From Clostridium ljungdahlii (GTDB lineage: Bacteria > Bacillota > Clostridia > Clostridiales > Clostridiaceae), in NCBI RefSeq assembly GCF_001636845.1, contig NZ_LITT01000003.1:62001-126000 (forward strand): a stretch of 64,000 nt of DNA, read 5' to 3'. Within the stretch, counting starts at the first letter, position 1. Every line of letters starts with the position of its first letter. Position numbers and translations under genes: made by a program. The notes under the pieces are model-generated. The model saw only the letters and a list, made by a program, of their open reading frames with translations. It did no database searches and was not told the origin of the DNA. This document shows positions 1 through 64,000 of the stretch, in pieces.

Positions 1-70
1 TATTGACAAAATTTAAATAAAACAATAATATAATAAAGTACTTATATAGTTACGTAACTTTCCGCAGTCT

Positions 71-95
71 AAAAAAATTACGACGTAATTTTTTT
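71..95. terminator. A/T-flanked perfect inverted repeat (bidirectional terminator-like)
   Basis: Twelve-base arms (seven A, then ATTACG, mirrored by CGTAAT and seven T) are separated by one base. The A-tract on one side and T-tract on the other would make a Rho-independent terminator on either strand. The gene it would serve lies to the left of the window. A promoter-like TTGACA with a TAATAT 17 bases on is seen at 3-31. Confidence 0.45.
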
Positions 96-97
96 AA

Positions 98-318
98 GAG
101 GACAGTGAAGGATGATTTTTCTCCGCTATGCTACGAAAAATCTTCAATTTAAAAGAAACTTATGTTCTTTTGTTTTTCATAGGTACTCTTTTAGTAAGTA
201 ATTATTTGAAAATCATAGATTTTAGATATCTACTTAAGCGATGTTTTGCTTTAGCAAAACAAGCTTAAAAATAAATTAGTTTTCTGACATAAGGAAGAAA
301 ACTTACCTTCACTGTCCT
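98..318. repeat. Intergenic element bounded by inverted 13-14 base arms
   Basis: The left arm at 98-111 (GAGGACAGTGAAGG) is mirrored at 306-318 (CCTTCACTGTCCT). The 190 bases between are AT-rich and hold smaller hairpins, such as one around 241-268 built on GCTTTAGCAAAACAAGC. No open frame of note is seen. The phrase GATGATTTT beside the left arm recurs, on one strand or the other, in intergenic stretches near 30.37 and 58.16 kb, so this looks like a decayed dispersed repeat. It accounts for most of the gene-free 1-433 stretch. Confidence 0.4.
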
Positions 319-433
319 ATGTCCTCTGTCAATTGTCCTCTAAAAAGTTGTGTCGCAATATTTTTATATTAAGTTAAAATTTTATATGTTCAAAAGTTGA
401 AATAGTTATACACAAAAATATGGGAGGATATAA

Positions 434-721
434 ATGCGAGAAATAGAAAAGGCTAAAATAATATCAAAACTACTAAGAGTATTGTCTAATGAAAATAGAT
501 TGGTGATAGTGTGCTATTTAATAGAAAAACCTATGACAGTAAGTGAACTTCATGAAAAAATGAGTTATTTGACTCAACCAGCTTTGTCCCAACATTTATC
601 AATACTTAAAGCTAACAGAATATTGGATTCAAATAAAAGTGGATTGACAATAACTTATTTTATTAGAGACGAAAGGATAGTTAATGTAATTCAAGTATTG
701 AAGGAAAACTATTGTAAATAA
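434..721 (+). CDS. ArsR-family winged-helix regulator, BigR/SqrR-like persulfide sensor candidate
   Basis: A 95-residue ArsR/SmtB-type repressor. The recognition helix lies near residues 45-60 (LTQPALSQHLSILK), followed by a beta-wing. The ATG follows GGGAGG at good distance. Metal-site motifs of classical ArsR or CadC (such as ELCVCDL) are absent. Instead there is one Cys in helix 2 (VIVCYL, about residue 27) and one at the C-terminus (NYCK, residue 94). That arrangement resembles the dithiol of BigR and SqrR, which sense persulfides by forming a disulfide or tetrasulfide. The downstream genes (multidomain CoA-disulfide reductase, TSUP exporter) fit a sulfane-sulfur response. The ArsR family is secure; the persulfide role is inference from cysteine placement and context. 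Confidence 0.85.
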   Translation: MREIEKAKIISKLLRVLSNENRLVIVCYLIEKPMTVSELHEKMSYLTQPALSQHLSILKANRILDSNKSGLTITYFIRDERIVNVIQVLKENYCK

Positions 722-747
722 AATTTATGCTAAATGTAGTTTGCATA

Positions 748-776
748 TTGACAAAAATAAGATAACATCTTAATAT
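748..776 (+). promoter_or_regulatory. Probable sigma-A promoter for the C_GCAxxG gene
   Basis: TTGACA at 748-753 and TAATAT at 771-776 are 17 bases apart, about 45 bases before the ATG at 821. The stretch just after it (ATAAGTATAT) is AT-rich and could hold an operator for the upstream ArsR protein, though no clear palindrome is seen. Confidence 0.6.
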
Positions 777-820
777 AAGTATATAAGAAAGTCATTATAT
801 ATTTATTAGGAGGTAACATT

Positions 821-1183
821 ATGGCAAAGGCATCAGAATATCATAAGCAAGGATATACTTGTGGAGAAGCTGTGATCAAGGCGTATAATGAAAAAAATGG
901 TACTAACATTCCAATAAGCCTTGGCAGTGGTATGGGTACAGGATTTACTGTTGGAAGTACATGTGGAGCTGTTGGAGCTGCAGCTGTAATCATTGGGTTT
1001 ATAAAGGGAAGAAAGAATGGTACAGAAAAAAATGAAGCGAGAGTGCTTACAAAAGAATTAATGCAAGATGTAAAACAAAAATATGGTGCAGAAACATGTA
1101 AAAATTTAAAGAGGAATGGTATAGCGTGTGCAGAAATTATAGAACATACTTTTGAAGGCTTAAATCATATTTTAAATAAATAA
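821..1183 (+). CDS. C_GCAxxG_C_C family protein
   Basis: A 120-residue soluble protein with the spaced cysteines of the C_GCAxxG_C_C family: YTCGEAV near residue 13, STCGAVGAA near residue 45, ETCKNL near residue 93 and GIACAEII near residue 103. Members are thought to be redox-active or metal-binding, and some sit beside oxidoreductases, but no reaction is established. The start is fixed by AGGAGG at 808-813, seven bases before the ATG. It is preceded by its own promoter and followed by a hairpin terminator, so it is probably a single-gene transcript within the sulfur/redox island. Family assignment is by motif recognition. Confidence 0.8.
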   Translation: MAKASEYHKQGYTCGEAVIKAYNEKNGTNIPISLGSGMGTGFTVGSTCGAVGAAAVIIGFIKGRKNGTEKNEARVLTKELMQDVKQKYGAETCKNLKRNGIACAEIIEHTFEGLNHILNK

Positions 1184-1203
1184 TAGTGAAAATTTTTTAA
1201 TTA

Positions 1204-1235
1204 TTATATTGCTATATTTAAATATAGCAATATAA
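1204..1235. terminator. Perfect palindrome after the C_GCAxxG gene
   Basis: Sixteen-base perfect arms centred between 1219 and 1220 (core TTGCTATATTT/AAATATAGCAA), 21 bases after the stop codon. There is no long T-tract, so termination strength is uncertain. Confidence 0.5.
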
Positions 1236-1308
1236 GTTTAACTTAAAAAACAATTTGTTATATGTAAATATAGGTTAAGATAAAAATATTAAAGAAGGTG
1301 AATTTACT

Positions 1309-1608
1309 ATGGTTAAGGTTACTAAGCGGGCAGTTGAAAAGTTTAATAAAATTAAGCAAAAAGATGAGAGTATGGTAAATGCAATGTTAAGGATTAGCTT
1401 TGGAGGTTATGGCTGAGGTGGCCCAAAATTACAATTAGCTCTGGATGAGTTAAAAAATAATGACGATATACTTGTTAAAGTAGAAGGGATGAGTATTGTT
1501 TATAATTTGGATCTTGAAACATATGTAAATGGATCAGTTATTGATTATTCAAATAATTGGTTTAGCCCAGGATTCACTATAAGTAGTCCAAATTCTTCTT
1601 CATGTTAA
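1309..1608 (+). CDS. HesB-like selenoprotein candidate (in-frame TGA at codon 36)
   Basis: The reading frame starts at the ATG at 1309, after GAAGGTG, and runs 99 codons to the TAA at 1606. It is interrupted only by TGA at 1414-1416. Both sides read as one IscA/HesB-like protein: the N-terminal half opens with a beta-strand and helix pattern (VTKRAVEKFNKIK) and a conserved LRISFGGYG, the TGA takes the position of the family cysteine, and GGPKLQLALDEL follows, then VYNLDLETY and a C-terminal SSSC. HesB-like selenoproteins with Sec in exactly this GYG-U-GGP context are known in anaerobes. The likely role is Fe-S or redox chemistry, not proven. No Sec machinery (selA, selB, selC, selD) is in the window and I could not draw a convincing SECIS stem here. 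The alternative is a gene broken by a nonsense mutation, made less likely by the lack of any other damage. Confidence 0.8.
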
Positions 1609-1644
1609 AAATATAAACAACTGTTGAATGAAGGGAGTGGTTAA

Positions 1645-2205
1645 ATGCATAAATTTGATATTAAAAAGTTAGAGAAATTGGATAATCCAAAAAGAAGAGA
1701 GAGTATGCCTCCTGAAGAAACTTTAAAAAAGTTCAAGATAGGGGATAAAGGTACATTAATTGATATAGGTTGCGGCATAGGTTATTTTACTATATCAGCA
1801 TCAAAAATTATTACTAATGGAAATGTAATTGGTGTAGATATAATGACAGAAATTCTTGATATTGCGCGAGAAAAAGCAGGAGATATATCTAATATAGAAT
1901 TTAAAAAGAGTGAAGAATATTCTTTCCCGGTAGAAGATAGTTCTATTGATTATGTTTTTGTATGTAATGTTGTTCATGAAATAGAGGATAAGGTAAGATT
2001 TTTCACTGAAGCAAAAAGAGTACTAAAAAATAAAGGATATGTTTATATAATTGATTGGGATAAAAGAGATATGAAAGATGGACCACCTGTAAATGAAAGA
2101 ATATCAAAGGAAGAATTAAGGAATATAGTTGAAAATTTAGATTTTACATTTTTAGAAGAAGTAAATGTTAATACTGAACATTATGGACTAAAATTTAAAG
2201 TATAA
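1645..2205 (+). CDS. Class I SAM-dependent methyltransferase
   Basis: A 186-residue cytosolic methyltransferase. The SAM-binding glycine motif is IDIGCGIGYF near residues 38-47, followed by an acidic strand end (GVDI, near 65) and a late motif RVLKNKGYVYIIDW near 130. That pattern is typical of methyltransferase domain 11/25 proteins, which are close to ubiquinone/arsenite methyltransferase folds. The three-cysteine set of ArsM arsenite methyltransferases is not seen, so arsenic methylation is not supported. The ATG follows GAAGGGAG. It begins 36 bases after the HesB-like gene and probably shares its transcript. The substrate is unknown. Confidence 0.8.
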   Translation: MHKFDIKKLEKLDNPKRRESMPPEETLKKFKIGDKGTLIDIGCGIGYFTISASKIITNGNVIGVDIMTEILDIAREKAGDISNIEFKKSEEYSFPVEDSSIDYVFVCNVVHEIEDKVRFFTEAKRVLKNKGYVYIIDWDKRDMKDGPPVNERISKEELRNIVENLDFTFLEEVNVNTEHYGLKFKV

Positions 2206-2279
2206 TGAAAAAGATCTGTTTTAGTAAAAATTATGATATTTATATCGTTATATCTCAATATATAAATACAATATCATAC

Positions 2280-2430
2280 ATGATATTTGAAGAGAAGGGA
2301 AAAATTATAGATAAGAATTTTAATAGATATAATGCAACTGCTGAGATACTTAAATTATTAGCACATCCGGTTGTATAGAAAAAGGTCTTTTAGATAACGT
2401 AGAATGTAATGATTGGAGGAAATATATATG
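2280..2430 (+). pseudogene. Remnant of an ArsR-family regulator, frameshifted and truncated
   Basis: From the ATG at 2280 the first frame reads 32 codons ending NATAEILKLLAHPVV then stop. From 2372, in the next frame, the reading continues as CIEKGLLDNVECNDW. Together they match the N-terminus of ArsR repressors (usual form AEILKLLAHPVRLCIVKGLL), broken at the Pro-Val by a small deletion. The DNA-binding helix and everything after it are gone, and the following gene starts at once. It probably marks a lost local regulator of the CoA-disulfide reductase gene. Confidence 0.65.
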
Positions 2431-4947
2431 AAAAAAATAGTGATAGTTGGTGGAGTGGCTGGAGGAGCATCCGCTGCTGCTAGACTTAGAAGACTTGATG
2501 AAAATGCAGAAATAATATTATTTGAAAAAGGAGAGTATATATCTTTTGCAAATTGTGGATTACCTTACTATATTGGAGAAACTATAAAGGAAAGAGAAAA
2601 GCTGTTAGTGCAAACTCCTGAGGCCATGAAGGCAAGTTTCAATATTGATGTTAGAGTAAATAGTGAAGTAATAACAGTAGATACTAAAAGTAAAAAAGTA
2701 AAGGTTAGTAGTAAAGACAAGGGAGAGTATGAAGAAAACTACGATTATTTAATTTTATCACCAGGAGCAACTCCAGTTAAGCCTCCTATTCCTGGAATAA
2801 AAAGTGATAAGATATTTACACTAAGAAATGTACCTGATACCGATAGAATAAAAGCTTATGTAGATAAAGAGAGTGTAAAAAATGCAGTTGTTATTGGTGG
2901 AGGATTTATTGGTGTTGAAATGGCAGAAAACCTCAAAGAGAGAGGCTTAAATGTAGCTTTAGTTGAAGGGGCACCACATATATTAGCGCCTTTTGATTCA
3001 GAGATGGTAACTTTTGCAGAGAAAGAATTAGAGGATAACGGTGTAGGAATTGTATTAAACGATGGGGTTAAAGAATTTAAAGAAGATGGAGCAGGAGTAA
3101 ATGTAATTCTAAACAGTGGAAAAACTTTGTATTCAGATATAGTTATACTTGCAATAGGTGTAAAACCAGACACAGCATTTTTAAAAGAGTCAGGAATAGA
3201 GTTCGGACCTAAAGGTCATATAATAGTAAATAATAAAATGGAAACCAGCGTGAAAGGGGTATATGCAGTAGGAGATGCTATTGAAGTAGTTGATTTTGTA
3301 AATAGAAGTAAAACTGCTATTGCACTCGCTGGGCCAGCAAATAAGCAGGGAAGAATTGCAGCAGATAATGTATGTGGTTTAAATTCAATTTATAAAGGAA
3401 CTATGGGCACATCAATTATTAAAGTATTTGGATTGACAGGTTCAAGCACAGGAAATAACGAGAGAACATTAAAAGCAAAGAACATACCATATAAGGCTAT
3501 ATATCTTCATCCTAATTCAAGCGCTGGCTACTATCCAGGTGCAGTACCAATGACAATAAAGCTTATTTTTAATAAGGTGGGAAAGATACTAGGAGCTCAA
3601 GCTTTTGGATATGCTGGAGTAGATAAGAGAATAGATGATATAGCCGTTACTATGAGGCTTGGTGGAACGGTTTACGATTTAACAGAATTGGAACTTGCAT
3701 ATGCGCCGCCTTATTCTTCAGCTAAAGATCCTGTAAATATGGCTGGATTTATTGCAGAAAACGTTTTAAGTGGCAAAGATGAAATAATATTTCCAGATAA
3801 TATAGATAATAGAGATAAGGATAAAACACAGCTTGTTGATGTAAGGACTGAATTAGAATGCAGTAACGGCAGCATAGAAGGATCTATAAATATACCTTCA
3901 GAAGATATAAGAGCTAGAATGAATGAACTGGATAAAAGCAAAGAAATATTAGTTTATTGTCAAGTAGGACTTAGAGGGTATATAGCTGCAAGAATTTTAA
4001 GGGCAAATGGATTTAAAGTCAAGAACTTAACAGGTGGATATAAAACCTATACTATGAGTAAGTTTAAACCAGGAGATGTTGTAATGAATAATAGTGGTGA
4101 AGGTGGCTCTATGGATTTAAGAGGAAAAAAATCTAATGTAAGTTTAGAGAGCAATTTAAATGAATATAAAGAAGCTGATGAAGCATATAAAAAAGGATAC
4201 TTTGACAAAAATCTTGATGCTTGTGGAATATGCTGCCCAGGACCTTTAATGCGTGTTAATAGTAATATAGAGGATATGAAAGAAGGAGAAGTATTAAAGG
4301 TAATGGCATCAGATCAGGGATTTTATGAGGATATAAAATCTTGGTGTGAAAGAACTAATAATGAACTCCTTAGCAGGGAAAAAGATAAAGGTAATATAAT
4401 AGCTTTTATAAGAAAAGGTAATAAAAAACAAGCAGCTCGAAATAGTGAACCAGTTAATAATGGCACCATTGCACAGAAAGACAATAAAACATTAGTTGTG
4501 TTTAGTGGAGATTTGGATAAAGCTTTAGCGTCCTTTATAATAGCTAACGGAGCAGCTGCTATGGGTAAAAAAGTTACAATGTTTTTTACCTTCTGGGGAC
4601 TTAATATTTTAAGAAAGCATGAAAAAGTTAGTGTTTCAAAGGGATTTATGGATAGGATGTTTGGATTTATGATGCCTAGAGGGGCTAAAAGATTAAAACT
4701 TTCCAAAATGAATATGCTTGGAATGGGTACAAAAATGATGAAAATGGTAATGAGAAATAAAAATGTTTCTTCACTGGATGAGCTAATTAAAGCAGCTATT
4801 GACAGTGGAATAGAAATAGTTGCATGTCAGATGAGTATGGATGTAATGGGACTTAAACAAGAAGAACTAATAGATGGAGTTAAAGTAGGTGGTGTAGGAT
4901 ATTATCTAGGAGAAGCAGAAGATTCGAATGTTAATCTATTTATATAA
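2428..4947 (+). CDS. Four-domain CoA-disulfide/persulfide reductase fused to rhodanese, TusA and DsrE-like domains
   Basis: An 839-residue cytosolic flavoprotein. Residues 1-445 are a pyridine-nucleotide disulfide oxidoreductase: an FAD site (GGVAGGASAAARLRR), a single redox cysteine in SFANCGLPYYIG at exactly residue 43 as in staphylococcal CoA-disulfide reductase, and an NAD(P)H site (VIGGGFIGVE). About 460-550 is a rhodanese with active CQVGLRG. About 590-665 is TusA/SirA-like, with CGICCPGPL. About 685-839 is DsrE/F-like with a conserved VACQMSMDVMG cysteine. The order implies passing of sulfane sulfur between domains, with NAD(P)H-dependent reduction of CoA persulfide or polysulfide. The ATG at 2428 is chosen because GGAGG lies at 2415-2419; a TTG at 2413 falls inside that site. 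The related BigR-like regulator and TSUP exporter lie on either side. The substrate is inferred. Confidence 0.88.
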   Translation: MKKIVIVGGVAGGASAAARLRRLDENAEIILFEKGEYISFANCGLPYYIGETIKEREKLLVQTPEAMKASFNIDVRVNSEVITVDTKSKKVKVSSKDKGEYEENYDYLILSPGATPVKPPIPGIKSDKIFTLRNVPDTDRIKAYVDKESVKNAVVIGGGFIGVEMAENLKERGLNVALVEGAPHILAPFDSEMVTFAEKELEDNGVGIVLNDGVKEFKEDGAGVNVILNSGKTLYSDIVILAIGVKPDTAFLKESGIEFGPKGHIIVNNKMETSVKGVYAVGDAIEVVDFVNRSKTAIALAGPANKQGRIAADNVCGLNSIYKGTMGTSIIKVFGLTGSSTGNNERTLKAKNIPYKAIYLHPNSSAGYYPGAVPMTIKLIFNKVGKILGAQAFGYAGVDKRIDDIAVTMRLGGTVYDLTELELAYAPPYSSAKDPVNMAGFIAENVLSGKDEIIFPDNIDNRDKDKTQLVDVRTELECSNGSIEGSINIPSEDIRARMNELDKSKEILVYCQVGLRGYIAARILRANGFKVKNLTGGYKTYTMSKFKPGDVVMNNSGEGGSMDLRGKKSNVSLESNLNEYKEADEAYKKGYFDKNLDACGICCPGPLMRVNSNIEDMKEGEVLKVMASDQGFYEDIKSWCERTNNELLSREKDKGNIIAFIRKGNKKQAARNSEPVNNGTIAQKDNKTLVVFSGDLDKALASFIIANGAAAMGKKVTMFFTFWGLNILRKHEKVSVSKGFMDRMFGFMMPRGAKRLKLSKMNMLGMGTKMMKMVMRNKNVSSLDELIKAAIDSGIEIVACQMSMDVMGLKQEELIDGVKVGGVGYYLGEAEDSNVNLFI

Positions 4948-4974
4948 AGTAAAATATACCAATAATATATTTGT

Positions 4975-5007
4975 CAGATTGAAGTGAGCGATACTTCAAA
5001 TAATCTG
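4975..5007 (+). terminator. Hairpin after the reductase gene
   Basis: CAGATT-GAAGT is mirrored by ACTTC and AATCTG with a seven-base loop and a small bulge, 28 bases past the stop codon. No T-tract follows. It sits immediately before the dispersed repeat at 5033 and may be part of that element instead. Confidence 0.4.
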
Positions 5008-5032
5008 CTAATATACTTATAATCAGATTTCT

Positions 5033-5304
5033 AAGCATCAGATGGAGTTTTAACTCTATCTGATGCTTATTAACAGACTTCTTAGTGTTTCATCACTTAG
5101 GAAGGTGTTATCCTTTATGAAAAATTATTATCTAGTGACGTAACCGCCCACGGCGTACACTTGAAGAAAAGCAGATATCCCAAATCTTTGATTTGGTGAT
5201 AGTCGCTTTCGCTGTGTGCAAGCAGATATCCCAAATCTTTGATTTGGTGACAGTCGCTTTCACAGGGTGAGTGGAAGTATTAAAATGACTAGTTATGGGA
5301 TAAA
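5033..5304 (+). repeat. Dispersed structured repeat, copy A
   Basis: First of five copies (others at 6967, 29503, 34826, 39291; fragment at 51591). Shared order, read 5' to 3': a strong hairpin (here GCATCAGATGGAG with ACTCTATCTGATGC), a second hairpin (CTTCTTAGTG / CACTTAGGAAG), GTTATCCTTTA, then a long stem that opens TTATCTAGTGACGTA and closes near GGGATAAA. This copy carries an extra insert, the tandem duplication at 5170-5261. It fills most of the 450-base gap between the reductase and the exporter genes. Confidence 0.6.
5170..5261 (+). repeat. Tandem duplication of a 51-base unit inside repeat copy A
   Basis: The 41 bases at 5170-5210 recur at 5221-5261 with one mismatch (GGTGATAG versus GGTGACAG), a period of 51. 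Each unit contains the small palindrome CCAAATCTTTGATTTGG. A related AAATCTTTGATTT occurs in copy D near 34850. Confidence 0.85.
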
Positions 5305-5401
5305 ATATTAAAGTAGAATTGAAAGTTAGTTATAGATTGCAATAGGTGTGGGACATAATGGTATTAGAATATTATATAACAAAATGAGGAGGCTAAAAAT
5401 A

Positions 5402-5764
5402 GTGAATAATATTATTTTATTTATTGTTATAGGTTGTATTGCAGGTATTTTGAGTGGGTTATTTGGTATAGGTGGTGGAATCATAATAGTACCTGCATTA
5501 ATTTACTTATGTGGATTTACTCAATTAAAAGCCCAGGGCACATCACTTGCAATTTTGTTACCACCAGTAGGTATACTTGCATTTATAGACTATTACAAAG
5601 AAGGTCATGTTGATGTTAAAGCAGGAATATTAATATGTATATTTTTAGTTATAGGCTCAGTTTTGGGAGCTAAAATGTCTCATGTCTTACCAGTAGATAT
5701 TATGAGAAAATTATTTGGCATTTTAATGATGCTAATAGCTGTTAAATTGATTTTTGGTAAATAA
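5402..5764 (+). CDS. TSUP (TauE/SafE) family half-size membrane exporter
   Basis: A 120-residue membrane protein with about four transmembrane segments and the TSUP signature GCIAGILSGLFGIGGGIIIVP written near residues 10-30 in pieces (GIGGG then PALIYL). Full TauE/SafE proteins are about 250 residues with two such halves; this is one half and would need to dimerise. The family exports sulfite, sulfoacetate or other sulfur anions, and short forms accompany BigR-type regulators. The GTG at 5402 is chosen because AGGAGG at 5387-5392 precedes it by nine bases; upstream in-frame GTG codons lack such a site. Role in disposing of sulfur oxyanions is inferred from its neighbours. Confidence 0.78.
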   Translation: MNNIILFIVIGCIAGILSGLFGIGGGIIIVPALIYLCGFTQLKAQGTSLAILLPPVGILAFIDYYKEGHVDVKAGILICIFLVIGSVLGAKMSHVLPVDIMRKLFGILMMLIAVKLIFGK

Positions 5765-5814
5765 AGGTTAATTTAATAAATGTTTTATGAAAGAGAGAAA
5801 TGTTTAATTAGTTA

Positions 5815-5843
5815 TTGAAAGTGTTAACTTTAAATGATACTAT
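5815..5843 (+). promoter_or_regulatory. Probable promoter of the LacI-family gene
   Basis: TTGAAA at 5815-5820 and TACTAT at 5838-5843 with a 17-base spacer and an extended -10 TG. The operator-like palindrome begins ten bases later, where a repressor would block initiation. Its position argues that the regulator gene starts at 5875 and not further upstream. Confidence 0.5.
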
Positions 5844-5852
5844 AATATTAAT

Positions 5853-5862
5853 AAACCGGTTT
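5853..5862. promoter_or_regulatory. LacI-type operator AAACCGGTTT (upstream of the regulator)
   Basis: A perfect ten-base palindrome with the central CG typical of LacI-family operators, within ATAAACCGGTTTCTA. The same 14 bases except the first recur at 6924-6938 before the kinase gene, which suggests one regulator controlling itself and the kinase. Confidence 0.7.
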
Positions 5863-5874
5863 CTAAAAGAAGAG

Positions 5875-6906
5875 GTGAGATACATAAAGCCTGAGAAAAA
5901 AATTGTAATTGACGATGTGGCTAAAAAGGCAGGAGTCTCTAAGTCAACAATATCAAGATATTTAAATGGGAAATTTGAATATATGTCACAAAAGACTAGA
6001 AAAAATATCGAAAAGGTAATTGATGAATTAGATTATAGACCAAATAGTATAGCCAGAAGTTTAAAACTTAAGAGGAGTATGCTTATACAAGTTATAATTG
6101 CAGATTTGACCAATCCATTTTCCTCTTTGTTAATAAAAGGTGTAGGTGATGAATGTGGAAAATATGGATATAATGTTATAATAGCTAATACGGATAATGA
6201 TAAGGATAAGGAAAGAGAATATATTCTTTCTCTTACATCCCAGAATGTAGATGGATTGATAATAAACAGTACTGGATATAATAGAAAATTACTAAAAGAT
6301 GTATTAGATCAAGGCATTCCAGTTGTAACTATGGACAGAATTATAGATGATAAGGTATTTGATTCTGTTACAAGTAATAACTACGATATGACATTTAAAA
6401 CTATAAATTATTTAATTGATTCTGGATTTAAAAATATAGCATTATTTACCCAGCATGTAGATAAGATAAGTGTGAGAATTGAGAGAGAAAAAGCATTTTT
6501 GGATGCTTGTAATAACAGATTAAATAGTTCCAATTTTAATGTTTATACTATAGATAGACATGATACAGGAAGTGTGGAACTTAGTTTGTTTGATTTCTTG
6601 AATAATTATAAGGAAAGTAAGGCAATATTTGCTATTAATGGAGTAGTGCTTTTAAATGTACTGCAGCTTATAAATAAATTTAATTTAAAAATACCTGAGG
6701 ATGTAGGAATTTGCGGGTATGATAATTGGGGATGGGCATCTTTAATATCACCTGGAATTACAACTATATCACAGCCATCTTATGATATTGGAATGAGATC
6801 AGCAAAGATACTTTTAGATAGAATAAAGCATGGTAAAGGCGAGAAAAATACATGTATTTATTTAAATTCTAAGCTTGAAATAAGAGGATCTACTGTACTG
6901 AAATAA
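5875..6906 (+). CDS. kdgR: LacI-family repressor, probable regulator of ketodeoxygluconate/hexuronate use
   Basis: About 343 residues. The N-terminal helix-turn-helix reads IDDVAKKAGVSKSTISRYLNG, written here in part as AKKAGVSKSTISRYL, with the hinge helix YRPNSIARSLK. The periplasmic-binding-protein-like effector domain follows (SMLIQVIIADLTNPFSS to GYDNWGWASL). The GTG at 5875 is my choice: the sequence before it holds a promoter and operator, though the Shine-Dalgarno (AGAAGAG) is close. A TTG at 5815 would add 20 residues. The gene opens the uronate cluster and its likely operator flanks it on both sides. The symbol is given by context and analogy to Bacillus KdgR, not by sequence proof; the effector is probably KDG or KDPG. 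Confidence 0.8.
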   Translation: MRYIKPEKKIVIDDVAKKAGVSKSTISRYLNGKFEYMSQKTRKNIEKVIDELDYRPNSIARSLKLKRSMLIQVIIADLTNPFSSLLIKGVGDECGKYGYNVIIANTDNDKDKEREYILSLTSQNVDGLIINSTGYNRKLLKDVLDQGIPVVTMDRIIDDKVFDSVTSNNYDMTFKTINYLIDSGFKNIALFTQHVDKISVRIEREKAFLDACNNRLNSSNFNVYTIDRHDTGSVELSLFDFLNNYKESKAIFAINGVVLLNVLQLINKFNLKIPEDVGICGYDNWGWASLISPGITTISQPSYDIGMRSAKILLDRIKHGKGEKNTCIYLNSKLEIRGSTVLK

Positions 6907-6925
6907 ACTTGTGTACAACAAATGT

Positions 6926-6935
6926 AAACCGGTTT
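6926..6935. promoter_or_regulatory. LacI-type operator AAACCGGTTT (upstream of KDG kinase)
   Basis: Second copy of the palindrome, 20 bases after the regulator's stop codon, in the context GTAAACCGGTTTCTA. Together with the copy at 5853 it marks a two-site regulon. The kinase gene begins 227 bases downstream, with repeat copy B in between. Confidence 0.7.
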
Positions 6936-6966
6936 CTATAAAATACATTAAAGTACATAAATTAAT

Positions 6967-7129
6967 TTATCTGATGGCTACCTACTGTAACACTCCCACT
7001 TCTATCAAAGTGGGAGATATTAGAACTCTTGAGCTTCAGCGATTTAGAGTTCTTATGCTGTGCATAACAGTAGCTACGCCCTTAGATAATTCATTTAAAC
7101 TTAGTGGGAGAAAAAAACTCCCACTAAGT
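6967..7129 (-). repeat. Dispersed structured repeat, copy B
   Basis: On the minus strand it begins with a hairpin ACTTAGTGGGAG/CTCCCACTAAGT (7129-7099), then TTTAAATGAATTATCTAAGGGCGTAGC in pieces, an inner hairpin (AACTCT/AGAGTT), CCCACTT with AAGTGGG, and ends GGTAGCCATCAGATAA. It lies between the LacI-type operator and the KDG kinase start, antisense to the kinase. The short open frame across it is not a gene. Confidence 0.6.
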
Positions 7130-7162
7130 AAAATTCATTGATAAAAATGGAGGGTATATATA

Positions 7163-8116
7163 ATGAGCGAATTTTTAACTATTGGAGAGCCATTGACATT
7201 GTTTGCTGCCACTGGAGAAAGTGAAATTGATAAAGAACTAAAAGATGTGAAATTTTATGAAAAATTTTTAGCAGGAGCAGAAGTTAATGTATGTGTTGGG
7301 CTCTCAAGACTTGGACATTCTACACAATATATTACTAAAATAGGACAAGACCCTTTTGGGTATTTTATAAAAGAAAGCTTAAAAAAAGAAAAAATAGGAA
7401 CAGACTTTATAGGAGAAACTGATGAATATTTTACTGGATATCAATTGAAATCAAAAGTTAGTCATGGAGATCCCAAGATATTTTATTTTAGGAAGAATTC
7501 TGCAGCATCTCATTTTTCAACAGAAGATTTGAAAAATGTTGATGTAAATGGATTAAAGCACATGCATTTAACGGGTATATTTCCATCACTTTCTAAAAGT
7601 TGTAGAGAATCTGTTTATAAATTGTTAAAAATGGCTAAGGAAAATAATGTTACAATTACATTTGATCCAAATTTAAGATTACCTCTATGGAAAGATAAAG
7701 AAGAAATGAAACATGTAATAAATGATATAGCATTTAAGAGCGATATTGTGCTTCCAGGAATAAGTGAAGGATTAATATTGACAGGAAGCGATAATCCAGA
7801 TGATATTGCAGATTTTTATTTAGATAAGGGAGTTAAGATTGTTATTATAAAACTTGGCAGTAAGGGTGCTTATGTAAAGTCTAAAGATGATTCCTATACA
7901 GTAAATGGTTTTAAGGTAGAAAAAGTTGTAGACACAGTAGGGGCAGGAGATGGCTTTGCAGTTGGTCTCATAAGTGGATTGTTGGAAGGTTTAGATATTA
8001 AAGAGGCAGTGCAGAGAGGAAATGCTATAGGAGCACTTGCTGTAATGTCTGTAGGTGATAATGATGGTTATCCAGACAAAGCTCATCTTGATGAATTTAT
8101 AAGTAAAAATAAGTAG
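7163..8116 (+). CDS. kdgK: 2-keto-3-deoxygluconate kinase (PfkB family)
   Basis: A 317-residue ribokinase-fold sugar kinase, the usual length. The N-terminal part carries GGAEVNVCVGLSRLG-like residues (AGAEVNVCVGLSRLG near 40) and the C-terminal PfkB signature is DTVGAGDGFAVGL near residue 258, whose Asp is the catalytic base. It phosphorylates 2-keto-3-deoxygluconate to KDPG with ATP, the step feeding the aldolase encoded at 15091. ATG follows GGAGGG. PfkB substrate assignments from sequence alone are uncertain, but the uxuA, uxuB and eda neighbours make KDG by far the most likely. Confidence 0.82.
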   Translation: MSEFLTIGEPLTLFAATGESEIDKELKDVKFYEKFLAGAEVNVCVGLSRLGHSTQYITKIGQDPFGYFIKESLKKEKIGTDFIGETDEYFTGYQLKSKVSHGDPKIFYFRKNSAASHFSTEDLKNVDVNGLKHMHLTGIFPSLSKSCRESVYKLLKMAKENNVTITFDPNLRLPLWKDKEEMKHVINDIAFKSDIVLPGISEGLILTGSDNPDDIADFYLDKGVKIVIIKLGSKGAYVKSKDDSYTVNGFKVEKVVDTVGAGDGFAVGLISGLLEGLDIKEAVQRGNAIGALAVMSVGDNDGYPDKAHLDEFISKNK

Positions 8117-8124
8117 AATATAAA

Positions 8125-8154
8125 AACTATGTTTATTTTAAAATAAGCATAGTT
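8125..8154 (+). terminator. Hairpin after kdgK
   Basis: AACTATG-TTTATTT pairs with AAATAA-GCATAGTT (one G-T pair), eight bases beyond the stop codon. No T-tract follows, so it may be a weak terminator or a 3' stabilising stem. Confidence 0.45.
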
Positions 8155-8200
8155 CCTGGAATCAGATGAACATTTTTTTGTATTATTTTAGTAAAATGTA

Positions 8201-8228
8201 TTGAATTTATGAAAGTGTATGCTATAAT
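8201..8228 (+). promoter_or_regulatory. Probable promoter of the GntR-family gene
   Basis: TTGAAT at 8201-8206 and TATAAT at 8223-8228 are 16 bases apart, and the -10 is preceded by TG (extended -10). Initiation would occur just before the palindrome at 8241. Confidence 0.65.
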
Positions 8229-8240
8229 AAAAACATAACT

Positions 8241-8272
8241 ACCATACAAGCATGGTAGCATGCTTGTATGGT
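8241..8272. promoter_or_regulatory. Perfect 14-base inverted repeat, candidate GntR autoregulatory operator
   Basis: ACCATACAAGCATG and CATGCTTGTATGGT flank a four-base GTAG centre. It lies just downstream of the promoter and 22 bases before the regulator's ATG. The half-sites contain CTTGTAT/ATACAAG, the same half-site as the Bacillus gluconate GntR operator (ATACTTGTATACAAGTAT). As RNA it would also form a strong hairpin in the leader. Confidence 0.6.
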
Positions 8273-8294
8273 AATAAAAAAGGAGAATTAGTAA

Positions 8295-8966
8295 ATGATT
8301 CTTGAGACAGGAAAAAAGTTAACAAGTAAAAGACTGTATCAAATTTTAAAAGAAGAGATTATAAAATTGCATTTAAGGCCAGGACTTAGTATTTCTGAGA
8401 AAGGTATTTCAGAAAAGTTTGATGTAAGTAGAACTCCGGTTAGGGAAGCATTTTTACTTTTATCTCAAGAAGGACTATTGGATGTATATCCACAAAAAGG
8501 AACTTTTGTGTCACTTATTGATTTGGATGCTGTAGAAGAAGCAAGATTTTTGCGTGAGCATGTTGAGAGAGCAGTAGTTAAACTTGCATGTAATGAGTTT
8601 CCAGAAGAAAAAATGTTTTTCCTTGAAATGAATTTAAAAGTTGAAAAAATGTGTATGGATAAAAATGACTACACAGGTTTTTTTCAAGCAGATGAAGAAT
8701 TTCATAGGACAATTTTTGAAGGATGCAATAAAAAAAGAACTTGGGATACAATTTGTCAAGTTGAAGCAGATTTTCAACGTATTCGTGTATTATCATTGTC
8801 TTTGAAGTTAAAAATAGATAATGTATATTCACAACATCTGGTAATTACAGATGCAATAAGAGATAAAAAGCCAGACATAGCTGATAAAGCTATGAGAGAG
8901 CACCTGACTATGGTTAATTTTGATTCAGTTAAATTAAAAGAAAAGTATCAGGAATATTTTAAATAA
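8295..8966 (+). CDS. GntR-family (FCD domain) regulator of hexuronate genes
   Basis: A 223-residue regulator. A winged helix-turn-helix occupies about residues 8-75 (LYQILKEEIIKLHLRPG, then SEKFDVSRTPVREAFLLLSQEGLLDV). An all-helical FCD effector domain follows, with the metal/ligand residues of that family visible as DEEFHRTIFEGC near 135 and HLVITDAI near 180. FCD regulators sense organic acids; UxuR and ExuR, which control uronate genes, belong here. ATG after AAGGAG. It stands between kdgK and uxuB with its own promoter and palindrome and probably controls the genes from 9244 on. Effector not determinable from sequence; fructuronate or a related acid is likely. Confidence 0.85.
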   Translation: MILETGKKLTSKRLYQILKEEIIKLHLRPGLSISEKGISEKFDVSRTPVREAFLLLSQEGLLDVYPQKGTFVSLIDLDAVEEARFLREHVERAVVKLACNEFPEEKMFFLEMNLKVEKMCMDKNDYTGFFQADEEFHRTIFEGCNKKRTWDTICQVEADFQRIRVLSLSLKLKIDNVYSQHLVITDAIRDKKPDIADKAMREHLTMVNFDSVKLKEKYQEYFK

Positions 8967-9001
8967 ATATATAAACTTGTAAGCTTATATATTTAGGTTA
9001 C

Positions 9002-9016
9002 ATGCAAACGTTATTA
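9002..9016 (+). promoter_or_regulatory. cre-like site before uxuB
   Basis: ATGCAAACGTTATTA matches the CcpA catabolite-response consensus WTGNAANCGNWNNCW at all defined positions but the C near the end. It lies 230 bases before the uxuB start, where carbon catabolite repression would be expected. Confidence 0.45.
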
Positions 9017-9088
9017 TTAAAAAGAGACTTGCCAACAATATTCTAAAATGGGATATGAGTATTCTTGACAAAATCTCAAAGTAAAAAA

Positions 9089-9198
9089 TTATACAAAATA
9101 TATTATATCACAATTATAAAAGAATATATATTTTTTTGGACATTATTAAATGTTAAATGTTTATTTAAGGGGGTATGATAAAAATAAGTTATACAAAA
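9089..9198 (+). promoter_or_regulatory. Two TTATACAAAA motifs in the uxuB leader
   Basis: Identical TTATACAAAA occurs at 9089-9098 and 9189-9198. TTATACAA or its complement appears again at 12064, 12305 (both before the dehydrogenase gene) and 14941 (before eda). It resembles half of TTGTATACAA, the core of GntR-type operators, so it may be the binding motif of the regulator at 8295. Short AT-rich words recur by chance in this genome. Confidence 0.35.
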
Positions 9199-9243
9199 TT
9201 TTTTAATTTTGCAAAGCAAATATCTTAGAAAGAAGGTAGCAAT

Positions 9244-10857
9244 GTGGATTTAAATAAGGAAGGTATACAGAAAAAAGATGATTGGAATAAAGTAGACATA
9301 AAATTACCTGAGTTTGATTATGATGAAATGTGCAAAAAAACCATAGAAAATCCCAAATGGGTTCACTTTGGATCAGGCAATATTTTTAGGGGATTTATAG
9401 CTGCACTTCAGCAAAAACTTTTAAATTTAAAAAAGGCTGATACTGGAATTGTTGCAGTGGAAACTTATGATTATGAAATCATAGATAAAATATATACACC
9501 CTATGACAATTTGAGTCTTCAAGTAATTATGAATCCAGAGGGAAAGCTAAGTAATACTGTAATTGCAAGTATTGGAGAAAGTATTGCTGCAGATAGTAAA
9601 AGAGAAGAAAATTGGAAAAGGCTCAATGAAATGTTCTCAAATCCTTCCCTTCAAATGATAAGCTTTACTATAACTGAAAAGGGATATAAATTAAAAAATT
9701 TAACTGGAAATTTTACAGATGAAGTAATAAAAGATATAAAAAGTGGGCCATTTAAACCTAGTAATGTAATGTCTAAAGTTACAGCACTTTTATATACGAG
9801 ATTTAAATCAGGAGAGCTTCCAATTGCAGTAGTTAGTATGGATAACTGCTCCCATAATGGAGAAAAATTATATAACTCCATTAATACAATTGCAAATGAA
9901 TGGGTTAAAAATAAATTAGTTGAAAAGGAATTTATTGACTATATAAACAATAAAGAAAAGGTTACATTTCCTTGGAGTATGATAGATAAAATTACACCAA
10001 GACCTTCTGATAAAGTTAAAAAACTACTTAATTCAATTGGACTAAATAATATTGAGCCTATTATAACAAGCAAAAATACTTATATAGCACCGTTCATAAA
10101 TACCGAAGGGCCACAGTATCTTGTTATTGAAGATAGTTTCCCAAATGGACGTATGCCTCTTGAAGATGCAGGAGTGTATTTTACAAATAGAGAAACAGTA
10201 GAAAAAGTTGAGAGAATGAAAGTATGTACATGCCTTAATCCGCTTCATACATCTATGGCTGTATTTGGATGTTTGCTTGGGTATACTTTGATTGCAGATG
10301 AAATGAAAGATGATTGCATTATAAAACTTATAAAGAAAATAGGATATGATGAAGGAATGCCTGTTGTTACAAATCCTGGAATAATTGCTCCAGAGGATTT
10401 TATAGGAGAAGTTATCAAAATAAGACTACCAAATCCATATATACCAGATACTCCACAGAGAATTGCAACTGATACATCACAAAAAGTTGGAATAAGATTT
10501 GGAGAGACAATTAAGGAATATGTAAAAAGAGATGATTTAGATCCAAAATCTTTAAAATATATACCTCTTGTTATTGCAGGGTGGTGTAGATATATGCTTG
10601 GCATAGATGATAAAGGTAAAAATTTTGAAATTAGTTCAGATCCACTTTTAGAAACACTGAAAAAATATTTGTCAGGTGTAAAACTTGGAGAAAAGTATGT
10701 AGATGGAACGTTGAAGCCAATACTTTCAAATGAAGATATATTTGGATCAGATCTTTATAAAGTTGGACTTGGAGAAAAAGTTGAAAATTATTTTACTGAA
10801 ATGATTACAGGAGAGGGTGCAGTTAGAAACACACTCAAAAAATATTTAAATTGCTAA
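9244..10857 (+). CDS. uxuB: Fructuronate reductase / D-mannonate oxidoreductase (mannitol dehydrogenase family)
   Basis: A 537-residue cytosolic long-chain polyol dehydrogenase. The N-terminal NAD-binding part holds WVHFGSGNIFRGFIAALQQKLL near residues 39-60 in pieces (HFGSGNIFRGF). The C-terminal catalytic part has the KVCTCLNPLHTSMA segment near 330, with the family's Asn and His. It reduces fructuronate (or tagaturonate) to mannonate (altronate) with NADH. The start is GTG at 9244 after AGAAGG; the overlapping ATG at 9242 closes after three codons. uxuA follows 21 bases later in the same direction, making mannonate the likely product. UxuB versus UxuB-like altronate enzymes cannot be separated by eye. 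Confidence 0.85.
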   Translation: MDLNKEGIQKKDDWNKVDIKLPEFDYDEMCKKTIENPKWVHFGSGNIFRGFIAALQQKLLNLKKADTGIVAVETYDYEIIDKIYTPYDNLSLQVIMNPEGKLSNTVIASIGESIAADSKREENWKRLNEMFSNPSLQMISFTITEKGYKLKNLTGNFTDEVIKDIKSGPFKPSNVMSKVTALLYTRFKSGELPIAVVSMDNCSHNGEKLYNSINTIANEWVKNKLVEKEFIDYINNKEKVTFPWSMIDKITPRPSDKVKKLLNSIGLNNIEPIITSKNTYIAPFINTEGPQYLVIEDSFPNGRMPLEDAGVYFTNRETVEKVERMKVCTCLNPLHTSMAVFGCLLGYTLIADEMKDDCIIKLIKKIGYDEGMPVVTNPGIIAPEDFIGEVIKIRLPNPYIPDTPQRIATDTSQKVGIRFGETIKEYVKRDDLDPKSLKYIPLVIAGWCRYMLGIDDKGKNFEISSDPLLETLKKYLSGVKLGEKYVDGTLKPILSNEDIFGSDLYKVGLGEKVENYFTEMITGEGAVRNTLKKYLNC

Positions 10858-10878
10858 TTAGAGAAAGGAATGTTTTTT

Positions 10879-11952
10879 ATGAAGATGACATTTAGATGGT
10901 TTGGCAAAAATGATGATAGTGTTACACTTGATCAAATACGTCAAATACCAGCAGTTAAAGGAGTTGTAGGATTTTTACCTGATATTCCAGCTGGAGAGGT
11001 ATGGCCTATGGAGCAAATACTTAAATATAAAAAAAATATAGAAGCCCATGGCTTGGAACTTGAAGTTATTGAAAGTGTAAATGTCCATGAAGATATAAAA
11101 CTTGGATTACCATCTAGGGATAAGTACATAAAAAATTATAAGGAGACAATAAAGAATTTGGGACAAGCAGGTATAAAAGTAATATGTTATAATTTTATGC
11201 CAGTATTTGATTGGCTTAGAACAGATCTTGCCTATAAGCTTCCAGATGGATCAAAAACAATGCTTTATGATGATGATAAATTAAAAGGATTAGATCCAAT
11301 TGATCTTGTTAAAAGTACTGAAAAAAATTCTAATGGTTTTTCACTTCCAGGTTGGGAACCAGATAGACTTAAAGAATTGAAAAATGTATTAAAATTATAT
11401 GAAAATGTGGATGAGGAAAAATTATTTGAAAACTATGAGTATTTCCTTAAAGCAATAATACCAACGTGTGAAAAATATGATGTTAAGATGGCAGTACATC
11501 CAGATGATCCTGCATGGGGTGTATTTGGACTTCCTAGAATAGTGAATTCAAAAGAAAATTTAGAGAGAATAGTAAAAATGGTAGATAGTACTTATAATGG
11601 CATAACTTTATGTAGTGGAGCCTTAGGATCAAGTACTAAAAACAATATACCTGAACTAATAAGATATTTTGGAGCTATGGGAAGAATACATTTTGCTCAT
11701 GTTAGAAATATAAAAATATTATCTGAAAAACATTTCCATGAGGTATCACATTTGTCAAGTGATGGATCATTTGATATGTTTGAAATAATGAAAGCGTATC
11801 ATGATGTTGGGTTTGAAGGTTATATGAGACCTGATCATGGAAGAATGATATGGGATGAAAAGGCAAGGCCTGGATATGGACTGTATGACAGGGCACTTGG
11901 AGTAACTTATCTAAATGGATTGTGGGAAGCAATTAAAAAAATGAGTAAATAA
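10879..11952 (+). CDS. uxuA: Mannonate dehydratase
   Basis: A 357-residue TIM-barrel enzyme that dehydrates D-mannonate to 2-keto-3-deoxygluconate, using Mn2+ or Fe2+. The start MKMTFRWFGKNDD is the classical UxuA N-terminus. Also seen are YNFMPVFDWLRTDLAY near residue 105 in pieces (YNFMPVFDWLRTD), MAVHPDDPAWGVFGLPRI near 205, which supplies metal ligands, and HFAHVRN and MRPDHGRM further on. The ATG at 10879 is preferred because the GAGAAAGGA site at 10861-10869 is nine or ten bases upstream; an ATG at 10870 overlaps it. Its product is the substrate of the kinase at 7163. Confidence 0.95.
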   Translation: MKMTFRWFGKNDDSVTLDQIRQIPAVKGVVGFLPDIPAGEVWPMEQILKYKKNIEAHGLELEVIESVNVHEDIKLGLPSRDKYIKNYKETIKNLGQAGIKVICYNFMPVFDWLRTDLAYKLPDGSKTMLYDDDKLKGLDPIDLVKSTEKNSNGFSLPGWEPDRLKELKNVLKLYENVDEEKLFENYEYFLKAIIPTCEKYDVKMAVHPDDPAWGVFGLPRIVNSKENLERIVKMVDSTYNGITLCSGALGSSTKNNIPELIRYFGAMGRIHFAHVRNIKILSEKHFHEVSHLSSDGSFDMFEIMKAYHDVGFEGYMRPDHGRMIWDEKARPGYGLYDRALGVTYLNGLWEAIKKMSK

Positions 11953-11973
11953 GATTAAATTTATGTAAAAAAT

Positions 11974-12048
11974 AGGCATTTTATAATTCGTAAATTGTCA
12001 TCAAAAAGACGGCCATCTTAATATGACAATTTATGATATAAAATGTCT
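11974..12048. repeat. Long imperfect inverted repeat after uxuA
   Basis: AGGCATTTTATAATTCGTAAATTGTCAT-like left arm (11974-12001) pairs with a right arm at 12023-12048 ending AAAATGTCT, about 26 bases each with two small differences, around a 20-base loop. No T-tract. It could end or stabilise the uxu message. The remaining 280 bases to the next gene hold a cre-like site and two TTATACAA words. Confidence 0.5.
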
Positions 12049-12160
12049 AGAAAATAAAACTTTTTATACAATGTCTAAGAATTATTTACAGAATTTAGTA
12101 TAACACAAATTAAATTAACTAACAAATGTGGTTGAAACAATTTATTGCTTTTTAGTACGT

Positions 12161-12175
12161 ATAAAAACGTTTTCT
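12161..12175 (+). promoter_or_regulatory. cre-like site before the dehydrogenase gene
   Basis: ATAAAAACGTTTTCT contains the perfect palindrome AAAACGTTTT and fits the CcpA consensus with one mismatch (A for the first G). It lies 155 bases before the ATG at 12331. A LacI-family repressor could use it instead. Confidence 0.4.
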
Positions 12176-12330
12176 AGTATGGAGATTTAAGGATATATGC
12201 AAAATGTTAAATATTTACTAGGTATTAAGCGTTTTTATTACAACAAGTTTTTAATAAAGCTTCTAATTAGAAGTTATTAATTTAGTTTTATTGATAAATA
12301 AAGTTTGTATAAAAATAGGAGGAAAAAGTT

Positions 12331-13353
12331 ATGAAAATTGCAAGAGTATATGGAAAAGATGATCTTAGAGTGGAAGAAGCTGAAATTCCTAAGATTATAA
12401 AATCAGATGATGTTTTGATAAAAACAAAGAGAATTGGCATTTGTGGATCTGATGTCCATTTATATCATGGTGAAAATCCATTGGCTACATTACCAAGGGT
12501 TATGGGACATGAAGTTGTTGGTGAAGTTGTTGAAATTGGAGCCGGTGTAAAAAATCTTAATATTGGTGATCATATTGTAATTGAGCCAATTAACTATTGC
12601 GGAAAATGCTATGCATGTCGTCATGGTATGCCTAATGTATGTAAAGATCTATCCGTATTTGGTGTTCATGAAGATGGTGGTATGAGAGAGTATTTCACAG
12701 TACCTGAAAAACAATGTCATGTAATGAATAAGGATTTGGATTGGGATACTGCAGTATTAACTGAACCATATACTATTGGTGCTAATTCAACAGCTCGTGG
12801 TAATGTTGGTGTTGGAGATACTGTACTTATTCAAGGAGCAGGTCCTATAGGAATATGTATACTTAAATTGGCTAAGATCAAAGGTGCAACAGTAATGGTA
12901 ACAGATGTTGTTGAAGATAAATTAAAATTTGCAAAGGAAAATGGAGCGGATAGAGTTGTTAATGTTGCTAGGGAAGATATTGAAGAGGCAGTTAAAGATT
13001 GGACAGATGGAGAAGGTGTAAATAAGGTTATTGATGCAGTTGGGTCTCCGAAGACATTTGAACTTGGATTTAATTTGGCATCACCAGCAGGTACTGTTGT
13101 TGTTTTAGGGTTTTCTGAAAAAGCATCACAAATTCCACAATTACCTATTACTAAAAATCAATTAACTGTTGTTGGTACTAGACTACAAGCATATCAATTT
13201 GCTAATGTCATTCGTTTAATGGAATCTGGAATGTTAAAAAGTGATGGATTAATTACACATAAATTTAAATTTGATCAAATTCAGGAAGCTCTTGATTTTA
13301 TTGATGAACATCCTGAGAAGGTTAAAAAAATGATTCTTACTTTCGATGATTAG
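12331..13353 (+). CDS. Zinc-containing medium-chain dehydrogenase, possible L-galactonate/idonate 5-dehydrogenase
   Basis: A 340-residue MDR-superfamily dehydrogenase. The catalytic zinc site is formed by GICGSDVHLYHG (Cys near 39) and MGHEVVGEV (His-Glu near 61). A structural-zinc-like cluster follows (CGKCYACRHGMPNVC, near 90-105). The nucleotide fold begins QGAGPIGI near 170. The stretch LSVFGVHEDGGMREYFTVP closely resembles LgoD (YjjN), the L-galactonate 5-dehydrogenase, which is also 340 residues and whose product tagaturonate enters this pathway. Substrate assignment is inference; sorbitol- or idonate-type activity is possible. AGGAGG precedes the ATG. It is followed by the transporter gene. 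Confidence 0.8.
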   Translation: MKIARVYGKDDLRVEEAEIPKIIKSDDVLIKTKRIGICGSDVHLYHGENPLATLPRVMGHEVVGEVVEIGAGVKNLNIGDHIVIEPINYCGKCYACRHGMPNVCKDLSVFGVHEDGGMREYFTVPEKQCHVMNKDLDWDTAVLTEPYTIGANSTARGNVGVGDTVLIQGAGPIGICILKLAKIKGATVMVTDVVEDKLKFAKENGADRVVNVAREDIEEAVKDWTDGEGVNKVIDAVGSPKTFELGFNLASPAGTVVVLGFSEKASQIPQLPITKNQLTVVGTRLQAYQFANVIRLMESGMLKSDGLITHKFKFDQIQEALDFIDEHPEKVKKMILTFDD

Positions 13354-13470
13354 TTAAAATTACTCTTTGTTTTTTTAAATCATCTAAAGTTAATGCAGTT
13401 TGAAAATTAGGACTAGATGTTAGAAAATAAAGTTAAATTTTTTATAAATAGTAAGGAAGGTGTAGTAAAA

Positions 13471-14814
13471 ATGCAGAAAAATGATAATAATACTTATCAG
13501 ATTGAAACAAAAGAATTAGTTAAAGTTGCTGCAAGTGGCTGGCTTGGAACTGCAATGGAATTTATGGATTTTCAGTTATACTCTCTTGCAGCAGCTATTG
13601 TTTTTAATAAAATATTTTTTCCAAATGCAAGTCCTGCTATGGGTTTAATAATGTCCATGGGAACATATGGAGCTGGATATGTTGCTAGGTTAGTTGGAGC
13701 ATATATGTTTGGAAGAATTGGTGACAAAATGGGACGTAGAACAGTTCTTTTTGCCACTATAACTCTTATGGGACTTGCATCAACACTTATAGGTTTCTTG
13801 CCTACTTATGCAAAAGTTGGCATATTAGCTCCAATAGGATTAGTTGTACTACGAATTTTTCAGGGTTTAGGTGCTGGAGCAGAAATAAGTGGAGCCGGTG
13901 TTATGGTTGCTGAGTTTTCAAAAGTGAAAAATAGAGGTTTGATTGGTAGTTTAGTTTGTTTAGGAACTTCATCTGGGACATTACTAGCGAATCTAATTTG
14001 GACTATTATTTTAACAAATATTAGTGGAAACGATTTACTTACATGGGGATGGAGAATTCCATTTTTCGCCTCCTTTGTCGTCATGATTGCAGCAATTTTA
14101 ATTAGAATTTTTGTTAAAGAAAGTCCAGTTATGGCAGAGAAGAAAAAGTTGCTTTTAAAAGAAAGAGAAGAAATAGAAAAAGATAGTAAACCAGTTATAG
14201 CTAAGAGAAAGGGAAAGAAGAGTTTTGTAGTTGCTTTGGGATTACGTTTTGGACAAGCCGGTAATAGTGGTGTTCTACAAACATACCTAGCTGGTTTTGT
14301 TGTTACTGTTCTTTTGATGCAAAAAACTGTTGCAACAAATGCCAATATTATTTCATCCTTAATATCTTTTATAACTATTCCTGTGGTCGGATATCTTGGT
14401 GACAAATTTGGAAGAAGAAAAGTATATATGACTTTATCACTTGCTATGGCAGTTTATGCAATTCCAATGATGATGATGATTAATTCAAAAAATGTTGTTT
14501 TACTAACTATTGGACTAGTAATTGGTTTAAATATTGGTTGTCAAGGAATGTTTGCTTTGGAAAATGTAACGTTAAGTGAATTATTTGGATCAAAAAATAG
14601 AGTTACTCTGGTTTCTCTTGCTAAAGAAATAGCAGGTCTTATAGCTACTGGTTTTGGCCCTTTAATTGCAGCTAGCTGGGTATCAGCAGTTTCAGGCAGT
14701 TGGGTTCCAGTTGCTATAATGCTTATTGTTTTTTCTTTAAGTACATTCTTTAGTTCTTATGTTTCTGAAGATGTCACTGGAAGAGATTTAAATGATTTAG
14801 ATGATGCAATGTAA
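13471..14814 (+). CDS. MFS transporter, metabolite:H+ symporter type, probable uronate/sugar-acid importer
   Basis: A 447-residue membrane protein with about 12 transmembrane segments. The N-terminal WLGTAMEFMDFQLYSLAA and the loop GRIGDKMGRRTVL, repeated in the second half as GYLGDKFGRRKVY, are the two MFS loop 2-3 motifs; the long VVLRIFQGLGAGAEISGAG stretch is typical of the MHS (shikimate/ProP-like) group. The ATG at 13471 is chosen because GGAAGG at 13455-13460 lies ahead; an ATG at 13417 lacks a site. Position after the dehydrogenase and before eda suggests import of hexuronate or aldonate. Exact substrate unknown. Confidence 0.8.
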   Translation: MQKNDNNTYQIETKELVKVAASGWLGTAMEFMDFQLYSLAAAIVFNKIFFPNASPAMGLIMSMGTYGAGYVARLVGAYMFGRIGDKMGRRTVLFATITLMGLASTLIGFLPTYAKVGILAPIGLVVLRIFQGLGAGAEISGAGVMVAEFSKVKNRGLIGSLVCLGTSSGTLLANLIWTIILTNISGNDLLTWGWRIPFFASFVVMIAAILIRIFVKESPVMAEKKKLLLKEREEIEKDSKPVIAKRKGKKSFVVALGLRFGQAGNSGVLQTYLAGFVVTVLLMQKTVATNANIISSLISFITIPVVGYLGDKFGRRKVYMTLSLAMAVYAIPMMMMINSKNVVLLTIGLVIGLNIGCQGMFALENVTLSELFGSKNRVTLVSLAKEIAGLIATGFGPLIAASWVSAVSGSWVPVAIMLIVFSLSTFFSSYVSEDVTGRDLNDLDDAM

Positions 14815-14920
14815 ATTTAGTTCTACTTGACTTATATATGCTAATATTAATGAAATAGTATGAAATCAAAGATTTTGCGAGTGAGTCTAGCATAAATAAG
14901 CAAGAAAAAGGATAACTATT

Positions 14921-14969
14921 AAGCTAGGAAAAAAATCAGTTTATACAAATTTATTTTCCTAGTTTTTCC
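14921..14969 (+). terminator. Terminator after the transporter gene
   Basis: GCTAGGAAAA pairs with TTTTCCTAG and is followed by TTTTTCC. The loop contains TTATACAA, the motif also seen before uxuB, at 14941-14948. It could end the transporter message or act as an attenuator before eda. Confidence 0.6.
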
Positions 14970-15090
14970 TGATTAGTAAGTTACTTGGCTTTATATATTG
15001 ATATATGAAACTACGTTCTACATAATTAAACATGTAAAGATGTTTATGAAATTACTGTGAAAAATAATTTTAAGTAAGGAGATATGCATA

Positions 15091-15735
15091 ATGATTGAAA
15101 AAATTGAAACTTTAAGAAGAATTGAAGAAGTAGGTGTAGTAGCTGTTGTAAGGGCTGAAACTGCAGAGTCCGCCGAAAAAATTTCTAAAGCATGCATAGA
15201 TGGAGGTATACCTGCAATTGAACTTACTTTTACAGTGCCTGATGCAGATAAAGTAATAACTTCTTTAAAAAATAAATTTTCAAAAGATGAATTAATATTA
15301 GGTGCTGGAACAGTTTTAGATAGTGAAACTGCAAGAATAGCAATACTTGCAGGAGCAAAATACATTGTAAGCCCTGATTTTAATTTAGAAGCTGCTAAAC
15401 TATGCAATAGATATCAAATACCTTATATGGCAGGTTGTATGACTGTAACTGAAATGATAACAGCAATGGAAGCTGGTGTGTCCGTAATAAAATTATTTCC
15501 AGGAAGTGCTTATGGTCCAAGCATAGTAAAGGACATAAAATCACCTCTTCCACAGGTACCTATTATGCCTACTGGTGGAGTAAGTCTGGATAATGTAGAA
15601 CAATGGATAAAAAATGGTTGTGTTGCTGTTGGAGTAGGTGGAAAACTTACTGCTGGAGCAAAAACTGGGGACTACGATAAAGTAACTGAAACTGCTAAGA
15701 AGTTCGTACAAAAAGTTAAGGAAGCAAGACTTTAA
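15091..15735 (+). CDS. eda: 2-keto-3-deoxy-6-phosphogluconate (KDPG/KHG) aldolase
   Basis: A 214-residue class I aldolase of the expected size. It cleaves KDPG to pyruvate and glyceraldehyde-3-phosphate. Visible family features are VAVVRAETAE near residue 13, the catalytic glutamate in IPAIELTFTVP near 40, GAGTVLD near 70, the Schiff-base lysine in VIKLFPGSAYGP near 130, and the phosphate-binding PTGGVSLDN near 160. ATG after AAGGAG. It is the final step of the uronate route that begins with uxuB, uxuA and kdgK, and has its own upstream region of about 120 bases. Confident. Confidence 0.95.
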   Translation: MIEKIETLRRIEEVGVVAVVRAETAESAEKISKACIDGGIPAIELTFTVPDADKVITSLKNKFSKDELILGAGTVLDSETARIAILAGAKYIVSPDFNLEAAKLCNRYQIPYMAGCMTVTEMITAMEAGVSVIKLFPGSAYGPSIVKDIKSPLPQVPIMPTGGVSLDNVEQWIKNGCVAVGVGGKLTAGAKTGDYDKVTETAKKFVQKVKEARL

Positions 15736-15742
15736 ATTTGTT

Positions 15743-15776
15743 AATACCTGCCATTTTAGTTATAATGGCAGGTATT
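15743..15776. terminator. Bidirectional terminator between eda and tetR
   Basis: AATACCTGCCATT pairs perfectly with AATGGCAGGTATT around an eight-base loop. It touches the last codon of the convergent TetR gene, so it can serve both genes. Confidence 0.8.
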
Positions 15777-16413
15777 AGTGCTTATTCAAGTGATTTATTG
15801 GTTTCATTTTTAAATATCTACATAAAGCTTTAACAGCTTCATCTAAAATACGATTTCTGTCAATTGAGCTTTTATAAAGAGAAATATCATCTACTACAGA
15901 ATTTATAATAAGTGATGTAACTATGGCGGCAGCTTCATAATCGTCTATATCAATGTATTCCTTATATAATTTTATAGAATAGAGAGCGGCATCTTGTATT
16001 TTTTTTCTTTGTTCATCTGAAAGTGCTGCAACTTCTGCATCGTAGAAGTAAAGTGTTTTTACTTCTCTTTGAAAATCCACAGACTTATCATGAATATCTA
16101 CAAGTATTAACATGAATTCACGGAAACATTCTTCTGGTGATTTAAAAAGCAGCATTTTATTCATAAATTCATCTCGAAGTTTATCAAATTGTGCCTGATA
16201 TTTTTTAAGAATATCTAAAAAAATTGTATGTTTATCTTTAAAGTAAGAATAAAGACATCCTATTGAAACACCAGCTTCTGCTGCTATTTCTGAGGTTGTC
16301 GTTTTATAATAACCATTTTTACAAATTAGTTTATAGCCGGCCTTAAGTATTTTATCCTTTTTTTCTATACTTCTTTTTTGTTTTGGTTCTCTTATTTTAC
16401 GTTCATTTATCAT
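15775..16413 (-). CDS. TetR-family repressor
   Basis: A 212-residue regulator. The DNA-binding domain covers about residues 15-65, with helix-turn-helix TTSEIAAEAGVSIGCLYSYF and the following KDKHTIFLDIL. The rest is an all-helical ligand domain of no recognisable subtype. AAGGGATG precedes the ATG. It is divergent from the drug-exporter gene at 16580 across 166 bases, the classic arrangement of a TetR repressor controlling an efflux pump. Imperfectly mirrored TGAAT...TTCTTATTT and GAACAAGAATAAACATTC blocks in the gap around the exporter promoter could be its operator. Ligand unknown. Confidence 0.85.
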   Translation of the reverse strand: MINERKIREPKQKRSIEKKDKILKAGYKLICKNGYYKTTTSEIAAEAGVSIGCLYSYFKDKHTIFLDILKKYQAQFDKLRDEFMNKMLLFKSPEECFREFMLILVDIHDKSVDFQREVKTLYFYDAEVAALSDEQRKKIQDAALYSIKLYKEYIDIDDYEAAAIVTSLIINSVVDDISLYKSSIDRNRILDEAVKALCRYLKMKPINHLNKH

Positions 16414-16498
16414 GTTATCACATCCCTTATATCAACATTTTAAAGAAATAGTAATAGGTTGTCAATAAAAAATATGAATAAAAGTTCTTATTTATATA

Positions 16499-16527
16499 TT
16501 GACTTGTGGATAAACTTGGCGTAATAT
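16499..16527 (+). promoter_or_regulatory. Promoter of the DHA2 exporter gene
   Basis: TTGACT at 16499-16504 and TAATAT at 16522-16527 with a 17-base spacer. Mirrored blocks on both sides (GTTCTTATT around 16484; GAACAAGAATAAAC at 16537) make a likely TetR operator overlapping the promoter. Confidence 0.5.
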
Positions 16528-16579
16528 AATCAACATGAACAAGAATAAACATTCACATTCTAATTTGGGGGTTATAAAT

Positions 16580-18025
16580 ATGAATTCAGTGAAAAGTAAA
16601 ACAGGAATAAGTACAGTAATTATAATTATGCTTGGTACATTTATATCTAGTTTTGATATAAATGTTGTAAATACTGCTCTGCCAATTATGCAGTCGTATT
16701 TTCATGCAAGTATGTCATCTATAGAATGGATAATAGTAGGTTATTTAATGGTGCTTGGTGCAACACAGCTTACATTTGGAAGACTTTCTGATATGTTTGG
16801 TCATAAGAAAATTTATGTAGCTGGTTTAATCTTATTTACAATAAGTTCTTTTTTTTGTGCACTATCAACGTCTATTGTCATGTTGATTGTTTTTAGAATC
16901 ACTCAAGCAATTGGAGCTTCGATGATTTCTTCCAGCGGAAGTCCAATTATAATTGATGCAGTAGACACTAAAAATAGGGGGAAATCCTTAGGAATGATAG
17001 CTATTTCTGTAGCTGTAGCTGTTTGTACAGGTCCGGCATTAGGAGGACTTTTGGCTTCTAGGGCAGGCTGGAGCAGTATATTTTTTATAAATGTTCCAAT
17101 TGGTATAGCTGTTTCTATATTAGCTATTAAAGTTATTAAAAAAGATGATAAAAGAAGAAATGAAGTTCAGTTTGATTTTGCAGGAAGTACATTAATTATT
17201 GCTGCGATATTCTTAATATTACTTCCATTAAATCTTTTAAGTAAATCTTATTTTAATATTGGAAGTATTGTTTCTTTTTTAGGAGGCATTTTTGTACTCC
17301 TGTTGTTTATTGTATTTGAAAAGAAATCTAAGCATCCAATACTTAATATGGAGCTTTTTAAAAATAGAGTTTTTACAGGAAGTACTTTTGCAGCTATGTT
17401 TTTTTACATGGGAGAATTTATTTTAGTCTTTCTAGCTCCTTATTATTTGCAAAAGATGAGAATGCTCACTCCTTTTATGTCTGGAGTAATGATGCTGCCT
17501 ATGTCAATAGCTATGATTATAGCAGCTCCGTTAAGTGGTACAATCTCAGATAATTTTGACAGCCGATATATAGGGTGTGCTGGACTTGCAGTAATGGCAT
17601 TAGCTACTTTATTCGTTGGAGGATTTAATGCTTCAACACCAATTTGGATGTTAACTGTAGTTTTCTTTATATATGGGTTAGGAGGAGGATTTTTTCAAAC
17701 TCCCAATACTAGTGCAGTAATGGGCAGTGTAACTGCAGATAGAAGGGGAGTTGCCTCAGCAGCTCTTGGTACAATGAGAACTTTTGGAATGATGTCAGGG
17801 GAGGCAATTTCTGCAGCACTTATTGCCTTTAGCATGAACAAGTCAGAATCTACATTTATATCAAAGGGGTTGAAAAGTACATTATTATGGCAGGCAGAAT
17901 TTAGCTTTTCAACTAAGGTTACATGTATTGTGGCAGCAATATGTGTTATAACAGCAATAGTATTGTCATTTGTGCGTGGAAAGTCTGCAGCATCATGTGG
18001 GAATGCTGCAGTTAAAACAAATTAG
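16580..18025 (+). CDS. MFS multidrug exporter, DHA2 (14-TM) family
   Basis: A 481-residue membrane protein with about 14 transmembrane segments. N-terminal SSFDINVVNTALPIMQ (motif D1 of DHA2 pumps), WIIVGYLMVLGATQLTFGRLSD near residue 50, GRLSDMFGHKK (MFS motif A), and the GPALGGLLASRAGWSSIFFIN (motif C, antiporter) near 140 are visible in order. The ATG at 16580 is used because GGGGG at 16567-16571 is eight bases upstream; an ATG at 16535 lies at the transcription start. Divergent TetR gene suggests drug-inducible control. Substrates cannot be told from sequence. Confidence 0.85.
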   Translation: MNSVKSKTGISTVIIIMLGTFISSFDINVVNTALPIMQSYFHASMSSIEWIIVGYLMVLGATQLTFGRLSDMFGHKKIYVAGLILFTISSFFCALSTSIVMLIVFRITQAIGASMISSSGSPIIIDAVDTKNRGKSLGMIAISVAVAVCTGPALGGLLASRAGWSSIFFINVPIGIAVSILAIKVIKKDDKRRNEVQFDFAGSTLIIAAIFLILLPLNLLSKSYFNIGSIVSFLGGIFVLLLFIVFEKKSKHPILNMELFKNRVFTGSTFAAMFFYMGEFILVFLAPYYLQKMRMLTPFMSGVMMLPMSIAMIIAAPLSGTISDNFDSRYIGCAGLAVMALATLFVGGFNASTPIWMLTVVFFIYGLGGGFFQTPNTSAVMGSVTADRRGVASAALGTMRTFGMMSGEAISAALIAFSMNKSESTFISKGLKSTLLWQAEFSFSTKVTCIVAAICVITAIVLSFVRGKSAASCGNAAVKTN

Positions 18026-18099
18026 TTGCCGGATATAGTTATATCACCATTATCTAAGAAAACTTTGATATTGCTGTCATGGATATCTTAAATTTTATT

Positions 18100-18138
18100 A
18101 ATAATAGATTAGCTTTATATTAAGGCTAATCTATTATT
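18100..18138 (+). terminator. Terminator after the DHA2 exporter
   Basis: AATAATAGATTAGC pairs perfectly with GCTAATCTATTATT around an 11-base loop, 75 bases after the stop codon. A short upstream T-rich stretch but no strong T-tract. Confidence 0.6.
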
Positions 18139-18220
18139 ATACTTAACTTATGAGAAAAAATATGATTTAAATTGTCAATTTATTATTTCTCGTGTTTTGA
18201 AAATTTTTTGACATAGATAA

Positions 18221-18886
18221 CTATGTCATTTGTCTATGCTTGTTAAAAATAGAGTATAGTTGTTTCATAGGAAGAAGCGCCATTATAACAATACATATAC
18301 AACCTTCTACTGCCATAAAAGGTCCATTGATCATAAGTGAATATAAGTATGTAGACATTCCTTTAGGAGCAAAACTTCCAAAGAATACTACACCAGAAAT
18401 GAAGTGACATATGAACCGGGCAAATACGGCAACAAAGGTTCCTAGTATCTTTTTATCTCTAAAATAGCCTGCGAGTCCAATTGCCATAAAAGGCAGTGGA
18501 TAATCAAACAATACTTGTACAGGATGGAGAATATAAGGTCCAAGTATTAATGATATTATCCCATATAAAAAGCCAGTTAAGAATCCAACTTCAGGGCCAT
18601 AAAAGAATGCCAGGATTAAAAGGGGTATCATACTTCCTAGAGTTACACTTCCACCTTGTGGAAAATGATAAATTCTAAAAATTTTAAGTACAGTTGCAAG
18701 TGCAAGGGCCACTCCAATTTGAACGACCATGGAAGTGTTGAATTTTATTTTTTTTATCTTTATTGCAGCAAGAATTAAAAGTATTACAGCAAGTAGTGCA
18801 AACAAAGATATTGGATGTTTTAAGATTTCAGTTAGGTTTTGTGGAATAGATAAAAAAACTTTTAAGTCTTTTAAAATAACGGTCAT
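18221..18886 (-). CDS. thiT: ThiT-like thiamine transporter (ECF S component)
   Basis: A 221-residue protein with about six transmembrane segments. The segment GSMIPLLILAFFYGPEVGFLTG and the loop GPYILHPVQVLFDYPLPF, near residues 82-130, are the thiamine-binding regions of ThiT, the S component that pairs with the shared ECF energising module (not in this window). The N-terminal 50 residues are longer than in lactococcal ThiT. A GAGGAGG site lies eight bases before the ATG. A TPP riboswitch with a terminator stands directly upstream, which independently supports thiamine import. Confident in function, slightly less in the exact start. Confidence 0.9.
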   Translation of the reverse strand: MTVILKDLKVFLSIPQNLTEILKHPISLFALLAVILLILAAIKIKKIKFNTSMVVQIGVALALATVLKIFRIYHFPQGGSVTLGSMIPLLILAFFYGPEVGFLTGFLYGIISLILGPYILHPVQVLFDYPLPFMAIGLAGYFRDKKILGTFVAVFARFICHFISGVVFFGSFAPKGMSTYLYSLMINGPFMAVEGCICIVIMALLPMKQLYSIFNKHRQMT

Positions 18887-18931
18887 AAAAAAACCTCCTC
18901 GAATTAGTGCTCAGGAAGTCTAGGTTTAATA

Positions 18932-18967
18932 CAAAAAACCGACTCCAGATATCCGAAATGCGGTTTT
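18932..18967 (-). terminator. Expression-platform terminator of the TPP riboswitch
   Basis: On the minus strand AAAACCG pairs with CGGTTTT, the latter running into a T-tract (TTTTTT), with a 20-base partly paired loop. It lies between the aptamer and the thiT ribosome-binding site, consistent with TPP-induced termination. Confidence 0.75.
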
Positions 18968-18982
18968 AATTGCATATAAATC

Positions 18983-19073
18983 GCTTTTCCTACGCTGGTA
19001 TTATCCAGATCAGGTATAAGGGTTTATGAAGAATAATAAACTTCATTTCTCAGCCTAAGGCACCCCTAGCACT
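18983..19073 (-). promoter_or_regulatory. TPP riboswitch (THI element)
   Basis: Read on the minus strand from 19073: GCTAGGGGTGCC, then GGCTGAGAAATG, a variable P3 stem, then ACCCTTATACCTGATCTGG in part and AATACCAGCGTAGGAAAAGC. The CTGAGA and ACCTGATCTGG blocks are the universally conserved pyrimidine- and pyrophosphate-binding loops. It controls thiT 97 bases downstream by termination. Very confident. Confidence 0.95.
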
Positions 19074-19092
19074 TTTTATTAACTTTTACCTA

Positions 19093-19121
19093 ATTATACC
19101 ATTAATTTTGGCAAATTTGAA
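19093..19121 (-). promoter_or_regulatory. Promoter of the TPP riboswitch-thiT transcript
   Basis: On the minus strand, TTCAAA (19121-19116), 17-base spacer, then TATAAT (19098-19093) preceded by TGG, an extended -10. Initiation about 10 bases upstream of the aptamer. Confidence 0.65.
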
Positions 19122-19138
19122 GTCTTTTGTTATTATTA

Positions 19139-19163
19139 CAGAGATTTAGGTGTTAAATCTCTG
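19139..19163. repeat. Perfect inverted repeat between thiT and the next TetR gene
   Basis: CAGAGATTTA and TAAATCTCTG flank GGTGT. It lies between the divergent promoters of thiT and the TetR gene at 19246 and could be an operator for that regulator or a small hairpin. Confidence 0.45.
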
Positions 19164-19245
19164 GTACCATCCAGACTTCATTGACAAATAAACTATCATA
19201 TTATAAAATGAATTATATATTCAGTTTTATATTGGCGGGGATAAA

Positions 19246-19869
19246 ATGGCTCAAATAAAAAAAGACAAAATCAGGCAGGCAATTGAAGGTTCGGCGGTAG
19301 ATATATTTTTAGAAAAAGGGTATCTGAACACAAAAATGAAGGATATTTCTGAAAAGGCAAATATATCAGTAGGAAATATTTATATTTATTTTAGGAATAA
19401 GGAGAATTTATTTTATAATGTTTTACCACAATCTTTTGTAGATGCTTTTAGGAAATATAATTACAATATATTCCCATTATTAACAAAAGCCTTTTTTAAT
19501 AATGAACAAAATTTAGAAAGGTATATTCCAAATCATAAACAGGTAGAGGATCTAATAGCAAATCGTAAAAGATTATTAATATTGTTAAGGTGCAGCAAGG
19601 GCACAAAATATGAAAATTTGAAAGAAGAGATATTAGAAAATGTAATACAGCGGGAATGTAGCTATTTGCAAAAATATAATTTCGCAGATAACTGTAGGAC
19701 AACTCAAAATTATAAAGTAATAAAAATGGTGTTTTATAATATGCTTAATATGCTGCTGGATTCCCTAGAAGGTGATATGAATGGGGATGAACGAAGAAAT
19801 GTAGTAAGATTTGCGTTTAAATACAATTATGATGGATTTAAAAGATTACTTATAGAATACACTAAGTGA
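19246..19869 (+). CDS. TetR-family regulator
   Basis: A 207-residue regulator with an N-terminal helix-turn-helix (MKDISEKANISVGNIYIYFRNKENLFYNVL near residues 29-58, seen in pieces as KANISVGNIYIYF). The C-terminal effector domain is not of a recognised subtype. GGCGGGG precedes the ATG. It opens a same-direction set with the MaoC-like, ferredoxin-nitroreductase and ATPase genes and may control them. A perfect inverted repeat lies 83 bases upstream. Ligand unknown. Confidence 0.82.
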   Translation: MAQIKKDKIRQAIEGSAVDIFLEKGYLNTKMKDISEKANISVGNIYIYFRNKENLFYNVLPQSFVDAFRKYNYNIFPLLTKAFFNNEQNLERYIPNHKQVEDLIANRKRLLILLRCSKGTKYENLKEEILENVIQRECSYLQKYNFADNCRTTQNYKVIKMVFYNMLNMLLDSLEGDMNGDERRNVVRFAFKYNYDGFKRLLIEYTK

Positions 19870-19964
19870 AATTATCGGCTGTATCTTAAACATAAGTCAC
19901 AAATAGAAACTATAAAAAATAGCTTACATATATTGTATAAAGTATTTATAAGGTGGAAAATAAA

Positions 19965-20498
19965 ATGATAGATTTATTTAGAGCATTTGCTACAAAGGAT
20001 GATTTTTTTTATGATGGTGCATTTATTGCCAAGGTAAAATATCAACGATTTCAATCAAAATTAGAAAATGAAACTTACAAAAATGAGATTATGAAAAGCA
20101 ATAGACGACTTTGTATAATCAATTGTAGTGGATATGTTAATAATGAAATTGTAGAAACATTAACAGTTTATTTAATGATGAATGCAGCAGTTAAAGAAGC
20201 TACTCAATTAGAACCTATCAAAGATGTGGGTACTTTATGGCGTAATTTTTCAATAGAAGAAATTGCAGATTTTAGTCATCTTACAGGGGATACAAATTCA
20301 ATTCATCTCACGGAAAATCCCGTTGTACAAGGATTGCTTATACTGAAAGAACTATGTGATACAATTCAAACTAATGAAATAGAAGTAAAGTATGTTTATC
20401 CTGTTTATGGTGGTGAACCGATTTATATAAAATATGAGGGAAATCTCATTAAAGGTTTTAGTAATGGTATATTATGCTTTAAAGTAACCCTGCTTTAA
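19965..20498 (+). CDS. MaoC-like hot-dog domain protein of unknown substrate
   Basis: A 177-residue protein. The second half carries FSHLTGDTNSIHLTENPVVQG near residues 105-130 (in pieces, FSHLTGDTNSIH then VVQGLL), which matches the hydratase motif of MaoC/R-specific enoyl-CoA hydratases, where Asp and His are catalytic. The first 95 residues are not recognised and may be a degenerate first hot-dog repeat. ATG at 19965 is chosen because AGGTGG at 19951-19956 is eight bases upstream; a GTG at 19953 lies within it. Probable role in acyl thioester chemistry, unproven. It sits 95 bases after the TetR gene. Confidence 0.65.
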   Translation: MIDLFRAFATKDDFFYDGAFIAKVKYQRFQSKLENETYKNEIMKSNRRLCIINCSGYVNNEIVETLTVYLMMNAAVKEATQLEPIKDVGTLWRNFSIEEIADFSHLTGDTNSIHLTENPVVQGLLILKELCDTIQTNEIEVKYVYPVYGGEPIYIKYEGNLIKGFSNGILCFKVTLL

Positions 20499-20549
20499 AA
20501 TATAAATGAGAAAAGTATAAAACTACATTGAGAAAGGAGTAAAAACTTT

Positions 20550-21368
20550 ATGATGAATGTAAATAGTGAAAAGTGTATAGGATGCGGACAATGTGTTAAA
20601 GATTGTTTTGCAAGAGACATAGAGATAATAGATGGTAAGGCTAAAATCAATAATATTACTTGTATAAAGTGCGGGCATTGTATTGCAGTGTGTCCTAAAA
20701 ATGCAGTATCAACAGACGAATATAACATGGAAGATGTAAAAGAATATAATAAAGAAGATTTTTTTATAGATGCTGATACTTTATTAAATTCCATTAAGTT
20801 TAGAAGAACTATAAGGCAGTTTAAAGACAAAGAAGTAGAAGAGGAAAAACTGCTTAAAATTATAGAAGCTGGAAGGTTTACTCAAACAGCAAGTAATATG
20901 CAGGATGTATCTTACATAGTTGTGAGAGATGGAATACAGGATTTAAGAAAATTAATAATTGAAAGTTTAAATCAAATTGGAGAAAAAATACTTAAAGATA
21001 CGAATGAGAAAAATATACTTTACCAAAGATATGCTAAAATATGGATTGATATGTATAAGGAATATAAAGAAAACCCTAAAAATGATAGATTGTTTTTTAA
21101 TGCTCCAGTAGTAATAGTTGTTACGGCAAGACAGGAAGTAAATGGAGCTTTAGCATCTTCAAATATGGAACTTATGATTAATTCTTTAGGACTTGGAACG
21201 CTGTTTAGTGGTTTTTCTGTTGCGGCTGCCCAAATGGATGAAAAAATAAGTAAGTTTCTTGGAGTTAAGAAAGGAAGAAAGGTTGTAACTTTCATGATAG
21301 TTGGATATCCTAATGTGAAATATTTAAGAACTGTACCAAGGAGAAAAGCAGATATACGTTGGAAGTAG
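20550..21368 (+). CDS. Ferredoxin-nitroreductase fusion
   Basis: A 272-residue oxidoreductase. Residues 1-60 hold two 4Fe-4S clusters (CIGCGQCVKDC and CIKCGHCIAVCP). From about 75 on is an FMN-dependent nitroreductase domain beginning SIKFRRTIRQFKDKEVEEE in part, with the flavin-contact GRFTQTASNMQDV and a C-terminal GYPNVKYLRTVPRR. Such fusions are common in clostridia and reduce nitro compounds, flavins or unknown substrates using ferredoxin-type electrons. Two ATG codons stand in tandem at 20550 and 20553 after AAAGGAG; the first is used. Substrate unknown; flavin and iron-sulfur content is secure. Confidence 0.88.
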   Translation: MMNVNSEKCIGCGQCVKDCFARDIEIIDGKAKINNITCIKCGHCIAVCPKNAVSTDEYNMEDVKEYNKEDFFIDADTLLNSIKFRRTIRQFKDKEVEEEKLLKIIEAGRFTQTASNMQDVSYIVVRDGIQDLRKLIIESLNQIGEKILKDTNEKNILYQRYAKIWIDMYKEYKENPKNDRLFFNAPVVIVVTARQEVNGALASSNMELMINSLGLGTLFSGFSVAAAQMDEKISKFLGVKKGRKVVTFMIVGYPNVKYLRTVPRRKADIRWK

Positions 21369-21403
21369 ATAATATTACATATTAGGGTGGTTGTGAAGTA
21401 GTT

Positions 21404-22153
21404 ATGGAAAAAACGGATATTAATCAGTATTTAAGAAGTATAGAGCTTAGGAGAGATAAGATAAAATCTTTTTCAACATACCCATTTTGTTTACCGGTTA
21501 TAAAAAATTTATCCAGTTTAAAGTTCCATCCTAAGGTTACATTTATTGTAGGAGAAAATGGAACTGGCAAATCTACAATCCTTGAGGCAGTTGCTGTTTT
21601 ATCTGGATTTAATGCTGAAGGGGGAACTAAAAATTTTAATTTTGCAACCTGTGATACTCATTCAGAGTTATATAATTATATTAGATTGATTAAGGGCATT
21701 AGAACTCCGAAGGATGGATTCTTTTTAAGGGCAGAAAGCTTTTATAATCTTGCAACAAATATTGATGATCTTGAAAAACAAACTCCGGGACTCTTATCCT
21801 ATTATGGTGGACGTTCATTACATAAGCAGTCTCATGGAGAGTCTTTCTTTTCAGTATTTATAAATAGATTTAGTGGAAAGGGACTGTACATATTAGATGA
21901 ACCAGAAGCAGCACTATCTCCATCCAGGCAGATGGCTATGATTTCAAAAATGCATGAACTTATAGAAAAAGATTCACAGTTTATCATAGCAACTCATTCT
22001 CCAATTATAATGGCATATCCTGATGCAGTCATATATGAGATAAAGGACTCTATTAAAAAAGTTATATATGAAGAAACAGAAAACTATCAAGTGATGAAGA
22101 GTTTTTTAAATAATACTGATAAAATGATGGACATACTTATAAATGGCAAGTGA
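21404..22153 (+). CDS. AAA-family (ABC-like) ATPase
   Basis: A 249-residue ATPase of the RecF/SMC-like AAA_23 kind without a long coiled-coil insert. Walker A is VGENGTGKSTILEAVA near residue 46, a signature-like SHGESFFSVF near 145, Walker B GLYILDEPEAALSP near 163 and a switch-histidine FIIATHSPII near 195. It is soluble and not paired with a permease or nuclease gene here, so it is not a transporter as it stands. GTG-rich upstream with the ATG after GTGGTTGTG; the Shine-Dalgarno is weak. A terminator follows. Function unknown. Confidence 0.8.
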   Translation: MEKTDINQYLRSIELRRDKIKSFSTYPFCLPVIKNLSSLKFHPKVTFIVGENGTGKSTILEAVAVLSGFNAEGGTKNFNFATCDTHSELYNYIRLIKGIRTPKDGFFLRAESFYNLATNIDDLEKQTPGLLSYYGGRSLHKQSHGESFFSVFINRFSGKGLYILDEPEAALSPSRQMAMISKMHELIEKDSQFIIATHSPIIMAYPDAVIYEIKDSIKKVIYEETENYQVMKSFLNNTDKMMDILINGK

Positions 22154-22172
22154 GGTAAAGTGGCTATAATAA

Positions 22173-22234
22173 AAATCACTTGGGCAGTAGAATAGATAAA
22201 AAATTCTTATTGCCTCAAGTGATTTATTTTTAAA
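22173..22234 (+). terminator. Terminator after the AAA ATPase gene
   Basis: AATCACTTGGGCA pairs with TGCCTCAAGTGATT (one bulge) and runs into TATTTTTAAAG. The 30-base middle is also partly self-complementary. Confidence 0.75.
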
Positions 22235-22335
22235 GTTACTTGTAATCCAAGGATTTTTTATATTAGCATCAAATGTTATATTTTTTCATACATTTTTTAA
22301 AATTGAAGATAATATGTATGAGAGGAGGAATTATT

Positions 22336-22503
22336 ATGGAAGGAGATAGAACTAAAGATGATTCCATGGAACTGCCAATTGAAAAACACGATACTGCAGC
22401 ATGGGCAAATATCCATAAGGAAAAATCAGTTTCAAAAGTATCGGTGCCAAGTGAATTTGATGTTAAAAATGCTAAAGAATATGTAGATTCTAATGAAAAA
22501 TAA
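22336..22503 (+). CDS. Small acidic protein, DUF3787-like
   Basis: A 55-residue hydrophilic protein. The stretch PIEKHDTAAWANIHKEKSVS and the tail VSVPSEFDVKNAKEYVDSN resemble, from memory, the short clostridial DUF3787 family, some members of which are linked to spores; the function is not established. Start at 22336 is decided by AGGAGG at 22323-22328, seven bases upstream; an earlier in-frame TTG lacks a site. It has its own terminator and is a single-gene unit. Confidence 0.65.
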   Translation: MEGDRTKDDSMELPIEKHDTAAWANIHKEKSVSKVSVPSEFDVKNAKEYVDSNEK

Positions 22504-22513
22504 TTCCTATTAT

Positions 22514-22542
22514 AAAAGACCTAACTGACTGTTAGGTCTTTT
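22514..22542. terminator. Bidirectional terminator between the small protein and PFOR genes
   Basis: AAAAGACCTAAC and GTTAGGTCTTTT are perfect 12-base arms around TGACT, with A- and T-tracts on the respective sides. It serves the convergent genes at 22336 and 22550. Confidence 0.9.
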
Positions 22543-22549
22543 ATTGTAA

Positions 22550-25500
22550 TCAATATTTTATTGATGATAATTTTTTGTAAATATCATATCTTTCACGGGC
22601 ATTGTTTTCAGATTCTTTAAATGCTTTTCCAACTGCACCAGGGAAGATAGTTTTTAATGAAGAATAACGGAGTTCCCCATTAATAAAATCTATATATGAT
22701 TTTGTAGGTTCTTTGGAGTCTAATATAAATGGATTTTTACCTTCCTGTTTTAATAGAGGATTATACCTGTATAGGTGCCAGTAACCGGATTCAACTGCCT
22801 TTTTCTCTTCTGCTATACTAGTACCCATTCCAGTTTTAATACCATGGTTTATACAAGGTGCATAGGCTATGATTAGAGAAGGACCTTTATAAGCTTCAGC
22901 TTCTGTAATTGCTTTAATGGTATGATTCATATTTGCCCCCATGGCTATTTGAGTTACATATACGTATCCATAAGTCATGGCCATCAAACCAAGATCCTTT
23001 TTCCTTATCTTTTTACCGCTGGCAGCGAGCTTCGCAACTGCTCCCGTAGGAGTTGATTTTGATGATTGACCACCAGTGTTTGAGTAGACTTCTGTGTCCA
23101 TAACAAATATATTTACATCATCGCCTAAGGCAAGTACTTGATCTACACCGCCAAATCCAATGTCATAGGCCCATCCATCACCGCCGATTAGCCAATGAGA
23201 TTTTTTGATTAAATAATCTTTTTTCATAAATATTTCATTTAAAATATTATTATTTTTTAAACTTCCATTGTTCAGGATTTTTAGTATTTTTGCAGAAGCT
23301 CTTTTTGAAGTGTCTGCATCATTGAATCCGCTGAGCCATTCTTTAAAGGCTTCTTTCAGTTCAGAACTAATGTCCATTGTCATGGCTGTTTCCATCAAAT
23401 CAGCTAATCGTTCTCTCATTTGTTTTACACCAAGGAACATTCCATATCCATATTCTGCGTTATCTTCAAATAATGAATTACCCCAGGAAGGCCCTTTGCC
23501 AAAATTGTTTGTAGTGTAGGCTATTGCAGGTGCACTTGCTCCCCAGATTGATGAGCAGCCTGTTGCATTTGCTATCATCATTCTATCTCCATAAAGTTGA
23601 GTTAAGAGTTTAATATAAGGAGTTTCCCCACAGCCAGGACAAGCACCGTTAAATTCCAGGAGTGGTTTTGCAAATTGACTTCCTTTTACTGTATGCAAAT
23701 CCATTAATCCTTCTTTAGGAGTAATTTTTAGTGCATATTCAAAGTTATCAGACTGTTCTTCTATTTCTTCTTGTGCAGGTTTCATTATCAAAGCTTTTCC
23801 TGGAGCAGGACATATATCTGCACAATTTCCACATCCGGTACAATCAAGTGGACTTATTTGAATACGATAATGTAAGTTTTCAAGGTCTTTACCAACAGTT
23901 TTTTTAGTTAGAAAACTTTTAGGAGCATTTTCTTTTTCTTTATCATCTAGTAAGCAGGCCCTTATAACACTGTGAGGGCAAATATAGGAGCATTGATTGC
24001 ACTGAATACATTTATCAATTTGCCATTCAGGTACGAAAACTGCAATTCCACGCTTTTCGTAGGCCGTTACGCCAAGTGGGTAAGAACCATCTTCCATTCC
24101 ATTAAAAGCACTGACTGGAAGTTCATCTCCTTCGTGCCTTGCCATAGGTTTCTCAATTCTATTTATAAAATCAGGAAATTCTTTTTTTGGCATATCTGGA
24201 TCTTTAGCATTTTTCCAGGATTCTGGTACAGTAACTTTATGGGCAGCATTTGCTCCTGCATCTATTGCTGCTTTGTTTGCATTAACTATATTTTCGCCTT
24301 TTTTACCATAGGCGTATTCTACAGAGTCTTTTAAGTACTGGATTGCTTGATCGACAGGAATTATATTAGCTAATTTAAAGAATACAGCCTGCATTACCAT
24401 ATTTATTCTAGAACCTAATCCAACTTTTTGTGCTATTGAAATTGCGTCTACTATATAAAATTGTATGTTATTTTCAGCAATATATCGTCTCATTGAAGCC
24501 GGTAGATGTTCATCTAATTCGTTTTTGCTCCAAGGGCAGTTTAAAACGAATGTGCCATTTTTCTTCAATCCTTTTAATACATTTATATTGTAAATAAAGG
24601 ATTTGTTGTGACAAGCAGTATAATTTGATTCATAAACTAGATAAGGTGATTTTATTGGTTTATTGCCAAATCTCAAATGAGAAACTGTACTTCCACCTGA
24701 TTTTTTACTGTCGTAGGAGAAATAAGCCTGACAATATAAATTTGTTTTATCGCCTATGATCTTAACTGCTGTTTTATTTGCACCTACAGTACCATCTGAT
24801 CCCAAACCATAGAATTTGCATCTTATAGTTCCTTCTGGTGTTGTATCTATTATTTCTTCCTCAGCCAGAGATGTATTTGTAACATCATCAACTATTCCAA
24901 TTGTAAATCTATTTTTTGAATTAGGATTTTTAAGATTTTTAAATACAGCTAAAATTTGAGAAGGTGTTGTATCTTTTGAACCCAATCCATATCTTCCACC
25001 AACAATTACAGGTTTATCTGCATTATTATAGAATAAATTTACTACATCTAAATAAAGAGGTTCTCCTGTAGAACCAGGTTCTTTTGTTCTATCTAAAACA
25101 GCAATTTTTTTAACTGTTTTAGGCAAATATTTAAAGAAGTAAGAAGAAGAAAATGGTCTGTATAAGTGTACTTTTATGAGTCCTACTTTTTCATTATTTT
25201 GTCTTAAATAATCTACGGTTTCTTCTATAGTATCACAAACTGATCCCATAGCAACAATTATATATTCCGCATTTGGATCTCCATAGTAATCAAATGGATG
25301 ATATACCCTTCCAGTAAGTTTTTCTATTTCTCTCATATAGCCTTCAACAATATCTGGGACAGCATCAAAGAACTTATTTGAAGATTCTCTTTGCTGAAAA
25401 TAAATATCGGGATTTTGAGCAGTCCCTCTAACTGAAGGATGTTCTGGATTTAAGGATTTGTCTCTAAATCTTTGGATTGCATTATAATCAACTAATTTTG

Positions 25501-26074
25501 CCACATCATCATGGTCAATTACTTCAATTTTTTGATATTCATGAGATGTTCTGAAACCATCGAAAAAATGTAAAAAAGGAATGCTTGCTTTAATTGCAGA
25601 AAGGTGGGCAATATTTGCTAAATCCATAACTTCTTGAACATTTGATGATGCTAAAAGCGCAAATCCAGTTTGCCTTGTTGCCATAACATCCTGATGATCA
25701 CCAAAAATTGACAGTGCATGAGCTGCAATTGCACGGGCAGTTACATGAAATACTCCAGGCAGCAGTTCACCTGCAATCTTATACATATTAGGTATCATGA
25801 GAAGTAATCCTTGTGAAGCAGTGTATGTAGTTGTCAGTGCACCAGCAGCCAATGATCCGTGAACAGCTCCAGCAGCACCAGCTTCGGATTGCATTTCAAC
25901 AAGTTTAACTGGCTGACCGAATATATTTTTTTTACCATGGGAGGATAGATCATCTACAAGTTCAGCCATCGGAGTAGATGGTGTTATGGGATAAACAGCT
26001 GCAACATCTGTAAAAGCATAGGAAGCTTCAGCAGCAGCTTGATTCCCATCCATGGTCTTTAATTTCTTTGTCAT
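22550..26074 (-). CDS. nifJ: Pyruvate:ferredoxin (flavodoxin) oxidoreductase, single-chain
   Basis: A 1174-residue enzyme, the standard length. It oxidises pyruvate and CoA to acetyl-CoA and CO2 with reduced ferredoxin, or runs in reverse. Domains in order: pyruvate-binding domain I (YPITPSTPMAELVDD near 29), domain II/III, CoA-binding region, two 4Fe-4S sites (CIQCNQCSYICP near 690 and CTGCGNCADICP near 750), then the TPP domain with its own cluster cysteines (CPGCGETPYIKLL near 815, NATGCSSIWG near 840) and GGDGWAYDIGFGG near 965. AGAGGAGG precedes the ATG. Central to fermentative and acetogenic carbon flow. It has no partner genes here. Confidence 0.97.
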   Translation of the reverse strand: MTKKLKTMDGNQAAAEASYAFTDVAAVYPITPSTPMAELVDDLSSHGKKNIFGQPVKLVEMQSEAGAAGAVHGSLAAGALTTTYTASQGLLLMIPNMYKIAGELLPGVFHVTARAIAAHALSIFGDHQDVMATRQTGFALLASSNVQEVMDLANIAHLSAIKASIPFLHFFDGFRTSHEYQKIEVIDHDDVAKLVDYNAIQRFRDKSLNPEHPSVRGTAQNPDIYFQQRESSNKFFDAVPDIVEGYMREIEKLTGRVYHPFDYYGDPNAEYIIVAMGSVCDTIEETVDYLRQNNEKVGLIKVHLYRPFSSSYFFKYLPKTVKKIAVLDRTKEPGSTGEPLYLDVVNLFYNNADKPVIVGGRYGLGSKDTTPSQILAVFKNLKNPNSKNRFTIGIVDDVTNTSLAEEEIIDTTPEGTIRCKFYGLGSDGTVGANKTAVKIIGDKTNLYCQAYFSYDSKKSGGSTVSHLRFGNKPIKSPYLVYESNYTACHNKSFIYNINVLKGLKKNGTFVLNCPWSKNELDEHLPASMRRYIAENNIQFYIVDAISIAQKVGLGSRINMVMQAVFFKLANIIPVDQAIQYLKDSVEYAYGKKGENIVNANKAAIDAGANAAHKVTVPESWKNAKDPDMPKKEFPDFINRIEKPMARHEGDELPVSAFNGMEDGSYPLGVTAYEKRGIAVFVPEWQIDKCIQCNQCSYICPHSVIRACLLDDKEKENAPKSFLTKKTVGKDLENLHYRIQISPLDCTGCGNCADICPAPGKALIMKPAQEEIEEQSDNFEYALKITPKEGLMDLHTVKGSQFAKPLLEFNGACPGCGETPYIKLLTQLYGDRMMIANATGCSSIWGASAPAIAYTTNNFGKGPSWGNSLFEDNAEYGYGMFLGVKQMRERLADLMETAMTMDISSELKEAFKEWLSGFNDADTSKRASAKILKILNNGSLKNNNILNEIFMKKDYLIKKSHWLIGGDGWAYDIGFGGVDQVLALGDDVNIFVMDTEVYSNTGGQSSKSTPTGAVAKLAASGKKIRKKDLGLMAMTYGYVYVTQIAMGANMNHTIKAITEAEAYKGPSLIIAYAPCINHGIKTGMGTSIAEEKKAVESGYWHLYRYNPLLKQEGKNPFILDSKEPTKSYIDFINGELRYSSLKTIFPGAVGKAFKESENNARERYDIYKKLSSIKY

Positions 26075-26189
26075 ATTATGCTTCCTCCTCTATAAATAAT
26101 TTTTAACATATTTAGTATTTACAAAGTATGCCTATTGAATTCATAAATTTAGGTTAAATCCTTAACTATTAATTCTTAACTCTTAATTT

Positions 26190-26492
26190 TTAATTATACT
26201 TTATCCCATTTGCACTGAAAGCAGGTTTCATGAATGGAATTTTAGGGAGCATGAATATATTAACGTTTTCTTCTAAAATTAAACTACTCAATATATAAAT
26301 TTTAATTCCACAGTATTCATATTCATCATAAATTTCTTCTTTACTAAAATATTTTAAAACCTCAACACTGAGATTTGTGACTTTCGTCATTTCACCTGTT
26401 CAGCAGCTTATGCAGTTAGAGCGAGTCCTAATTAGAAAACAGCCTTGAATTTTTTTAGCATATTTAAGGGCTTTTTCTTGAATAGTTATCAT
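26190..26492 (-). CDS. CC/Se-motif selenoprotein candidate (in-frame TGA at codon 31)
   Basis: On the minus strand an ATG at 26492 with GGAGGCG eight bases before it opens 100 codons ending at 26190, interrupted only by TGA at 26402-26400. The N-terminal part ends SNCISC, then the TGA, then TGEMTKVTN. The sequence fits small (seleno)proteins in which a Cys-Cys pair is replaced by Cys-Sec; I recall an NCBI family named CC/Se motif. The C-terminal YCGIKIYILSSLILEENV resembles the beta-rich end of HesB/IscA-like proteins. A short stem with a GAAA loop follows the TGA at the distance expected of a bacterial SECIS. If translation began only at the inner ATG (26390) a 66-residue protein without the cysteines would result, and that ATG has a weaker site (CAGGTG). 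Function unknown, presumably redox. Confidence 0.72.
26378..26389 (-). promoter_or_regulatory. Candidate bacterial SECIS stem-loop
   Basis: On the minus strand, TGAC-GAAA-GTCA begins ten bases after the TGA codon (26400), with G as first loop base. Known bacterial SECIS elements place an apical loop with a G about 15-20 bases past the UGA, so spacing and loop fit. The stem is only four pairs, extendable with bulges. Confidence 0.45.
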
Positions 26493-26654
26493 ATATTTAT
26501 CGCCTCCATAAATTTTGTCAATAAGTTTTATGTATACATAATTGAAATCTTAAAAAAAGTAACCTATACTATAAAATATACTAGTATTCAATTAAAGGCA
26601 ACTATTTATTGATATTCTTATAAATAGTATATACAAAAGTAATGTGGAGGAAAA

Positions 26655-26813
26655 ATGCAGGGAATAAGATATTATTTCAGTGATTATAATGGAAATGTAG
26701 AAATAAAAAAATGTGAAAACTCAATACATTCATGCAAAGAACATTTTCATGATGAAGTCTCTATTGGATTAGTTGAAAAAGGAAATTGCAGAGGTAAATT
26801 TAAAGTTTTATAA
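26655..26813 (+). pseudogene. N-terminal fragment of an AraC-family regulator
   Basis: Fifty-two codons after GGAGG, ending at TAA. The residues SCKEHFHDEVSIGLVEKGNC are the cupin start typical of AraC-type activators (usually about 270 residues). All of the C-terminal helix-turn-helix is missing and the next gene follows. Probably a deletion remnant; it could still be translated. Confidence 0.65.
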
Positions 26814-26857
26814 ACGATATATCTGGTAAAAATTGTATTGGAAGGAGACATATAAGC

Positions 26858-28186
26858 ATGAAAAAGCACTTAAATATTGTTTTTTCAGTTATACTTTCAG
26901 ATGCTGGAGAAGCAACGCGTGCTCTGGAGATAGCAGATGGAATTAGAAAATTTTGTCCTGAGAACTATGAAATAGATATAGTTTTTTTATCTACAGGGAG
27001 TAAGTTTGAAGGAAAAGTAATTCATAATGGATTTAAAATTTATAAATGTGATCCTAAACTTCCTGGAATAGGATTTAATCAGGATTTTAAACCAACTAGT
27101 TTTAATTTAATTGGTGATAAAAAACTTGCTTTTGAATTGATTAAGGGAGAAATTGATGCACTTAATGAATTAAAGCCTGATGTAGTTATACATGGCTTTT
27201 ACCCAATAGCAGGTATTGCACGTAGAATGCTTAATAAACCAGTGCCTGGTATTTGCTATCTTCCCATACCTTTACATGAAGACACTCTTAATAAATTAAT
27301 GAAAGATATTCCGGACATGGTAAAGCCCCTAACCTATCTGCCATTAAAGCTTCGTAAAAAAATAATAAGATCTATACCCAAATCTTTAATGCTAAAAAAT
27401 CCATCATTTATACAGACTAATATTATAGAGGCTTTTAGAAAGTTTAATTACGAAGGACAAGCTATAAATAATTTATTTGATATGCTGAGAGCTGACTTTA
27501 CAATTGTAAATGACTTTGAGGAATTTTATAAGGATATCAAGCTTCCAGATACTTTTAAAATTGTAGGACCATTGTATGCATCTTCTTTAAATGATAGGGT
27601 AGTAGATAAAAATATTTTAAAAGTTTTTAACCCTGATAACAACAATTTTAAAATTTTTTGTACCCTTGGAAGTTCAGGAAAAAAGGAATACCTGTTTGAG
27701 GCTATAAAGGCGTTAACCCAAGGTATAGGTAAGAAATGGAGTGCAGTAATTTTAGCTCCTAAGGCAGTATGTCCAATTGATGAAGCAATTGCCTGTGCAA
27801 AAGATAGCTCAAATATTTATATAACAGATGCATTTGTACCAGCGCCCCTAGTTAATTCACTTGCAGATGTGGTTATATCTCATGGTGGACAGGGTACAAT
27901 ACAAACTGCTATTGCAAGTGGGACACCTATTGTTGGATTTGCTATACAGCCGGAGCAGCAGATAAATCTTGATAATGTAGCAGCTAGAGGTGGGGCAATA
28001 AGAATTCCTATACACAAATGGAATGCAAGTAACATACAATCTGCAGTAAAAATTGCAGCAGAAAATTCATCTTATACAGAAAGTATAAAAGAGTTGAAAA
28101 AAATTTTAGATAGGGTAGATGGCAAGAAAAATTCTGCTCTTGCAATATGGGAATATATATTAAAGAACATATCTTATAGTATTTAA
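26858..28186 (+). CDS. UDP-glycosyltransferase-like protein (GT1/MGT type)
   Basis: A 442-residue GT-B fold protein. The N-terminal acceptor domain begins FSVILSDAGEATRALEIADG, and the donor-binding region carries ISHGGQGTIQTAIASGTPIVG near residues 345-365 followed by PEQQINLDNVAARGGAIR, matching the HGGxGT...P..PeQ...A signature of macrolide/UDP-glucuronosyltransferase-type enzymes. It would transfer a sugar to a lipid or small molecule. GGAAGGAG precedes the ATG. It is followed by an acetyltransferase 45 bases on. The lost AraC gene upstream may have been its regulator. Acceptor unknown. Confidence 0.8.
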   Translation: MKKHLNIVFSVILSDAGEATRALEIADGIRKFCPENYEIDIVFLSTGSKFEGKVIHNGFKIYKCDPKLPGIGFNQDFKPTSFNLIGDKKLAFELIKGEIDALNELKPDVVIHGFYPIAGIARRMLNKPVPGICYLPIPLHEDTLNKLMKDIPDMVKPLTYLPLKLRKKIIRSIPKSLMLKNPSFIQTNIIEAFRKFNYEGQAINNLFDMLRADFTIVNDFEEFYKDIKLPDTFKIVGPLYASSLNDRVVDKNILKVFNPDNNNFKIFCTLGSSGKKEYLFEAIKALTQGIGKKWSAVILAPKAVCPIDEAIACAKDSSNIYITDAFVPAPLVNSLADVVISHGGQGTIQTAIASGTPIVGFAIQPEQQINLDNVAARGGAIRIPIHKWNASNIQSAVKIAAENSSYTESIKELKKILDRVDGKKNSALAIWEYILKNISYSI

Positions 28187-28230
28187 AAAAGCAGTAAATT
28201 AAAATGAAACTTTAGAAGGGAGCTTTTGCA

Positions 28231-28650
28231 ATGGAAATAGTAGATGGTGAATACATACTTACAGATGATGTTGACAAAATGAAACTAGAAGGAGTTTGTA
28301 ATTTACTAAGACAATCTCACTGGGCTAAAAACCGACCTGTTGAAGTTATTGCTAAGACAATTGAGCACTCCCTTTGTTTTGCAATTTATCATAAAGGTAA
28401 ACAGATTGGATTTGCAAGAGTTGTAAGTGATTATGCTGTTTACAGTTTAATATTAGATGTAATTATTGATGAAGAGTATAGAAGAAGGGGATTGGGAAAA
28501 AAGCTAATTGAATTTATAAATAATTATCCGGCTATAAAAGATACAAGTAAATTTCTCTGGACAAAGTATGCTGAAAAATTATATTTGAAATGCGGCTTTA
28601 AGGAAGAAGATTGTTATAAATATATGTTTAATAGACCTTTAAGTTTATGA
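28231..28650 (+). CDS. GNAT-family N-acetyltransferase
   Basis: A 139-residue acetyltransferase. The fold runs from LLRQSHWAKNRPVEVI through GFARVVSDYAVYSLILDVII, and the acetyl-CoA loop DEEYRRRGLGKKLIEFI near residues 75-95 has the R/QxxGxG/A signature. The WTKYAEKLYLKCGF end is typical. This pattern (SHWAKNRP) recalls a subgroup annotated as putative acetyltransferase YesJ-like or similar; the acceptor is unknown. GAAGGGAG precedes the ATG. Same direction as the glycosyltransferase and the following membrane protein. Confidence 0.85.
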   Translation: MEIVDGEYILTDDVDKMKLEGVCNLLRQSHWAKNRPVEVIAKTIEHSLCFAIYHKGKQIGFARVVSDYAVYSLILDVIIDEEYRRRGLGKKLIEFINNYPAIKDTSKFLWTKYAEKLYLKCGFKEEDCYKYMFNRPLSL

Positions 28651-28687
28651 AATAATATAAAAAGTAAAGTTATTAAAGGAGATAAAT

Positions 28688-29488
28688 ATGGAATTTTTAA
28701 TACAAATGTTAATTAGGGCCTGTATAGAAACAGTGTATTTGACAGGTATAATAATACTAGTTGGAATGTTACTTGGAATTATGAGAAACTACACTATAAA
28801 AAATTTTGCTAGAAGCTTTGGCATGAAATCCATAATGATAACGGGTTTTATAGGAGTTCCGGTACATGAAATGAGCCATGCAATATTTGCAGCTATTTTT
28901 GGACATAAAATAACTGCTGTAAAGCTTCTGCAAAGACCTGATGAAAATGGGGTAATGGGATATGTAGAGCATAGTTATAATCAAAATAGTATCTACCAGC
29001 AGATAGGAAACTTTTTTATTGGAACTGCACCTATATTTGGAGGTATCTTATCTGTAGTTGGGCTAATGCATTTTATGATACCTAGAGCTTATGATGAATT
29101 TATAAGTATTTTAAAGGTAAATTCGCATGTAACTGTTATAAACAAAGCTGCAGCTGTACATATATTCAGTATGTATAAAGTCCTAGTAAAAACTATATTT
29201 TCTACTGCCAATTTTCATAATATATATTTTTATATATTTTTATTTATAGCAATCTGCATATGTTCCCATATATCATTGAGCTATGCGGATATTAGAGGAG
29301 CTACAGGAGGATTAATTACTATATTTTTAGTATTGTTAATTCTTAATGTTGTTGGATGGACAAAATATTTATCCATTGAAAATATAACTAAATATAATGT
29401 TCTCATAACGGCTTTTTTGATTTTGGCTGTACTGCTTTCTGCAATAACATTTTTAATAAGTTTAGTTTTAACTATAATAAAGCATTGA
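28688..29488 (+). CDS. Integral membrane protein with HExxH (M50-like metalloprotease motif)
   Basis: A 266-residue protein with about six hydrophobic segments. In the second, VPVHEMSHAIFAAIFGHK carries HExxH at residues 60-64, the zinc motif of intramembrane M50 (S2P-like) proteases. The second metal-ligand motif (NxxPxxxxDG) is not evident; the region IGTAPIFGGILSVVG is the closest and lacks the Asp. It may be a divergent peptidase or a structural relative. AAAGGAG precedes the ATG. Repeat copy C follows. Function unassigned. Confidence 0.7.
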   Translation: MEFLIQMLIRACIETVYLTGIIILVGMLLGIMRNYTIKNFARSFGMKSIMITGFIGVPVHEMSHAIFAAIFGHKITAVKLLQRPDENGVMGYVEHSYNQNSIYQQIGNFFIGTAPIFGGILSVVGLMHFMIPRAYDEFISILKVNSHVTVINKAAAVHIFSMYKVLVKTIFSTANFHNIYFYIFLFIAICICSHISLSYADIRGATGGLITIFLVLLILNVVGWTKYLSIENITKYNVLITAFLILAVLLSAITFLISLVLTIIKH

Positions 29489-29502
29489 TAAACAGAGTTC
29501 TT

Positions 29503-29620
29503 GGCATCAGATGGAGTTTTGACTCCACCTGATGCTTAGAAATCGTTATCCAGGGACGTAGCTGCTCTTTACTACCACTTGGAGAAGTGGGAGTATTAGA
29601 GCAGGTAGTCATCGGACAAA
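29503..29620 (+). repeat. Dispersed structured repeat, copy C
   Basis: The shortest full copy: hairpin GGCATCAGATGGAG/CTCCACCTGATGC, linker TTAGAAATCG, then TTATCCAGGGACGTAGCTGCTC as the 5' side of a long stem, an inner ACCACTT-GGAG-AAGTGGG hairpin, and GAGCAGGTAGTCATCGGACAA as the 3' side. The outer strands pair along most of their length (GCTGCTC with GAGCAGGT). It lies in sense before the 2H phosphoesterase gene. Confidence 0.65.
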
Positions 29621-29696
29621 AAATAAAATTAGGTATTTCAATTTTAAATATGGTGAAAATATATACGGAATATTTGCATTGAAAGGAGGCATAAAA

Positions 29697-30224
29697 TTGG
29701 AACGCTATGTTCTTGTATGTACTATAGGTGGTAATGCACTAAAATTTCATGAAAAGTTGAGAAATGATGTATGCTATAGATTTAAAAAGAGAAAAGCTAA
29801 ATTATCGGCACATTTTACAATAAAAGCACCTTTTGAAACGGATAAAATTGAGGATATGTTGAAGGTTTTAGAAAAGTTTCAGAAAAGCAATCATAAGACT
29901 CAAATAAAAATCCAGGGATATGGTAAGTTTAGAGAAGATGTAATTTATATGGATGTGAAGGTGTCACCTGAGGCAAAGAAAACACATGATACACTTATAG
30001 ATGAACTTAGTAAAATTCCATGGATAAATTTCAAATCCAACGAGGGTAAAAATAAAGTATTTCATTGTACTATAGTGTCAAAGAGGATACAGGATAAATT
30101 TAAAGAAATGTGGGATTATGTGAACAAATATCCCTGTGATTTTGACGAGTACTTTGATAATATATCCCTTTACATGTGGAATAAAAATACGTGGATGTTA
30201 TTAAAAAGATATGATTTAAAATAA
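29697..30224 (+). CDS. 2'-5' RNA ligase-like 2H phosphoesterase
   Basis: A 175-residue cytosolic protein of the 2H phosphoesterase superfamily. Its two catalytic H-x-T motifs are seen as AHFTIKAPF near residue 40 and FHCTIVSK near 122. Family members act on cyclic phosphates or 2'-5' RNA linkages, but the physiological substrate of bacterial members is mostly unknown. The start is TTG at 29697, seven bases after AAAGGAGG at 29682-29689; a TTG at 29679 would lie before that site. It stands alone, downstream of repeat copy C. Confidence 0.8.
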   Translation: MERYVLVCTIGGNALKFHEKLRNDVCYRFKKRKAKLSAHFTIKAPFETDKIEDMLKVLEKFQKSNHKTQIKIQGYGKFREDVIYMDVKVSPEAKKTHDTLIDELSKIPWINFKSNEGKNKVFHCTIVSKRIQDKFKEMWDYVNKYPCDFDEYFDNISLYMWNKNTWMLLKRYDLK

Positions 30225-30406
30225 AAAATCAGTAATTTATAGGACCTATAAACTTATACACATCAATAATTAAAAATTATATTTGAGTAAAAAACTCAGC
30301 TTTCAACTAAAAAAATTTTATATGTACAAAAATTTAGTTAAGAATTAATAGTGAAAAACGGAAGAAAATCATCCATAACTATTAATTCTTAACTATTAAT
30401 TCCTAA

Positions 30407-31450
30407 TTATTTCTTGTTTGCCATGTTACTTAAGGTATCTGCTACTACGGAAACTTCCTGGACATTAGCAGATACTTCTTCTATTGCAGATGTCTGTTGT
30501 TCTGTAGTTTCAAAAGTGGAGTTAGAAGTTTCTAGTGCCTTATCTACAGATTCCTGTATTTTTTTAGTAAGATCTGTTATTTTAGAAGCAGTTTCTTTAG
30601 AATCCTGAGATAGTTTTCTTATCTCTGCAGCTACTACACTGAATCCTTTTCCAGCTTCTCCGGCTCTAGCTGCTTCTATAGAAGCATTTAAACCAAGCAT
30701 TTTTGTTTGATCTGCAATACTTTTTATGGAGTTTAATATAGAATTTATATCCATAGATATATTTTTGACTCTGCTTATTTCCTCATTTAAAAGATGTTGA
30801 TTGTTGCTTACATTTACAGCTGAAGCAGCTAATTCTTCCATAGTTGCTGAAATTTGACCAAAATTTTCAGATAAATTTTTAGTAGATATACCAAGTAAAA
30901 GTGTCTCGTAACCTATTTTAGAAAGTGCATTTGCCACGACAAATAAAACTTCAGCAGCAGCTCTTACGCTTTTTTCACTTACCATGTAGACTTTGTTTGA
31001 TGCATCTACATATTTATCAGCATTTATACCCATTTCTGCTGCATTTTTTCTAACGATTGATTCATCTACTTTAGAATAAGCAACTTGTCCACCAAGTATT
31101 GTTCCTATTGATTTACCTTCTATTATTATAGGAGCGGCAAAATCAATCAAACCTGCATGACAAGTATAAATATATGGTTTACCAAGCCTTGTTGCTTCCG
31201 CACCTCCTCTACTGTGTGACTCTGCACAGCGGGAAGTTCCTTTGGAAGTTGACTGGGTGAGATTTAAACAAAAGTCAGTATAAGAGCTCGGTCTTGTTAC
31301 AGGCTGTCCGTTTTTGTCAACTGTAACACTTGCAATATTCATACTATCAGCAAAGTTATCCTGAAATTTTTGAAGTGTATTAATATCCAAAACATCCTGT
31401 ATTTCTAATAAGTCTAAGTCAATTTTATCATTATCGGTAAATTTTATCAT
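30407..31450 (-). CDS. PocR-domain chemotaxis-type sensor (soluble)
   Basis: A 347-residue protein with no membrane segments. Residues 15-175 form a PocR ligand-binding domain ([20 protein letters not shown], then CAESHSRGG and [15 protein letters not shown] with the conserved cysteines). Residues 190-347 are a short MCP signalling hairpin whose tip reads [20 protein letters not shown] and [14 protein letters not shown]. Such soluble receptors signal to CheA/CheW; PocR domains may bind hydrocarbon or one-carbon ligands. AGGAGG before the ATG. Divergently placed from other receptor genes; ligand unknown. About 180 bases downstream are gene-free and contain repeated TTAATTCTTAACTATTAATTC-like words. 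Confidence 0.88.
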
Positions 31451-31628
31451 GAATAGTATCCTCCTATGTTATATAATGTAATAATAGTTTGTTAAAAATT
31501 AATTAAACCATAGTCTATAATACTATATCGTATATAAAAAGCAAGGATTTAGTAATTATTATATGGAACTGACGCTAATTATTAGTAAATGTATACAACT
31601 GTAAAACAAAATGTTATAAAAAGTGAAC

Positions 31629-31660
31629 AAAAAGCTGGTTATTAAATAACCAGCTTTTTA
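31629..31660 (-). terminator. Terminator overlapping the stop codon of the HD-GYP gene
   Basis: AAAAAGCTGGTTATT and AATAACCAGCTTTTT are perfect arms. The TAA of the gene at 31642 lies in the loop, so the last sense codons form one arm. Strong T-tract on the minus strand. Confidence 0.9.
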
Positions 31661-32700
31661 ACATATAAATCTTTTTCCTTTTTTAAGTCAAGAAACCCGT
31701 TGTCATCAAGTAAAAGGGGATTTCTCAGATCATTCATGTCAACTTGGATAACTTTACAACATTGCTCATTATTTAAAAGTACATTTTCACCCATGTAGTA
31801 GTTTACTATGTGATTTAAAAACATAGTGCAATATTGGCAATCCAGTTTTCCAAGGCTTTGCTGTTGAATAATTTCTAAAGCTTCAAAAGGTCCGCTTAGT
31901 TCTTTACAATATCTGTTGGAACTCAAATCATCAAATAAATCTGCAATAGCTATTACTCTAGCAAATTTATGAATTTTATCTTCTTTAATACCTAGTGGAT
32001 ATCCAGAGCCATCCATTTTCTCATGATGCATCAATACACCATAACTTACGGAAGAATCTAAATAAGGGATTTCTTTTACAAAATTGTAACCTATGGCAGG
32101 GTGAGTTTTGAAAATTTTGTATTCTTCTGGGGTGAGATTTCCCTCTTTATTTATAATATCTGTACTTATCTTGATTTTCCCAAAATCATGTAATACAGCT
32201 GAGTAAGTTAATAAGTTTATATCCCTTTTGCTAAACCCCAACCATTTTCCAAGTATAAAACTTACAGCTGCTACGTTTACACTGTGTCTGTAAATGGTGT
32301 CATTGCCACTTCCATGGAATACTATATTTTTAATAACTAGTCCTGTAGAATTAAACTCTTCCTGTATTTTTTCCGAAAAAGTTCTTACTTCCTTTATTTC
32401 AGGAGCTTTTAAATTAGATATGGTATCAAATATATTTTCCAAGTTGTAAGAAAATTCATTAAAAGTATTCTCAAGTTCTTCTACCGTTTCGATCTTAGCA
32501 GTTAAAGGATCTTCGGAAGTATCTTCTACGTAGATTTCTACTTCGTCCACAATAATATTTTGTTTTAGCTTTTCTATAGCCGATTCCGTAATGGCAATAT
32601 CTTTAGCTAACAGCATTTTATTTTCAAAGGTTATATCACTTGCTGATATCATTCCTGGTTCTAATTCGTTTATTCGAACTAATTTCTTTTTTGACAACAT
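31642..32700 (-). CDS. HD-GYP domain protein, probable cyclic-di-GMP phosphodiesterase
   Basis: A 352-residue protein. The N-terminal 130 residues (VRINELEPGMISASDI) form the DUF3391-like lead segment often joined to HD-GYP domains. From about 130 the catalytic domain shows HSVNVAAVS, the metal-binding VLHDFGKIKI (HD), HPAIGYN, and the extended LMHHEKMDGSGYP with GYP motif, then RVIAIADLFDDL. All key residues look intact, so hydrolysis of c-di-GMP is likely. A Cys-rich tail (KLDCQYC, NEQCCK) is unusual. No GGDEF domain. Single-gene unit. Confidence 0.88.
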   Translation of the reverse strand: MLSKKKLVRINELEPGMISASDITFENKMLLAKDIAITESAIEKLKQNIIVDEVEIYVEDTSEDPLTAKIETVEELENTFNEFSYNLENIFDTISNLKAPEIKEVRTFSEKIQEEFNSTGLVIKNIVFHGSGNDTIYRHSVNVAAVSFILGKWLGFSKRDINLLTYSAVLHDFGKIKISTDIINKEGNLTPEEYKIFKTHPAIGYNFVKEIPYLDSSVSYGVLMHHEKMDGSGYPLGIKEDKIHKFARVIAIADLFDDLSSNRYCKELSGPFEALEIIQQQSLGKLDCQYCTMFLNHIVNYYMGENVLLNNEQCCKVIQVDMNDLRNPLLLDDNGFLDLKKEKDLYVKKLVI

Positions 32701-32956
32701 ACTATTTCACCTCATATAAATCATTAGAATAGCAATATATAGTAACTATGTATATGTTATCGTAATATTATTTTATTTCTAAACATGTTTACAGTAAAAT
32801 TAAATTTTATTTATACTTATATTCAAGTTTATATTCAACATTAAGAATATATGGAGTTTTTAAGTGGAAAAACTTTATATTCGTTTTTATAAGGGAAAAC
32901 TTTTAAGATATTGTGTTTCTATTTTGAATTTTCTAATTATGGAATTTCCTCAAGCA

Positions 32957-33084
32957 AAAAATCAACTTATACGCGAGTATATTTTTATAATGATGAAGTT
33001 CTTTTAAATATTTTTGCTTAGTCTTATCAAAATATTTAACGAACTGAAGGTTGTAAAAAATATCCGGAGTATAAGTTGATTTTG
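32957..33084. repeat. Fold-back (MITE-like) element, short copy
   Basis: Arms of about 60 bases. The outer part reads AAAATCAACTTATAC at 32959 and its complement GTATAAGTTGATTTT near 33070-33083; the inner parts pair TTTAAATATTTTT with TCAAAATATTTAA, leaving a loop around 33017-33028. Outer and middle parts are shared with the element at 53901-54128 (for example CTTATCAAAATATTTAAC). It begins 25 bases after the UPF0210 stop codon and could double as its terminator. The rest of 32701-32956 is gene-free. Confidence 0.7.
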
Positions 33085-33108
33085 TTTGTAAATCCCATAG
33101 TGGAAAAA

Positions 33109-34467
33109 TTAATTCTTAAAGCTGTGAATTGGAGCAGGAATTCTTCCACCTCTAGCTATAAAAGTTTCACTTGAAAATTTACTTACAGGCATTATAGGTG
33201 CTTTTCCGAGAAGTCCTCCAAAATTTGCTTCATCTCCGACACTTTTTCCATAAACAGGGATTACCCTTACGGCAGTTGTTTTATTATTAATCATTCCAAT
33301 AGCAGATTCATCTGCTATTATGGCAGATATAGTGGATTCAGGAGTATCACCAGGTATACCTATCATATCAAGACCTACAGAACATACACAAGTCATTGCT
33401 TCTAATTTTTCAAGGTTAAGGGACCCTGAATTTACTGCACTTATCATACCTTCATCTTCACTTACAGGTATGAAAGCACCACTTAATCCTCCAACTTGAG
33501 ATGCTGCCATTATGCCTCCTTTTTTGACTGCATCATTTAATAATGCTAAAGCAGCAGTAGTACCTGGGCATCCACAGCTTTCAAGGCCCATTTCTTCAAG
33601 AACTCTTGCAACACTGTCTCCTACAGCAGGTGTAGGTGCAAGTGATAAATCTACTATACCAAAAGGAACGTTTAATCTTTTTGAAGCCTCTCCAGCAACT
33701 AATTGACCCATTCTTGTTATTTTAAAAGCTGTCTTTTTTATTGTTTCTGCAACTACATTGAAATTTTGCCCCTTGACTTCTTCTAGAGCACATTTTACAA
33801 CGCCAGGACCACTAACACCTACATTTATTATGGAATCAGCTTCTCCAACTCCATGAAAGGCTCCTGCCATGAAAGGATTATCTTCTACCGCGTTTGAAAA
33901 TATTACTAACTTTGCACAACCTATACTCTCATTTTCTCTAGTGAGATAGGCAGTTTCCTTTACTATTCTTCCCATATCTTTTACTGCATCCATGTTTATT
34001 CCTGCTTTTGTAGTTCCTACATTTACAGAAGAACAGACTTTTTCAGTGACAGCTAGAGATTCTGGAATGGATTCTATAAGTATCTTATCACCTTTAGTAT
34101 AACCTTTATGTACAAGTGCTGAAAAACCTCCAATAAAGTCAATACCTAAAGTTTGGGTAGCTTTATCTAAAATTTTGGCATATTCTACATAGCTTTTATC
34201 AGAACTTGACTGGGCTATGAGTGAAATAGGTGTAACGGATACTCTTTTATGTATTATGGGTATACCATATTCCGTTTCAATCTCCTTGGCAGTTTTTACT
34301 AGGTTTTCAGCTTGTTTAGTTATTTTATCGTAAATTTTAGTTCTTGCTTTTTTGCCATCACTATCTATACAATCTAAAAGAGAGATACCCATAGTTATGG
34401 TTCTTATGTCTAGGTTTTCTTTGTCAATCATGTTTATGGTTTCTATAATGTCTTTAGTATTTATCAT
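33109..34467 (-). CDS. UPF0210 (DUF711) family protein
   Basis: A 452-residue cytosolic protein, highly conserved in Firmicutes and archaea and structurally related to glycyl-radical (PFL-like) folds by family annotation, but without known activity. Recognisable segments are [18 protein letters not shown] near the start, [21 protein letters not shown] in part, [23 protein letters not shown] in part, and [20 protein letters not shown] in part, then [14 protein letters not shown]. It follows an ACT-domain gene by 18 bases, the usual pairing for this family. A glycine riboswitch stands upstream of the pair, suggesting a link to glycine or one-carbon metabolism (inference). Confidence 0.9.
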
Positions 34468-34485
34468 TTAACTCAACTCCTTAGT

Positions 34486-34767
34486 TTAAATTTGGTGCAT
34501 AGAAGTGAATATGTCTTCTCGTTGAAGCTTAATGACAACTCCTATTTCTTTAGCTTTATTTTCAAGGTCATTCTTTAGTCCTACAAAATCTGTTTTCATT
34601 TTTGATAAATCCACTAGCATTACCATTGTAAAATAGCCTTCTATGAGAGTTTGGTTTATGTCTAAAATATTTATGTTATTTTCAAATAGTACGGAAGTTA
34701 CCTTGTAAATAATACCAGTTTTGTCTTCTCCAAGTACGGTTATAAATGATTTCATTTTATAATCCAT
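34486..34767 (-). CDS. ACT-domain protein, UPF0237
   Basis: A 93-residue single ACT domain (SFITVLGEDKTGIIYKVTSVLFENNINILDI, in part GEDKTGIIYKV and NINILDINQTL). ACT domains bind amino acids; UPF0237 proteins are almost always encoded next to UPF0210 as here. ATG after GGAGATGG. It is the first gene of a two-gene unit whose leader begins at the glycine riboswitch more than 300 bases upstream, with repeat copy D between. Likely the amino-acid sensing partner of the UPF0210 protein. Confidence 0.9.
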   Translation of the reverse strand: MDYKMKSFITVLGEDKTGIIYKVTSVLFENNINILDINQTLIEGYFTMVMLVDLSKMKTDFVGLKNDLENKAKEIGVVIKLQREDIFTSMHQI

Positions 34768-34825
34768 CTCCTTTAAAATATTTTGTATTGATTAATTATA
34801 TTATTAGCAATTATCGATGAATCTT

Positions 34826-34990
34826 ACTTAGTGGGAAAAGCAGAGAACTTAAATCTTTGATTTAAAGTGAATCGCTTTCTCTTTAGAGTTTTGTTCTACC
34901 ACTAAGTTTAGATGAATTATCTAGAGGCGTAGCTACTGTTATCTCCCACTTTGATAGAAGTGGAGTGTTACAGTAGGTAGCCATCAGATA
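34826..34990 (+). repeat. Dispersed structured repeat, copy D
   Basis: ACTTAGTGGG...CCACTAAGT hairpin, then TTAGATGAATTATCTAGAGGC, GTAGCTACTG, the CTCCCACTT/AAGTGGAG hairpin and CAGTAGGTAGCCATCAGATAA. The first hairpin loop contains AAATCTTTGATTT and CGCTTTC as in copy A. It lies between the riboswitch terminator and the ACT gene, antisense to it. It is nearly the reverse complement of copy B over its 3' 90 bases. Confidence 0.65.
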
Positions 34991-35016
34991 AAAAAAAAGA
35001 CCAAATTAAATTAGTC
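34988..35016 (-). terminator. Terminator downstream of the glycine aptamer
   Basis: On the minus strand AGACTAA pairs with TTGGTCT (one G-T pair) around TTTAAT and is followed by nine T. It lies 65 bases after the aptamer and should be the switched terminator of the riboswitch. Confidence 0.75.
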
Positions 35017-35080
35017 TCTGGAAAATAAGATTTTAAACAATAACTATTAATTAACTCAATAATTATCATTTTGTATAAAA

Positions 35081-35163
35081 TCCTCTGTCCCTTGTACCTG
35101 AGAGTTTCACCCAACTTTGGCTTTCCCCTTCGGTGCTCATAAGAGTCTCTCCAGAGGTTCGTC
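35081..35163 (-). promoter_or_regulatory. Glycine riboswitch, apparently a single aptamer
   Basis: Minus strand: GGAGAGACTC, then GAGCACCGAAGGGG, AAAGCC, and AACTCTCAGGTACAAGGGACAGAGGA in pieces (CTCTCAGGT, GGACAGAG). These are the conserved blocks of the glycine aptamer. No second aptamer is visible on either side, so it is a singlet. Glycine binding usually turns expression on by preventing the terminator. Confidence 0.92.
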
Positions 35164-35222
35164 TAATAACGGTTTAAAAATTCAATTCCATTATTTTCAT
35201 CCGACCCTTTTAAATTATCACA

Positions 35223-35251
35223 ATTATATCATATTAAAAAAACCAATTCAA
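35223..35251 (-). promoter_or_regulatory. Promoter of the glycine-riboswitch transcript
   Basis: On the minus strand TTGAAT (35251-35246), a 17-base spacer, and TATAAT (35228-35223). Transcription would start about 50 bases before the aptamer. Confidence 0.75.
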
Positions 35252-35400
35252 ATATATTATTGCAAATTTCATTGGAATATACATGTTGGTTATCACAGGT
35301 TAAATTTACGTTAAAAAAAGTTCTATTTAACAGCAGCTTAAAAATACCACATTAAAATAAAAGATATGATTAATGTAAATTTATATACTGGAGGAATTTT

Positions 35401-37467
35401 ATGTTAAAAAAATTATTTTTAAGCGTCTTAAAGTTATCTTTTGGTAAGGAGAAAAAGTTTAATCTATCTTTTTTAAACAGTGTGGGAGTGAAAATAGTTT
35501 GTGAGATTGGAATACTTATAATATTTATATGCAGTATATTAGGAGTGACAGCTTATTACAGTGCTTATAGAGCCATGGAAGATAGTATAAAATCTTCACT
35601 TGAAAGTAGGGCAGTAGAATCTTCTAAACTCATAGATGCAACTTTAAAACAGGATGTTAAAGCAATTGAAGAGTTAGCATCAAATGATATTATAAAATCC
35701 ATGAATACTTCAATGCAGATACCTCTTCTTAAGATGAGAGCAAAACAATTAGAATATGTGAACTTAAATGTTATGGATTCAAGTGGTATGATTTATATGC
35801 AAACTGGTGAAAAGACAAAAGCTAATTTAGATGACACCAAGAATTATTATCTCAAAAGTGCATTAAATGGAAAAATATCTATTTCAGATCCAGTGATGAA
35901 TACGGACGGGCAGCAGATAATGGCGGTGGCAGTTCCAATAAAAGATTCTGATGAAAAAATTGTAGGAGTATTATTTTCAAATATAAGTATGGAAAGCTTA
36001 AATAAATTAGTTCAAAGTGAAAAGCTGGGTAAAAGCGGATACTGCTTTATAATAAATAAGGAAGGGGTTAAGGTAGCACATAAGGATTTGAAACTGGTGT
36101 TAAATAAAGATAATACTATAGAAGACGAAAATAAAGATCATTCTTTAAATGAACTGGCAAGTTTAGAAAAAAATATGATAATGGGTAAAAGTGGCTCGGG
36201 ATACTATAAAAAAGATAATGAAGATATGTTTATGGCCTATGCTCCAATAGCTGACTTAAATTGGTCGCTGGGACTTACTATAGATAAAAGTGAAATATTT
36301 AGTGAAGTAAATATGTTAAAATACAAAATAATTATGATAACTGTTCTATTTATTTTAATAGGATTCTTTATAGGGTTATTTATAGCCGGAGCTATAAAAA
36401 AACCACTGCATAAAATAAGAAAGTATGCCCTGGAATTATCAAAGTTTAATTTAAATTATAGAATACAAATTGATAAAAGAGATGAATTTGGAGATACGGC
36501 TTCAGCATTAAACTATGCAATGAATGAAATAGAGTATATTATAGAACAAGTAAAACTAAAAAGTGGAGAAACTTTGGAACATGCGGATAATGTAAATAAA
36601 ATGTTTGAAAAATCGCATTCGGAAATAAAGTTGGTTTCAGATAAATCTTCACAAATATGTTCTGATATGCAGGAGAACTTATCTTCTATAGAAGAAGTGA
36701 ACCAAAAGATATCAAATGTAAAGCATGGAATACAAAATTCAGTAAAAGAGGCAAACCAAGGCTTGGCTCTTGCAAAAAGCATAAGGGAAAGGACTTTAAA
36801 TATTAAAAGAGATACGGAAAGCTCAAAACATGACTTTGAAAATTATTATACACAGTACAGTGATGGATTAAGACATGCACTGGAAAATGTGAAAGTAGTA
36901 AAAAATATTTCTATAATGGCTGAAGAAATAAAAACTATATCAGATAGAACAAATATATTAGCGTTAAATGCCAATATAGAAGCCGCAAGAGCCGGCGAAT
37001 ATGGCAGGGGATTTATGGTGGTGGCAGAAGAGGTAAGAAAATTAGCTATGCAATCTTCTGATATGGTAAGTAACATACAATTAAATGTAAAAAATGCTTT
37101 AAAATCGGTAGATAAACTCTCCAAATCAGCTGAAAGTATATTGAAAATTTTAGAAGAAAATATTCTATCGGATTACAGAAAAATGGTGGACATAAGTAAA
37201 GATTATGAAAAGGACGGAATGAGATTTGAATCTGTATTAAAAAAGTTTTGTGGGCTTATGGAAAATATAGATGAGTCTTTTTTAGTAATAACTAAAATAA
37301 TGTGTATTATAGTGGATTCGTCAAATGACGGAACTAAAGCATCCATAGATATATCAGATAATATAGATGAAATAGCAAGTGAAAATAGGACCATATCCTT
37401 GTATACTATGAGAAATGCCAGTGGGTCTGAGGAACTTCTTCACATTTTAAGTAAATTTAATGTATAA
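35401..37467 (+). CDS. Methyl-accepting chemotaxis protein with Cache sensor
   Basis: A 688-residue transmembrane receptor. A first transmembrane segment lies near residues 30-55 ([21 protein letters not shown] in part), then an extracytoplasmic dCache-like domain to about 300 ([33 protein letters not shown] in part, [14 protein letters not shown]), a second segment near 310-335, a HAMP domain, and a signalling hairpin whose tip is [21 protein letters not shown] with [10 protein letters not shown]. The helices after the tip are short and less regular than in standard MCPs. GGAGG precedes the ATG. It probably senses a small organic ligand; which is not known. Confidence 0.9.
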
Positions 37468-37517
37468 TATTAATTGAAAAGTAAATTTTATGTTAATGTA
37501 GGAAGTGTGAAATTTAT

Positions 37518-38261
37518 ATGGAAAATTTAGGTGGAAAAGTAGCAATAGTAACGGGAGCTTCCAGAGGAATAGGAAGAAGTATTGCTATAAATTTAGCAAA
37601 ATGCGGTGCGAATGTAGTAATAAATTATAAAAAAGATGAGAAAGAAGCTTATAAAACTCTTGATATGATAAAACAAGCTGGTTCCGTAGGAATGGTAGTA
37701 CAAGGAGATGTTAGTTTATATAGTAATGCTGAAAAAATGGTACAGGATACCTTAAGTAAAATGGGAAAAATAGATATACTTGTTAATAATGCAGGAATTT
37801 CTAAAATAGGACTTTTTATAGATATGAGAGAAGATGAGTGGAACTCTATTATAGATGTGAATTTAAAGGGGGTACTTAATTGTACTCACTCTGTATTGAA
37901 ACATATGATTTCTAAAAAATCAGGATCTATAATAAATATTTCTTCTATGTGGGGAAACGTAGGTGCTGCCTGTGAATCCATTTATTCTGCATCTAAAGGA
38001 GGAATAAATCTCTTTACAAAATCTATTGCGAAGGAAATGGCACCTTCGAATATAAGGGTAAACGCAGTTGCACCAGGGGTAATTGATACGGAAATGAACT
38101 CCTGGTTAAAAGAGGATGAGAAGAAAAACTTAATGGAAGATATACCTATGGGCAAATTTGGACAATGTGAGGATATAGCAAAAGCTGTATGCTTTTTGGC
38201 AGGTGATTCATCCGCATATATAACAGGACAGATAATAACTGTAGACGGTGGAATGATATGA
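37518..38261 (+). CDS. fabG: SDR-family 3-oxoacyl-ACP reductase-like protein
   Basis: A 247-residue short-chain dehydrogenase of FabG length. The NADP-binding motif VTGASRGIGRSIA lies near residue 10, NNAG near 90, and the catalytic Ser-Tyr-Lys set as INISSMWG and YSASKGG near 138 and 154. The closing PSNIRVNAVAPGVIDTEM and AYITGQIITVDGG are typical of FabG. It probably reduces 3-oxoacyl thioesters, but no fatty acid genes flank it, and many clostridial paralogues have other substrates. GGAAGTG precedes the ATG. It follows the MCP gene by 50 bases. Symbol denotes family resemblance. Confidence 0.82.
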   Translation: MENLGGKVAIVTGASRGIGRSIAINLAKCGANVVINYKKDEKEAYKTLDMIKQAGSVGMVVQGDVSLYSNAEKMVQDTLSKMGKIDILVNNAGISKIGLFIDMREDEWNSIIDVNLKGVLNCTHSVLKHMISKKSGSIINISSMWGNVGAACESIYSASKGGINLFTKSIAKEMAPSNIRVNAVAPGVIDTEMNSWLKEDEKKNLMEDIPMGKFGQCEDIAKAVCFLAGDSSAYITGQIITVDGGMI

Positions 38262-38386
38262 GAAATGAACCTTTAGTGTAATATACATATAAAATAATAG
38301 TAGTAGTGGACGATAAATAGAATATGAAAAAAATTAATTTTAATAAAAGGGATGGTTAAAATATTGATGTTATAGGATGAATAATT

Positions 38387-39226
38387 ATGAACAAAGTTAT
38401 AATATTAGATGATATGATATATGTAAGATATAGGGTGAGACGCGTATTAGAAGATGCTGGAATTGGGGTATATGAATGTGGAAATTCCTTTGAGTTCTTT
38501 AATAGGTTATATGATAAAAAAGAAGAAATAAATTTGATAATACTTGAGGTGGGATTAAGCACTGAAGATGGATTTGAAGTACTTAAAAAGATAAAGGCTA
38601 AAAAATTAAACATTCCTGTAATGATACTTACAAAATTAAATTCTAGAGAAGCATTTATAAAAGGTATAAAAGAAGGTACTTCAGAGTATATATTAAAACC
38701 TTTCAATAGTAAAAATTTAGTTAAAAGAATAACGAAACTCATAAAATCTACTAGAAATTCAGATAAGCCAGAAGAAATAGTATATTTGAATTTTCAAGAG
38801 TACATTGCCAGACAAATAGTGAAATGTGGGGCACAAAATAAAAAGCTTTCAATTATCATGGTAAGCTTGGTAAAAAAATACTATACAGAACAAGATGAGA
38901 AAATAGAAGTAAAAGACAGTTATCTTATTTTACTTGATTTGGTTTATGAAAAGTTGAGAAGTCTTTTTAAGGTACCGGATTTATTTGAAAAATACGGATT
39001 ATCTACTTTTATAAGTGTAGTCCCAGATTGTAATTACAGAAAAGTTGTTTCAGTTGTTCATCAGATGGAATATGTTTACAGTGGAATAAAAATCATGAAT
39101 GAAAAGTATAGTGAGTATGATCTTAAATGCAGTTACGTTATTTTTCCTGATGATGGAACAGATAAAAATTATTTAATGAATAAATTAAATATTAAAATGA
39201 AAGTGAAGATAAATAAAGAAAAGTAA
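38387..39226 (+). CDS. Receiver-like protein with Glu at the phosphorylation site and a degenerate GGDEF-like domain
   Basis: A 279-residue protein. Residues 1-122 are a response-regulator receiver: VIILDDMIYVRYRVRRVLE with the acidic pair (DD), the switch Thr in MILTKLNS and the Lys in YILKPFNSKNL. The phospho-acceptor position reads LIILEVGLSTEDGFE, with Glu where Asp is expected, so it may mimic the phosphorylated state. Residues 135-279 resemble a GGDEF fold (LFEKYGLSTFISVVPDC in place of RxGGDEF) but lack the catalytic motif, so cyclase activity is unlikely. No sensor kinase gene is adjacent. A strong terminator follows. Role is inferred as a regulator acting by protein contacts. Confidence 0.75.
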   Translation: MNKVIILDDMIYVRYRVRRVLEDAGIGVYECGNSFEFFNRLYDKKEEINLIILEVGLSTEDGFEVLKKIKAKKLNIPVMILTKLNSREAFIKGIKEGTSEYILKPFNSKNLVKRITKLIKSTRNSDKPEEIVYLNFQEYIARQIVKCGAQNKKLSIIMVSLVKKYYTEQDEKIEVKDSYLILLDLVYEKLRSLFKVPDLFEKYGLSTFISVVPDCNYRKVVSVVHQMEYVYSGIKIMNEKYSEYDLKCSYVIFPDDGTDKNYLMNKLNIKMKVKINKEK

Positions 39227-39241
39227 TGTTTTTCTGGCAAT

Positions 39242-39287
39242 AAAAAAATAATATTGTGTAGATAGTTCTACACAATATTATTTTTTT
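39242..39287. terminator. Strong bidirectional terminator
   Basis: Perfect 21-base arms (seven A, TAATATTGTGTAGA and mirror with seven T) around TAGT. It ends the receiver gene on the plus strand and can block read-through from repeat copy E on the minus strand. Confidence 0.95.
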
Positions 39288-39290
39288 ATT

Positions 39291-39477
39291 TTATCCGATC
39301 ACTACCATTGCTAATACCCCCCATCTTCTTCAAAGTGGGGATAAGCACTGCTACGCGCCTGGATAAGTTCTTCCCCTAAAGGATAACGTATTCTAAGTGC
39401 TGAAGACACTAAGAATACTGTTAATAAGGTTCAGATGGAGAAAAGGTATTCCTTATAAGCAAACTCCACCTGAACCT
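39291..39477 (-). repeat. Dispersed structured repeat, copy E
   Basis: On the minus strand: hairpin AGGTTCAGGTGGAG/CTCCATCTGAACCT, second hairpin TATTCTTAGTG/CACTTAGAATA, GTTATCCTTTAGGGG, then TTATCCAGGCGCGTAGCAGTG, the CCCCACTT hairpin, and GGTAGTGATCGGATAA. Same module order as copy A, which it resembles most. It lies directly after the wall-hydrolase gene, in sense with it. Confidence 0.65.
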
Positions 39478-39482
39478 AAGAA

Positions 39483-40757
39483 TCACTTGATGTAATCTGA
39501 ATGAACATACCCTGTTAAGGAACCAACGGTTACTTTATACCAACGTCCATCCGTGCCTGTTATGGTTACTTTGGTTCCAGAAGATAGAGTGGATACAATA
39601 CGGCCAGTCCAAGGATTACTTCGTAAGTTTAATACTGAAGATTTACTACTTAATGTTACAGTACCAGTTTTCAAAGCTGTAGACTGAACGCTTGCAGCAG
39701 TTGCTACTATGGACTGTGAATTACTTATGTAGCTAGAAGAAACATATCCTGACTTCCCGTTTGCAGTTACCTTATACCAACTGCCACTAGTTCCTAATAT
39801 ATTTACAGCGGTACCATTAGCAAGAGAGCCTATCACAGAACCTCCTGGAGATGTTCTTAAGTTTAAAGATGATGAACTGTCACTAAGTTTAACATAACCT
39901 GATTTCGCAGAAGCTTGAGATAAATATTGCGCTTCCGAGTTAGAAGAAGGCTGACTACTAGGACTAGCTTGCGAACTCGTATTTATAAAAGAAGAGCTCA
40001 CATATCCGTAAGAAGAATTATATTTAATTTTGTACCAACTTCCAACTGATCCTACTATAGAAACGGATTGGCCTTTTTTTAATCCTCCTATAACGCCAAA
40101 GGACGTAGCTGCCCCATTTCTTACATTCAATGTTGAACTGCTATTTGAAATGTTAACAATTCCTGTTTTAGAAATACTAGTAACAGGAGTTGAATCTGAA
40201 TTACTGTTACTGCTAGGCGAAGGATTACTAGCTGGAATGGATTTCCTGCCATCTCCTACATATATGTATCCTTTAAGATATAAATTTCCTCTATTTTTTA
40301 TAGCTTCTTTTGAAAGCGTTTTTTCACTTCCGTCATAATTACCTCTTACATTGAAGTTGCCTTCGTTAAAGTATACAATATCTCCACTTACTTCTTCTAC
40401 AAAACCAACGTGACCGTATCCATGTGGACCGCCACCCCATACAATTATAGAATTTGCTTTAGGTTCCGAGCCGTAAGTGTATACGTTTGAACTGGCATTT
40501 GCATACCACCAGTCCACTGCATTACCGTAAAATTGTGATGGCAGTGCAATTCCTAATTTTTCAAGTACTCTTCCATAAGTAAACCAGGTACATTGCCCGG
40601 TGTATCCTGATTTTGCAAATATATTTCCAACAGCAGTATAAGCGCTACTGCTCATATTTGGCACATCAGCAGCATATACAGTACTTACCAAGCCCTTACT
40701 ATTCATAAGAGATGCTGACATAAAAAAAGCAAAGATCAGTTTTTTGGACGTGTTCAT
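39483..40757 (-). CDS. Secreted cell-wall hydrolase: CHAP amidase/peptidase with three SH3b domains
   Basis: A 424-residue exported protein. A signal peptide covers about residues 1-30 (KKLIFAFFMSASLMNSKG, cleavage near VYAAD). Residues 45-165 form a CHAP domain with the catalytic Cys in GQCTWFTYGR and His in GHVGFVEEV. Three bacterial SH3 repeats follow, separated by Ser-rich linkers: near 200-260, 285-345 and 360-424, each with the LNVR/LNLR(N/T) and WYKVT...GYV pattern. It probably cuts peptidoglycan peptides while the SH3 repeats bind the wall. The ATG follows GGAGGAAAG. Autolysin or separation role is inferred. Confidence 0.9.
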   Translation of the reverse strand: MNTSKKLIFAFFMSASLMNSKGLVSTVYAADVPNMSSSAYTAVGNIFAKSGYTGQCTWFTYGRVLEKLGIALPSQFYGNAVDWWYANASSNVYTYGSEPKANSIIVWGGGPHGYGHVGFVEEVSGDIVYFNEGNFNVRGNYDGSEKTLSKEAIKNRGNLYLKGYIYVGDGRKSIPASNPSPSSNSNSDSTPVTSISKTGIVNISNSSSTLNVRNGAATSFGVIGGLKKGQSVSIVGSVGSWYKIKYNSSYGYVSSSFINTSSQASPSSQPSSNSEAQYLSQASAKSGYVKLSDSSSSLNLRTSPGGSVIGSLANGTAVNILGTSGSWYKVTANGKSGYVSSSYISNSQSIVATAASVQSTALKTGTVTLSSKSSVLNLRSNPWTGRIVSTLSSGTKVTITGTDGRWYKVTVGSLTGYVHSDYIK

Positions 40758-40956
40758 GCTCTTTCCTCCTGAAATTATAGTATATTTAAAAATAACATTT
40801 TACATTCACATAAATTTTATATAATATACTTATTTTTAATAATATTAAAAAAATGTTTAATTTAATTATACTATGGTTTAAAAAAATTTTCCATTAGTTT
40901 TAGAAAAGTTTTCATATTTTATACTATAAAAAATAAATAAAATTGGAAACTTACTG

Positions 40957-40984
40957 TTGACATAAAGAATAAACATGTTATAAT
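40957..40984 (+). promoter_or_regulatory. Strong promoter of the aromatic operon leader
   Basis: TTGACA at 40957-40962 and TATAAT at 40979-40984 match consensus fully with a 16-base spacer and extended -10 TG. The leader would run about 390 bases to aroF and contains a 27-codon frame and a terminator. Confidence 0.8.
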
Positions 40985-41089
40985 TGAGAACAAATAGATT
41001 AAGAATTAATTTATAAAATTAGTGGCATTATTTGCAATGGAGGGTAAATTCAATAAAAAACATCATTAGAAAGGAAATAGGAGCAATAA

Positions 41090-41173
41090 GTGAAAAATAT
41101 TATTTTAACTTTACTTTTAGCTGGGGCTATTTTTATTTTAGCGCTAGTTACTTTTGCTTCCCAAAAAAATTGA
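41090..41173 (+). CDS. Possible 27-residue membrane peptide
   Basis: GTG at 41090 preceded by AGGAG (41079-41083) opens a frame MKNIILTLLLAGAIFILALV... ending FASQKN. One hydrophobic helix fits a small membrane peptide. It lies in the leader between the strong promoter and the aro terminator. It is not rich in Phe, Tyr or Trp codons, so it is not a classical attenuator peptide. Whether it is made is uncertain. Confidence 0.4.
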   Translation: MKNIILTLLLAGAIFILALVTFASQKN

Positions 41174-41252
41174 ATCCTTTTCTAATGAGTAATATAATTG
41201 TAGATACATGATTGAATAATTTTACGTACACAAAATGTATTTGATTAATTTA

Positions 41253-41283
41253 GGCAGAGCTCATTAGGAGCCCTGCCTTTTTT
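41253..41283 (+). terminator. Terminator in the leader of the aromatic operon
   Basis: GGCAGAGCTC pairs with GAGCCCTGCC (one A-C mismatch) followed by TTTTTTATA. It lies 100 bases before aroF and after the strong promoter, so it ends the small-peptide message or attenuates the operon. No T-box or known aptamer was recognised before it. Confidence 0.85.
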
Positions 41284-41384
41284 ATATCATTAATTAAAAT
41301 TTCAAGGTAAATAACTTCTAGAGCTAGCATAGAAGTTAATAATATAAATTTTTTAAAATATAAAATTTTAGGAGGTACTAAAAA

Positions 41385-42419
41385 TTGATAGTTATTATGA
41401 GACCACAAACCACACAGGAAGAGATAAATATGCTTAAACAAAAAATTGAAAGGGAGAACGAGGTAACAGTGAATGTAATAAACGGAAAAGAATGTTCTAT
41501 ATTAGGACTTGTTGGAGATACCACAAAAGTGGATGCAGATAAAATAAGAGCTAATGAATTTGTGGAAAATGTTGAGAAAGTACAGCAGCCTTACAAATTG
41601 TCCAATAGGTTATTTCATCCGGATGACACTGTAATAAAAGTAAAAAATGCTTCTATAGGTGGGGATGAGCTGGCTGTTATAGCAGGACCGTGTTCTGTTG
41701 AAAGTGAAGATCAAATTGTAAAAATTGCACAAGATGTAAAAAAAAGCGGTGCTAAATTTTTAAGAGGTGGGGCATTTAAACCAAGAACATCACCTTACAG
41801 CTTCCAAGGTCTCAGAGCTAGAGGATTAGATCTTTTAAAAATAGCAAGGCAGGAAACAGGGCTGCCTATAGTAACTGAAATTATGTCTGCGGATATGATA
41901 GACAAATTTGTAGAGGATGTGGATGTGATACAGGTAGGAGCAAGAAATATGCAAAATTTCGAACTTTTAAAACAGCTGGGCAAAACAAATAAGCCAATTC
42001 TTTTAAAGAGAGGACTTTGTGCTACTATTCAGGAGCTTTTGATGTCCGCAGAATATATAATGTCTGAAGGAAATGAAAATGTAATACTTTGTGAAAGAGG
42101 AATAAGGACTTTTGAAACTTATACAAGAAATACTTTAGACTTAAGTGCTATTCCTGCCATAAAAAGATTGAGTCATCTTCCTGTAATAGTGGATCCAAGT
42201 CATGCTGCAGGACTTTGGTGGATGGTGGAGCCATTAGCTAAGGCAGCAGTGGCAGTAGGGGCTGATGGACTTATGATAGAAGTACACAATGATCCTGCTA
42301 ATGCAAAATGTGATGGACAGCAATCCATAAAACCAAAAGTATTTGAACAGCTTATGAAGGATATAAGCAAAATCCCAGGAAAAACAATTCATAAAGCATA
42401 TGATACTGTAAATGCGTAA
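41385..42419 (+). CDS. aroF: 3-deoxy-7-phosphoheptulonate (DAHP) synthase, type I-beta
   Basis: A 344-residue enzyme that joins phosphoenolpyruvate and erythrose-4-phosphate, the first step to chorismate. An N-terminal ferredoxin-like/ACT-like extension of about 75 residues (MIVIMRPQTTQEEIN) is typical of the regulated I-beta type. Catalytic-barrel motifs are AGPCSVES near 96, KFLRGGAFKPRTSPY near 124, KPILLKRG near 205 and VDPSHAAG near 272. The start codon is TTG at 41385, nine bases after AGGAGG at 41370-41375. First gene of the aromatic operon; symbol follows clostridial usage (aroF/aroG). Confidence 0.95.
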   Translation: MIVIMRPQTTQEEINMLKQKIERENEVTVNVINGKECSILGLVGDTTKVDADKIRANEFVENVEKVQQPYKLSNRLFHPDDTVIKVKNASIGGDELAVIAGPCSVESEDQIVKIAQDVKKSGAKFLRGGAFKPRTSPYSFQGLRARGLDLLKIARQETGLPIVTEIMSADMIDKFVEDVDVIQVGARNMQNFELLKQLGKTNKPILLKRGLCATIQELLMSAEYIMSEGNENVILCERGIRTFETYTRNTLDLSAIPAIKRLSHLPVIVDPSHAAGLWWMVEPLAKAAVAVGADGLMIEVHNDPANAKCDGQQSIKPKVFEQLMKDISKIPGKTIHKAYDTVNA

Positions 42420-42445
42420 AAATTTTAAGGCAGGGGGAATATGGA

Positions 42446-43312
42446 TTGGACGATTCTGATTTTAAACTTAATATAGCAATTGTGGGAATGGGGCTTATTG
42501 GCGGGTCTTATGCCATGGCCCTAAGGCCTTTGACTACTAAGCAAATTATTGGAATAGATAATGATAAAAATGCACTTGAAAGTGCATTAAATATGGGGAT
42601 TATAGATAGAGCCTATGAAAATGGTGGAAGCTTTTTAGAGAAAATTGATCTTATAATAATTGCTCTTTATCCTAAGGATACAGTTAAATTTGTAGAAGAT
42701 AATTTTAAGTATTTAAAAAGCGGTGCTATTATAACGGATACATCAGGTATAAAACAATGTGTAGTAGGTGAAATAAATTCATTTTTACCAGAGTGTTTAG
42801 AGTTTGTGCCGGGACACCCTATGGCAGGTAATGAATTTAAAGGCATAGGTGGAGCTTCTAAAGATATTTTTAAAAGTGCAAATTACATAATAACCCCTAC
42901 AGCTAAAAATACCTCTAGGGGTATTGATTTAATAGATAAAATGGCTAGAAAAATAGGATGCAGCAATGTAACTTGTATAAGTCCAGAAGAACATGACAGA
43001 ATAATTACTTTTACAAGTCAGCTTCCCCATGTAATAGCAGTATCTCTTATGAATTCACAGGAAGAAAATGAAGAAGACATAAAAATGTTTATAGGTGGAA
43101 GTTTTAAGGACGCAACTAGAGTAGCCCAAATTAACACTTCACTGTGGACTGAACTATTTACTATAAATTCAGATATATTAGTGGAAGAAATAGAGAAGTT
43201 TGAAGAAAGTATTAATTTATTAAAAAAAGCTATAATATCTAAAGATGTAGATTCCATAAGAAATATTTTTGAAAAGGCATCCTCAAGTAGAAGAAAATTA
43301 GTTAAAAGATAA
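42446..43312 (+). CDS. tyrA: Prephenate dehydrogenase
   Basis: A 288-residue NAD-dependent enzyme oxidising prephenate to 4-hydroxyphenylpyruvate for tyrosine. The nucleotide motif is IVGMGLIGGSYAMAL near residue 9, followed by DTSGIKQCVV near 98 and the active-site EFVPGHPMAGNEFKGIGGA in part near 115. No C-terminal ACT domain, unlike the Bacillus enzyme. The start is TTG at 42446, eight bases after GGGGG; an overlapping ATG at 42441 is in another frame that closes quickly. It begins 26 bases after aroF. Confidence 0.92.
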   Translation: MDDSDFKLNIAIVGMGLIGGSYAMALRPLTTKQIIGIDNDKNALESALNMGIIDRAYENGGSFLEKIDLIIIALYPKDTVKFVEDNFKYLKSGAIITDTSGIKQCVVGEINSFLPECLEFVPGHPMAGNEFKGIGGASKDIFKSANYIITPTAKNTSRGIDLIDKMARKIGCSNVTCISPEEHDRIITFTSQLPHVIAVSLMNSQEENEEDIKMFIGGSFKDATRVAQINTSLWTELFTINSDILVEEIEKFEESINLLKKAIISKDVDSIRNIFEKASSSRRKLVKR

Positions 43313-43323
43313 GGACAGTGATT

Positions 43324-44418
43324 TTGGTGAATACAATTTCTATAAATATAAATCTTAAAAAGAAACAATATAAAATTTATATGGAAAGAGGAATTTTAAC
43401 TTCTATAGGAAAAAAGCTGCGGGAAGTTTATGAGGGGAGAACTTTAGTTGTAATTACGGATAAAAATATTGAAAGATTATATATGAAAGAATTGAAGCAA
43501 TCTTTTTTGGATAACGGGTTTAAAGTAAATGTCATATCTATAGAACCTGGAGAAAAAAGCAAAAGTTTAGATATGTTAAAGAAAATATATGAAAATTTGT
43601 GTGAATTGAAGATAAAGAGAAAGGATGTAATAGTTTCTTTTGGAGGAGGGGTAGTTGGAGATTTATCAGGTTTTGCAGCAGCTACTTATTTGAGAGGGAT
43701 AAGTTATGTTCAAATACCAACATCACTTTTGGCACAAGTAGACAGCAGTATAGGTGGGAAGGTAGCTGTGGATCTTCCTTGGGGAAAAAATCTAGTGGGG
43801 AATTTTTATCATCCAGATGCTGTATTTATAGATCCGGAGGTACTTAAAACTTTAAGTGATAGATTTTTTAGCGATGGAATGGCTGAAGTTATAAAGTATG
43901 GTTTTATAAAAGATAAAACTATTTTAGAAGATCTAAATTCCTATAAAAGTAAAGAGGAAGCTTTGAACAATATAGAAAATGTAATATATAAATGCTGCAG
44001 TATAAAAAAGAAATTGGTAGAAGAAGATGAAAAAGATTTAGGAAATAGGATGCTGTTGAATTTTGGACACACCTTGGGGCATGCAGTTGAAAGATATTAT
44101 AATTACAGTAAATATAGTCATGGAGAAGCAGTTTCTATTGGTATGGCATATATAACAGGAAGAACGGAAGAGCTTTCTATTACTAAAGAGGGTACTTATT
44201 CTTATATGGTAAATATTTTAAAAAAGTATGGGCTTCCAGTTTATATACAGGGTGTGGATAAAAATGTTTTAGTAGACACCATAGCACTGGATAAAAAATC
44301 TTCAGATAAAAATGAAATTAATTTAATAATGATCGAAGAAGCAGGAAAGAGCAAGATAAGAAATACTAAATTATCTGAAGCAGCTAATTTTTTATTTCCT
44401 GAAAATCTAATCAAATAA
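43324..44418 (+). CDS. aroB: 3-dehydroquinate synthase
   Basis: About 364 residues, the usual size. It converts DAHP to 3-dehydroquinate with NAD and a divalent metal. Visible features are VISFGGGVVGDLSGFAAATY in part near residue 98, the IPTSLLAQVDSSIGGKVAVD region in part near 133, MAEVIKYGFI near 190 with a metal Glu, and LNFGHTLGHAVE near 243 with metal His. The start is uncertain: GTG at 43318, TTG at 43324 or GTG at 43327 are all in frame after AAGGA (43311-43315); spacing favours 43324 or 43327. Twelve bases after tyrA. Confidence 0.93.
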   Translation: MVNTISININLKKKQYKIYMERGILTSIGKKLREVYEGRTLVVITDKNIERLYMKELKQSFLDNGFKVNVISIEPGEKSKSLDMLKKIYENLCELKIKRKDVIVSFGGGVVGDLSGFAAATYLRGISYVQIPTSLLAQVDSSIGGKVAVDLPWGKNLVGNFYHPDAVFIDPEVLKTLSDRFFSDGMAEVIKYGFIKDKTILEDLNSYKSKEEALNNIENVIYKCCSIKKKLVEEDEKDLGNRMLLNFGHTLGHAVERYYNYSKYSHGEAVSIGMAYITGRTEELSITKEGTYSYMVNILKKYGLPVYIQGVDKNVLVDTIALDKKSSDKNEINLIMIEEAGKSKIRNTKLSEAANFLFPENLIK

Positions 44419-44436
44419 ATGGAAAGGAAGCAGTTT

Positions 44437-45717
44437 ATGAAATATGTATCTATAAAGCCTACTAAACTTAAAGGGCAAATACAAGTTCCTCCTTCTAAAA
44501 GTGTATGTCATAGGGCACTCATATGTTCCGCTTTAGCCCAAGGGGAAAGCAATATAAAAAATGTAGATTTTTCAGAAGATATAGAAGCTACTTGTAGTGC
44601 TTTGGAAGCTTTGGGAGTAGATATTAAAAGAAATGAACATACTTTAAATGTAACAGGTAGCTCTGTTATTAGAATGAAAAATTCAAATATACACTGCTTT
44701 AAATCTGGTTCTACTATTAGATTTTTAATACCTATAGCTGCCACTTTAGGAGAAAAGGTAACTTTTACGGGAGAAGATAAATTAATAGAAAGGCCTCTAG
44801 ATGTTTACTATGATATATTTGACAAGCAAAAAATTTTTTATAGAAATTTTAAAGGTAAATTACCTTTAACTATAAATGGAAAGTTAAAGCCTGGGGAATA
44901 CAGAGTAAAGGGAAATATAAGTTCTCAATTTATAAGTGGCCTTTTGTTTGCTCTACCCATTTTAGATGGGGATTCAAAAATAGTAGTTACCACAGAACTT
45001 GAATCTAAATCTTATGTAGATATCACACTGAATATGCTAGAAAGGTTTGGAGTTTATGTGGATAAAAAAGATTATAAAGAATTTTCAATTAAGGGAAATC
45101 AGACCTATAAAAAAAATAACTGTAGTATAGAAGGAGACTTTTCTCAGGCCGCTTTCTGGATGACTGCAGGAGCCCTTGGAGATGGAATTATGTGCTCTGA
45201 GCTCAATATGAATTCTCTCCAGGGAGATAAGGCTGTAATAAGGATATTAAAAGATATGGGAGTTGAAATTGAAGAAAAAGGTGATACTTTAAAAGTTAAT
45301 CCTTCTAAAACTCATGGAACGTACATAGATGCCTCCCAGTGTCCTGATTTAGTACCAGTACTTGCAGCACTGGCATCTGTAAGCAGTGGTACCACTGAAA
45401 TTACAAATGCAGCTAGACTTAGGATTAAAGAGTCGGATAGACTCAAGGCTATATCTACGGAATTAAATAAACTTGGAGCAGATGTAAAAGAAAGAGATGA
45501 TGGGCTTATTATAAATGGTAAGGATAGACTCAAGGGAGGAAAAGTTACAAGCTGGAGAGATCACAGAATAGCAATGGCACTAGCTGTTATATCTTCAAAA
45601 TGTGTAAATCCTATAATAATGGAAGAAGCTGAGTATGTTAAAAAATCATATCCTGCTTTCTGGCAAGATTTTAGACAATTGGGAGGGAATATAGATGAGT
45701 GGAATGTGGGGGAATAA
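44437..45717 (+). CDS. aroA: 5-enolpyruvylshikimate-3-phosphate synthase
   Basis: A 426-residue two-domain enzyme transferring enolpyruvyl from PEP to shikimate-3-phosphate. [16 protein letters not shown] near residue 18 is the phosphate-binding start; the active-site stretches [10 protein letters not shown] (near 88), SKSYVDIT (near 190), [13 protein letters not shown] (near 335) and [12 protein letters not shown] (near 370) are all intact. The PEP-site loop has GSTIR, not the usual GNAGT(A/S)(I/M)R, so the glyphosate-contact residues differ from class I enzymes. ATG at 44437 preferred: GGAAAGGAAG at 44421-44430 lies ahead, while ATG at 44419 overlaps it. Confidence 0.94.
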
Positions 45718-46777
45718 GATAAAGTTATCAATTTTTGGAGAGTCTCATGGAAAAGCCATAGGCATTGTAATAGATGGACTAAAGGCTGGAACTGAAATTG
45801 ATTTAGAATACATAAGAAAGCAGATGAAAAGGAGAGCACCAGGCTTTAGTAAACTTTCTACTCCTAGAAAAGAGCAGGATGAATTTGAAATTTTAAGTGG
45901 ATATTTTAATGGAAGAGCAACGGGAACTCCTCTCTGTGCAGTGATACAAAACAGCAATACTCATTCTAAAGATTATGAAAAAACAGCATCTCTTTTAAGA
46001 CCTGGTCATGCTGATTTTACGGGGAGAATAAAATATAGGGGATTTAATGATTATAGAGGTGGTGGACACTTTTCAGGCAGACTTACAGCACCTATAGTTT
46101 TTGCAGGAGCTTTATGTAGAAAAATATTAGAGGAAAAAGGTGTATTTATAGGAAGCCATATAAAGAGTATAGGTACGATTGAAGACCCAAAATCCTTTAA
46201 GTTCACTTCTATAGAAAAAAGTAGTTTAGAAAAACTTTCTGAAAGTAAATTTCCAGTTTTAGATGAAAACTGTGGTGAAAAAATGCAGCAGTATATTTTA
46301 AAGGTAAAAGAAGAAGGAGACTCATTAGGAGGAATTGTAGAAACTGGAGTTATAAATTTGCCACCGGGCATAGGAGATCCTTTCTTTGATTCCGTAGAAA
46401 GTACTATTTCGGGGCTTTTATTTTCTATACCAGCAGTAAAAGGGGTAGAATTTGGAGAAGGTTTTGATATATCAAAAATGAAGGGCTCTGAAGCAAATGA
46501 TGAATATTTTATATCAGACAATAATGCTATAAAAACCTACACTAATAATAATGGAGGAATTTTAGGAGGAATTACAGATGGAATGCCGCTTATATTTAGA
46601 ACTTGTATAAAACCTACTCCATCTATATCAAAAACTCAAAAAACTGTAGATATTGAGAAAAGAGAAGATGCACTTTTAGAGATAAAAGGAAGACATGATC
46701 CCTGCATTGTACCTAGGGCAGTTCCAGTAATAGAAGCAGTTGCAGCGCTTTCACTGCTCAATTTGATGGAAGATTAA
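45695..46777 (+). CDS. aroC: Chorismate synthase
   Basis: A 360-residue FMN-dependent enzyme that makes chorismate from EPSP. Signature stretches are [10 protein letters not shown] near residue 11, [12 protein letters not shown] near 100 with [12 protein letters not shown], and the C-terminal [14 protein letters not shown] near 330. The ATG at 45695 follows GGGAGGGA and overlaps the end of aroA by 23 bases, implying translational coupling. No separate flavin reductase is encoded nearby. Sixth step of the common path except the order on the operon. Confidence 0.96.
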
Positions 46778-46798
46778 ATTACTTATGGAGGTGATGTT

Positions 46799-47935
46799 TT
46801 GGAAGATTTGGAGTATTTAAGAGATGAAATAAATAAGATAGATAAAGAAATGATTGAACTTTTTGAAAAGAGGGCAAAGATATCTCGCAAAGTAGCAGAA
46901 TATAAAATGGAAAATTCAATGAATATACTTGATAAGTCAAGAGAAGAAGAGGTAATAAAGGCTAACTTGAAAAATCTTAAAGATAAATCTATAAAAGATG
47001 AAGCTAAAACCTTTTTGAAGAATGTTATGGAAATAAGTAGAAACATACAAAAAAGAGAATTCAAACAATCTTCTAAAAATAGTGAAATTAAAGCTAAAGG
47101 GCAGAATAGTGATGCATTTAAAGTTGGATTTCAAGGAGTACCTGCATCTTTCAGTCATGAAGCACTGATAGAGTATTTTGGAAATAAATCAGAAGCGTTA
47201 AACTTTGAAAGCTTTAAAGATGTGTTTGAAGCTCTAAAAAATGGGACTATAAAGTATGGTGTCCTTCCTATTGAGAATTCCTCTACAGGAGGCATTCCAC
47301 AAGTTTATGATCTTATAGGAGAATATGATTTTTATATAGTTGGAGAAAAATGCATTGAAGTAAATCATAATTTATTGGGAGTAAAGGGAGCGTCTGTTTG
47401 CGATATAGAAGAAGTTTATTCTCACAGCCAAGCATTTATGCAGAGCAGTAAATTTTTCGAAAAACATAAAAATTGGAGACTAATTCCTTATTTTAATACA
47501 GCTAGAAGTGCCCAATATGTAAGTGAGCAAAATGTTAAAAGTAAAGCTGCTATAGCAAGTAAAAATGCAGCAAAGCTTTATGGACTTGACATAATAGAAG
47601 AAAATATAAATTATAACAGCAATAATTACACTAGATTTATAATAATGGGAAAAGACATAAAAAGTGATAAACAATGTGACAAGATAAGTATATTGATTAC
47701 TCTGCCTCATAAACCAGGAACTCTTTGTAATATTTTGAAGTATTTTCATGAAAATAATTTGAATATGACTAAAATAGAGTCAAGGCCTATAATAAATAAA
47801 TCCTGGCAGTATTTCTTTTACATTGATTTTGATGGAAATATTATGAATAAAGATACTAGATATGCTTTAAAGGGTATAGAAGAAGAAAGCGTATATTTTA
47901 AACTTTTGGGGAATTACAAAGGAGATTGTTTTTAG
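46799..47935 (+). CDS. pheA: Bifunctional chorismate mutase / prephenate dehydratase (P-protein)
   Basis: A 378-residue enzyme of the phenylalanine branch. Residues 1-90 are an AroQ chorismate mutase (YLRDEINKIDKEMIELFEKR in part, with RAKISRKVAEYK). About 105-285 is prephenate dehydratase (GVPASFSHEALIEYF, then PIENSSTGGIPQVYDLI and NYTRFIIMG). About 295-378 is a regulatory ACT domain (LPHKPGTLCNILKYF, IESRPI) where phenylalanine binds in homologues. The start is TTG at 46799 after GGAGGTGA; the ATG at 46794 is out of frame. Twenty-one bases after aroC. Confidence 0.94.
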   Translation: MEDLEYLRDEINKIDKEMIELFEKRAKISRKVAEYKMENSMNILDKSREEEVIKANLKNLKDKSIKDEAKTFLKNVMEISRNIQKREFKQSSKNSEIKAKGQNSDAFKVGFQGVPASFSHEALIEYFGNKSEALNFESFKDVFEALKNGTIKYGVLPIENSSTGGIPQVYDLIGEYDFYIVGEKCIEVNHNLLGVKGASVCDIEEVYSHSQAFMQSSKFFEKHKNWRLIPYFNTARSAQYVSEQNVKSKAAIASKNAAKLYGLDIIEENINYNSNNYTRFIIMGKDIKSDKQCDKISILITLPHKPGTLCNILKYFHENNLNMTKIESRPIINKSWQYFFYIDFDGNIMNKDTRYALKGIEEESVYFKLLGNYKGDCF

Positions 47936-47962
47936 ATATTAAATAAATAGGAGGCGATTCAT

Positions 47963-48778
47963 ATGAGCAACTTGCAGGGACTTATAGGGGAAAAGTTATC
48001 ACACAGTTTTTCGGCTGTAATACACAAATTGATTTTAGAAAAGCTGGGTGTAAATGGAGAATATAATTTATTTGAAATAGAACCTCAAAACTTAGGTAAA
48101 AGTATGGAAGCTTTTAAAGTTTTAGGATGCAAGGGAATAAATGTAACCATACCTTATAAAATTGCCGTTATGAACTATATGGATGATATATCAGAAGAAG
48201 CAAAGAATATAGGTGCCATAAATACTATAGAATTTAAGGAACATAGCTTAAAAGGATATAATACAGATTACTATGGCTTTGGTCTTACTTTAAAAAGGAA
48301 TTATATAGATGTATTAAATAAAAATGTAGTGATACTTGGTACAGGAGGAGCATCTAAAGCTGTAGTTAGATATGTTTTAGATGAAGGTGCCTCAAATATT
48401 ACCTATGTGAGCAGATATCCTGAAAAAATTAAGAAAGGTGATTTTAAAGTTATTTCTTATGAAAAACTCAGAAAAATAGAAAGTGGAGATATAATAGTGA
48501 ACTGTACTCCCTGTGGTATGTACCCTAATTTAAATAATTGTCCTGTAAATAAAAAGATATTGGCCAAGTTTAATACAGCTGTGGATTTAATATATAATCC
48601 TGAATATACACTTTTTTTAAAGATGGGGAAAGAAATGGGGCTTAAAATTGCAAATGGGTTATATATGCTTGTAGCACAGGCTGTGGCAGCAGAAGAAATT
48701 TGGCACAAAAAGAATATATCTTTACAAACTATAAATGAAATATATGATGAATTAATTAAAATAGAGTACAACAAATAG
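47963..48778 (+). CDS. aroE: Shikimate dehydrogenase
   Basis: A 271-residue NADPH-dependent enzyme reducing 3-dehydroshikimate to shikimate. The substrate site is GEKLSHSFSAVIHKLIL in part near residue 8 and NVTIPYKIAVM near 58 with the catalytic Lys; GYNTDYYGF near 98 follows; the cofactor fold opens VVILGTGGASKAVV near 120 and VNCTPCGMYPN near 180. AGGAGGCG precedes the ATG. Twenty-seven bases after pheA. The dehydroquinate dehydratase (aroD or aroQ) needed for the preceding step is not in this operon. Confidence 0.95.
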   Translation: MSNLQGLIGEKLSHSFSAVIHKLILEKLGVNGEYNLFEIEPQNLGKSMEAFKVLGCKGINVTIPYKIAVMNYMDDISEEAKNIGAINTIEFKEHSLKGYNTDYYGFGLTLKRNYIDVLNKNVVILGTGGASKAVVRYVLDEGASNITYVSRYPEKIKKGDFKVISYEKLRKIESGDIIVNCTPCGMYPNLNNCPVNKKILAKFNTAVDLIYNPEYTLFLKMGKEMGLKIANGLYMLVAQAVAAEEIWHKKNISLQTINEIYDELIKIEYNK

Positions 48779-48792
48779 GGAGGGATATAATT

Positions 48793-49302
48793 ATGGAGAC
48801 AGAGACTAAAAACATAGTTCTTATAGGTATGCCTGGATCAGGAAAAACTACTTTAGGTAATCTTTTAGCCTCTAGATTAAATAGAAAATGTATAGATTTA
48901 GATGATTATATAGAATTGGAAAACGGATGTAGTATTCCAGACATCTTTAAAAACGGCGAAGAATGTTTTAGAAAATTAGAATCAAAGGCAGTAGAGAAAG
49001 TAAGTGCAGAAAAAAATATTATAATAGCTACAGGAGGTGGGGTAATAAAAAAGAAGTGTAATATAGAAAATTTGAAAAAGAACGGAATTGTAGTTTTTAT
49101 AGATAGACCTTTAGAAAATATAATTTCTGATGTTGATATATCAGGGAGACCTCTTTTAAAAAAAGGAATTAATGAAATAGAAAAAATTTATAATGAAAGA
49201 TATGATATCTATAAATCATATTGTGATTTTTCAGTTTACAATATACTGAATCTTGAAGCAATAGTAGAGGATATAGTTAAATCTTTCATTGAGTACATTT
49301 AA
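48793..49302 (+). CDS. aroK: Shikimate kinase
   Basis: A 169-residue P-loop kinase phosphorylating shikimate. Walker A is GMPGSGKTTLGNLLA near residue 12, followed by CIDLDDYIELENG with the substrate Asp near 33, an adenine/shikimate region FRKLESKAVEKV near 57, GGGVIKK near 79 and the lid SGRPLL near 115. GGGAGGG precedes the ATG. Last gene of the operon, 14 bases after aroE, and followed by a terminator. Confidence 0.94.
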   Translation: METETKNIVLIGMPGSGKTTLGNLLASRLNRKCIDLDDYIELENGCSIPDIFKNGEECFRKLESKAVEKVSAEKNIIIATGGGVIKKKCNIENLKKNGIVVFIDRPLENIISDVDISGRPLLKKGINEIEKIYNERYDIYKSYCDFSVYNILNLEAIVEDIVKSFIEYI

Positions 49303-49346
49303 TAACATTAAAACAAATATTTGGTGTTTATATATGATTTTGTAGT

Positions 49347-49385
49347 AAAAAGCTGAAGGCAAATAGATTTTGTCGTCAGCTTTTT
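49347..49385 (+). terminator. Terminator of the aromatic operon
   Basis: AAAAAGCTGA pairs with TCAGCTTTTT; the middle (GGCAAA...TTTTGTC) pairs further with small mismatches. Forty-five bases after aroK. Confidence 0.9.
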
Positions 49386-49479
49386 AGCATATTCTCTGTC
49401 TTGCCAATAATATTATAATATGTACGGTGTATTATATACTTAATGGTATTTTTCTATTTTAAGGTAGGAGAGGATGGCT

Positions 49480-49929
49480 GTGGAAAAACTAAAATCAAAG
49501 TTGAAATCTATTTTGCTTGAAATTTCTATCATAATTATAATACTTTTAATTGTTTGTGTAGCAGCATTTGTAGACATAAGGTCTAGCAGGGAGTATTCTG
49601 CGAGTAATAGTACAACTAAAGAAATGTATTTAAGTATTCAGAAAAGCCAAAATGAAATTCAAGATTTAAAAAATAACCTCCAAAAAGAGCAAAATAGTTT
49701 AGAGAAATTGAAGAGTCAGGTAGATTCTACAAAGTCTCAAGGAGAAACCAGTAAGTGGAATAATGCAGTTATAGCATATAATACTCAACTTGAGCAATAT
49801 AATACAGACGTGAAAAATTATAACGATAAGTCTAAAGTATATAATCAAAGAGTGGAGCAATATAAAAAAGTGGACAAGAAAAATAAAAATATAATAGAAT
49901 GGATTAAGAGTATAATTGGCATAGATTGA
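49480..49929 (+). CDS. Membrane-anchored coiled-coil protein
   Basis: About 149 residues, not matched to a named family. A transmembrane segment lies near residues 10-35 (LLEISIIIIILLIVCVAAF in part), then an extracytoplasmic Gln/Asn/Lys-rich helical region (SIQKSQNEIQDLKNNLQKEQ in part and QYNTDVKNYNDKSKVYNQRVEQ in part) predicted as coiled coil. The start is either ATG at 49474 or GTG at 49480; GGAG at 49467-49470 favours the GTG. It precedes an L,D-transpeptidase gene by 44 bases and may act with it at the cell envelope (inference). Confidence 0.7.
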   Translation: MEKLKSKLKSILLEISIIIIILLIVCVAAFVDIRSSREYSASNSTTKEMYLSIQKSQNEIQDLKNNLQKEQNSLEKLKSQVDSTKSQGETSKWNNAVIAYNTQLEQYNTDVKNYNDKSKVYNQRVEQYKKVDKKNKNIIEWIKSIIGID

Positions 49930-49973
49930 TAAATTAATGTAAAATATAATAAAAATACTACAAAAGGTAAGTG

Positions 49974-50642
49974 ATGATTATGAAAAAAAAGTACATAATT
50001 TTCCCATTGGTATTTCTGGTTTTTGGCACAGTTATAATAGCAACTATTTCTGGGTTATCTATAAAAAAATATATTAAGCAAAATGAATTTAAAAATATTT
50101 CAGCTAAAAATAACATAACCGAAAAAGATGTACAGGCGGAGAAAGGAAAATTGTTTTTTCAAGCTCCGAAGCAAAAACCAGAAAAAACTTCAATAAAAAT
50201 TTATAAGGGAAAAAGAGCAATGGAACTCTATGGAGACAATGAATTGATTGGAAGGTTTAAAATTGGGCTTGGAAAAATTCCCTCAGGTAAAAAAGAAAAA
50301 GAAGGAGATTTAAAAACTCCAGAAGGAAGCTATTACATATGCTATATAAATCCTAAAAGTAAATATGATTATTTTTTTGGAATAAGTTATCCAAATATAG
50401 ATGATGCTAAAGAAGCGTTAAATAAGAAGATCATAGGTCAAATTAATTATGACAGAATAGAATGGGCTATAAATAATAAAGAACAGCCGCCTTGGCACAC
50501 TCCACTTGGAGGAGAAATAGGAATACATGGTGGTGGCTCTAAATACGATTGGACTTATGGATGCATTGCTCTATCTAATAAAGATATGGATATACTAAAA
50601 GAATATGTTGGACTTAAAACTACGGTAGAAATATATAAATAA
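49974..50642 (+). CDS. L,D-transpeptidase (YkuD domain), membrane-anchored
   Basis: A 222-residue protein with an N-terminal transmembrane anchor (YIIFPLVFLVFGTVIIATISG in part). The YkuD catalytic domain covers about residues 65-222: LKTPEGSYYICYINPKS, then the active-site IGIHGGGSK and DWTYGCIALSNKDM, giving the His and Cys of the HxxG...GC motif. It would form 3-3 crosslinks in peptidoglycan or attach proteins. Start at 49974 is chosen from three candidate codons (GTG 49971, ATG 49974, ATG 49980) by spacing from AAAAGG. Encoded beside a coiled-coil membrane protein. Confidence 0.88.
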   Translation: MIMKKKYIIFPLVFLVFGTVIIATISGLSIKKYIKQNEFKNISAKNNITEKDVQAEKGKLFFQAPKQKPEKTSIKIYKGKRAMELYGDNELIGRFKIGLGKIPSGKKEKEGDLKTPEGSYYICYINPKSKYDYFFGISYPNIDDAKEALNKKIIGQINYDRIEWAINNKEQPPWHTPLGGEIGIHGGGSKYDWTYGCIALSNKDMDILKEYVGLKTTVEIYK

Positions 50643-50736
50643 ATATATTAAAAATTGAGAATTTGTTATAAATAAGAATATATATGGTAAAAAAGGTGCA
50701 AAATAAAATAGAGAAAATATATATGAGGTGGTGCCT

Positions 50737-51495
50737 ATGACTCATCAGAGATGGTTTAAAGTTTTTTTTATTTTATTTTTAGTAGTACTTTTTTTAAGCA
50801 GCGGATTTATAATAATGCAGTATAAATCAAATTCTATGGCTAAAGATTTGGAAGAATACAGATCCTATTATTTTGTAATTACAGGAGATAAAACCATATG
50901 TAAGATTGACACGGTTACAAATCAAATTATAAGTAAAATTAATGTGGAGGGTAAACCAGAGGATATTCAAATTTCACCGGATGGTAAAGTCCTAGTAGTA
51001 GTTGCCTCAGATTCTAAAGATGAGGATGGTACAGGATTTTTGTTATTTTATCAGATTAAGGATGATAAGCTTTTAAAAAAATTAGAGGTAGGTAAACATC
51101 CTTCAAAAATTTCATTTACTCCAGACAAAAAATATGCACTTGTAGCAAATAAAGAGAGCAATGATATATCTTTAATAGATTTTGAAAATTACACCGTACT
51201 TCAATCTATAGCTGTGGGGAGGAAACCTAAGAACTTTTGTATATCTTATGATGGAAGATACTGTTATGTGGCAAATACAGGAGAGGATACTTTAAGTGTA
51301 GTGGATATGAGAAGTTTTAAAAGTGTAAAAAAAATAAGAGTAGGTAGATATCCTACTGATGTTACTATAGATAAAGCTAATGGAAATATTATGGTAACTT
51401 TAAGCAGGGAAAAAGCTGTGGCTCTTGTAAATCCCAATACAGAAAATATTGAAAAAGTAGATTTGGATGATAAACCTACAAAAATATATAATTAA
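50737..51495 (+). CDS. Membrane-anchored YVTN/beta-propeller protein
   Basis: A 252-residue protein. A transmembrane segment lies near residues 8-28 (FFILFLVVLFLSSGFIIM). The remainder consists of about four propeller repeats with PEDIQISPDGKVLVVVAS, PSKISFTPDKKYALVANK, PKNFCISYDGRYCYVANT and PTDVTIDKANGNIMVTLS, the YVTN/lactonase-like pattern. It is too short to close a seven-blade ring alone. ATG at 50737 follows GAGGTGG. It has its own terminator. Probably an extracytoplasmic binding or structural protein; function unknown. Confidence 0.8.
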   Translation: MTHQRWFKVFFILFLVVLFLSSGFIIMQYKSNSMAKDLEEYRSYYFVITGDKTICKIDTVTNQIISKINVEGKPEDIQISPDGKVLVVVASDSKDEDGTGFLLFYQIKDDKLLKKLEVGKHPSKISFTPDKKYALVANKESNDISLIDFENYTVLQSIAVGRKPKNFCISYDGRYCYVANTGEDTLSVVDMRSFKSVKKIRVGRYPTDVTIDKANGNIMVTLSREKAVALVNPNTENIEKVDLDDKPTKIYN

Positions 51496-51514
51496 ACTTG
51501 CGTTTAAAAATCTT

Positions 51515-51555
51515 AGGCATATGAAAAAATAACTAGTTTATTTTTTCATATGCCT
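51515..51555. terminator. Terminator after the propeller gene
   Basis: AGGCATATGAAAAAATA is mirrored by TATTTTTTCATATGCCT around an ACTAGTT centre, 19 bases past the stop codon. Confidence 0.85.
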
Positions 51556-51590
51556 TATTTGCATTGATTATTAAATGAATCAGCAGATTA

Positions 51591-51613
51591 CGTTGGGTAG
51601 CCATCGAATAAAT
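51591..51613 (+). repeat. Fragment of the dispersed structured repeat, copy F
   Basis: CGTTGGGTAGCCATCGAATAAA is the 3' terminal block of the family (compare GGTAGCCATCAGATAA and GGTAGTCATCGGACAA). The rest of the element is missing. It lies 80 bases before the metal ATPase gene. Confidence 0.45.
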
Positions 51614-51692
51614 TTTGTTGACAAGAAGAGGGAATTAAATTATACTTAAAACATATGAACACATGTTATTAAAAACTGGGAGGTGGATTATC

Positions 51693-53864
51693 ATGAACAA
51701 TACTATGGAAGTAGAATTACAAGATAATGGAAAATTAAAAAATAATTATACTAAAAAAGAATTTATTCTCGAAGGACTTGATTGCGCACACTGTGCTGCA
51801 AAAATAGAAAACAAAATTAATGAAATGCCTGAAATAAAGAATGCTTCTGTGGATTTTTTGTCTAAAAAGCTTAAATTCGAGTTGTACGATGAAGAAAAAT
51901 TTAATGACGCTGTGAAAAATATGAAGTCCATAATTAAAAGATTAGAACCAGATGTAAAAGTTATATATGAAGTTAATAAAAAATCAAGGGAAATTGAGAA
52001 TTTACCTAAAGGAAAAAATAAAAAAATTGAAGATGTAATCTCAGTAGCTGGGGTTTTGATTTATATTACTGGAATAATGCTTAAATTTTCATTTGAAGTT
52101 GAATTTATACTTTTTCTTATAAGTTATATTGCTATTGGAAAGGATATACTTTTGAAAGCGGTTAAAAATATTTTCCGGGGACAGGTATTTGATGAAAATT
52201 TTTTAATGTGTATTGCAAGTATAGGAGCTTTTACAATTGGACAATTTCCTGAAGCAGTTGCTGTTATGCTTTTTTATAAAATAGGTGAATATTTTCAAGA
52301 TAAGGCAGTAAATAATTCAAGAAAGTCTATAGCGGGCCTTATGGATATAAAACCTGAATTTGCAAATGTAAAGACTGAATCAGGATTAAAAAAGATGAAT
52401 CCTGAAGAGGTAAATATAGGTGAGCTTATTTTAGTAAAACCAGGTGAAAAAATACCTTTGGATGGAGAAATTGTAGAAGGTAAATCTATGGTAGATACCT
52501 CTGCGTTAACTGGAGAATCTCTTCCAAAAGAAGTAGGATGCAAGGATATAGTGCTTGGTGGATATATAAATAAAAATGGAGTTTTAACTTTAAAGGTAAC
52601 TAAAAGGTTTAAAGAATCTACTGTAGCTAAAATATTGGATTTGGTTGAAAATGCCAGCAGTAAAAAAGCCCCTACAGAAAATTTTATTACAAAGTTTGCT
52701 AGATATTATACACCTGTAGTTGTAGCATTTGCTGTAGGACTAGCTTTATTACCTCCATTTTTAATAGGAGGGGAAAGTTTTTCTAAATGGATTTATAGAG
52801 CTCTTGTATTTTTAGTAGTTTCCTGTCCTTGTGCACTGGTTATTTCAGTACCTCTTGGATTTTTTGGAGGAATAGGAGCAGCTTCTAAAAATGGAATTCT
52901 TGTAAAAGGCGGGAATTACCTGGAAGCCTTAAATAGCATAGATACAGTAGTCTTTGATAAGACAGGAACACTTACTAAAGGAATATTTAAAGTTACGGAA
53001 GTAAAAGCTTTTAATGGTTTTACAGATGAAGATGTTTTAAAGTATGCAGCTTTTGTAGAATCTTATTCTAATCATCCTATAGCTCTGTCTATAGTGAAAC
53101 AGTATAATCAAGATATAGATAGAGATTTAATAAAGGATTATGCTGAGATTTCAGGTGAGGGTATTAAAGCAAAAGTAGATGGAAGAGAAATTATTGCAGG
53201 AAATTCCAGACTTATGGAAAAAGAAAAAATAAATTATGATATATCAGAAGTTATTGGAACTGTAATTCATGTTGCACTCGATAAAATTTACATGGGTTAT
53301 ATAGTAATATCTGATGAAGTAAAAGAAGATTCTAAAGATACAATTAAAATGTTAAAAGATATAGGAATAAAGAAAACAGTTATGCTCACGGGAGACAATA
53401 AAAAAATTGGAGAAGCAATAGGGTATAAATTAGGATTGGATGAGGTTCATGCACAGCTTCTTCCAGATCAAAAAGTGGAAAAATTAAATGATATAATTGC
53501 CGAAAAGTCTTCTAATAGAAAAATGATTTTTGTAGGAGATGGAATAAATGATGCTCCTGTGCTTGCAAGAGCAGATGTTGGAATTGCTATGGGCGGTATT
53601 GGTTCAGATGCTGCTATTGAAGCTGCAGACGTAGTTATTATGACAGATGAACCTTCAAAAATAGTAACTGCCATTAAAATAGCTAAGAGAACTAAAAAAA
53701 TAGTGTTTCAAAATATAGTATTTGCCCTTGGAGTAAAACTGGTGATTTTAGTTCTAGGAGCTGTGGGAATAGCTAATATGTGGGAAGCAGTTTTTGGAGA
53801 TGTAGGGGTAGCTCTTATAGCAGTATTAAATTCTATGAGGGCAATGAAAGTAGAAAAAGCTTAA
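51693..53864 (+). CDS. cadA: Heavy-metal P1B-type ATPase, Zn/Cd/Pb type
   Basis: A 723-residue metal exporter. An N-terminal metal-binding domain has LEGLDCAHCAAKIE (CxxC near residue 28). About six to eight membrane segments; the ion channel motif is VSCPCALVIS (CPC). Phosphorylation site DKTGTLTKG, the HP signature SYSNHPIALS, the TGDN loop and the hinge GDGINDAPVLARADVG are all intact. The DCAHCA form and closing membrane sequence place it with CadA/ZntA Zn2+/Cd2+ pumps and not with copper CopA. ATG at 51693 follows GGGAGGTGG; a TTG at 51663 has no site. No ArsR/CadC gene is adjacent. The symbol marks the subfamily. Confidence 0.9.
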   Translation: MNNTMEVELQDNGKLKNNYTKKEFILEGLDCAHCAAKIENKINEMPEIKNASVDFLSKKLKFELYDEEKFNDAVKNMKSIIKRLEPDVKVIYEVNKKSREIENLPKGKNKKIEDVISVAGVLIYITGIMLKFSFEVEFILFLISYIAIGKDILLKAVKNIFRGQVFDENFLMCIASIGAFTIGQFPEAVAVMLFYKIGEYFQDKAVNNSRKSIAGLMDIKPEFANVKTESGLKKMNPEEVNIGELILVKPGEKIPLDGEIVEGKSMVDTSALTGESLPKEVGCKDIVLGGYINKNGVLTLKVTKRFKESTVAKILDLVENASSKKAPTENFITKFARYYTPVVVAFAVGLALLPPFLIGGESFSKWIYRALVFLVVSCPCALVISVPLGFFGGIGAASKNGILVKGGNYLEALNSIDTVVFDKTGTLTKGIFKVTEVKAFNGFTDEDVLKYAAFVESYSNHPIALSIVKQYNQDIDRDLIKDYAEISGEGIKAKVDGREIIAGNSRLMEKEKINYDISEVIGTVIHVALDKIYMGYIVISDEVKEDSKDTIKMLKDIGIKKTVMLTGDNKKIGEAIGYKLGLDEVHAQLLPDQKVEKLNDIIAEKSSNRKMIFVGDGINDAPVLARADVGIAMGGIGSDAAIEAADVVIMTDEPSKIVTAIKIAKRTKKIVFQNIVFALGVKLVILVLGAVGIANMWEAVFGDVGVALIAVLNSMRAMKVEKA

Positions 53865-53900
53865 GCATTAAAATAAACATGACTAATAGAGTTTCTAAAC

Positions 53901-54128
53901 AAAAAATAAACTTATGCTGCGAATATTTTTACAACCACAAGTACGGTTAAATATTTTGATAAGTCTAAGTAGAAAATTTGCAAAAACCTAAGGACTTTTG
54001 AAAACTCGTACCTCAGACAATTCAAAAGTCCTAAGTTTTTTTACAAATTTTTCACTAAGACTTATATGCAAAATATTTAAATGTACTTGCTTATTGTAAA
54101 ATATTTCTACGCATAAGTTTATTTTTTT
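53901..54128. repeat. Fold-back (MITE-like) element, long copy
   Basis: Two arms of about 105 bases, by eye over 80% complementary, around a short loop near 54001-54018. Outer ends are AAAATAAACTTATGC and its complement; the innermost pairing is CTAAGGACTTTTGAA with TTCAAAAGTCCTAAG. The outer 60 bases of the left arm match the element at 32957-33084 (AATATTTTTACAACC; TTAAATATTTTGATAAG). No open frame lies inside. It starts 37 bases after the ATPase stop codon. The rest of the 528-base gap (54129-54392) shows no gene and no clear promoter. Confidence 0.8.
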
Positions 54129-54392
54129 AGTTAGAATGCTTGCATTCATCATGTATATTTTAGTATGCTTTAACTTTCGTATGTAAGATCAATTATAAAA
54201 TGAATATAAATTGTACCTATAGGAAAACATTTATTATATAATTAATATGGAGATTCTAAGTTGAAATATACTTAAGTATATTTATGAATATAAGCTCAAA
54301 TTTTACTTAGGATACATATGTGATATTTCTAACTTAAAAATTATTTTATTTAGGGATTTTACTTATAAACTTTAGAAAACAGGGGGAAGAAC

Positions 54393-55907
54393 ATGATAGA
54401 AGAATTACATAAATTGCAAAATGGTACTGATATAAGGGGAATTGCCATTGAAAATCCGGAAAAGAAAGTTAATTTGACTACTATAGAAGTAAAGGCCATA
54501 GCAGGTGGGTTTGTAAAATGGCTTAAAGACAAAAAAAATATAAAAAAACAAAAAATAAAAATTGCAGTAGGTATGGATTCCAGACTGTCAGGACCTGAAA
54601 TTAAAGAAGTAATTTTAAATGAACTTGTAAGTTGGGGATGCAGTGTATATGACTGTGGACTTTGTACTACCCCAGCTATGTTTATGACTACTGTACTAGA
54701 AAATTACAGATGCGATGGATCTATTATGATAACTGCAAGCCATTTGCCTTATTATTACAATGGATTAAAGTTTTTTACTGAAAATGGTGGATGTGAAAAA
54801 GAGGATATAAAATATATATTAGATAGCGCAGAGGAGAAAGACTTAAGATATCCTTCGTATAAAGGAGAAATTTCTAAAGTTGACTTCATTGACACATATT
54901 CAAGTTTATTAGTTGAAAAAATTAGAAGAGGTATAAATTCAAATGAAAATTACGAAATGCCTCTTTCCAAGTTTGAGATTATAGTAGATGCAGGTAATGG
55001 AGCAGGGGGCTTTTTTGCAAGTAAAGTTCTAAAAAAATTAGGTGCAGAAGTTGAAGGGAGTCAGTTTATTAATCCAGATGGAAGATTTCCAAATCATATT
55101 CCTAACCCTGAAGCAAAAGAAGCTATGGATTCCATTAGAAAGGCAGTACTTGAAAATAAAGCAGATCTTGGCATAGTATTTGATGCAGATGTAGATAGGG
55201 CAGCTATTGTAGATGCTGGAGGTATGGAGATAAATAGAAATTCCCTAATAGCCTTAATATCTTCTATAATTTTAGAAGAACATCCAGGCAGCACTATAGT
55301 AACCGATTCTGTGACTTCAAATGGATTAAGTGAATTTATTGAAAATTTAGGTGGAAAACATCATAGATTCAAAAGAGGTTATAGAAATGTGATAAATGAA
55401 GGAATAAGGCTAAATGAGCAGGGCGAAAAATGCTATCTGGCTATTGAAACTTCAGGACATGCAGCACTTAGAGAAAATTACTTTTTAGATGATGGAGCTT
55501 ATTTAATATCTAAAATACTAGTAAAAATGGCTAAACTTCATAAACAAGGTAAAGGTATAGAGGAGTTAATAAAAAGTCTAAAAATTTCACCTGAAAGCTT
55601 AGAGTTTAGATTTAATATTTTAAACAGTAAATTTAAAGATTACGGATATAAAATACTGGATGATTTAAAGAAGTATGTAGAAAAAATCAATGGATGGAAT
55701 GAAGCACCTAATAATTATGAAGGAGTTAGGGTAAATTGTAATAAACTTAATGGAGATGGATGGTTCCTTCTCAGAATTTCCCTTCATGAACCAGTATTGT
55801 GTTTGAATATAGAGTCGGATTCAAAAGATGGAATGAAAGTGATTATGGATAATTTAAAGAATTTTTTAATAAACTATGATGAGCTTAATATTAGTAATTT
55901 TAAATAG
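54393..55907 (+). CDS. Phosphomannomutase / phosphoglucomutase
   Basis: A 504-residue alpha-D-phosphohexomutase. The catalytic phosphoserine is in MITASHLPYYYNGLKFF near residue 118, the Mg2+-binding DADVDRAAI near 268 (Asp triad), the sugar-binding region AIETSGHAALRE near 355, and the phosphate-binding C-terminal YEGVRVN near 445. It interconverts hexose 1- and 6-phosphates for sugar-nucleotide and wall or capsule precursors. Slightly longer than the 450-residue ManB/AlgC type. GGGGGAAG precedes the ATG. Fbp follows, so a gluconeogenic role is plausible. Mannose versus glucose preference cannot be told. Confidence 0.85.
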   Translation: MIEELHKLQNGTDIRGIAIENPEKKVNLTTIEVKAIAGGFVKWLKDKKNIKKQKIKIAVGMDSRLSGPEIKEVILNELVSWGCSVYDCGLCTTPAMFMTTVLENYRCDGSIMITASHLPYYYNGLKFFTENGGCEKEDIKYILDSAEEKDLRYPSYKGEISKVDFIDTYSSLLVEKIRRGINSNENYEMPLSKFEIIVDAGNGAGGFFASKVLKKLGAEVEGSQFINPDGRFPNHIPNPEAKEAMDSIRKAVLENKADLGIVFDADVDRAAIVDAGGMEINRNSLIALISSIILEEHPGSTIVTDSVTSNGLSEFIENLGGKHHRFKRGYRNVINEGIRLNEQGEKCYLAIETSGHAALRENYFLDDGAYLISKILVKMAKLHKQGKGIEELIKSLKISPESLEFRFNILNSKFKDYGYKILDDLKKYVEKINGWNEAPNNYEGVRVNCNKLNGDGWFLLRISLHEPVLCLNIESDSKDGMKVIMDNLKNFLINYDELNISNFK

Positions 55908-55960
55908 GGAAATGTGCTATTATATGCTATACTAAATATACAATTTGTACTATACATGTT

Positions 55961-56002
55961 AATAATGATATACTATAATATATTATATAGTATATCATTA
56001 TT
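55961..56002. terminator. Seventeen-base perfect AT-rich inverted repeat before fbp
   Basis: AATAATGATATACTATA and TATAGTATATCATTATT flank an eight-base loop, followed by GCTTTTAC. It lies 54 bases after the hexomutase stop and may end that message; it may also be an operator for fbp. Confidence 0.55.
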
Positions 56003-56051
56003 GCTTTTACAAATTAAATAAATTGTATATATTAAAAAGGAGAAAATGACC

Positions 56052-58052
56052 ATGATTTTCTATGATGAGAATGATTTAGATATAATAGAAAAAGACTTAA
56101 GATATCTTCAATTATTATCTAGAGAATATCCCACAATATCTAGTGCCAGTACGGAAATTATAAATCTTCAAGCTATATTGAATTTACCAAAAGCTACAGA
56201 ACACTTTATAAGTGACATTCATGGAGAATATGAATCTTTTACTCACATGCTTAGAAATGCATCTGGTGTAATAAAGAGGAAAATTGATGATGTATTTGGA
56301 AATTCATTGAGAGAAGAGCAGAAGGCGTCACTGGCAACCCTTGTATATTACCCTGAGAGAAAAATAGAATTAATTAAGGAAAAAGAACATAATTTGGAAG
56401 AATGGTATAGGATAAGTTTATATCAATTAATCGAATTGTGTAAGAATGTATCTTCAAAGTATACTCGATCTAAAGTGAGAAAAGCACTTCCACCAGATTT
56501 TTCATATATAATAGAAGAATTACTTCATGATCAGGATGATAAGGTAGATAAACAAGCATATTATAACGGTATAATAAAAACTATAATAGATATAAATCGT
56601 GCGCCTGAATTTATTATAGCTATTTCAAATGTAATACAGAGGTTAGTTGTAGACAGGCTTCATATAATAGGAGATATATATGATAGGGGGCCAGGAGCTG
56701 AAATTATAATGGACGCTCTTATGAAACATCATTCTGTGGATATTCAATGGGGAAATCATGATATGCTCTGGATGGGAGCGGCAGCTGGCTGTGAAGCTTG
56801 TATAGCTAATGTACTTAGAATATCACTTAGATATGCTAATTTGCATACTATTGAAGATGGATATGGAATAAACTTACTTCCTCTTGCTACTTTTGCCCTT
56901 GAATTTTATAGAGATGATCCTTGTAAGAATTTTATTCCTAAGACTTTAAACAAGGATATAAGTAAAAATGAACTTAATTTACTGGCAAAAATGCACAAGG
57001 CCATAGCTATAATGCAATTCAAATTAGAGGCTGAAGTAATAAAAAGACATCCTGAATTTAAGATGGATGATAGACTTTTACTTGATAAGATAGATACAGA
57101 GAAATGGGAAATAGATATATATGATCATAATTATAAGTTAAATGATAGCAAGTTTCCTACTATAGATTGGAATGACCCATATAAACTTACAGATAGGGAA
57201 CAAGAATTAATTGAAAAGTTGACTAGTTCTTTTGTAAACAGTGAGAAACTTCAAAGACATATTAAATTCTTATATGGTAAAGGGAGTATATACCTGGTAT
57301 ATAATTCAAATCTTTTATATCATGGGTGTATTCCATTGAATAAAGACGGTAGTTTTAGAGAAGTGAAAATAGGAAAAATAAGTTACAGTGGCAGAGAACT
57401 TTTAGATAGGTACGATCGTCTAGCGAGGGATGCTTTTTTCTTTAAAAATAATACTGCTAATAAAAAATATGGTATGGATATGATGTGGTATATGTGGTGT
57501 GGAGAGGATTCACCTGTATTTGGGAAAATTCGAATGACAACTTTTGAAAGATATTTTATTGATGATAAACTAGCACACTATGAAAAGAAAAATTATTATT
57601 ACCAATATAGGGATGATGAGAATGTGTGCAAGAATATACTGGCAGAATTTAATTTGCCACCTGAAAGCTCTCACATTATAAATGGTCATATTCCAGTAAA
57701 AACTAAGGAAGGAGAAAGTCCTATAAAGGCAAATGGAAGATTACTTGTAATAGATGGAGGGTTTTGTAAGGCATATCAGCCTGAAACTGGAATAGCAGGC
57801 TATACTTTGATATATAATTCTTATGGATTGCTGCTCACTTCTCATGAACCGTTTGGTGCTATAAAAAATGCTATAGAAGAGGACAAGGATATTTTATCTT
57901 CTACGGTGATTTTGGAACACGTAACTAAGAGAAAAAGGGTAGAAGATACAGACATAGGAAAAGAGCTAAAAAAACAGATAGCTGATTTGGAAAAGCTCTT
58001 AATAGCATATAGGAAGGGATTAATTAAAGAAGATAACAATCGAATTGAATGA
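56052..58052 (+). CDS. fbp: Fructose-1,6-bisphosphatase, class III
   Basis: A 666-residue enzyme of the Firmicutes class III type, the standard length. It hydrolyses fructose-1,6-bisphosphate in gluconeogenesis. It has a metallophosphoesterase core: [12 protein letters not shown] near residue 56, [15 protein letters not shown] near 205, [15 protein letters not shown] near 235 and the late [15 protein letters not shown] near 555, all metal or phosphate ligands. Activity in Bacillus is controlled by PEP and AMP. The ATG at 56052 is preferred over 56046 because AAGGAG ends at 56042. Confident. Confidence 0.95.
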
Positions 58053-58062
58053 AATTATCAAT

Positions 58063-58104
58063 AAGGGTCTTGTTACGCTAATTAATTAGTGCATCAGCCC
58101 TTTT
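58063..58104 (+). terminator. Terminator after fbp
   Basis: AAGGG pairs with CCCTT(TT), enclosing GCTAATTAATTAGTGC, itself a palindrome, and is followed by TTTT. The remaining gap to 58286 has AT-rich inverted words (AATTGTCAACTGTC, GATGATTTTC) shared with other intergenic stretches, and no gene. Confidence 0.65.
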
Positions 58105-58286
58105 GATATGTATATGTTTTTAAATAGTTGATAATTGATAGTGGAAAGTTGAAAGTTATGGATGATTTTCTTACGCTAACACTTCAGAAAATTTAAAATT
58201 AATTGTCAACTGTCTATCGTTAATTCTTAACTTTTAATCAGATTTATCTATAAAAGAGATTGCTATTGAAACTCCCCAATTATAGA

Positions 58287-59717
58287 TTATAATAGTGAAG
58301 AAAATATTTTGCAAAAAGCTTCAAAAGATTTAGTAAAAAGAGATAAATTATCAAAGTATTTAGCACTAGCTATCTTACTGTTTTTAAGATCATTGAAAAA
58401 CAAATCTTCAAGTTCCACTGTGGTATCTTCATCATATATCATTGCATTTATTTCATAATTTAATTCATAGCTTCTTATATCCATATTAGCAGTACCAATA
58501 GTACATATTTTACCATCTATAGATGTGGTCTTAGAGTGAATAAAACAATTTTTATCGTAGAAATAGACCTTAACACCACTTTTAGCTAAATCTGCTAGGT
58601 AGGTTCTTGAAGCATAGTACACCAATATATGATCATATCTTCCAGGAAATAGTATACGTACGTCTATACCGCTTAAAGAGGCTATTTTTAGTGCATTTAA
58701 TATACTTTCAGTAGGTATGAAGTAAGGGGTTGTAATGTAAATATGATCCTTTGCCATACCAATCATCTTTAAAATGGCTTGTTCAATAGCAGGAAATTCA
58801 GAATCTGGACCACTTTTTACCAGCTGCATTATTTTATTGCTGCTTTTGTCTGATGAAATTTCAGGAAAAATTTCCTTAAAGTTTCCATTATAGAAGAAAT
58901 ATTCTTTGTTAGCAGATTTTATTGTAGCAAAGTCATCCACGAAGACTGCCTGAAGTCCCAAAACAAAATCACCTTTTACCATTATATGAGTATCTCTCCA
59001 GTATCCATATTTACTTTTTCCTATATATTCATTTCCTATATTTATGCCACCTACAAAACCTACTTTTCCATCAATAACTACTATTTTTCTGTGATTTCTA
59101 TAGTTTATCTGGGTGTTTATGTACTTTAAAATTGGTGCTAGGAAGTAAGAATATTGAACGACGTTAACTCCAGCACTTTTCAAATCACTTATATACTTTT
59201 TATCAATTCCTATACAGCCTACTCTATCCAATATGAGACGTACGTCCACACCACTTAAACATTTCTTTATCAATATATCTTTTATTTCATTTCCAATTTC
59301 ATCACTCTTTATTATGTAATATTCCATATGAATATGATGTTTTGCATTTAGCAATTCTCTTTTAAGATATTTGAATTTTTCAACTCCATTTTTGAATATT
59401 TTTATAGAATTGTTTGTAAACAATGGCGATTCACTGTTTTTAGAAAGAAGTTCGATTAAAGGGGCATAAGTAGTATCTTTTATATTTTTAATAGCTTCAG
59501 ATATTAATTCTTTTATATTTACATTTGTTTCATTGTTAAGTTTATGTTTTTTCCAATTTCGTCCTAAAAATATGTAAGCTATTAAACCAAAAGGAGGCAT
59601 AACTATAAAAATTAACAGCCATGCAATTGTTTTTTCGGGATTTTTCCTTTCCAACAGTATAACAGCTATGGACAATATGGCATTTATTATAAAAATTGAG
59701 TAAAAAATATTTCGCAT
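58287..59717 (-). CDS. cls: Cardiolipin synthase
   Basis: A 476-residue membrane enzyme of the phospholipase D superfamily that joins two phosphatidylglycerols. Two N-terminal transmembrane segments (SIFIINAILSIAVILL and IAWLLIFIVMPPFGLIAYIFLG in part). Two HKD catalytic motifs: NHRKIVVIDGKVGFVGG near residue 218 and IHSKTTSIDGKICTIGTAN near 396. Length and layout match Bacillus ClsA. Start codon ATG at 59717; the upstream AGGAGGC lies at a suitable distance. A single-gene unit. Confidence 0.95.
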   Translation of the reverse strand: MRNIFYSIFIINAILSIAVILLERKNPEKTIAWLLIFIVMPPFGLIAYIFLGRNWKKHKLNNETNVNIKELISEAIKNIKDTTYAPLIELLSKNSESPLFTNNSIKIFKNGVEKFKYLKRELLNAKHHIHMEYYIIKSDEIGNEIKDILIKKCLSGVDVRLILDRVGCIGIDKKYISDLKSAGVNVVQYSYFLAPILKYINTQINYRNHRKIVVIDGKVGFVGGINIGNEYIGKSKYGYWRDTHIMVKGDFVLGLQAVFVDDFATIKSANKEYFFYNGNFKEIFPEISSDKSSNKIMQLVKSGPDSEFPAIEQAILKMIGMAKDHIYITTPYFIPTESILNALKIASLSGIDVRILFPGRYDHILVYYASRTYLADLAKSGVKVYFYDKNCFIHSKTTSIDGKICTIGTANMDIRSYELNYEINAMIYDEDTTVELEDLFFNDLKNSKIASAKYFDNLSLFTKSFEAFCKIFSSLL

Positions 59718-59926
59718 AAAAAAAATGCCTCCTATTAAAGCCTATGTTTATTGGTAAATTATCTATAATAATAGTTTGATTTTTATAGGTAGATAATATA
59801 CGCTTTTTATATGAAACTTATAACATTTTTATAATTTTTTATAAGTGTAATACGATAAAACCTGTGCTATAATAATAATATAAAATATAATAAAAATCCA
59901 CTATAATATAATTAGGAGGGAATAAA

Positions 59927-60322
59927 TTGTTAAAATGCCAAATATGTGGTAAACCAGCGGATAAGCATCATATAGTTTATAGATCTCAGGGAGGAGTGGA
60001 TTTCCCTTTGAATTTTAAATATCTTTGTTCAGAACATCATAGAGGAAAGAGCGGACCTCACAAGAATAGAAAATTGGACTTGTTGTATAAAGTGGAAATG
60101 CAGCAAAAGCTTGAAAAATTGCTTTACAAAGAGTTTTATACGTTGGATGAATTAGTTAATCTCCTACAAATAAATAAAGGAATGTTAAAAAAACTTCTAA
60201 AGGAATATAAATTATATAAAGAAGGATACAGAAGTTTTGATGTTATATATAGATTAATGGGAAAAAAGAAATACACAGAATACATGCTTGAAGAATATTA
60301 TGATTTTATAGGAAACTTTTAA
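59927..60322 (+). CDS. Small HNH-like zinc protein with C-terminal helical domain
   Basis: A 131-residue protein. The first 45 residues hold CQICGKPADKHHIVYRSQGG and LCSEHHRGKSGPH, the Cys and His pattern of an HNH endonuclease fold (two CxxC-type pairs and DKHH core). The rest is helical, with a helix-turn-helix-like YTLDELVNLLQINKGMLKKLL in part near residue 70 and a KYTEYMLEEYYDF tail. It may be a nuclease or merely a zinc/DNA-binding regulator. Start is TTG at 59927 after GGAGGG. No phage genes adjoin it. Function unknown. Confidence 0.7.
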   Translation: MLKCQICGKPADKHHIVYRSQGGVDFPLNFKYLCSEHHRGKSGPHKNRKLDLLYKVEMQQKLEKLLYKEFYTLDELVNLLQINKGMLKKLLKEYKLYKEGYRSFDVIYRLMGKKKYTEYMLEEYYDFIGNF

Positions 60323-60544
60323 TAACACAGCCTTTTGAAATGAATGTTTCATACTGTTAAATATCTAGAGATAAGTGAGTAAGTATAAAAACTTATCATT
60401 TATTATAAATATAGACTTTTTTAATAAAAATTATCTCTTGATAAACACTTTATATTAACTTAAATTTTACGAAATATATTAAAAGGGATAATGGATGTAA
60501 GTCGCTTTCTAAAAAAGATTAAGTTAGATAAGGGGGTTATTAAC

Positions 60545-60724
60545 ATGAAAGAGAATATACTTATGCTGTTAACGTTGGAGGAAATAAGTAATATAACTAA
60601 GGGGCTAAAACTTACTATAGAAGCTGTAAAGAACGATAATGTTGAAATTGATGAAAAATTAGAAGATGATATAGAGGAAGTACTTAAAAAGTTACTTCAA
60701 GTAGAGGCCGAATGTTCAAGATAG
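60545..60724 (+). CDS. Small acidic helical protein
   Basis: A 59-residue unrecognised protein (MKENILMLLTLEEISNIT, then EIDEKLEDDIEEVLKKLL), probably two helices. The ATG at 60545 follows AGGGGG by eight bases. An in-frame ATG at 60491 after AAAGGGA would add 18 basic residues; both starts are possible. It stands alone between the HNH-like and CBS genes. Confidence 0.55.
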   Translation: MKENILMLLTLEEISNITKGLKLTIEAVKNDNVEIDEKLEDDIEEVLKKLLQVEAECSR

Positions 60725-60860
60725 TATTGTGAGGGTCAGTTATTATTTCTTCTTAAGATTAATAATTGACCTTGTAATTAAGTTCTTTGATTCTAAGATT
60801 GTGTAATTTCAAATTTAAATAGTATATTTAAAATAAAAGTATTAAGGAGTAGGAAGACAT

Positions 60861-61295
60861 ATGAATATAGCATTTTTTCTAACACCTAAAGAGGAAGTTG
60901 TTTGTGAAACTCCAAATTCAACTATGAGACAGGCACTGGAAAGAATGGAAAGACATAGATATACAGCAATTCCACTAATTGATAGCTGCGGCAAGTATGT
61001 GGGAACTTTGACAGAAGGTGATTTGTTGTGGAAACTAAAAAATACTCCAGATTTGAATTTTAAAAATACCAGTAAAGTATTGTTGAAACAAATTTCTAGG
61101 CGTATGCATAATAAACCAGTGAAAATTAATTCTAATATGGAAGACTTGGTATCACTTGCAGTAAATCAAAATTTTGTACCTGTAATAGATGATAAGGACA
61201 TATTTATAGGGATCATAAAAAGAAGTGACATAATAAACTATTGTTACAGACAAATATTTAATGAAAATGCTAACTCAGCTTATGGTGCTAAATAA
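60861..61295 (+). CDS. CBS-domain pair protein
   Basis: A 144-residue protein made of two CBS domains: MRQALERMERHRYTAIPLID with the following SCGKYVGTLTEGDLLW near residues 22-60, and SLAVNQNFVPVIDDKDIFIGIIKRSDIINY in part near 95-130. Such stand-alone pairs bind adenine nucleotides and regulate other proteins. The first segment MNIAFFLTPKEEVVCETP is typical of a clostridial subgroup. GGAGTAGG precedes the ATG. Partner unknown; it lies immediately before the T-box leader but is not part of it. Confidence 0.85.
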   Translation: MNIAFFLTPKEEVVCETPNSTMRQALERMERHRYTAIPLIDSCGKYVGTLTEGDLLWKLKNTPDLNFKNTSKVLLKQISRRMHNKPVKINSNMEDLVSLAVNQNFVPVIDDKDIFIGIIKRSDIINYCYRQIFNENANSAYGAK

Positions 61296-61315
61296 AAGTG
61301 AAAATACTTATTGAC

Positions 61316-61617
61316 ATGAAGGAAAATAAGTGATAACATATATTTAATTTAAGAATAAATCCTTTGACGAGGAATAGTAGCAATATTATTAAAGTTACAG
61401 AGAGTTGAGAATGGTGGGATCTCAATACTATTGTGTGTTGTGAATGGACCTAAGAGGAGTAAATTGAAATTCGCAGAGCGAAGAGTAGTGGTTAACGTAT
61501 TCCATACGTTATAATGGATAGGACATGTTAGTGTCTGAAAAAGAGATACTTTTTAAAGTATAATTTAGGTGGTACCGCGGATATCTCCGTCCTAGTTTTT
61601 AGGATGGAGTTTTTTTA
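61316..61617 (+). promoter_or_regulatory. T-box leader with UGG (Trp) specifier
   Basis: The T-box sequence AGGTGGTACCGCGG stands at 61567-61580, followed by the terminator CTCCGTCC/GGATGGAG with seven T (61585-61617); the antiterminator would use the CGTCCT part. Upstream stem I contains GAATGGACCTAAGAGG, in which TGG at 61445-61447 occupies the specifier position, as in known trp T-boxes. Uncharged tRNA-Trp would allow read-through into trpP. Start of the RNA is approximate. Confidence 0.92.
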
Positions 61618-61794
61618 TTTTATTAAAAAATAAAGTTGGTTAGAAAGAAGTATAGGTGGTGTATGCTATGTTGTGAAAGAAAAATAAGGAAAATTTATTT
61701 ATAGATAATTACGATAATATCAGTTGTATTTTTAATTTAAAGAATATTCAAATTAGTGGAAATATTCAAATTTAATTTTAAGGAGAGTATAAAT

Positions 61795-62310
61795 ATGGAC
61801 TTAAAAAAGATGATTATAAATTCTATACTACTTGCTATAGGTGCAGTGCTGCATCAGATCACACCACCGCTTATACTTGGAATGAAACCAGATCTTTCTC
61901 TTGCAATGCTCTTTATAATACTTGTGTTTAACAGGGAATATAAAACTTGTCTCTGTGCAGGTATTGTAGCAGGTATTCTGGCGGCTGCAACTACTGCTTT
62001 CCCTGGTGGACAATTTGCAAATGTAATAGATAAATTTGTAACTATAAACATAATGTTTGTACTTATAAAACCTCTTAGAGATAGGATAAACAACCAAATA
62101 ACTATTCTATTAGTTACTGCTGTAGGTACAATTATAAGCGGTTCCACATTCTTGATGGTAGTATTGCTTACAGTAGGACTAAAGACAAGTTTTACAGCAT
62201 TGTTCTTATCTGTAGTTTTACCTGCTGCAGTTATAAATACTATAGCAGGAGCAATTTTATTTAATATAATAAATATAGCTTTAAAAAGAGGAGCTATAAG
62301 ACAAGTATAA
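61795..62310 (+). CDS. trpP: Tryptophan transporter TrpP
   Basis: A 171-residue membrane protein with about five to six transmembrane segments. The N-terminal IINSILLAIGAVLHQITPP with ILGMKPDLSLAMLFI, and the central FPGGQFANVIDKFVT, are hallmarks of the TrpP family. The Trp-specific T-box upstream supports tryptophan uptake. The ATG at 61795 follows AAGGAGAG; an earlier in-frame ATG at 61756 has no site. It complements the aromatic operon: the Trp-specific branch genes are not in the window. Confidence 0.92.
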   Translation: MDLKKMIINSILLAIGAVLHQITPPLILGMKPDLSLAMLFIILVFNREYKTCLCAGIVAGILAAATTAFPGGQFANVIDKFVTINIMFVLIKPLRDRINNQITILLVTAVGTIISGSTFLMVVLLTVGLKTSFTALFLSVVLPAAVINTIAGAILFNIINIALKRGAIRQV

Positions 62311-62434
62311 ACTAAATTAAGGGCGTAGTTCAAATATGATGGACATTTTTATTTAGAATAATATGGATGGAAAAACAGAAAATTAACCAATTGAAGAAGA
62401 AAAAATAATTTTACATTAATTTCAAACAAATTAG

Positions 62435-62487
62435 TTCTACTATGAAATTTAATATCTAACAAATACCCCATGGATTTCATAGTAGAA
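62435..62487. repeat. Inverted repeat before the insertion-sequence remnants
   Basis: TTCTACTATGAAAT and ATTTCATAGTAGAA are perfect 14-base arms around 25 bases. It is followed at 62499 by another hairpin (TCAACCTC...GAGGTTGA, 62504-62543). They may be ends of a decayed transposable element or the trpP terminator. Confidence 0.5.
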
Positions 62488-62538
62488 AAAACATAAAAAA
62501 AGCTCAACCTCTAAATAAAACTAAAAGTTTTAAAGGAG

Positions 62539-62801
62539 GTTGAACATACCATACATTATTATAATGCCATAAATAAAGATAATTATGCATCAAGTAATAT
62601 AGATAAAAAAACAATTAGAAGGATTATAGTAAGTTGTGCTGTTGAATGCAAGGGAAGCATTGAAGATATTCAAGCACATCTTGAAAATATATTTGATATT
62701 CATATATCTGCAGGAAGTATCTCTAATATTTTAACTGAAGCTGCCGAGAAAGCCAAAGGATTTAACGACTTAATTCAACTTGATAGAATTAAAATTGGAG
62801 T
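62539..62801 (+). pseudogene. N-terminal fragment of a transposase-like protein
   Basis: An open frame without its own start reads EHTIHYYNAINKDNYASSN, then IDKKTIRRIIVSCAVECKGS and IHISAGSISNILTEAAEKAK, to LDRIKIG. The SxGSISNIL helix-turn-helix resembles clostridial transposases of a family I cannot name with certainty. At about 62802 the frame passes into an unrelated IS1380-like sequence, so the gene is cut by a fusion or insertion. Confidence 0.6.
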
Positions 62802-63470
62802 GCAGATGTTAAGAAACATAAATTTTCCGATTTTCAAAAAATATTAAAAGCAAGCAAGTTAAAAACAATTACTATTGATATAGATAGTACTGTAGAAAAT
62901 GTTGAAGGTAATCAAGAAGGAGCCATGAAAGGATACAACCCCAAGAAACATGGCAATAAACGCAATAACGCTTTGATGTCCTTTTGTTTCGAGATCAAAT
63001 GCTTTGTAACAGGATTTTAAAGATTTGGTGATACATATACTTCAAATGGAACGGCAGAAATGATAAAAGAGATAATTGCTGTCTTAAAAGACGACGTCAA
63101 AGACATTGTTTTTCGTATGGATTTAGGATATTTTTCAGAGGAAATAATTGAAGTAATAGAAAGTGTTGGTTACCACTATTTAATAAAAGCAAAACATTAT
63201 GGAACCTTTCCAGCTTTAGCTTATAGTAATGATAAAAAAATTGTTTGGGATAAATATGACGATGAAAAAGAGATAACTTCTAGAATTATTAAACCAGATG
63301 CATGGAATCAAGGACGAAATTTTATAATAACAAGAAAGAAAAAAGTTGAACAAAAAGTAATTCAAGAAAAAATGTTTGAGTATGACGAATATGACCATGA
63401 TTTTTACGTAACTAACATGGACATTAGTGCCAATGAAGAAGTAGATTTCTATAAAAAAATGTTAGTATAA
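62802..63470 (+). pseudogene. IS1380-like transposase fragment with an internal stop
   Basis: The frame ADVKKHKFSDF (62802 on) leads to IDIDSTVENVEGNQEGAMKGYNPKK, of which the DSTV...GxQEGAxxGYNPKK is the first catalytic block of IS1380 transposases. A TAA at 63018 interrupts it; translation in the same frame resumes RFGDTYTSNGT and then the second block VFRMDLGYFSEEIIEVI. The C-terminal third is absent, and the N-terminus was replaced by another transposase fragment. Usual length is about 430 residues. Non-functional. Confidence 0.75.
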
Positions 63471-63474
63471 TTTC

Positions 63475-64000
63475 TACTTAGGTCATAATTACTGCTTTAT
63501 ATCCCAAAACAGGTTCTAATTTATTTGGATTGTGTCTATTCCTCTTGTAGCCTGTCCTTGCTTCTATATTTTTACATGCCTTAGGACAACTATATTCTAG
63601 ACTACCTTTATCACCTAAAGTAACAGCACTTGATATAACTTCTATACCATAACCTTCGGGGATAACTATATCAATTGATTGGATCTCTCAACTTTTTGCA
63701 CAAGTCAGTATAATAATCAAAATTATCATAAAACTTAACCAGCTCAAGTAAAAACATAGTTGCAGGGTCATACACATTACCGCCTTCGGTCCCATAACAA
63801 TCTGCAACTGCATTTCTTATAAAAGAAAAATCTATCAAAACAAATAAGAGCCTTATAGTACCCCCACATATGAAACCACCTTTATGAAACCTGATTTTTC
63901 TCTCCCTATATTCATATTGGGACAACCACCTGCTTTTATTTTTTGGGAATTCTATATCAACCTGCTGAATTATACTTTCTAAAGCACCTGCAATTTTTTC
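63475..64000 (-). pseudogene. Decayed transposase (IS1182/IS5-like), running off the window
   Basis: On the minus strand from the window edge: a frame open at the edge reads to FVLIDFSFIRNAVADCYGTE, with YDPATMFLLELVKFY, the DUF772-type N-terminus, ending at a stop near 63674. A second frame continues with IVIPEGYGIEVISSAVTL and RNRHNPNKLEPVLGYKAVIM to a stop near 63480. Most of the catalytic core between them is missing. It converges on the IS1380 fragment. Confidence 0.65.

Follow-up and report, generated by a model that had tools for sequence, protein, structure and literature searches.

Selenoproteins of the CC/Se motif family are described by the NCBIfam model NF041239 (Moor_selen_rel, 'CC/Se motif family (seleno)protein'), and the family is listed with the motif CxxU in Table 1 of a 2026 review (PMC13188914). 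No assigned function for the family was found in the portion of that review available to us; among the matches listed in our literature search, it is the only paper that names NF041239 or the 'Se motif family'. The same portion gives a model of the bacterial SECIS element, in which the loop lies 16-37 nt after the TGA, a G occupies one of the first two loop positions and the folding energy is −7.5 kcal/mol or lower (PMC13188914). The other described proteins of relevance are the HesB-like selenoprotein (TIGR01911) and the IscA-HesB group. The literature search found no paper joining a selenoprotein, pyruvate:ferredoxin oxidoreductase (PFOR) and HesB.

The window, a stretch of 64,000 nucleotides, is part of the 4.36 Mb genome of Clostridium ljungdahlii. 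The initial annotation described a minus-strand frame of 100 codons running through a TGA after CISC, with GGAGGCG before its ATG. Translation bears this out: with the TGA taken as a residue, the frame from 26492 to 26190 contains that single TGA, located after CISC. The features of the locus are as follows.

26190..26492, minus strand: predicted selenoprotein gene of the CC/Se motif family in its Cys-Sec (CU) form, 100 codons plus TAA
26400..26402, minus strand: in-frame TGA, codon 31, predicted Sec; aligns with Cys in 28 of 34 distinct relatives without TGA
26503..26507, minus strand: Shine-Dalgarno sequence GGAGG, 10 bases 5' of the ATG
26357..26376, minus strand: probable SECIS hairpin AAATCTC[AGTGTT]GAGGTTT, with its loop 30 nt 3' of the TGA and G as the second loop base
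26378..26389, minus strand: hairpin TGAC[GAAA]GTCA proposed earlier; present, too near the TGA and less conserved
22550..26074, minus strand: PFOR, 1174 aa; the gene that follows on this strand, 115 bases downstream

The product of the gene would be a 100-residue selenoprotein with a Cys30-Sec31 dyad. Its nearest named relative, in a search that may leave out the record of the window protein itself, is found in Clostridium ragsdalei (96% identity). Genome annotation would probably cut off or overlook the gene. The protein resembles NF041239 in its similar length, in an alignment across residues 1-81 and in the Cys/Sec dyad. It differs in carrying the predicted Sec at the second dyad position (C-U, within C-x-x-C-U) and in scoring 20.7 bits (E 0.00032), under the curated cut-off of 40. 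Among the 37 aligned members of its family, 26 match the model at E ≤ 0.01, the best relative with E 3.2e-14, and the family shows a Cys-Cys dyad in which Sec takes the place of one Cys, a family criterion that we take from the name of the model. Judged by sequence, the window protein is a divergent relative of NF041239; the family is already named, though little studied, and the C-x-x-C-U form of the window protein is a Cys-Sec variant whose score leaves it under the cut-off of the present model. The locus would add to the family a strongly supported selenoprotein that falls below the cut-off of the current NCBI model.

A HesB/IscA-like look was also noted at the outset. This likeness stands as a distant one for the family: hhalign aligns it with eight HesB/IscA-like proteins at a probability of 92.6% across 88 columns, and Pfam PF01521 is matched by 4 of the 37 members at E ≤ 0.1 (best 2.7e-5). 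It does not extend to the window protein itself, for which profile searches gave no significant match to PF01521 or TIGR01911. In the profile-profile alignment, the Sec of the HesB-like selenoprotein falls on Cys30 of the window protein, the first dyad position. IscA carries C-terminal cysteines, whereas the window protein has no cysteine past residue 61. Judged by these profiles, the window protein most likely represents a distant HesB/IscA-like domain, on which the dyad would form a redox site or a site for handling soft metals or Fe-S clusters. A search of the family profile against solved structures returned one match, at E 0.48, and nothing useful. Weak matches of the window protein or of family members to unrelated families, such as UxuA, comF and a subtilase-type AB5 binding-subunit family, were rejected as chance; where a curated cut-off was given, they fall short of it.

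Of 98 related genomes, 29 have a homologue (E ≤ 0.01), and a 37-row profile finds matches in 66 of the 225 genomes of the order (E ≤ 1e-4), the own genome being included in both counts. From this spread of homologues, the window frame is evidently not a product of chance. The fetched loci yielded 84 distinct family matches: 33 have the TGA at the first dyad position, as in most TGA-bearing relatives examined, 16 at the second (the window gene included), one has it near the C-terminus and 34 have none. Comparison of Cys-Cys with Cys-TGA homologues, suggested as a check in the initial annotation, favors Sec. At the column of the window Sec, the 34 TGA-less matches have Cys in 28 cases, F in three, G in two and L in one, the second Cys being placed at this column for Cys-x-Cys dyads. 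G201 (one TGA, three TAA) is classed as lacking a Sec-site TGA, and L037, which also has a TAA, is excluded from every count; alignment A2 leaves out L010, L020, L032 and L037, and the sel operon loci and tRNA matches were not given to the scan for family members. By identical stretches, assembly G005 is that of C. ragsdalei, G187 that of C. thailandense and G184 that of C. magnum, so they do not add cases to these named species.

In the family tree (82 rows, 98 columns, with the short rows L032 and L116 left out), no more than 38 of the 79 inner branches have good support. The window protein belongs to a clade of eight with support 100/99, and all eight have the TGA at the second dyad position. 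Three labels for the position or form of Sec change 13 times on the tree, the minimum possible being 2. Since Sec occurs at either dyad position and the form changes repeatedly on one tree, the family may serve as a compact test of Sec gain, move and loss. A profile of four CU rows, run against 391 genomes from the class, matched five at E ≤ 1e-8, the own genome included. One of these five, G382, has one TGA and one TAA.

A TGA within a small gene might also mark a pseudogene, that is, a former Cys-Cys gene truncated by a nonsense mutation, and a sister lineage, G019, seems to keep only a C-terminal remnant upstream of PFOR (23 residues, E 0.007). The clade of eight argues against such decay, for the identical TGA is present in all eight rows and the aligned frames contain no stop besides it. 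Between the window gene and that of C. ragsdalei, the 30 codons 5' of the TGA differ by four synonymous changes and one non-synonymous change, and the part 3' of it by four and two. Against C. thailandense, dN is 0.17 and dS 0.87 before the TGA, and 0.24 and 0.91 after it. If the TGA truly ended translation, one would not expect such conservation of the part behind it. This low downstream dN/dS speaks strongly against a pseudogene, the hairpin behind the TGA is conserved as well, and we regard a truncated gene as highly improbable.

The same constraint bears on the start site. An ATG at codon 35 (26390) follows the TGA, and translation from there would relegate the TGA to a leader. According to the initial annotation, homologues starting uniformly at this inner ATG would speak against its reading. 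Instead, the TGA-less relatives read unbroken from the outer start past it, the 30 codons preceding the TGA show conservation at the protein level and a good Shine-Dalgarno sequence precedes the outer ATG, which leaves hardly any probability for an inner start.

The absence of selB had likewise been named as an outcome that would count against Sec; selB is present twice. The own genome holds two sel loci, selD-selA-selB-tRNA-Sec on contig C47 and selA-selB-tRNA-Sec on contig C6, with scores of 642.8 and 623.9 bits for selA (cut-off 267.9), 373 and 365.7 bits for selB (cut-off 242.25) and 379.9 bits for selD (cut-off 125). The selD gene (L049, 3030-4067, plus strand) has an in-frame TGA within TSGUAAK, and a U-x-x-K motif is listed for selenophosphate synthetase in the available part of PMC13188914. 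It is likely itself a selenoprotein gene, and its in-frame TGA means that the own genome very probably decodes Sec. The SelB of contig C6 (L048, G000:C6:90000-100000) is 88% identical to the SelB of C. thailandense and 67% identical to that of contig C47. The C47 type (L049, G000:C47:74000-84000) occurs at about 95% identity in G003 and C. ragsdalei; G003 holds both types, and the search of G005 found the C47 type only. The presence of two diverged Sec loci in one genome suggests that the second selA-selB-tRNA-Sec set was imported.

Across genomes, selB exceeds the cut-off in 51 of the 80 searched. Of the 44 genomes with a Sec-site TGA, 43 carry it, versus 7 of 22 that have a family member but no such TGA, a contrast with a Fisher p of about 9e-9 when genomes are treated as unrelated. 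Among memberless genomes, 159 in all, it was found in one of the 14 searched, of which 11 belong to one genus. The sole exception among the TGA-bearing genomes, G076, has no selB over the cut-off, and its genome is 74% complete.

Termination generally competes with Sec insertion, and this lends some weight to the idea that the TGA is decoded as another residue by near-cognate suppression, or that a truncated product of 30 residues predominates and acts as a selenium-dependent switch. The co-occurrence with selB and the Cys found in relatives at this position point the other way, and we give such decoding or truncation very little credence. Homology, the position of the TGA, the constraint on both sides of it and the presence of the machinery can be read directly from the genomes, and from them we infer that the TGA of the window gene is very likely decoded as Sec. 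The Cys column of the homologues, the clade and the machinery give good support to the earlier proposal of a CC/Se-type gene with Sec at its TGA. At the UGA of codon 31, SelB would bring Sec-tRNA-Sec to the ribosome, guided by a hairpin with its loop 30 nt downstream.

Two hairpins in the window gene could provide this guide. The hairpin TGAC-GAAA-GTCA, put forward in the initial annotation, does lie 10 bases after the TGA, but as a SECIS it is probably wrong: its loop is at 14 nt, under the 16-37 nt given in the accessible part of PMC13188914, and all four of its pairs are kept in only five of the eight rows of the close clade (window included) and broken in the other three. It is unlikely to be the SECIS. 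In AAATCTC[AGTGTT]GAGGTTT (26376-26357), six of seven pairs are kept in all eight rows and the seventh in five; its pair changes, U-G to U-A and A-U to G-U, are one-sided only. Like the bacterial SECIS, it is a stem-loop 3' of the TGA, with G at loop position 2 and the loop 30 nt away, and it agrees with the rules for distance and for G in the loop as that part of PMC13188914 states them. Unlike it, the hairpin taken alone is weaker, with −5.7 kcal/mol against the limit of −7.5 given there (PMC13188914). The 57-nt region with both hairpins folds at −9.8 kcal/mol (z −1.05), and 35 of 200 dinucleotide shuffles are at least as good. Because shuffles match this stability and the lone hairpin is weak, folding energy alone is no proof of a SECIS.

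Many further TGA genes of the family have a comparable hairpin, mostly CTC-loop-GAG, at the same codons. An in-range hairpin with G in the loop, equalled by fewer than 10 of 200 letter shuffles, is present in 38 of 49 TGA genes, and the window hairpin is equalled by 3 of 200. Eleven genes have none, among them that of C. magnum and the paralogue in the own genome, whose loop is AATGTT. Since such a hairpin was the criterion for choosing the 30 loop-centred rows, their pairing does not count as independent evidence. Codon usage in the stem is, by our analysis, the better evidence. At the Leu codon in the 5' arm, 15 of 22 TGA rows have CTC, four CTT, two CTA and one CCA (Pro); none of 18 TGA-less rows has CTC there, and across the window's long ORFs this codon makes up 49 of 1291 for Leu. 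In the 3' arm, all 19 TGA rows with Glu encode it by GAG, versus one of nine TGA-less rows with Glu, the background being 171 of 977 Glu codons in the same ORFs. The rows in both counts are related; L006 and L010 are identical sequences, and L009 is the window gene. The SECIS is probably the hairpin at 26376-26357.

The window gene lies directly upstream of PFOR, and so do its counterparts in C. ragsdalei (G005), in G003 and in G200, which belongs to another genus. Compared with G200, 67 of 99 selenoprotein residues are identical, and the N-terminal 150 residues of PFOR are 95% identical. The window PFOR is 95% identical to the genus of G200 and G019, versus 85-88% to the best copies of ten other members of its own genus. 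Because it is nearer to the other genus, the selenoprotein-PFOR pair may have been transferred, and the linkage to PFOR would then count as one event and not as several. In G019 (L152), a 71-base match to the PFOR leader accompanies the weak 23-residue match to the C-terminus, which suggests that the selenoprotein gene was lost there and a C-terminal remnant left upstream of PFOR. The apparent remnant adjoins a gene that by eye resembles window 28688-29488. Scanned for promoters and terminators, the stretch 26040-26800 shows neither a terminator nor any promoter-like site on the strand of the gene; all four promoter-like sites lie on the opposite strand (mean of shuffles, 5.7).

Sister copies have other neighbors. 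The CU copy of C. thailandense adjoins ferredoxin and DGC-domain proteins and lies near an ArsR-type regulator (Pfam), and the own-genome sister CU copy has the same neighbors (ferredoxin, DGC-domain, ArsR-type; matched by eye). An ArsP-type permease is encoded near the CU copies of C. thailandense and C. magnum, the G186 copy has in its vicinity a gene whose product bears pyridine-nucleotide oxidoreductase and Fe-S domains, and the Cys-x-Cys paralogue L041 sits beside YtkA-like and Fer4_5-domain proteins. These differing neighborhoods lead to two proposals for what the dyad does: it would look after Fe-S enzymes or handle soft metals. If the TGA is decoded as Sec, metal or metalloid handling in place of service to PFOR is a realistic possibility, though somewhat short of probable; it is favored by the C. 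thailandense, C. magnum and L041 neighborhoods and opposed by the place next to PFOR that the window gene shares with its orthologues in C. ragsdalei, G003 and G200. Since the gene precedes PFOR in two genera, our guess is that it might serve or protect ferredoxin or Fe-S enzymes such as PFOR, which is possible but on the unlikely side. The PFOR link provides a first testable functional idea for the family. The fuller proposal is more speculative and rather unlikely as a whole: a PFOR-linked subfamily of small selenoproteins, with Sec at the second dyad position, would serve or protect PFOR or its ferredoxin, in a genome with two diverged Sec-insertion loci, one of them probably imported, perhaps with the sister gene copy.

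Other TGA genes were observed in and beyond the window. The HesB/IscA-like gene at window 1309-1608 (plus strand), the other TGA gene of the initial annotation, also looks real: it matches TIGR00049 with 58.8 bits (cut-off 58.8) and has related TGA genes in the order. By eye, its TTAGCTC[TGGAT]GAGTTAA, with the loop 25 nt after the TGA (1414-1416), is like the SECIS of the family. The own genome has a second Cys-TGA paralogue at G000:C1:82178-82471 (L038, L039), which clusters with rows from C. magnum, C. thailandense and G186 and not with the window gene; it was perhaps imported together with its neighbors. Near it, L039 3844-4155 (plus strand) encodes an aminotransferase class V fragment, which at 103 aa is short for its family. 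In C. magnum (G184:C14:67411-68101; L070, L091), two family genes stand in tandem, one with the TGA at the first dyad position and the other with Cys-Cys.
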